This document shows, piece after piece, positions 1-20,060 of a stretch of 20,060 nt of DNA. Numbering within the stretch: position 1 is the stretch's first letter; each line of letters opens with the position of its first letter. The stretch lies in the IMG/VR virus record IMGVR_UViG_3300027881_000111, positions 1 to 20,060 of that record; one strand, given 5' to 3'. The notes below the pieces were generated by a model. It searched no databases. It saw nothing but the letters and a program-made list of their open reading frames with translations, and was not told the origin of the DNA. This DNA comes from a virus. The position numbers were made by a program, and so were the translations under genes.

Positions 1-173
1 CACCCGGTGCTGGCGGCGCTGGTGGCGTCGGTGGCTTCGGTGGCTCTGGTGGTGGAGCTGGTCAGATTGGCGGAGGTCAACCGCCCGGTGGTGGCGGCGG
101 TCCCGGTCCCGGTCGCCCGCGTAGACCGCCACGACCCGGCCCCGGTCCTCGTCGCCGGCGTGCGCTCAGATGA
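1..173 (+). CDS. 3' end of a Gly-rich, Pro/Arg-tailed protein upstream of portal (partial)
   Basis: The gene enters from the left edge, so only the last 56 residues are visible, read in the frame that stops with TGA at 171-173. The visible part is almost pure glycine with Ala, Val and Ser, then PPGGGGGPGPGRPRRPPRPG, and it ends in a basic RRRRALR. I chose this frame because its stop overlaps the portal start as ATGA, the same junction used further down the operon; the open frame beginning at base 7 gives a composition typical of an off-frame reading. In T7 the gene just before the portal encodes gp7.3, a small tail protein whose C-terminal half is Gly- and Lys-rich, so a gp7.3-like role is possible by position and composition only. 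A DNA- or RNA-binding role of the basic tail is equally possible. The function is not recognised. Confidence 0.6.
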   Translation, partial: PGAGGAGGVGGFGGSGGGAGQIGGGQPPGGGGGPGPGRPRRPPRPGPGPRRRRALR

Positions 174-1723
174 AACTCACTGGCCCGCAACTTCTCAAGC
201 GCTTCAGCAAAGCGAAATCAGGGCGGTCAAATTGGGAAGACTTGTGGCAGGACATTTATGACCTGACTCTGCCATCGCGTGAAGGCTTCTATGAAAACGT
301 ACCGGGTGAGGAGCGCACCGAAGAAATCTATGACGAAACAGCGCTGGTGTCTCTTGCCGACTTTGTTTCGCGTATCCAGCAGGGCGTAATTCCTTCTCAC
401 CTTATGTGGTTCCGACTCGAACCCGGCCCAGAAGTTATAGATCCTTCGGCTCGTAAGGAGCTGCAAGAACAGCTTGATGTTGTCGGCTCGTTCATCTGGG
501 AGGCGATTGTCAATTCCAATTTCGTCAATGAAGCGCAGGAAGTCATTACTGATCTGGCGATCGGTTGGGCCAATCTCATCATCGAGGACGGCATCGACGG
601 CAAGCTGCTTGCATTCAAGTGCGTACCTCAGTGCCAAACCTTCTGGGACACTGGCGGCCCGATGAAAGAGGTCGATGGCGTGTTCCGTGTGCGCGAGAAG
701 ATCAAGATCAATGACATTAAACTGATCTGGCCTGACGCCATTATCAGTGACGCGCTTCAGGGCAAGGCCGCCGGAGATCCCGACGCAACAACGAACCTGG
801 TCGAAGCGTCCTATCGTGATTGGCACGACAAGCGCACGCCGGTCTATCGCTATCAGATCGTCGCTGGCGAAGACAAATCGCTGGTGGTCGATAACGAGGA
901 GCGCGGCCTCGGTGCGCGTCCCTATTGCACGCCACGCTGGTCGGTTGCTGCCGGTGAAGTCTACGGTCGTGGCCCATTGGTATCGGCACTGCCTGCTATC
1001 AGGACCACGAACCTCGTTACGGAGATGATTCTTGAGAACTCCCAGATGGCTATCTCTGGCCTTTGGCAAGTTGACGACGACGGGACCATCAACGTCGATA
1101 ACGTGGAGATCGTACCGGGCGCGGTGTATGCACGACCTCCTGACAGTAGAGGACTCGAACGAACCGATAGTCCAAGCAACTTCAATGTTGCCGACATTGT
1201 TCTATCCCAACAGCAGGAGAACATTCGCAAAGCCTTATTTGCACAAAATCTCGGCCCGTTGGATCAGACACCACGATCCGCAACCGAGATTAACGCAAGG
1301 ATGCAAGACCTTGCCGAACAGACAGCAGGACCATCGGGCCGATTGAAAGTCGAATGGCTCGATAAAATGATTCAACGCATCGTGTGGCTTTTCACACGTT
1401 CCGGCATACTGGAAATGCCGCAGGTTGATGGGCGCGCAGTGCGCGTCATTGCCAAGTCGCCGATAGCCAGGGCGCAGAAGTTTGAGGAAATTGAGAGAAT
1501 CCGCGGTTTCGCGGGTGATGTCATTGGGATGCTTGGGCCGCAGGCTGGTCAGCTCTATATCGACCACGATGAGCTGGTTGACGAACTGCAAGCCAAGTGG
1601 GAAGTGCCGCAGAAAATGGTACGCAGTGAGGGCGAACGAGAAAGGATGATGGAAGGGGCGGCGGAAGCAGCGGCGTTACAACAGTCGGGAGGTTTGCCAG
1701 CTCAATCTGAAATAGGGCAATGA
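170..1723 (+). CDS. Portal (head-to-tail connector) protein, T7 gp8-like
   Basis: This 517-residue protein is close to the length of T7 gp8 (536). It would form the dodecameric ring at one capsid vertex through which DNA is packaged and ejected and on which the tail is built. The N-terminal 90 residues show the family pattern: a helix with LLKRF, paired tryptophans in NWEDLWQDIYDLTLPSR, the EIYDET segment, and the hydrophobic stretch ending in MWFRLEPG. The middle contains the wing and stem region, with the AEINARMQ-like helix typical of podovirus connectors around residue 370 (TEINARMQ). The C-terminus is acidic and Ala/Gln-rich, as in other connectors. The start overlaps the upstream stop (ATGA) and its stop overlaps the next start (ATGA), which implies translational coupling. 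There is no clear ribosome binding site before the start. Identification rests on family pattern and gene order. Confidence 0.95.
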   Translation: MKLTGPQLLKRFSKAKSGRSNWEDLWQDIYDLTLPSREGFYENVPGEERTEEIYDETALVSLADFVSRIQQGVIPSHLMWFRLEPGPEVIDPSARKELQEQLDVVGSFIWEAIVNSNFVNEAQEVITDLAIGWANLIIEDGIDGKLLAFKCVPQCQTFWDTGGPMKEVDGVFRVREKIKINDIKLIWPDAIISDALQGKAAGDPDATTNLVEASYRDWHDKRTPVYRYQIVAGEDKSLVVDNEERGLGARPYCTPRWSVAAGEVYGRGPLVSALPAIRTTNLVTEMILENSQMAISGLWQVDDDGTINVDNVEIVPGAVYARPPDSRGLERTDSPSNFNVADIVLSQQQENIRKALFAQNLGPLDQTPRSATEINARMQDLAEQTAGPSGRLKVEWLDKMIQRIVWLFTRSGILEMPQVDGRAVRVIAKSPIARAQKFEEIERIRGFAGDVIGMLGPQAGQLYIDHDELVDELQAKWEVPQKMVRSEGERERMMEGAAEAAALQQSGGLPAQSEIGQ

Positions 1724-2031
1724 CAGACGATGGAATCGGTAAAGACGTAAGACCACCCAAAAAGGACAAACGATCAAAGCCCAAGCAGTACATCGGGCCG
1801 GATGGATTGAAGCGTCCACCGAAGTTCGAGCATAACCTTAACGAGAGTTTTGCCATTATCTTCAGCAGCGCAGCCGGTAAGGATGTTCTCGATTACCTCA
1901 AATCTGTAACGACTGGTCGAGTATTACCGCCCGGTCTGGATGCCAATGCGTATCCATATCAGGAAGGAGCCCGTTGGCTGATGGGCATAATTGCTACACG
2001 AATCAAAGACGGTGAGGACAAAAAACCATGA
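1720..2031 (+). CDS. Small Bbp19-like protein between portal and scaffold
   Basis: This 103-residue protein has a Lys/Pro-rich basic N-terminus (about residues 8-35) followed by a compact domain containing FAIIFSSAAGKDVLDYLK and EGARWLMGIIATRI. The pattern of an aromatic segment, a G-x-x-VL-x-x-L helix and a later EG-R helix resembles the small Bbp19-type proteins found between portal and scaffold in Bordetella phage BPP-1 and many environmental podoviruses. Their molecular role is not established. The position suggests a part in prohead assembly or DNA packaging. It overlaps both neighbours by four bases (ATGA at 1720 and at 2028), so it is probably translated stoichiometrically with the portal. 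The family assignment is from memory of the pattern and is moderately sure; the coding call is secure. Confidence 0.82.
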   Translation: MTDDGIGKDVRPPKKDKRSKPKQYIGPDGLKRPPKFEHNLNESFAIIFSSAAGKDVLDYLKSVTTGRVLPPGLDANAYPYQEGARWLMGIIATRIKDGEDKKP

Positions 2032-2807
2032 AATATCTACTCAAATTACTATGGATATTCCTCCCACGCGAAGGCGAGGGCGAGGGTGAGGGCGAAGGCG
2101 AAGGCGATCAGAAGCCATTGGGCGGCGACGATCCTGATGCCAAACCGGACTGGCTTGCAGAGAAATTCTGGAATCCTGACCTGAAGGCTCCGCGTGTCGA
2201 GATCCTTGGTAAAGCCTACAACGAGATCGAAGGCAAGATGCGCGGTAAGACCGACGAGCTCAAGGATGAGATTCGTACAGAAATGAGCGCGGCAGCACCG
2301 GAGAATTACACGGTGAACTTGGCCGAGGATCTGAAGATCCCAGATGGAGTCGAGCTGGATTTCTCCGAGGAAGACCCGCTTGTAAGCTGGTTCTTTGGCT
2401 TTGCCAAGGAAAACGGTCTGTCGCAGGAAACCGTTGACAAGGCGCTGAACGAATACGTTGGCATCGAGCTTGGCAACATGACCGACGTTGGTGCGGAGAT
2501 CGAGAAGCTAGGCGATCATGGACAGGATCGGTTGCTTAAGGTCCACAACTGGCTAGAATCAAAGCTCTCAGACGTTCAGTTTGCATCCATCAATCCGCTT
2601 TTGAGTTCAGCGGATCAGGTGGAAGCCTTGGAAGTTCTAATGAAATCAAGCGGGCCAGGAGACTTTGACGGCGACAGCGGCGGTTCCCCATTGACGCTTG
2701 CAGAGTTACGCACAATGCAAAATGACAAGCGTTACTGGCAGGATAAAGACCCGGCTTTCATCAAGACGGTCGAAGATGGCTACGCGAGACTTTACAAGGG
2801 GCAGTAA
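2028..2807 (+). CDS. Capsid assembly scaffolding protein with hydrophobic leader and Glu-Gly repeat
   Basis: This 259-residue acidic protein occupies the T7 gene 9 position directly before the capsid gene. It would form the internal scaffold of the procapsid and leave before or during packaging. The body from about residue 34 has the typical look of podovirus scaffolds: KPDWLAEKFW, a short charged coiled-coil-like helix (KMRGKTDELKDEIRTEM), an AAPENYTVNL strand, paired helices and a C-terminal helix with DPAFIKTVEDGYARLYKG. Two features are odd. Residues 1-14 (MKYLLKLLWIFLPR) are strongly hydrophobic with spaced lysines, and residues 15-26 are six Glu-Gly pairs. The start cannot sensibly move downstream, because the next in-frame ATG is near residue 71, inside the conserved body, while GAGGA lies upstream at 2015-2019 with about 8 bases to the ATG. 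The start also overlaps the preceding stop (ATGA). The leader is therefore part of the protein unless processed. Confidence 0.88.
   Translation: MKYLLKLLWIFLPREGEGEGEGEGEGDQKPLGGDDPDAKPDWLAEKFWNPDLKAPRVEILGKAYNEIEGKMRGKTDELKDEIRTEMSAAAPENYTVNLAEDLKIPDGVELDFSEEDPLVSWFFGFAKENGLSQETVDKALNEYVGIELGNMTDVGAEIEKLGDHGQDRLLKVHNWLESKLSDVQFASINPLLSSADQVEALEVLMKSSGPGDFDGDSGGSPLTLAELRTMQNDKRYWQDKDPAFIKTVEDGYARLYKGQ
2070..2105 (+). repeat. Hexanucleotide repeat encoding (Glu-Gly)x6 in scaffold
   Basis: Six tandem units of the form GARGGY encode alternating Glu and Gly at scaffold residues 15-26. Units differ only at third codon positions. The repeat sits exactly between the hydrophobic leader and the conserved scaffold body, so it reads as a flexible, highly acidic spacer. 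Such a repeat may change length by slippage. Confidence 0.9.
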
Positions 2808-2821
2808 ACAGCCTTATTATT

Positions 2822-2855
2822 CGGGTCGAAGGCCGCTACCAAGCGCCTCGGCCCG
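2822..2855 (+). promoter_or_regulatory. GC-rich hairpin between scaffold and capsid genes
   Basis: Bases 2822-2836 pair with 2843-2855 around a six-base loop TACCAA at 2837-2842. The stem has 13 pairs (one G-U) interrupted by two single-base bulges, C2833 and A2829. No T run follows, so it does not look like an intrinsic terminator. It could be an mRNA processing or stability element that uncouples scaffold from capsid message, or a pause site. No promoter resembling the T7 late consensus is seen in the gap. Confidence 0.55.
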
Positions 2856-2882
2856 GGTTCCCCGGCACAACCGATTAAGGCG

Positions 2883-2926
2883 CCAAGTAGAGATAACCTG
2901 AAACGGTATCCTCAATCTACTTGGAG
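2883..2926 (+). promoter_or_regulatory. Hairpin overlapping the capsid gene ribosome binding site
   Basis: CCAAGTAGA at 2883-2891 is a perfect reverse complement of TCTACTTGG at 2916-2924. Inside this 9-bp stem, 2892-2898 pairs with 2905-2910 (six pairs, one bulged A) around the loop TGAAAC. The outer stem ends on the first two bases of GGAG (2923-2926), the ribosome binding site placed 6 bases before the capsid ATG at 2933. Folding would partly occlude ribosome access, so this is a candidate translational control or mRNA processing element. Confidence 0.6.
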
Positions 2927-2932
2927 AAATAA

Positions 2933-3799
2933 ATGCACTTGCTCCGATTCGTCCTTGGCTTCATCTTTCCGATGGATGTCAACTCGATCGACACGGCGTT
3001 TACGAAGCAGTTTGAGTCAGAGGTTCACCTTGCATATCAACGCTTGGGGTCCAAACTGCTCAACACTGTTCGACGTAAAACGAATGTCGTCGGCAAGTCC
3101 ACTACCTTCCAGATCATAGGTAAGGGTATCGCTGGCACCAAGACCCGAGGCGGTCAGGTTCCGATTCTTAATCTCGTTCACACCAATGTCGAATGCACGC
3201 TGAAAGATCGTTATGGCGGCGAGTTCATCGACAAGCTGGACGAGCTCAAGATCGAACATGACGAGCGTGGAGCTGTCACAACCTCCATCGCCGGCGCTTT
3301 GGGTCGCGCATCTGATGCTGACATTGTTGCCATCACTGATACTTTCACGCAAGAAACGACTGATACGGGTGTGGTAACACAGCCGAAGGTCGAGGCAGCG
3401 TTCGAGTACATGGGTGAAAACGATGTTCCTGACGATGGCCAGCGGTTCCTTTGCGTTGCTCCGCAAGGTTGGACTGACCTCATGGGTCTTTCGCCCTTCG
3501 CATCTCTGGACTATGTTCCCGAGTCTGACCTGCCATTTCCAAAGGTAGGATTCAGTGCGAAGAATTGGTTCTCTTTTAACGTCTTCACCTTCTCAGGCTT
3601 AACGCTTACTGGTGGCACCGTTCGTCAGAACGTCGCTTACCATAAGACAGCGATTGGTCATGGGTCGGGACAGGACGTTCAAATGGACATCACCTGGCAA
3701 GGCAAAGAACAGTCGCATCTCGCGGTTGGCTCTATGTCGATGCAAGCCTGCATGATCGACCAGATCGGCGGGTATCGCATTCGCTCTACGGAGATTTAA
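2933..3799 (+). CDS. Major capsid protein with a 13-residue hydrophobic N-terminal leader
   Basis: This 288-residue protein is the likely HK97-fold shell subunit. The body starts at residue 14 with MDVNSIDTAFTKQF, followed by SEVHLAYQRLGSKLLNTVR, which is the usual N-arm pattern of podovirus coat proteins, and TTFQIIGKG. Later segments (VTQPKVEAAFEYMGENDVP, RFLCVAPQGWTDLM, AYHKTAIGH and IGGYRIRSTEI) fit the peripheral and axial domains of this family. Position after the scaffold agrees. In front of the body are 13 extra residues, MHLLRFVLGFIFP. I kept the upstream start at 2933 because GGAG lies 6 bases before it, whereas the internal ATG at 2972 has no ribosome binding site. Virion mass spectrometry would settle which N-terminus is used. 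This gene is not overlapped by its neighbours, unlike most others in the operon, consistent with independent high-level translation. Confidence 0.93.
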   Translation: MHLLRFVLGFIFPMDVNSIDTAFTKQFESEVHLAYQRLGSKLLNTVRRKTNVVGKSTTFQIIGKGIAGTKTRGGQVPILNLVHTNVECTLKDRYGGEFIDKLDELKIEHDERGAVTTSIAGALGRASDADIVAITDTFTQETTDTGVVTQPKVEAAFEYMGENDVPDDGQRFLCVAPQGWTDLMGLSPFASLDYVPESDLPFPKVGFSAKNWFSFNVFTFSGLTLTGGTVRQNVAYHKTAIGHGSGQDVQMDITWQGKEQSHLAVGSMSMQACMIDQIGGYRIRSTEI

Positions 3800-3802
3800 C
3801 AT

Positions 3803-4087
3803 ATGAAAAACTTCTTCATTAAATTAGCTCTCCGGTTCCTTCCCTGTGCATTTGACGCGACGAACATGAATCGTCTGCAACTCGGCACTTGCACCATGTG
3901 GGTTTACAAAACGGTCGAAGCGATCGCCGCTGTAGAAGTCTCTGGTTATTTCAATGACTACTACGAGCAGTTCAACAACGGTGACATCATCTGGGTTAGT
4001 GACACCAACCTAAACCTGATTAACACCCTCGGTGTTACATCGGCTGATGGTGCTTCTACTGTAACTACGCTTGTCGCTGTAACGTAA
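3803..4087 (+). CDS. Small capsid-linked protein with the same type of hydrophobic leader
   Basis: This 94-residue protein starts three bases after the capsid stop, with GGAG at 3790-3793. The body from the internal Met at residue 22 (MNRLQLG) contains CTMWVYKTVEAIAAVEVSGYFND and GDIIWVSD. That WVY-x-T, SGYFND, GD-I-V pattern recurs in small proteins encoded next to capsid genes in many environmental phages. Their role is unproven; a head decoration or vertex protein is a reasonable guess from position. The first 14 residues, MKNFFIKLALRFLP, closely resemble in character the leaders of the capsid and scaffold proteins. The internal ATG at 3866 has no ribosome binding site, so the upstream start is preferred. 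It is the last gene before the terminator-like hairpin, so it probably shares the abundant capsid transcript. Confidence 0.85.
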   Translation: MKNFFIKLALRFLPCAFDATNMNRLQLGTCTMWVYKTVEAIAAVEVSGYFNDYYEQFNNGDIIWVSDTNLNLINTLGVTSADGASTVTTLVAVT

Positions 4088-4102
4088 ATAGCGGCTTGCT
4101 AC

Positions 4103-4107
4103 AGGAG
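4103..4107 (+). promoter_or_regulatory. AGGAG preceding the hairpin, possible bridged ribosome binding site
   Basis: This perfect AGGAG lies 41 bases before the ATG at 4149, too far for direct use. The hairpin at 4110-4139 occupies most of the interval; if folded, the remaining unpaired spacing is 11 bases to ATG 4149, or 5 bases to a TTG at 4143. No other ribosome binding site is visible just before tail tubular protein A. Confidence 0.35.
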
Positions 4108-4109
4108 TT

Positions 4110-4145
4110 GGGCCGGGGTTAGTTTTCTAGCCTCGGCCCTATTTG
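4110..4145 (+). terminator. Intrinsic terminator-like hairpin after the capsid genes
   Basis: Bases 4110-4122 pair with 4127-4139 in a 13-bp stem (two G-U pairs) closed by a TTTT loop, followed by the T-rich TATTT at 4140-4144. It stands directly after the capsid protein and its small partner, the position of the late terminator in T7. Partial readthrough would lower expression of tail genes relative to capsid genes. The T run is short and interrupted, so efficiency is uncertain. Confidence 0.7.
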
Positions 4146-4148
4146 CAT

Positions 4149-4760
4149 ATGGCCCAAGCAGATCGAATTGATATTTCCAACAAGGCTTGTCTCGGTGCTG
4201 GTGTAAACAAAATCTCCAGCTTTATCGACGGCACAGCCGAAGCTATTTTCTGTAACGAGTGGTACGAGCTGATAGCTACCGCCGAACTGTCGATTTACAA
4301 ATGGCGCTTCGCTACCAAAACATACGATATAAGCAGCAACATACTCGCCGCGGCCCCGGACACGAAGTACAACACCGCGTACACGATACCGAACGATGTT
4401 CTCTCTGTTGATACCGTTCTCGTCGGCGAGACTCCGATTGAATATGATCGCTATCAGGATGAGATCCACACCTTCGATACCAGTAACGATACGGTAGTTC
4501 TCAAGTATCGTTATCGCGCTGATGAGAGTGCTTGGAATCCGTACTTCACGCTGCTTGTTGTTTACCGGCTGGCAACAATGCTTTCGTTCTCGATTGCTCG
4601 CAAAGAAGAAGTTGCGGCCTCGATGAAGGCACTGGCCGACGAACACTACCGGCGAGCCAAGACCGAGGACGCTCAGGCGCAGACAAACCAAAAAGTCAAT
4701 CTTCGCAAGATTGTTCGCGCAAGAGGCGGGAGTCTCGATAAGTTCTGGCGTAGACGCTAA
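4149..4760 (+). CDS. Tail tubular protein A (gatekeeper), T7 gp11-like
   Basis: This 203-residue protein matches the size of T7 gp11 (196) and lies in its position before the large tubular protein B. The family protein forms a dodecameric ring below the portal and connects it to the nozzle. The sequence starts with ISNKACLGAGVNKISSF, has the W-Y-L-A-x-A-x-x-Y-x-W-x-F-A-like stretch (ELSIYKWRFATKTYD), a mixed beta region with PNDVLSVDTV, and the C-terminal helical bundle YFTLLVVYRLATMLSFSIA followed by a long basic, Ala-rich helix and a basic end (KFWRRR). I chose ATG 4149; a TTG two codons upstream is also possible. No ribosome binding site lies immediately upstream, because the start follows the terminator hairpin directly. 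The stop overlaps the next start as TAATG. Confidence 0.92.
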   Translation: MAQADRIDISNKACLGAGVNKISSFIDGTAEAIFCNEWYELIATAELSIYKWRFATKTYDISSNILAAAPDTKYNTAYTIPNDVLSVDTVLVGETPIEYDRYQDEIHTFDTSNDTVVLKYRYRADESAWNPYFTLLVVYRLATMLSFSIARKEEVAASMKALADEHYRRAKTEDAQAQTNQKVNLRKIVRARGGSLDKFWRRR

Positions 4761-7030
4761 TGCCAAAATTCCGCAACTACCAAACCAACTTCTCCGGCGG
4801 GTTGTTGTCTGATGGAATGCTTGGTCGCCTGGATCTGGCTCAGTACGAAAACGGTTGTAAGCAACTTGACAACTGGTGGCCCAAAGTAACTGGCGGTATG
4901 CGTCGTCGGCCCGGTTCGGTTTACCTGAATACTCCGACCAATGCCGTAAGGCTTGAGAGCTTCGTCTTCTCTGAGAGTCAAACCTATGTCGTTGTGTTCT
5001 GTTCTGACGACACGGTTCGATTCTACAATTTCGATACCGGCGCGGAGATCGACAATATCTCGCTGTCTGTGACTACCGACGAAACCGTGATTAAGGAAAT
5101 GTCTATCACGCAAACGGCTGATGTCATGTTCTGCGCGCATATCAATTTCCCGCCGATCATGCTTCGCCGCACCGGGGCCAGTACCTTTGTTGAGGAAGTA
5201 TTCGCTTTCGAGAGCAAATACATTTCTGACGCTGGTTCTTACCCATTAGCGATGCCGTTCGTGAAGTATGAGGATTCCGAAGTTACGATGGCCGTCGATG
5301 GTTTTCTTGATGGCACAAGCGTAACTGTCACTGCAAGCGCCGCCGTATTTACGGATCGGCACGATGGTCGTGCGCTTCGCTATCGCGGCAAGCAGATGCT
5401 CGTTACTGCCGTACCCGTCAGTCAACCGGCATTAACTTGCACAGCAACAATCAAAGAGGATCTGGATCGTGGCGCTGTACTTACCTTTGATCCGTCTGAG
5501 CATTCGGCACAGGATTTTCTTATTGGCGAGATTGTTGTAGGTCGCGATTCAGGCATCAAGGCTGAAGTAGTTGATCAAAGCAATGCGACCATCACCGTAG
5601 CTATGATCGCTGGTGTATTTCCCGCACTGTCAACCGAGGAAGTTGAAGGATTAGATAGCGGTAACATTGCCGTGATAACCGGAAACTCTAATGTGAATCC
5701 GGTAGCCGTGGCCGATTGGGATGAAGAAGCATTCTCGGACGAGCAGGGATGGCCGTCTGTAATCGAGTTCCACGCGCAGCGTCTTTGGCTCGCGGGTAGT
5801 TCCTCACTTCCAGCCCATATCTTCGGGTCAAGGACTGCTGCGTTTTTTAATTTTGATGTTGGTGACGCCTTCCCTGCTGATTCTATTCAGGTTGCCGTCG
5901 CTGGCAAGACGATCAATTTGGTTGTCGATATTGTCAGTGGTCGCCATTTGCAGATATTTACCGATGGTGCTGAGTTCTATGCTCCACAAACTGACGACCT
6001 TCCCTTGGTCCCAGAAACATTCGATCTTGTAAAACAAACGCTGTACGGATCGAAGCGGCTCATTGAGCCCAAGGTGTTCGATGAGTCCACGCTGTTTGTG
6101 CAAGCACAGGGCAAAGCTGTACGTGAGTTCATTTGGATCGACCAGCAAAAAGGTTATTCAGCAGATGGCATTTCGCTAATCGCTGAAGAACATCTCAATG
6201 ATATTCAGGAAGTCGAGGTGCTGTATGGCGGCTACGACCGACCAGAGCAAATTGCTTTCTTTGTCAATGGTGACGGCACGATTACGTGGTATCACTCTGC
6301 ACGCGCCGAGGCTATCAGAACGTGGGGCAAGTGGACGACGGATGGCGAATACAAATCTCTGACCGTCCTGCAGGACACTCTGTACGCCCTGGTCGAGCGC
6401 ACTCCGACAGGAGGTAGTCCTACGATTATGCTCGAGCGTTTCGAGCTGCACATGACTGTCGATAGTGGCATCACGAAAGTTTCCAGTGGCCTGACGCCTG
6501 TTACCGGATTCACCAATCATATGCCGCACTTGCCGGATACCGAAGTTGAGGCGGTGGTAGCTGTCACGGCTGACGGCGCCGGGGATATTGGTGGCGCTGG
6601 TTCATCGGATCAGGAGCTCGACGCGGATTACTTCATTGGTCATATCACGACTGGTGCAACTGGTAGTACCGGCATTGGCGATGAGATCAATATCGAAAAT
6701 GTCACCAACATGACCTGTGGCCTTGGCTTTACTCAGACGCTTGAGACAATGCCGATCGAAGTCAAGGATCAGCAAGGCGTAACAACTGGAATGCCAAAGC
6801 GTATCGTATCGGCTGATGTATTCATGGCATCAACGCTTGCAATAACACTTGAAGGGAACAGAATTAAAACCTTCCTCGGGGAATTGGACTTAGCAACAAG
6901 ACCCTTGGCGATTACCGGACCTCGTAAATTTTATCTGCTTGGCTATAGCGAACGACCAACGCTGACGATTACGAATAATATCCCGGTGCCATGTGAGGCT
7001 CTTTCGCTTGGCGGTGAGGTGGAATACTAA
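4760..7030 (+). CDS. Tail tubular protein B (nozzle), T7 gp12-like
   Basis: The 756-residue length fits T7 gp12 (794). In the family six copies form the tail nozzle below the gatekeeper ring and contact the fibres. The first 60 residues carry the characteristic opening: NFSGGLLSDGMLGRLDLAQY, then LDNWWPKVTGGMRRRPGS. The middle is beta-rich, in keeping with the propeller domains of the nozzle, and includes EFHAQRLWLAGSSSLPAHIFGS, a segment common to these proteins. The C-terminal part around residue 660 has LEGNRIKTFLGEL, and it ends with PCEALSLGGEVEY, matching the usual P-x-x-x-L-x-L-x-G-E-V-x-Y terminus. It is joined to both neighbours by one-base stop/start overlaps (TAATG), suggesting coupled translation. 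A Gly/Asp-rich stretch near residues 605-650 may be an inserted loop. Confidence 0.93.
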   Translation: MPKFRNYQTNFSGGLLSDGMLGRLDLAQYENGCKQLDNWWPKVTGGMRRRPGSVYLNTPTNAVRLESFVFSESQTYVVVFCSDDTVRFYNFDTGAEIDNISLSVTTDETVIKEMSITQTADVMFCAHINFPPIMLRRTGASTFVEEVFAFESKYISDAGSYPLAMPFVKYEDSEVTMAVDGFLDGTSVTVTASAAVFTDRHDGRALRYRGKQMLVTAVPVSQPALTCTATIKEDLDRGAVLTFDPSEHSAQDFLIGEIVVGRDSGIKAEVVDQSNATITVAMIAGVFPALSTEEVEGLDSGNIAVITGNSNVNPVAVADWDEEAFSDEQGWPSVIEFHAQRLWLAGSSSLPAHIFGSRTAAFFNFDVGDAFPADSIQVAVAGKTINLVVDIVSGRHLQIFTDGAEFYAPQTDDLPLVPETFDLVKQTLYGSKRLIEPKVFDESTLFVQAQGKAVREFIWIDQQKGYSADGISLIAEEHLNDIQEVEVLYGGYDRPEQIAFFVNGDGTITWYHSARAEAIRTWGKWTTDGEYKSLTVLQDTLYALVERTPTGGSPTIMLERFELHMTVDSGITKVSSGLTPVTGFTNHMPHLPDTEVEAVVAVTADGAGDIGGAGSSDQELDADYFIGHITTGATGSTGIGDEINIENVTNMTCGLGFTQTLETMPIEVKDQQGVTTGMPKRIVSADVFMASTLAITLEGNRIKTFLGELDLATRPLAITGPRKFYLLGYSERPTLTITNNIPVPCEALSLGGEVEY

Positions 7031-7569
7031 TGGATGGTGGAGCAAGTTTTTATATCGCGATGGCGGCGATGGCGGCAGGTACAGCCGTTCAGACCATCGA
7101 CACAATGAACGCGAACAAGCGCCGCGAGGAGATCCTTGCACAAGAGCTTCGCGCAAACGAGCTGGCCGCGCTTGATGAGGAAAACGAAAGGCTTATTGCT
7201 TTGCGTCTTGCTAATGAAGAAATTCTTGCTGGTGCTGGTGGAGTTGATGCTTGGGCATCACCTTCGCTAATTGCTGCTAGAAACTTCAACTTTGAAATGG
7301 GGATGCAGGATATTGCAAACCTGCGTTACAACATAGCAGGCTCGCGAGCTGGCACTTCTGCTCGTATTGCAATACTCCGAGAAAATAGCAGGGCAACTCA
7401 AACTGCTGGAATCTTAGAGATTGTAGGCACTGCGTTTTCAGCAATGGATGCGAGAAGCCAACTTGCTAAGACAAAGATGGACCCCGGCGTATTGTCTGCT
7501 CAGGGAAATCCGATGTCGCCACTTCCGTCGAAACCATCAACCCTTACAGTCTTTGGGAATCCTAAATAA
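7030..7569 (+). CDS. Internal virion (ejection) protein at the T7 gp14 position
   Basis: This 179-residue protein has the size and position of T7 gp14 (196), the ejection protein that inserts in the host outer membrane. The N-terminus is hydrophobic and Ala/Met-rich (IAMAAMAAGTAVQTI, encoded in part by a tandem GCGATGGCG repeat near 7058-7075), followed by a long charged helix NANKRREEILAQELRANE continuing to about residue 70. The remainder is helical with ASPSLIAARNFNFEMGMQDI, as seen in the family, and ends in a Pro/Ser-rich tail. The start overlaps the previous stop (TAATG) and is preceded by GAGGTGG at about 7015-7021, a good ribosome binding site. Assignment relies on position, size and helical composition, since these proteins diverge quickly. 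Confidence 0.8.
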   Translation: MDGGASFYIAMAAMAAGTAVQTIDTMNANKRREEILAQELRANELAALDEENERLIALRLANEEILAGAGGVDAWASPSLIAARNFNFEMGMQDIANLRYNIAGSRAGTSARIAILRENSRATQTAGILEIVGTAFSAMDARSQLAKTKMDPGVLSAQGNPMSPLPSKPSTLTVFGNPK

Positions 7570-10232
7570 TGGCTAGACTCCGCAGACAGATTGGGATCAA
7601 TACCGCAGCGGTACGTTTGCCTGAAACGACAAGTGTTGGCCCTGCTCTCGTTAAGACGGCAACAAGCGTAGCTAACCTGGCCTTTGAAAGAAATGCCGAT
7701 AGGGTTACGCAAGAAGCACAGATGGCCGCGGCTGCACTCAATTTTGAGCGCGACGGTGATGGCAATCTAACCGCTCCGAGTTTGCCGCTTGCAGAGAATG
7801 GCTTACTGGCTCCAAGCATTTACGACCGCGCTTACACACAAATGGTGTCAACTCGTTATCTCAATCAGATGAAGATTGATATGGCGAAGCGCCTGAATAC
7901 GATTGCCACAGAAAATCGTTTTGATCCGAAAGCCTATGATCTGCTCGGTAATGCCTACGTCAACAAAATGACTGAGCTGGCACCGGATATGCTCAAGCCT
8001 GATGTGAATCAGAGTGGGCAGGTAATTACGGTTGAACACTACAACCGGATCATTCGAGTAACAGCAGAGCGCGATCACGCCGAAGCGCGTGAGGTACACC
8101 TTAATTCCATCCAAACGATCAGGAACGATCTGATCGGTTACGTTGAATCCGACGCACCACAAGATGTTATTAACGCACAAATGATGAAGCTCCGCGCTGC
8201 GATTGTAGAAGGCCGAGACATCAGGGAGGGCGGGTTCAGTTTTTGGAATGACGCAGAAATGTCCGATATGTTGGATGACGTTGAACAAACCTATGCTCTT
8301 TCGAGATTGGTCGCCAGCGTCGTCAACTTGCCAGATGATCCGGTTGCTCACGCTGAAGCGTTGCAAGCCTTGACTGATCTTGCTCTCGGTGAGGGCTCGA
8401 TTCAAATGATTGATGAATTTGGCGAAGCGTATATATCCCCGGTGGCTGAGATTTGGCCCAACCCTGCCGACCGTATTGCGCTTTCCGCAATCGCCAGCGA
8501 TGTACTTCGCCTGAAGGGAATTGCTTTTCAAGGAGTGCGTGATGCACGACTGGATCGCAAAGTGATTGATTTCTTTAACTGGTTCACGCCGCACGCTGTA
8601 CACAATCTACCGAAGGGAATCCCATTAGACATAGACCGTCTTTACGATGAGTTCTTGAAGGCGGACGCTGATGTTAAGTCTTTTGGTTTCGACGACACAT
8701 TACGCGAAGCTATTGCAGATATTATTTTAGGCACGCTGACTGGCGGCCCAAACATGACCCAATGGGAGGAAGATTTTATACCCGGTTGGCAAAGCTGGAA
8801 TGAACGATTTGAAGCTGAAGTTCTTCGACTGCTTGACGGTGAACCAATGGAGTCGTACAGCAAAGAAGAACAGCGTGAAATAGCCAATGCTGCTTATGAC
8901 ACGATTGGTAGCGTACCTGGCGGTCACGATCAGACCCCAGATGGAGCGCGGGAGATCTGGAAATACTACAACGGCATGACCGGCCTCGAGCTAGATCAAG
9001 GTTTTTACGATGACCTGATTGATAACCCCAATCACCCGAGATGGGCGGATCTTGACTACTTTGTTCCGGGCCAGCTCGCGCATATCGGTATCTGGCAAAA
9101 AGAATTGAGCGACGCAATCATCGGCAGGCTTATGGACCCCGAGGGAATGAATACCTCAACCCTTACGCAGACAATGAGATTGGCCCGTAGGTTCTGGGAC
9201 TCGCCCTCATTCAGAGACAATATGCAGGACAAGAACGCGCTCGGCCCGCAGGTTGGTGGTGCGCTCGAACTGATATTTGATAATAACGGAATGATTACTG
9301 CTGACAACGTACAGAAGGTTTTGGAGAGCTTTGGTCGTTCCGGCTACAACCCGCATATGAAATATGATGATATGTCCGATTTGGTAAAAGCCGAGTGGGA
9401 AGCAAAGGCTAAAGCCTATCTTGAAACGAAATTCACAAACAACTGGTGGGCGCTTGGAATTATTGGAATGGGTGTGAAGGGCGTAGAAGTGCCGCGTTGG
9501 TTTGAGGGTGGCTACAATCCTCTCGCGCCACAGCTCACCGGGATCGACGGGATCTACCAAGATCGGATTATTGGTAAGCTGAAACTGAAGTCTGGTCGCA
9601 TGGACCCTGATAATCCAGACGCATTCTCTCCGTTCATCAATGACGCTGTAAACGAGGTCATGAAAGAGAATGGATTGGCTCCAACTAAGATCGGGTTCAG
9701 CGCGACCCGCTACAGCAATTACTATGAGTGGAGTGGTTGGCCTAACACTTGGCCGAGAGAGTTTTCAAGACCGACCTGGGCCATTGTTCAACGACCGCCT
9801 GAGTGGTATGTCGCTCAAGACAAAGATATTTCTAAGGGTGGGGTTGTCAATCGCGATGCAATGGTTTATGTCGAGGATAACTTCCAGAAAATTCTTAATG
9901 ATTATAGTGAGCAAACGTGGCCGGGCGAGGAGCCGCATTATAAGGCTGGCGTAAATGCCGGTCTTCGGTATTCCGGGCTTAATACTGCACCCGACAGGCT
10001 CGGCCAGCCAACTTGGGAAATCGTTCTTCTCGCCAGAAATGGGGTTGACCAGAAAATATTGACCAAGCAAGGAAAGTGGGGAGATGTTCGAGTTCTGTTC
10101 ACTTTGGAGAATGCTCTCAAGCGATACAGAGAAGATAGGCAAGCTGGTCGCCTTTTAGGATCAGAGGCTTCTGGCCGGATTCGGACGTACCATCAAGAAT
10201 ACAGACCGTATTACACAGGGCCGCGTCCGTGA
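7569..10232 (+). CDS. Internal virion (ejection) protein at the T7 gp15 position
   Basis: This 887-residue, largely alpha-helical protein lies between the gp14- and gp16-position genes and is somewhat longer than T7 gp15 (747). In T7 this protein forms a tube with gp16 that spans the host periplasm during genome ejection. The N-terminal 130 residues are Ala-rich helices (TSVANLAFERNADRVTQEAQ) as expected. The C-terminal third is rich in Trp, Tyr and Pro (for example YYEWSGWPNTWP and PTWAIVQRPPEWYV, about residues 718-745), with a PTWEIVLLARNG segment about 75 residues later that looks like a second version of PTWAIV. I see no peptidoglycan hydrolase motif. The start overlaps the preceding stop (TAATG) and its stop overlaps the next gene's GTG start (GTGA). 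Confidence 0.85.
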   Translation: MARLRRQIGINTAAVRLPETTSVGPALVKTATSVANLAFERNADRVTQEAQMAAAALNFERDGDGNLTAPSLPLAENGLLAPSIYDRAYTQMVSTRYLNQMKIDMAKRLNTIATENRFDPKAYDLLGNAYVNKMTELAPDMLKPDVNQSGQVITVEHYNRIIRVTAERDHAEAREVHLNSIQTIRNDLIGYVESDAPQDVINAQMMKLRAAIVEGRDIREGGFSFWNDAEMSDMLDDVEQTYALSRLVASVVNLPDDPVAHAEALQALTDLALGEGSIQMIDEFGEAYISPVAEIWPNPADRIALSAIASDVLRLKGIAFQGVRDARLDRKVIDFFNWFTPHAVHNLPKGIPLDIDRLYDEFLKADADVKSFGFDDTLREAIADIILGTLTGGPNMTQWEEDFIPGWQSWNERFEAEVLRLLDGEPMESYSKEEQREIANAAYDTIGSVPGGHDQTPDGAREIWKYYNGMTGLELDQGFYDDLIDNPNHPRWADLDYFVPGQLAHIGIWQKELSDAIIGRLMDPEGMNTSTLTQTMRLARRFWDSPSFRDNMQDKNALGPQVGGALELIFDNNGMITADNVQKVLESFGRSGYNPHMKYDDMSDLVKAEWEAKAKAYLETKFTNNWWALGIIGMGVKGVEVPRWFEGGYNPLAPQLTGIDGIYQDRIIGKLKLKSGRMDPDNPDAFSPFINDAVNEVMKENGLAPTKIGFSATRYSNYYEWSGWPNTWPREFSRPTWAIVQRPPEWYVAQDKDISKGGVVNRDAMVYVEDNFQKILNDYSEQTWPGEEPHYKAGVNAGLRYSGLNTAPDRLGQPTWEIVLLARNGVDQKILTKQGKWGDVRVLFTLENALKRYREDRQAGRLLGSEASGRIRTYHQEYRPYYTGPRP

Positions 10233-13200
10233 CAGGCAATCGCATATCCGACATTCTTGGATCGCCGCCGCCTGTTTATCAATCTGAGAAGCAGCGTCAT
10301 GGCACTCGCATGGATGCGGTGCGTAATGCCTATATGCTGGATACCTCAATAGGACAAATGACAGTACTGGCTGCAACGTCCGAAGCATTTGGCGTTCCGT
10401 TGGTGAGAATGTTTCGTCGAGTCCAGCCCGGTTACAGTCCATACAATCCAGAAACGGAAAATCTGGACGGATTTGGTTATTGGATGGATGAGTTCAAAGA
10501 TTCAACGTCGCCTGAAGAAACGGCGATGATTAAACAGATGATCGAAAACAATCTCGATATGCGTATGGAGCTCGAGGGGTGGGGCGGCACACGCTTGGCT
10601 ACCAACTTCCTCGATCCTATCAACTTGATCCCTGTCCCATTTGCTCTTGGCAAGGGTTTTTCTGAAGGAGCGAAAGTCGCACTCAAGCGTGGTATTCCTA
10701 TTGTTGCCGGCACTGAGATTGTTAGGCACAACATTGATCCGACTTCCACCGTGGAAGAAACCATATTTGCTACTCTTGGTGGCAGTCTGTTCATGGGTTT
10801 GATCGGTGGTGCTGTCGGCAAGATCCCGAAGAACACGATTACTGTTGGCGAAGCGCTTCGTCGAATAACTCCACCGCCCGGCACTACGAGTATGTCTGTT
10901 GGCATTCCGTGGTCGTATGGCGGGACCAGGGCCAGTCTGTTTGGTCGTGCAACTCGCGCACTCAAGTCTGCTGTTGGTTACGGAGATTCGATAGAAACTC
11001 GCGTTAATCCTGAATCTTTCTCGCTGAAGATTATTGACGACGACCCAAAACGTATCAGGGTAAATGTTCATTATGGCGAGGAAGGATCAATACTAAGTGC
11101 TGTTCGAGTTGGCGATGAGCTTCAAATTAAATCGCTATTCGTACCAGAAGAAATTCAGCGCAAAGGTATTGGTTCATATGCTGTTCGTATGGCCGCTAAG
11201 TATGCAGAGGATCACGGTCTCCGCTTGGTGTCAGACCATACTATGACGCCGGATGCTTTGAAGTTGTGGAAGTCTTTTGAGGCTGAAGGCTACAACGTCC
11301 ACGAAAATAAGAGCTTCAGCACAGATCCAGACGGCACTCGCTTTTCAGTTGGTGATGAGGGCAGGCCAAGTTTAGATCCACTGTTCGAGCTCAAGCGACA
11401 AATTGATCCAGACCAAATGCCAGCGGAAGCGCGACGAGCTATTGAGGAAATGGAGCTTGCGGCAAGGGAAGCTGAAGCAGAACTGAAACTTCACCACAGG
11501 TACATCAAGGAGCTGAAGCAACTTGTTAAGCAAGCTGTTGCAAAAGCTGGAAAGGCTGTCGTTGCTGGCGGTGCAAAGACAAAGGCAACGAAAGCTGCAA
11601 AGATCCTGAAGGATGAGTTAAGGCAGGCACTCAAAGATGAGAAGGGACTTCGTGATAATGCGATGCTGGCTCACCGTCAGGCTCAGGATATAAACATCAG
11701 ATCAATCGAGCTGCTTGACGCACAAACTGTCAAGGATTGGGATCTGTTGCCGACTGGCTACAACAAACTGTTGGGCAAGCTGGATCAGTTTCCGTGGTGG
11801 AGGCTACTCAAAACACCATTGAGAGGGATTGCACCGGACCTGGCCGTTCGCTATCAGATGTTTGCACTGAAGATCGCGTCGACGCCCGGCCTGAACAACA
11901 AGGGCAACAAGCTCAAACACTCAACCGGATCAAGCGTTGAATCTCTTGCCATTATTCATACTGGCCGGTGGCTGGCTGCTACCCGGGAAGCTCAGAACAT
12001 TTACCGCAAGTACATTGGTCATGGTGCATCGTCCGGACAGATCAAGCATTTTGTCATTGACCAAACTCAGCGAGTCCGCGGAGCGCTTGAGAAGTTTGGC
12101 ACTGGCGAAAAGCCGACGAAGACCCCTGATGGATTTCTCACCATTGAGGAGTTTGATCTTCAGATCAGTATTGCGATCGCGCAAGGTGGTAAGCATTCAG
12201 AGGCCGCGGTCGCTAAAGCGGCGGCTGGTTATGTCAAGGCTTTGAAGGAGCTTGGTGACGAAGCCAGAAGGCTTGGGATTACTGCCACACAGAAAAACAT
12301 CGCTCGCCGCATCGAGAATCTCAAAAGGCAAATTGATGACTTTAATGAGAAGTGGTCGGAAAAATATGACACAAGGCCAAGAAGTCTTGATGATCTCGAG
12401 GCTGAATCTAAAGCACTTGACGATGAACTTCGGGAATTTGCGACAGAGTTAGGAGTTAGCGATCCTGATGCCTATATCAATTTAACTCGTAGAGTCTTGT
12501 TAGCAGAAAAAGACGATGCTGCACGTTCTGTTGATCCCGATACAGGCAAGAGTTTTACCATTGATGAGCTAATGGCTCAGGTAAAAAAAGAAGGCGGTAC
12601 TCTTGAGCTTGGTGCAGAATTTTCTCGCCGTCGTGGTTACACACCAGAGGAGATTGAGGATTTTGTAAGTTGGCACGATCAAACTAAAGCATATATTGAT
12701 TCAGGACAAATTAGTGCTAATGATCTGGCGGCATTAACAAAAGAAGTTGGTGATGCGTTGAAAGCTCCATCACAGCTCTTGAGCCTACCGGAGTTACCGC
12801 CAGGTTTAAGGAGCGCACGCGACAGGTGGGTTTTGGAGATTGAGGAACTTTTAGGTTTGGAGCAAGCCTACAGGGTTTCAGATAATCCTAGCTTCATTCA
12901 CCGTATGTGGATCGCGGAAGAAGTAAAGGCTCAGGAGATTGAGCTAAAAGCTATGCTCACCCGCGAGTTCAATCAAAATCCAAAGCAAGTATTCAAGGAT
13001 GCTGAGGGAAATGTTGTTCGTGAACATCCAGACGTAATACTTGCCAGAGTGAATGAGGCTTATGCTGGAATCTTGCATGAAGCAGATACCGGCAACAATG
13101 GCGCGTATGCACCAAAGAGCTCACACAAGCGTCCGTGGCTTGAAGCTCGTAAGAAAGCGATCGAGGATGGAACATTTCGCAATGCCGATGGCAGCGAGGC

Positions 13201-14827
13201 AAGCCCCAAGACCAAAGAGGTAATGCTAGAAATCATCGACGCCAAGCTCGAGCAGATTGCTCGCGGCGGCGGCGGTGGTGGAGTGTCCGGCCCTTTAATT
13301 GCCCGGGAACTTGATCTTGACGATGTATCGCTTCTGAAGATGGGTTTGATCGAAGGCAATGTTAATACGTGGATGCAGCACTACGTTTCCCGAACTGCCC
13401 CAATGATCGAAACTGCCAGAATGTTTGGTGATGCTCGGGCGCAGCAGTTTATTGATGAACTCATTTCAGACACATGGGCGCGAGCTGAAGCTGAGACTGA
13501 TCCAAAAATAAAGAAAATTCTTTATGAGGAAGCGGAGGGCGGTGCTGTTGCGATGAACGATCTTCGCGACATCGTTCACGGCACATGGCAAATCCCCACT
13601 AATCCTGATGCGATTACTCCGAGAATACTGAGGATGTTGCGTAACTTTAATATCCTTGGTGCGATGGGTCGCTCGGTAATGATGGCCCTGGGTGACATTG
13701 GCAACGTGGTTGTGAGTCAGGGTTTCACTCGTTCGCTTGGTCACGCTTTTGAGAGTTTTGCATCTGGTATTACTGATGGCAGTATCAAGATGATGCGTAA
13801 TGAGGTTGACTTGGCCGGCTCGGTTAGTGAAGTCATTCTCGGTATGCGTTACCACCAGATGACAGACTTTGGTATTGCGGTTGGTTCGTCGAAGTATCCC
13901 GGCTTGGCGCGGTTCGAGCGCGGGCTTGCGAATGCTTCGCAACGCTTCTTTCTTTACAACCTTCTTGGTCCTTGGACCGATATGGCTCGGCGTTTTTCTG
14001 GCGGTATGTTGCAATCTAAGATCATCGAAAACTCTCTCTTGTGGAGGGCAGGCAATCTTGCAGATGATGAGATAACTATCATGACCCGGCTTGGCATTAA
14101 CGAGAAACAAGCCATTCAGTTCGCCGAGGAATGGGAAGCAAGCGGCAAACTCAAACATGGAAAGATGTACATTGCCAATACTTCCGAATGGGTGAGTGAA
14201 CAGGGAACGCGAACATTTCGTGCTGCGCTGAATACCGAGATCAATCGCATGGTGCCGACGCCCGGCGCGGTCGACAAGCCGAAGGGGTTGCTCAAAGGGG
14301 AGTGGTGGAAGGTAATCGGCCAGTACCGAGGTTTTAGCATCGCCGCCACACATAGGATCATGGGCGCTGGCATCCACCAGAAGGGCGCTCAGAAGTACTC
14401 AGGACTGGCCTCGATGGTCGGGATCGCCATGATGGTCGACGCCTTCAAACGGCCTGATTACATTCAAATGCCGTTTGAGGAACAGATCCTCAGAGCTGTG
14501 GAATTGAGCGCAGTTACAGGCATTATTCTTGATCTGAATGACACGCTCGAGCGAGCCACCGCCGGCGCCATTGGAATACGACCAATGCTCGGTATGGACA
14601 TTCGTGAGCGCAGTCCCAATTGGGCTAACAGGATGGGGACATTGGGTGCTGTACCTAACCAGTGGTTGACCCTGATGTATGGCCTGACGGCTGATGAGGC
14701 TGAGACTGACGACCTTGCCAGAGCGATACGCTACATGATTCCATACAACAATCTTCTATGGTGGAACGAGGCATTTACAAGAGCGCAGCGTGCATCCGTA
14801 GACTTTATTGAGGACAGAGAACAATGA
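10229..14827 (+). CDS. Giant internal virion (ejection) protein at the T7 gp16 position, with embedded GNAT-like domain
   Basis: At 1532 residues this exceeds T7 gp16 (1318) and is the largest gene here. It starts with GTG in a GTGA overlap. The order seen is: an N-terminal helical region; a Gly-rich hydrophobic segment near residues 178-200 (LGGSLFMGLIGGAVG) that could contact membrane; a GNAT-like domain at about 263-373; Lys/Ala-rich coiled-coil helices around 400-490; further helices with ARRIENLKRQIDDFNEKW near 690; a Gly6 run near 1013; and a C-terminal region at roughly 1120-1420 with IGQYRGFSIAATHRIMGAGI and MVPTPGAVDKPKG, a block shared by large ejected podovirus proteins. The T7 lytic transglycosylase domain normally found at the N-terminus is not recognisable. 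It probably forms the inner-membrane part of the ejection channel and could carry the enzyme domain into the cell. Confidence 0.88.
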   Translation: MTGNRISDILGSPPPVYQSEKQRHGTRMDAVRNAYMLDTSIGQMTVLAATSEAFGVPLVRMFRRVQPGYSPYNPETENLDGFGYWMDEFKDSTSPEETAMIKQMIENNLDMRMELEGWGGTRLATNFLDPINLIPVPFALGKGFSEGAKVALKRGIPIVAGTEIVRHNIDPTSTVEETIFATLGGSLFMGLIGGAVGKIPKNTITVGEALRRITPPPGTTSMSVGIPWSYGGTRASLFGRATRALKSAVGYGDSIETRVNPESFSLKIIDDDPKRIRVNVHYGEEGSILSAVRVGDELQIKSLFVPEEIQRKGIGSYAVRMAAKYAEDHGLRLVSDHTMTPDALKLWKSFEAEGYNVHENKSFSTDPDGTRFSVGDEGRPSLDPLFELKRQIDPDQMPAEARRAIEEMELAAREAEAELKLHHRYIKELKQLVKQAVAKAGKAVVAGGAKTKATKAAKILKDELRQALKDEKGLRDNAMLAHRQAQDINIRSIELLDAQTVKDWDLLPTGYNKLLGKLDQFPWWRLLKTPLRGIAPDLAVRYQMFALKIASTPGLNNKGNKLKHSTGSSVESLAIIHTGRWLAATREAQNIYRKYIGHGASSGQIKHFVIDQTQRVRGALEKFGTGEKPTKTPDGFLTIEEFDLQISIAIAQGGKHSEAAVAKAAAGYVKALKELGDEARRLGITATQKNIARRIENLKRQIDDFNEKWSEKYDTRPRSLDDLEAESKALDDELREFATELGVSDPDAYINLTRRVLLAEKDDAARSVDPDTGKSFTIDELMAQVKKEGGTLELGAEFSRRRGYTPEEIEDFVSWHDQTKAYIDSGQISANDLAALTKEVGDALKAPSQLLSLPELPPGLRSARDRWVLEIEELLGLEQAYRVSDNPSFIHRMWIAEEVKAQEIELKAMLTREFNQNPKQVFKDAEGNVVREHPDVILARVNEAYAGILHEADTGNNGAYAPKSSHKRPWLEARKKAIEDGTFRNADGSEASPKTKEVMLEIIDAKLEQIARGGGGGGVSGPLIARELDLDDVSLLKMGLIEGNVNTWMQHYVSRTAPMIETARMFGDARAQQFIDELISDTWARAEAETDPKIKKILYEEAEGGAVAMNDLRDIVHGTWQIPTNPDAITPRILRMLRNFNILGAMGRSVMMALGDIGNVVVSQGFTRSLGHAFESFASGITDGSIKMMRNEVDLAGSVSEVILGMRYHQMTDFGIAVGSSKYPGLARFERGLANASQRFFLYNLLGPWTDMARRFSGGMLQSKIIENSLLWRAGNLADDEITIMTRLGINEKQAIQFAEEWEASGKLKHGKMYIANTSEWVSEQGTRTFRAALNTEINRMVPTPGAVDKPKGLLKGEWWKVIGQYRGFSIAATHRIMGAGIHQKGAQKYSGLASMVGIAMMVDAFKRPDYIQMPFEEQILRAVELSAVTGIILDLNDTLERATAGAIGIRPMLGMDIRERSPNWANRMGTLGAVPNQWLTLMYGLTADEAETDDLARAIRYMIPYNNLLWWNEAFTRAQRASVDFIEDREQ
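11015..11347 (+). other. GNAT-like acetyltransferase domain inside the giant ejection protein
   Basis: Residues about 263-373 read like a GNAT fold. A beta strand LQIKSLFV leads into PEEIQRKGIGSYAVRMAAKYA, where Q310-x-x-G313-x-G315 fits the acetyl-CoA pyrophosphate-binding motif (Q/R-x-x-G-x-G/A) followed by its helix. A strand (LRLVSDH) and helix DALKLWKSFEAEGYNV then give the usual C-terminal part, where the family often has a Y-x-x-x-GF sequence. Homology is inferred from this order of elements. The catalytic base and substrate cannot be named. A degenerate domain with a structural role is an alternative. Confidence 0.65.
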
Positions 14828-16131
14828 CTCAAATTACCGTTCCAGATGTAGCAACTGAAGTTACCTACGCAGCGACTTCATCGACGACCGGCCCGTTCAC
14901 TGTGCCGTTCATGTTTTTTGAAGAAGGTGATGTGAAGGCTACCGTCACTGACATCAACGATCTTGAAACTGCGTTGGTTGTCACCACGGATTTCACGTTC
15001 GACAGCAAAGATACTCCGGTAGGACAGGAGGGCAACGGTTACGAGGGTGGCGTTATTTCCCTGAACTCTGCCATTGGTGCTGACGGCGATTCCTCGATCC
15101 GCATTTACCGCGATACCGTTGTTGCCCGGACAGCCAACTATCCGAACACCGGCCCATTTAGTATGCCGTTGCTCAACGATGAGCAGAACAAGCACATTGC
15201 GATCATGCAAGAGATTGAGCGCAACATCATTGATACAGCTCAGGAAATAATCGGTGCTGAACTTCAAACTCTCGATGACGTTTGTACGCTTGGCAATATA
15301 ACCGATCAAGACATCAATCTTAACGGCAGCGATCTAATCGTAGATGGCGGCACAATCTTTATTTATGCAGACATCAATTCGCCGCCTGAGCTTGGATCAT
15401 TCAATGCTCGTTTGGAAATCTGGGATGCTGCTGGCGATAGCAAGATGTTCGACCTGGGTTTCACCAACGCCGGCAACCTTCAGATGGAGAACTTTCAGAA
15501 CGGCGGCACGATGGAGTTTTACGTGCATGATGCCGCCAACAACATGACCACTGTTTTGACTGCTGATCCTGATGGAGATACACACCTAAACGCTGACAAT
15601 GAGTTGGTTCTTCAGTATCGCAATCAAGATACTTTGATCGTAGCTCAGTATGAAATACGGTGTGATCGCGAGCTCAAGATCCTTGAGTCGGCTGCTGGAT
15701 CTATTGCCGGCGACACGGCTGCTTACGGTCAGGTCTGGGTCAAGGATGATGTACCAAACACGCTGATGTATACGGACGATACTGGCGTTGATTACGATCT
15801 GACTCACAACCCCACTCCAATCAACAACCAATCGGCCAGCTACGAATTTATTCTTACCGATAGCGGCAAGACCGTTAGATTTACTGGTGGCACAGTTTCA
15901 CAGTCTTACACCATTCCTGCTGAATCGGCCCTCAACTTTCCGTATGGCACGATGATCGGCATTGAGAACGATGGCACAGTACCTATCACGCTGGTTATCA
16001 CCACCGATGAACTAAAGTGGGCGAAGGACAATTCGACAGGTACTAGGACGCTGGCCGCGGGAGCTGCGGCGGTCATTAAGAAGGTGGCCTCAGCGAAGTG
16101 GAAGGTTCATGGTTCGGCGCTGGTGACGTAA
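14824..16131 (+). CDS. Tail fibre protein with T7-type N-terminal attachment domain
   Basis: The first 130 residues of this 435-residue protein resemble the T7 gp17 N-terminal domain that docks the fibre to the tail nozzle. They include EVTYAATSSTTGPFTVPFMFF, DVKATVTD, GGVISLNSAIGADGDSSIRIYRDT and a helix DEQNKHIAIMQEIERNI that probably starts the shaft. After it comes LQTLDDVCTLGNITDQDINL and beta-rich segments typical of trimeric shafts, then GQVWVKDDVPNTLMYTDDTG, a motif repeated in many environmental fibre proteins. The last 95 residues (SYEFILTDSGKTVRF, TIPAESALNFPYGTMIGI, AKWKVHG) form a small beta module likely to be the tip or trimerisation domain. It overlaps the previous gene by ATGA with GAGG upstream, and the next by TAATG. 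It is shorter than T7 gp17 (553). Confidence 0.88.
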   Translation: MTQITVPDVATEVTYAATSSTTGPFTVPFMFFEEGDVKATVTDINDLETALVVTTDFTFDSKDTPVGQEGNGYEGGVISLNSAIGADGDSSIRIYRDTVVARTANYPNTGPFSMPLLNDEQNKHIAIMQEIERNIIDTAQEIIGAELQTLDDVCTLGNITDQDINLNGSDLIVDGGTIFIYADINSPPELGSFNARLEIWDAAGDSKMFDLGFTNAGNLQMENFQNGGTMEFYVHDAANNMTTVLTADPDGDTHLNADNELVLQYRNQDTLIVAQYEIRCDRELKILESAAGSIAGDTAAYGQVWVKDDVPNTLMYTDDTGVDYDLTHNPTPINNQSASYEFILTDSGKTVRFTGGTVSQSYTIPAESALNFPYGTMIGIENDGTVPITLVITTDELKWAKDNSTGTRTLAAGAAAVIKKVASAKWKVHGSALVT

Positions 16132-16895
16132 TGAGCTTGCTAAAACAACAGTACGCATTGCAGGACGAAAGCTGGATTCAAGGCGCGATTCAGGTACGAG
16201 CTGCTGCTGCGTGGTTTGATAGCAGCGTGCATGGAACGGCAGAGCAAGACATACCGAATCCTGCTGGCGTCCAGGTCGGCGACACCTTGTTCGTTTTAAT
16301 AGCTGAAGCGAAACTTGGCGCATTTGCCGGACCCATTGCGCCCTCTGCTGGTTGGAGCGTTGTTGCTTCTGGTATCGCTGCACCGGCCTTTGGACGTTAT
16401 CAACTGTATTGGAAAGTGGCAGATGGCACAGGAGCCGATGTTTTCAGATTGCCTTATGATGGTGCGCCTGCTGTGCCTGCCAGAATCGCGCAGATGGTTG
16501 CGATCACAAACGATGGCTACCCCGGAACAGCGCTTTCAATGTTTGATGAGACAGCCACCTATGCTGCCAGCGATGCGGATTGGGATGTCGCCACAATTGG
16601 TGTAGGCATTCACGCAAACAATACGGCGCTTATCTTGGTCTGCTGCCGGGACGCTGAAAATGCTACTTACCCGATCAGTGGTTCAGTCGTAGACAACAAC
16701 CCAGAAACTATGGAAACGCTAGGCGAGCACTTCGTACAAAGGGACACGAACCCGGAAGATGCACTTTGGGCCGGATGGTATTTTATTTTCCAACCGACGT
16801 CGGCAGCGATGGCGGCCTTTGAACAGGGCTATGCTCCTGATCCAACGACCGCCGATGACTCATGGACCAGTTACACTAGATACAGGCAGGTATAG
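16131..16895 (+). CDS. Beta-rich tail appendage protein of unknown function
   Basis: This 254-residue protein begins at an ATG overlapping the fibre stop (TAATG); an in-frame ATG 33 bases upstream lies inside the fibre gene and is less likely. Residues about 30-160 resemble a beta-sandwich repeatedly seen beside phage fibres: PAGVQVGDTLFVLIA, PSAGWSVVASGI, and GRYQLYWKVADG followed by PARIAQMVAI. The C-terminal part has two cysteines in LVCCRDAENATYP and ends in aromatic residues (SWTSYTRYRQV). No signal peptide or membrane segment is visible. Position between two fibre-type genes suggests a receptor-binding or fibre-associated virion protein. I do not recognise a named family, so the function is inferred from context only. 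Confidence 0.8.
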   Translation: MSLLKQQYALQDESWIQGAIQVRAAAAWFDSSVHGTAEQDIPNPAGVQVGDTLFVLIAEAKLGAFAGPIAPSAGWSVVASGIAAPAFGRYQLYWKVADGTGADVFRLPYDGAPAVPARIAQMVAITNDGYPGTALSMFDETATYAASDADWDVATIGVGIHANNTALILVCCRDAENATYPISGSVVDNNPETMETLGEHFVQRDTNPEDALWAGWYFIFQPTSAAMAAFEQGYAPDPTTADDSWTSYTRYRQV

Positions 16896-16896
16896 A

Positions 16897-17046
16897 ATGT
16901 TTACTTTCTTTGGACGAATGATGCAGGGCAAGCCGGCGAAACCAGCACCTACCGGCCACGCAACAGATGATCTACTCATTGACGATAATGGCGATCATTT
17001 ATTCATTGACGACTCGAACAACGATGTTCGTAAGATAAACGATTAG
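16897..17046 (+). CDS. 49-residue peptide with amphipathic N-terminus and LxIDD repeat
   Basis: The gene begins one base after the preceding stop, with AGG at 16888-16890 giving 6 bases to the ATG. Residues 1-13 (MFTFFGRMMQGKP) are aromatic and basic, followed by a Lys/Pro linker KPAPTG. The second half contains two copies of an acidic strand-like unit, DLLIDDNGD and HLFIDDSNND, eleven residues apart. Short proteins with repeated LLI-N/D-D units occur next to fibre genes in other phages, so it may be a fibre accessory or assembly factor, but no function is established. It is too short to be called confidently by composition alone. The tight spacing, ribosome binding site and internal repeat support it as real. 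Confidence 0.7.
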   Translation: MFTFFGRMMQGKPAKPAPTGHATDDLLIDDNGDHLFIDDSNNDVRKIND

Positions 17047-17056
17047 AGGATTCGAC

Positions 17057-19561
17057 ATGGCTGACTCCACATTACCCAATCTTGTTGCAGTAGTAACGCC
17101 TGCGGCTACCGATCTATTCGGTGTCCGACAGAGCGGGGACACCCGAGACAAGAAGATGACTCGCGCCCAGGTTCACGCGCTCCAGAGCGGCGAGCATCTT
17201 GTACTACCACAAGTCGACGAGGTAGCGACACCAACGCTGGCCTTTGGCGACGGCGATAGTGGTTTCTATGAGAGCGCAGACGATACGATCGACATAGGTA
17301 TCGCTGGCGTTGCGAGGTGGCAACTTTCCAGTGACAATTTATTGGCTGTCGCGGTTGGTGGTCCGGCAATTTTTAACACCCCGACGAACGGTGTGACCCC
17401 AATTTTCGCAATCAACAATGACGGGGATACAGGTATTGGCTCGGCTGGAGCAGACAAACTCAGTCTCATAGCGGGTGCTGTTGAAGCTCTCCGTTTAACC
17501 TCGGCGGGGACTGGCGTTATTCAGTCACCAGCAGCAAAAGTAGGATTAACGGCAGACGTTAGCTCCATTCAAGGTGGCGGCGTTATCCTTTCGTCTTACA
17601 ACGTCTTCACAACGGTTGGCACGGCTGGTGATGCGGCAACGCTCCCTGCAGTATTCACCCCCGGCACTGTGATCTACATCAAGAACGATGCAGCCGCAAA
17701 CGCAATGGATATATTCCCTGCCTCCGGCAACGATCTGGGCGAAGGTGGTGACACGGCATTGTCCTTGGCCGCGGGCGAGTCTGTAACCTTCCTGGCGACG
17801 GCAGCCGATAGCACTTGGACAAAACTGATTGCGCCTCCAGCCGGTGTCACACAGACAGGCACGAACGCCAACAACCAAATCGCTCACTTCACAGAGTCGG
17901 GCGTCATTACCAGTAATCCCGGTCTGACTTGGGATGGCAGCACCCTTGAGACTGTAGGCATTACAACAATCATGGGTGGTGACATCAAAGCTGGCCCCGC
18001 TGGGGCGGCGATGCTGGATAAGACTCCAACGAGGACTGCCCCTAGTCTCGTACCATACACCGGCGATCAAGATACTGGCTTTGGTTGGGAGTTCGCCGAT
18101 ACCATGTCGATCATCATTGGTGGCGAAGTAGCCGTGGAGTTTCTGGAAAACGCGGGCGAGACGACGATGGCCTTCGGTAACAGTGTAGGGCAGACTGCAC
18201 ACACAGGATCATCGCAGGGCGATGGACCCATAACCAAGCAGTACAATGAATACTCGACCGTTGCTAATGCTGGCGATGCTGCTACGTTGCCCCTAAATTT
18301 CAAGGTCGGCACGACGCTCACTGTCATCAACAACGGCGCGAACAGCATGGATGTGTTCCCTTATGCCAACGACTACATCGACAGCTTGGGACAGAATGTT
18401 GCATACGCTCTCGCGGCTGGTGACTCGATCACGTTCTTCGCCACAGTACAGCACAGTAATTGGGTAACTCTAGTCCCCCCTGCTTCTGGTGGTGCTGACC
18501 CATTACTGCTCGGTGATGGTGATGCTACGAATCCGTCGTTTGGCTTTACCTCCGACTCGGAATCTGGCTTGTGGTCGCAGGGTGCAGGCTACGTCAATCT
18601 CAGTGTTGGTGGAATTGAGATGCTCCGCGTATGGAACGGAGATACTGACAACTTCAAGTCATTTAACTTCTCGCCAACTGGTACTTTTGGCTGGCGCTCC
18701 AATCCTACCATTGCCTTCGGTGACGGTGACTCTGGGTTCTACGAGGATTCAGACGACTCGCTTGTCGTTGCAATCGGTACGCAGAACAGGTGGCAATTCA
18801 CTAACACATACATGGGCGGGTATAGCTCTGCTGGTGGTGCATTCATAGACACCAACGGTCCCTCCTCGGCCCTACCAAGCGTAGTACCGTACCGGAATGA
18901 TGCGAATACCGGACTTGGATTCAAGCGATTCGGACAGATGCAGGTTTGGGCTAACGCGGACGAGTGTGCTCGCTTCATGGGTGGTGAGGGTGCTGAACCA
19001 TGCACCTACTTCAACGGGATCGAAACAGATTTTGTTTCTTCTGGTGTGTCCAACGGCACGACCACGATTACTAAGGCTGGTGAGAATTTCTTAACTGTTG
19101 CAGCAGTTGGTAACTGGTTGAATATCCAACGGGCGCAGACCACACCGGCAGATGAAGGCAACTACATCATCACAAGCGTTGTGTCCGACACCGAGTTGAC
19201 CGTTGACCGTGCATTGGCTGGTAGTGATTCCAACCTTGAGTTCAACATCATGAAGGAGGGTGGTGGATTCATGAAGGCTGGCACTAAGTGTTATCTTGCA
19301 TTGGAAGCAAGTAACGATGCCACAGCACCGACACTCCGGTTTGGTTCAGGTGATGCTGGTATGTATCAACCTGCTATCGGCAATATATCAATCGCTGCAG
19401 GTGGCGCTGAAGCATTGCGAGCAGAAGATCCAGCAGACCTGGCAGCAACCGAGACTTCACTTTGGTTATATGACGATGACAACGGCACGATGGAACAGGT
19501 GACAGTAGGTGCTGCTGATTCTGGCGGTACAAACTTTAAGGTACTTAGGATACCGAACTAA
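17057..19561 (+). CDS. Bead-repeat tail fibre/adhesin protein
   Basis: This 834-residue, beta-rich protein has AGAGGA at 17045-17050, 6 bases before its ATG. The N-terminal 45 residues (LPNLVAVVTPAATDLFGVRQ, KKMTRAQVHAL) match a common attachment segment of phage tail fibres. The body is a mosaic. Seven versions of a bead with consensus xPTLAFGDGDSGFYE plus a G-x-x-x-LRL-like end start near residues 57, 113, 328, 492, 549, 605 and 757. Two copies of an 83-residue module occur at 181-263 and 396-478. A separate insert lies at about 657-733 (SNGTTTITKAGENFLTVAAVGNW and DTELTVDRALAGSD in part). It ends with SLWLYDDDNGTMEQVTVGAA and VLRIPN, an ending seen in other environmental fibres. It probably forms a long trimeric appendage for receptor binding. 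No chaperone or enzyme domain is seen. Confidence 0.87.
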   Translation: MADSTLPNLVAVVTPAATDLFGVRQSGDTRDKKMTRAQVHALQSGEHLVLPQVDEVATPTLAFGDGDSGFYESADDTIDIGIAGVARWQLSSDNLLAVAVGGPAIFNTPTNGVTPIFAINNDGDTGIGSAGADKLSLIAGAVEALRLTSAGTGVIQSPAAKVGLTADVSSIQGGGVILSSYNVFTTVGTAGDAATLPAVFTPGTVIYIKNDAAANAMDIFPASGNDLGEGGDTALSLAAGESVTFLATAADSTWTKLIAPPAGVTQTGTNANNQIAHFTESGVITSNPGLTWDGSTLETVGITTIMGGDIKAGPAGAAMLDKTPTRTAPSLVPYTGDQDTGFGWEFADTMSIIIGGEVAVEFLENAGETTMAFGNSVGQTAHTGSSQGDGPITKQYNEYSTVANAGDAATLPLNFKVGTTLTVINNGANSMDVFPYANDYIDSLGQNVAYALAAGDSITFFATVQHSNWVTLVPPASGGADPLLLGDGDATNPSFGFTSDSESGLWSQGAGYVNLSVGGIEMLRVWNGDTDNFKSFNFSPTGTFGWRSNPTIAFGDGDSGFYEDSDDSLVVAIGTQNRWQFTNTYMGGYSSAGGAFIDTNGPSSALPSVVPYRNDANTGLGFKRFGQMQVWANADECARFMGGEGAEPCTYFNGIETDFVSSGVSNGTTTITKAGENFLTVAAVGNWLNIQRAQTTPADEGNYIITSVVSDTELTVDRALAGSDSNLEFNIMKEGGGFMKAGTKCYLALEASNDATAPTLRFGSGDAGMYQPAIGNISIAAGGAEALRAEDPADLAATETSLWLYDDDNGTMEQVTVGAADSGGTNFKVLRIPN
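17597..17845 (+). repeat. First copy of the 83-residue module in the tail protein
   Basis: Residues 181-263 (YNVFTTVGTAGDAATLP, MDIFPASG, ALSLAAGESVTFLAT, WTKLIAPPAG) align over their whole length with residues 396-478. The DNA copies differ mainly at third codon positions plus scattered substitutions, so the duplication is old. The module resembles the C-terminal module of the upstream fibre in layout. Confidence 0.85.
18242..18490 (+). repeat. Second copy of the 83-residue module in the tail protein
   Basis: Residues 396-478 (YNEYSTVANAGDAATLP, MDVFPYAND, AYALAAGDSITFFAT, WVTLVPPASG) repeat the module at residues 181-263. The strict core AGDAATLP is identical in both. Confidence 0.85.
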
Positions 19562-19590
19562 TTTTGTGAGGAACTAAAGGGAAGGAAGAA

Positions 19591-19767
19591 ATGAAAATTA
19601 TTCAATTGCAAGATGCTGAGGTAAAAGTACTGCTCGAGATCATGGACGCCGGCGTTAGGAATCTGGGTCTGGCCTGTGCAAACAACGCAGCGGTGATCCT
19701 CAGTAAGATCAACAAGGCGGATGTGATACCGGATACGCCACCATTAGAAGTCGTCAAAGATAAATAG
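19591..19767 (+). CDS. Small helical phage protein
   Basis: This 58-residue protein starts after a strong purine-rich ribosome binding site (AAGGAAGAA directly before the ATG). It reads as two helices, QDAEVKVLLEIMDAGVRNLG and NNAAVILSKINKA, followed by a Pro-rich acidic/basic tail ending in VVKDK. Very small helical proteins of the type L-x-x-x-L-D-x-A-x-x-x-x-G-L are common in phage genomes without known function. It has one cysteine and no membrane segment. It is followed by the next gene after nine bases, and the next gene's AGGAG overlaps its stop codon. It may regulate or accompany the tail genes or begin another small-gene cluster. Confidence 0.78.
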   Translation: MKIIQLQDAEVKVLLEIMDAGVRNLGLACANNAAVILSKINKADVIPDTPPLEVVKDK

Positions 19768-19776
19768 GAGATAGCA

Positions 19777-20060
19777 ATGGCGAAGTGTTTAATTACTGAA
19801 GCCACCGCAGCCGGCAAGTTCGGAATGCAGGTGATGGGCCCGGGATCTGCCACGCAAGCAGTGACCTATACTACGTCGACAGCGAGTGTTGCGTTCGCGG
19901 CTGACACCAATCTAGTCCGTGTCATTGCTGATGCTGATGTTTACATTGCTTTCGGATTAACTCCGACTGCAACGGCGAACAGCATTCGCGTGCCAGCCGA
20001 TACGGTTGAATACTTCGGTGTCCATCCACTCGACAAGGTGGCGTGTTACGACGGCAGCTC
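19777..20060 (+). CDS. Beta-rich small phage protein, cut by the window end (partial)
   Basis: The gene starts at ATG 19777 with AGGAG at 19766-19770, 6 bases upstream, and is open through the right edge (94 residues seen). The visible part has MAKCLITEATAAGKFGMQV, a strand-rich core with TASVAFAADTNLVRVIADAD and YIAFGLTPTATANSIRVP, then EYFGVHPLDKVACYDGSS. The sequence VRVIADADVYIAFG-x-x-P-x-A followed by EYF-x-V and KVA is a recurring phage beta-barrel pattern, usually near structural genes. It resembles small virion or decoration-type proteins, but the role is unknown. From the family pattern it is probably close to its C-terminus at the window end. Confidence 0.78.
   Translation, partial: MAKCLITEATAAGKFGMQVMGPGSATQAVTYTTSTASVAFAADTNLVRVIADADVYIAFGLTPTATANSIRVPADTVEYFGVHPLDKVACYDGS

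Follow-up and report, generated by a model that had tools for sequence, protein, structure and literature searches.

Short N-terminal leaders on the scaffold, major capsid and decoration proteins of one podovirus clade: candidate co-assembly tags

The closest described counterparts of the leaders reported here are the encapsulation peptides of bacterial microcompartments, found on proteins such as PduP, PduD and CcmN. These are short terminal helices with poorly conserved, disordered linkers, which co-condense several proteins (PMC12339742) and bind in the grooves where shell tiles meet (PMC11157265). The likeness to the phage leaders lies in a short hydrophobic terminal helix, a poorly conserved flexible linker and the tagging of several proteins of one assembly (PMC12339742, PMC11157265), and it is a likeness by description. 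The phage leaders differ in that they are carried by capsid, scaffold and decoration proteins and are more hydrophobic, shorter and Pro-ended. Against the encapsulation-peptide pattern of a terminal helix of about 15–20 residues on a flexible linker, the leaders measure 12–20 residues in the core proteins and up to 26 in a fibre protein; a helix is predicted in the small protein only, with moderate pLDDT, and a clear variable linker is present in the scaffold only. In phage GP4 the N-arm of the major capsid protein (MCP) gives support to the cement trimer; the cement proteins of lambda and KHP30 extend their N-terminus to the MCP N-arm or the E-loop (PMC9698820). Membrane-associated procapsid assembly in SPP1 and T4 suggests a possible link between head assembly and the membrane (PMC13212656). 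SPP1 differs in that this link is attributed to the portal and not to tags on scaffold or shell proteins.

Among phages related to the studied clade by sequence or gene order, two cases are informative. The capsid of phage LME-1 (PDB 9eg4) contains an MCP and a decoration domain homologous to those of the clade. The LME-1 protein orf16 is longer (269 aa) and lacks a leader: it begins with the body Met (MAFGIN), which aligns with Cys15 of the corresponding window protein. Pelagibacter phage Hodr and related marine podoviruses display the same gene order of portal, scaffold, MCP, small protein and tail protein, with MCPs that are about 41–43% identical. In contrast to the clade, the three proteins of the Hodr group start with the body (MAEEQTQ, MSTSIST and MAYSASN) and carry no leaders. 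A limited literature search of partial coverage turned up no description of N-terminal tags shared among phage head proteins.

The window, that is, the whole analysed stretch of a 20,060-base virus record, contains a podovirus head–tail module. The portal gene (170–1723, PF12236) is separated from the scaffold gene (2028–2807) by a gene for a 103-aa protein. The MCP gene (2933–3799) follows, then a gene encoding a small protein of 94 aa (3803–4087), after which the tail genes are located. A clade-specific ORF overlaps the portal start (2–172 in the window, where it is partial; 16184–16573 in the relative G001) and encodes a basic-hydrophobic stretch, FRKKLRGIFSLLSGGF, followed by a Gly-rich tail that is Gly/Pro/Arg-rich in the window. 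No match to it was found in the outgroup genomes compared. A clade-specific receptor gene was considered and rejected, since this small Gly-rich ORF was the sole clear clade-specific gene seen in the structural region. Further downstream (10229–14827), a 1532-aa protein shows a weak match to an acetyltransferase (GNAT) domain at residues 295–338.

An earlier note on this DNA had described similar leaders on three consecutive head proteins, and all three were found at the starts of their genes on the plus strand, each behind a Shine–Dalgarno (SD)-like site. The scaffold leader MKYLLKLLWIFLP (2028–2066) is preceded by GAGG at 2014–2017; among 14 scaffolds its Pro13 is invariant and its Lys2 nearly so. 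It is connected to the body through a low-complexity tether, REGEGEGEGEGEGDQKPLGGDDPDAK (2067–2144, plus strand), which in the relatives is of very variable length and consists of GE/GD repeats, poly-Pro or PDPVPNP repeats. The scaffold body (2145–2804, plus strand) lies between the portal-side genes and the MCP and matches the T7-type scaffold family PF05396 weakly (E 2e-5; 25.4 bits, below the gathering cut-off of 27.1). It was not assigned to this family because its role rests on gene order, the weak profile match and acidic composition.

The MCP leader MHLLRFVLGFIFP (2933–2971), which is conserved across the relatives, is preceded by the SD sequence GGAG (2923–2926, plus strand) 6 nt before the leader ATG; the site is GGAG in the relatives and GGGG in L013. 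The body that follows (2972–3796, plus strand) is of the HK97 type and belongs to Phage_capsid_2 (PF19821, E 5e-51; 174 bits, above the gathering cut-off of 25), and the MCP profile finds the LME-1 MCP 9eg4_A with an E value of 2e-26. Upstream of the MCP, a 5′-UTR hairpin (2883–2924, plus strand) is conserved in the clade, and its 3′ arm touches the SD sequence. The hairpin has a six-pair core, AGTAGA/TCTACT, with three more pairs in the window, and its 5′ arm is followed by AGATAACCTG. It has no Rfam match, and no double covariation was seen in its alignment; in L013 the hairpin is perhaps shifted and compensated. A search with the hairpin DNA pattern returned only two new members (L114 and L139) and otherwise chance matches.

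The leader of the small protein, MKNFFIKLALRFLP (3803–3844), stands behind an SD sequence GGAG (3790–3793, plus strand) that is kept in the relatives. The body (3845–4084, plus strand) corresponds to phrog_18004. Among structures it is matched best by chain H (orf16) of the LME-1 capsid structure 9eg4 (Z 10.2, rmsd 1.8 over 71 residues; Foldseek E 2.9e-5), and a sequence profile search gives the same match with an E value of 5.2e-4. Fold and sequence identify the small protein as a capsid decoration (cement-like) protein matching the N-terminal domain of orf16. In the AlphaFold2 (AF2) model (pLDDT 83), the leader forms a helix at residues 2–12, followed by a low-confidence stretch at residues 15–19 and a folded, beta-rich body. 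Cys15 (3845–3847), which directly follows the leader Pro, is invariant in all clade members and replaces the ancestral start Met of the outgroup relatives. The predicted model of the MCP has a pLDDT of 35, too low to place its N-arm.

The leaders of the three core proteins are 12–17 residues long (20 in the scaffold of L013), consist mostly of Leu, Phe, Ile, Met, Val and Trp, usually bear a positive net charge (0 to +4) and end in two hydrophobic residues and Pro. Within 15 distinct MCP leaders, an Arg, Leu8, a small residue at position 9 and the terminal Pro are kept, barring one-residue length variants. The conserved residues are differently offset in each family, the Arg being located at −8 from the Pro in the MCP and at −3 in the small protein. 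A polar register common to all leaders appeared convincing at first (p 0.0002) and was rejected as mostly an effect of Lys or Asn at residue 2; beyond that residue the register is weak over seven families (p 0.005) and not significant in the three core families alone. The mean Wimley–White interfacial energy of residues 1–13 is −4.6 kcal/mol for the MCP against +0.7 in the outgroup, and −3.9 against +8.8 kcal/mol for the scaffold. By this measure the contrast is weak for the small protein (−1.9 against −0.1 kcal/mol).

A search of related phages for leaders on all three proteins, which the earlier note had proposed, found them throughout one clade and not outside it. The relatives are uncultured contigs, several of them near-copies of each other, and near-identical records were possibly left out by the search. 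Every whole scaffold, MCP and small-protein start in L001–L020, L114, L125 and L139, whose MCPs are 82–89% identical, bears a leader: of the type M[FHYN]LLRFLLGLIFP in the MCP, MKYLLKLLWLFLP in the scaffold and ...LLRFLPCAF in the small protein. In the outgroup, no leader is present on any of 60 MCPs, 49 scaffolds or 34 small proteins, and further divergent rows agree. At about 60% identity or less, the proteins begin with the body exactly where the leader ends (MADNTIS or MANTID in the MCP, MSEE or MNEE in the scaffold, MAYSAS or MALDRT in the small protein). The leader thus precedes the ancestral start, in line with the view that ordinary family bodies have been extended at their N-termini. 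In a tree of MCP bodies alone, the 16 rows with a leader group on a single branch (support 95/98; 96% of bootstrap trees), and none of 500 label shuffles was as low as the observed labelling. The search of bacterial genomes returned one gammaproteobacterial MAG contig with an MCP relative that lacks a leader. The leader set on the three proteins probably has one origin, and the best explanation of its distribution is that the ancestor of this phage clade gained all of these leaders together.

It is strongly indicated that the leaders are translated, and comparison of the homologous sequences indicates clearly that they are selected for their protein character. Both conclusions follow from conservation in the clade, the loss of internal Mets that have no SD sequence, the constraint on amino acids and the lack of excess pairing with the SD sequence. 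In codon alignments, the pS of leader and body is 0.60 and 0.62 in the MCP, 0.83 and 0.75 in the scaffold, and 0.70 and 0.71 in the small protein, while the pN/pS of the leaders is 0.35–0.43 (0.35 in the scaffold). Synonymous sites are therefore free and amino acids constrained, as the earlier note had expected. In the MCP the leader is less constrained than the body (pN/pS 0.37 against 0.15). That the true starts are the internal Mets and the upstream frames are open by chance is hardly credible. It is true that the ancestral start lies just past the leader and that a Met is often found there in the MCP. However, this Met is missing in several relatives (FPRQQN in L014, FPTIQD in L015 and L016, LVPRAV in L009), no SD sequence precedes it, the upstream SD sequence is conserved, the leader is under purifying selection and the scaffold has no alternative start. 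Internal starts are ruled out by the lost Mets and the missing SD sequences.

Two further explanations place the function of the leaders elsewhere. The codons could act in cis on translation, the CT-rich leader pairing with its own SD sequence, and in the window the small protein can indeed pair CTCCG with CGGAG (z −2.2). Compared with synonymous shuffles, however, the mean z over the relatives is +0.18 for the MCP, +0.84 for the scaffold and −0.65 for the small protein, and the synonymous sites of the leaders are as diverged as those of the bodies. The CT-richness is explained by Leu, Phe and Pro codons, and this alternative, largely refuted by the shuffle test, is very improbable. The leader could also be cleaved or serve export, as a Sec signal, a lipoprotein signal or a prohead-protease site, given its N-terminal position, basic start and hydrophobic core and the invariant Cys directly after the Pro in the small protein. 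This is improbable as well. By inspection, Arg or Lys interrupts the core of 9–12 residues, there is no AXA ahead of a cut, and the FLPC of the small protein departs from the lipobox [LVI][ASTVI][GAS]C in having Pro at −1. The residues that follow the Pro differ among the three proteins, and no protease gene was identified, with genes beyond the window annotated unsystematically.

We tentatively favour the reading that the leaders may be co-assembly helices of the scaffold, MCP and decoration protein. The leader on the MCP N-arm would pack against that of the scaffold, held on its flexible tether, during procapsid formation and later, at the shell, against that of the decoration protein. The leaders would thereby concentrate and staple both partners of the MCP in the manner of encapsulation peptides, and fibre-like or gp14-like proteins with such leaders would be recruited likewise. 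This reading is preferred because the constant leader bearers are the MCP and its two expected partners and because the scaffold leader sits on a non-conserved low-complexity tether. It is further supported by full conservation in about 20 contigs of one clade and absence outside it, by constraint at the protein level without excess RNA pairing and by the helix predicted ahead of the small-protein body. It is weakened by the differing offsets of the conserved residues and by the lack of co-evolution among the leaders of the three proteins in partial Mantel tests (partial r −0.30 to −0.08; 13 genomes, low power). The scaffold is moreover expected inside and the decoration protein outside the shell, so that one site cannot serve both simultaneously; leaders are borne by fibre-like proteins too, and the MCP model leaves the N-arm unplaced. 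It is also possible, if somewhat doubtful, that the leaders are membrane anchors, short in-plane hydrophobic helices with a basic start that would hold the three proteins at the inner membrane for head assembly. In these genomes the leaders of the MCP and scaffold rank with the N-termini of lowest interfacial energy, hydrophobic residues swap freely with the basic charge mostly kept, and pairwise co-evolution is absent, which anchoring would explain; SPP1 procapsids do assemble on the membrane (PMC13212656). However, the membrane location in SPP1 needs the portal and not the scaffold or MCP (PMC13212656), and in the present case the portal is leaderless. Anchoring would also require that hundreds of MCP anchors come free or become buried, the hydrophobic moment of most leaders is not above that of shuffles, and the strict conservation of Arg and Pro in the MCP exceeds the need of lipid binding. 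The predicted helix and the strong interfacial propensity fit both co-assembly tags and membrane helices.

The earlier view that the leader marks three head proteins is correct in that these three bear it constantly, but it is too narrow, since similar leaders occur sporadically on other proteins of the relatives; the tag is therefore not strictly a head tag. A gp80-like fibre (PF23140) carries one in G002, G009, L096 and L097 (the genes of the first two also being seen in L087 and L147, respectively), 13–26 residues long and ending in FFP or FLP ahead of the ancestral start MAEFS; four further phage records of a public collection have fibre homologues without it. Leaders are also present on a 168-aa protein in G002 and G009, on a 1332-aa protein in G002, and on a gp14-like protein only in G001, G003 and G004 (L085:4529–5116, corresponding to G001 23529–24119). 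The gp14-like orthologues of the window and of G002 start with MDGGA and have no leader. A small holin-like protein (L125:13522 and G002:740–1153) starts with MNIFSMIGQIFKP or MNVLGLIGQIFKP; these starts are similar to the leaders in their length and in the place of the Pro, and are possibly unrelated.

Taken more broadly, it is possible, though less likely than not, that the lineage evolved an assembly-tag system of its own, in which interchangeable N-terminal helices on scaffold, capsid and decoration proteins, and occasionally on fibre-like or gp14-like ones, would gather all the parts at one place, be it a helix condensate or the membrane, the MCP N-arm leader being handed from the scaffold to the decoration protein at expansion. 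Annotation pipelines that choose an internal start would hide such tags. The leaders may serve as small portable tags for the building of protein cages. Natural tags of about 14 residues on three working proteins, which can be added or removed, together with untagged relatives for comparison, make it directly testable how in HK97-type phages the proteins of scaffold, shell and decoration come together where and when they are needed.
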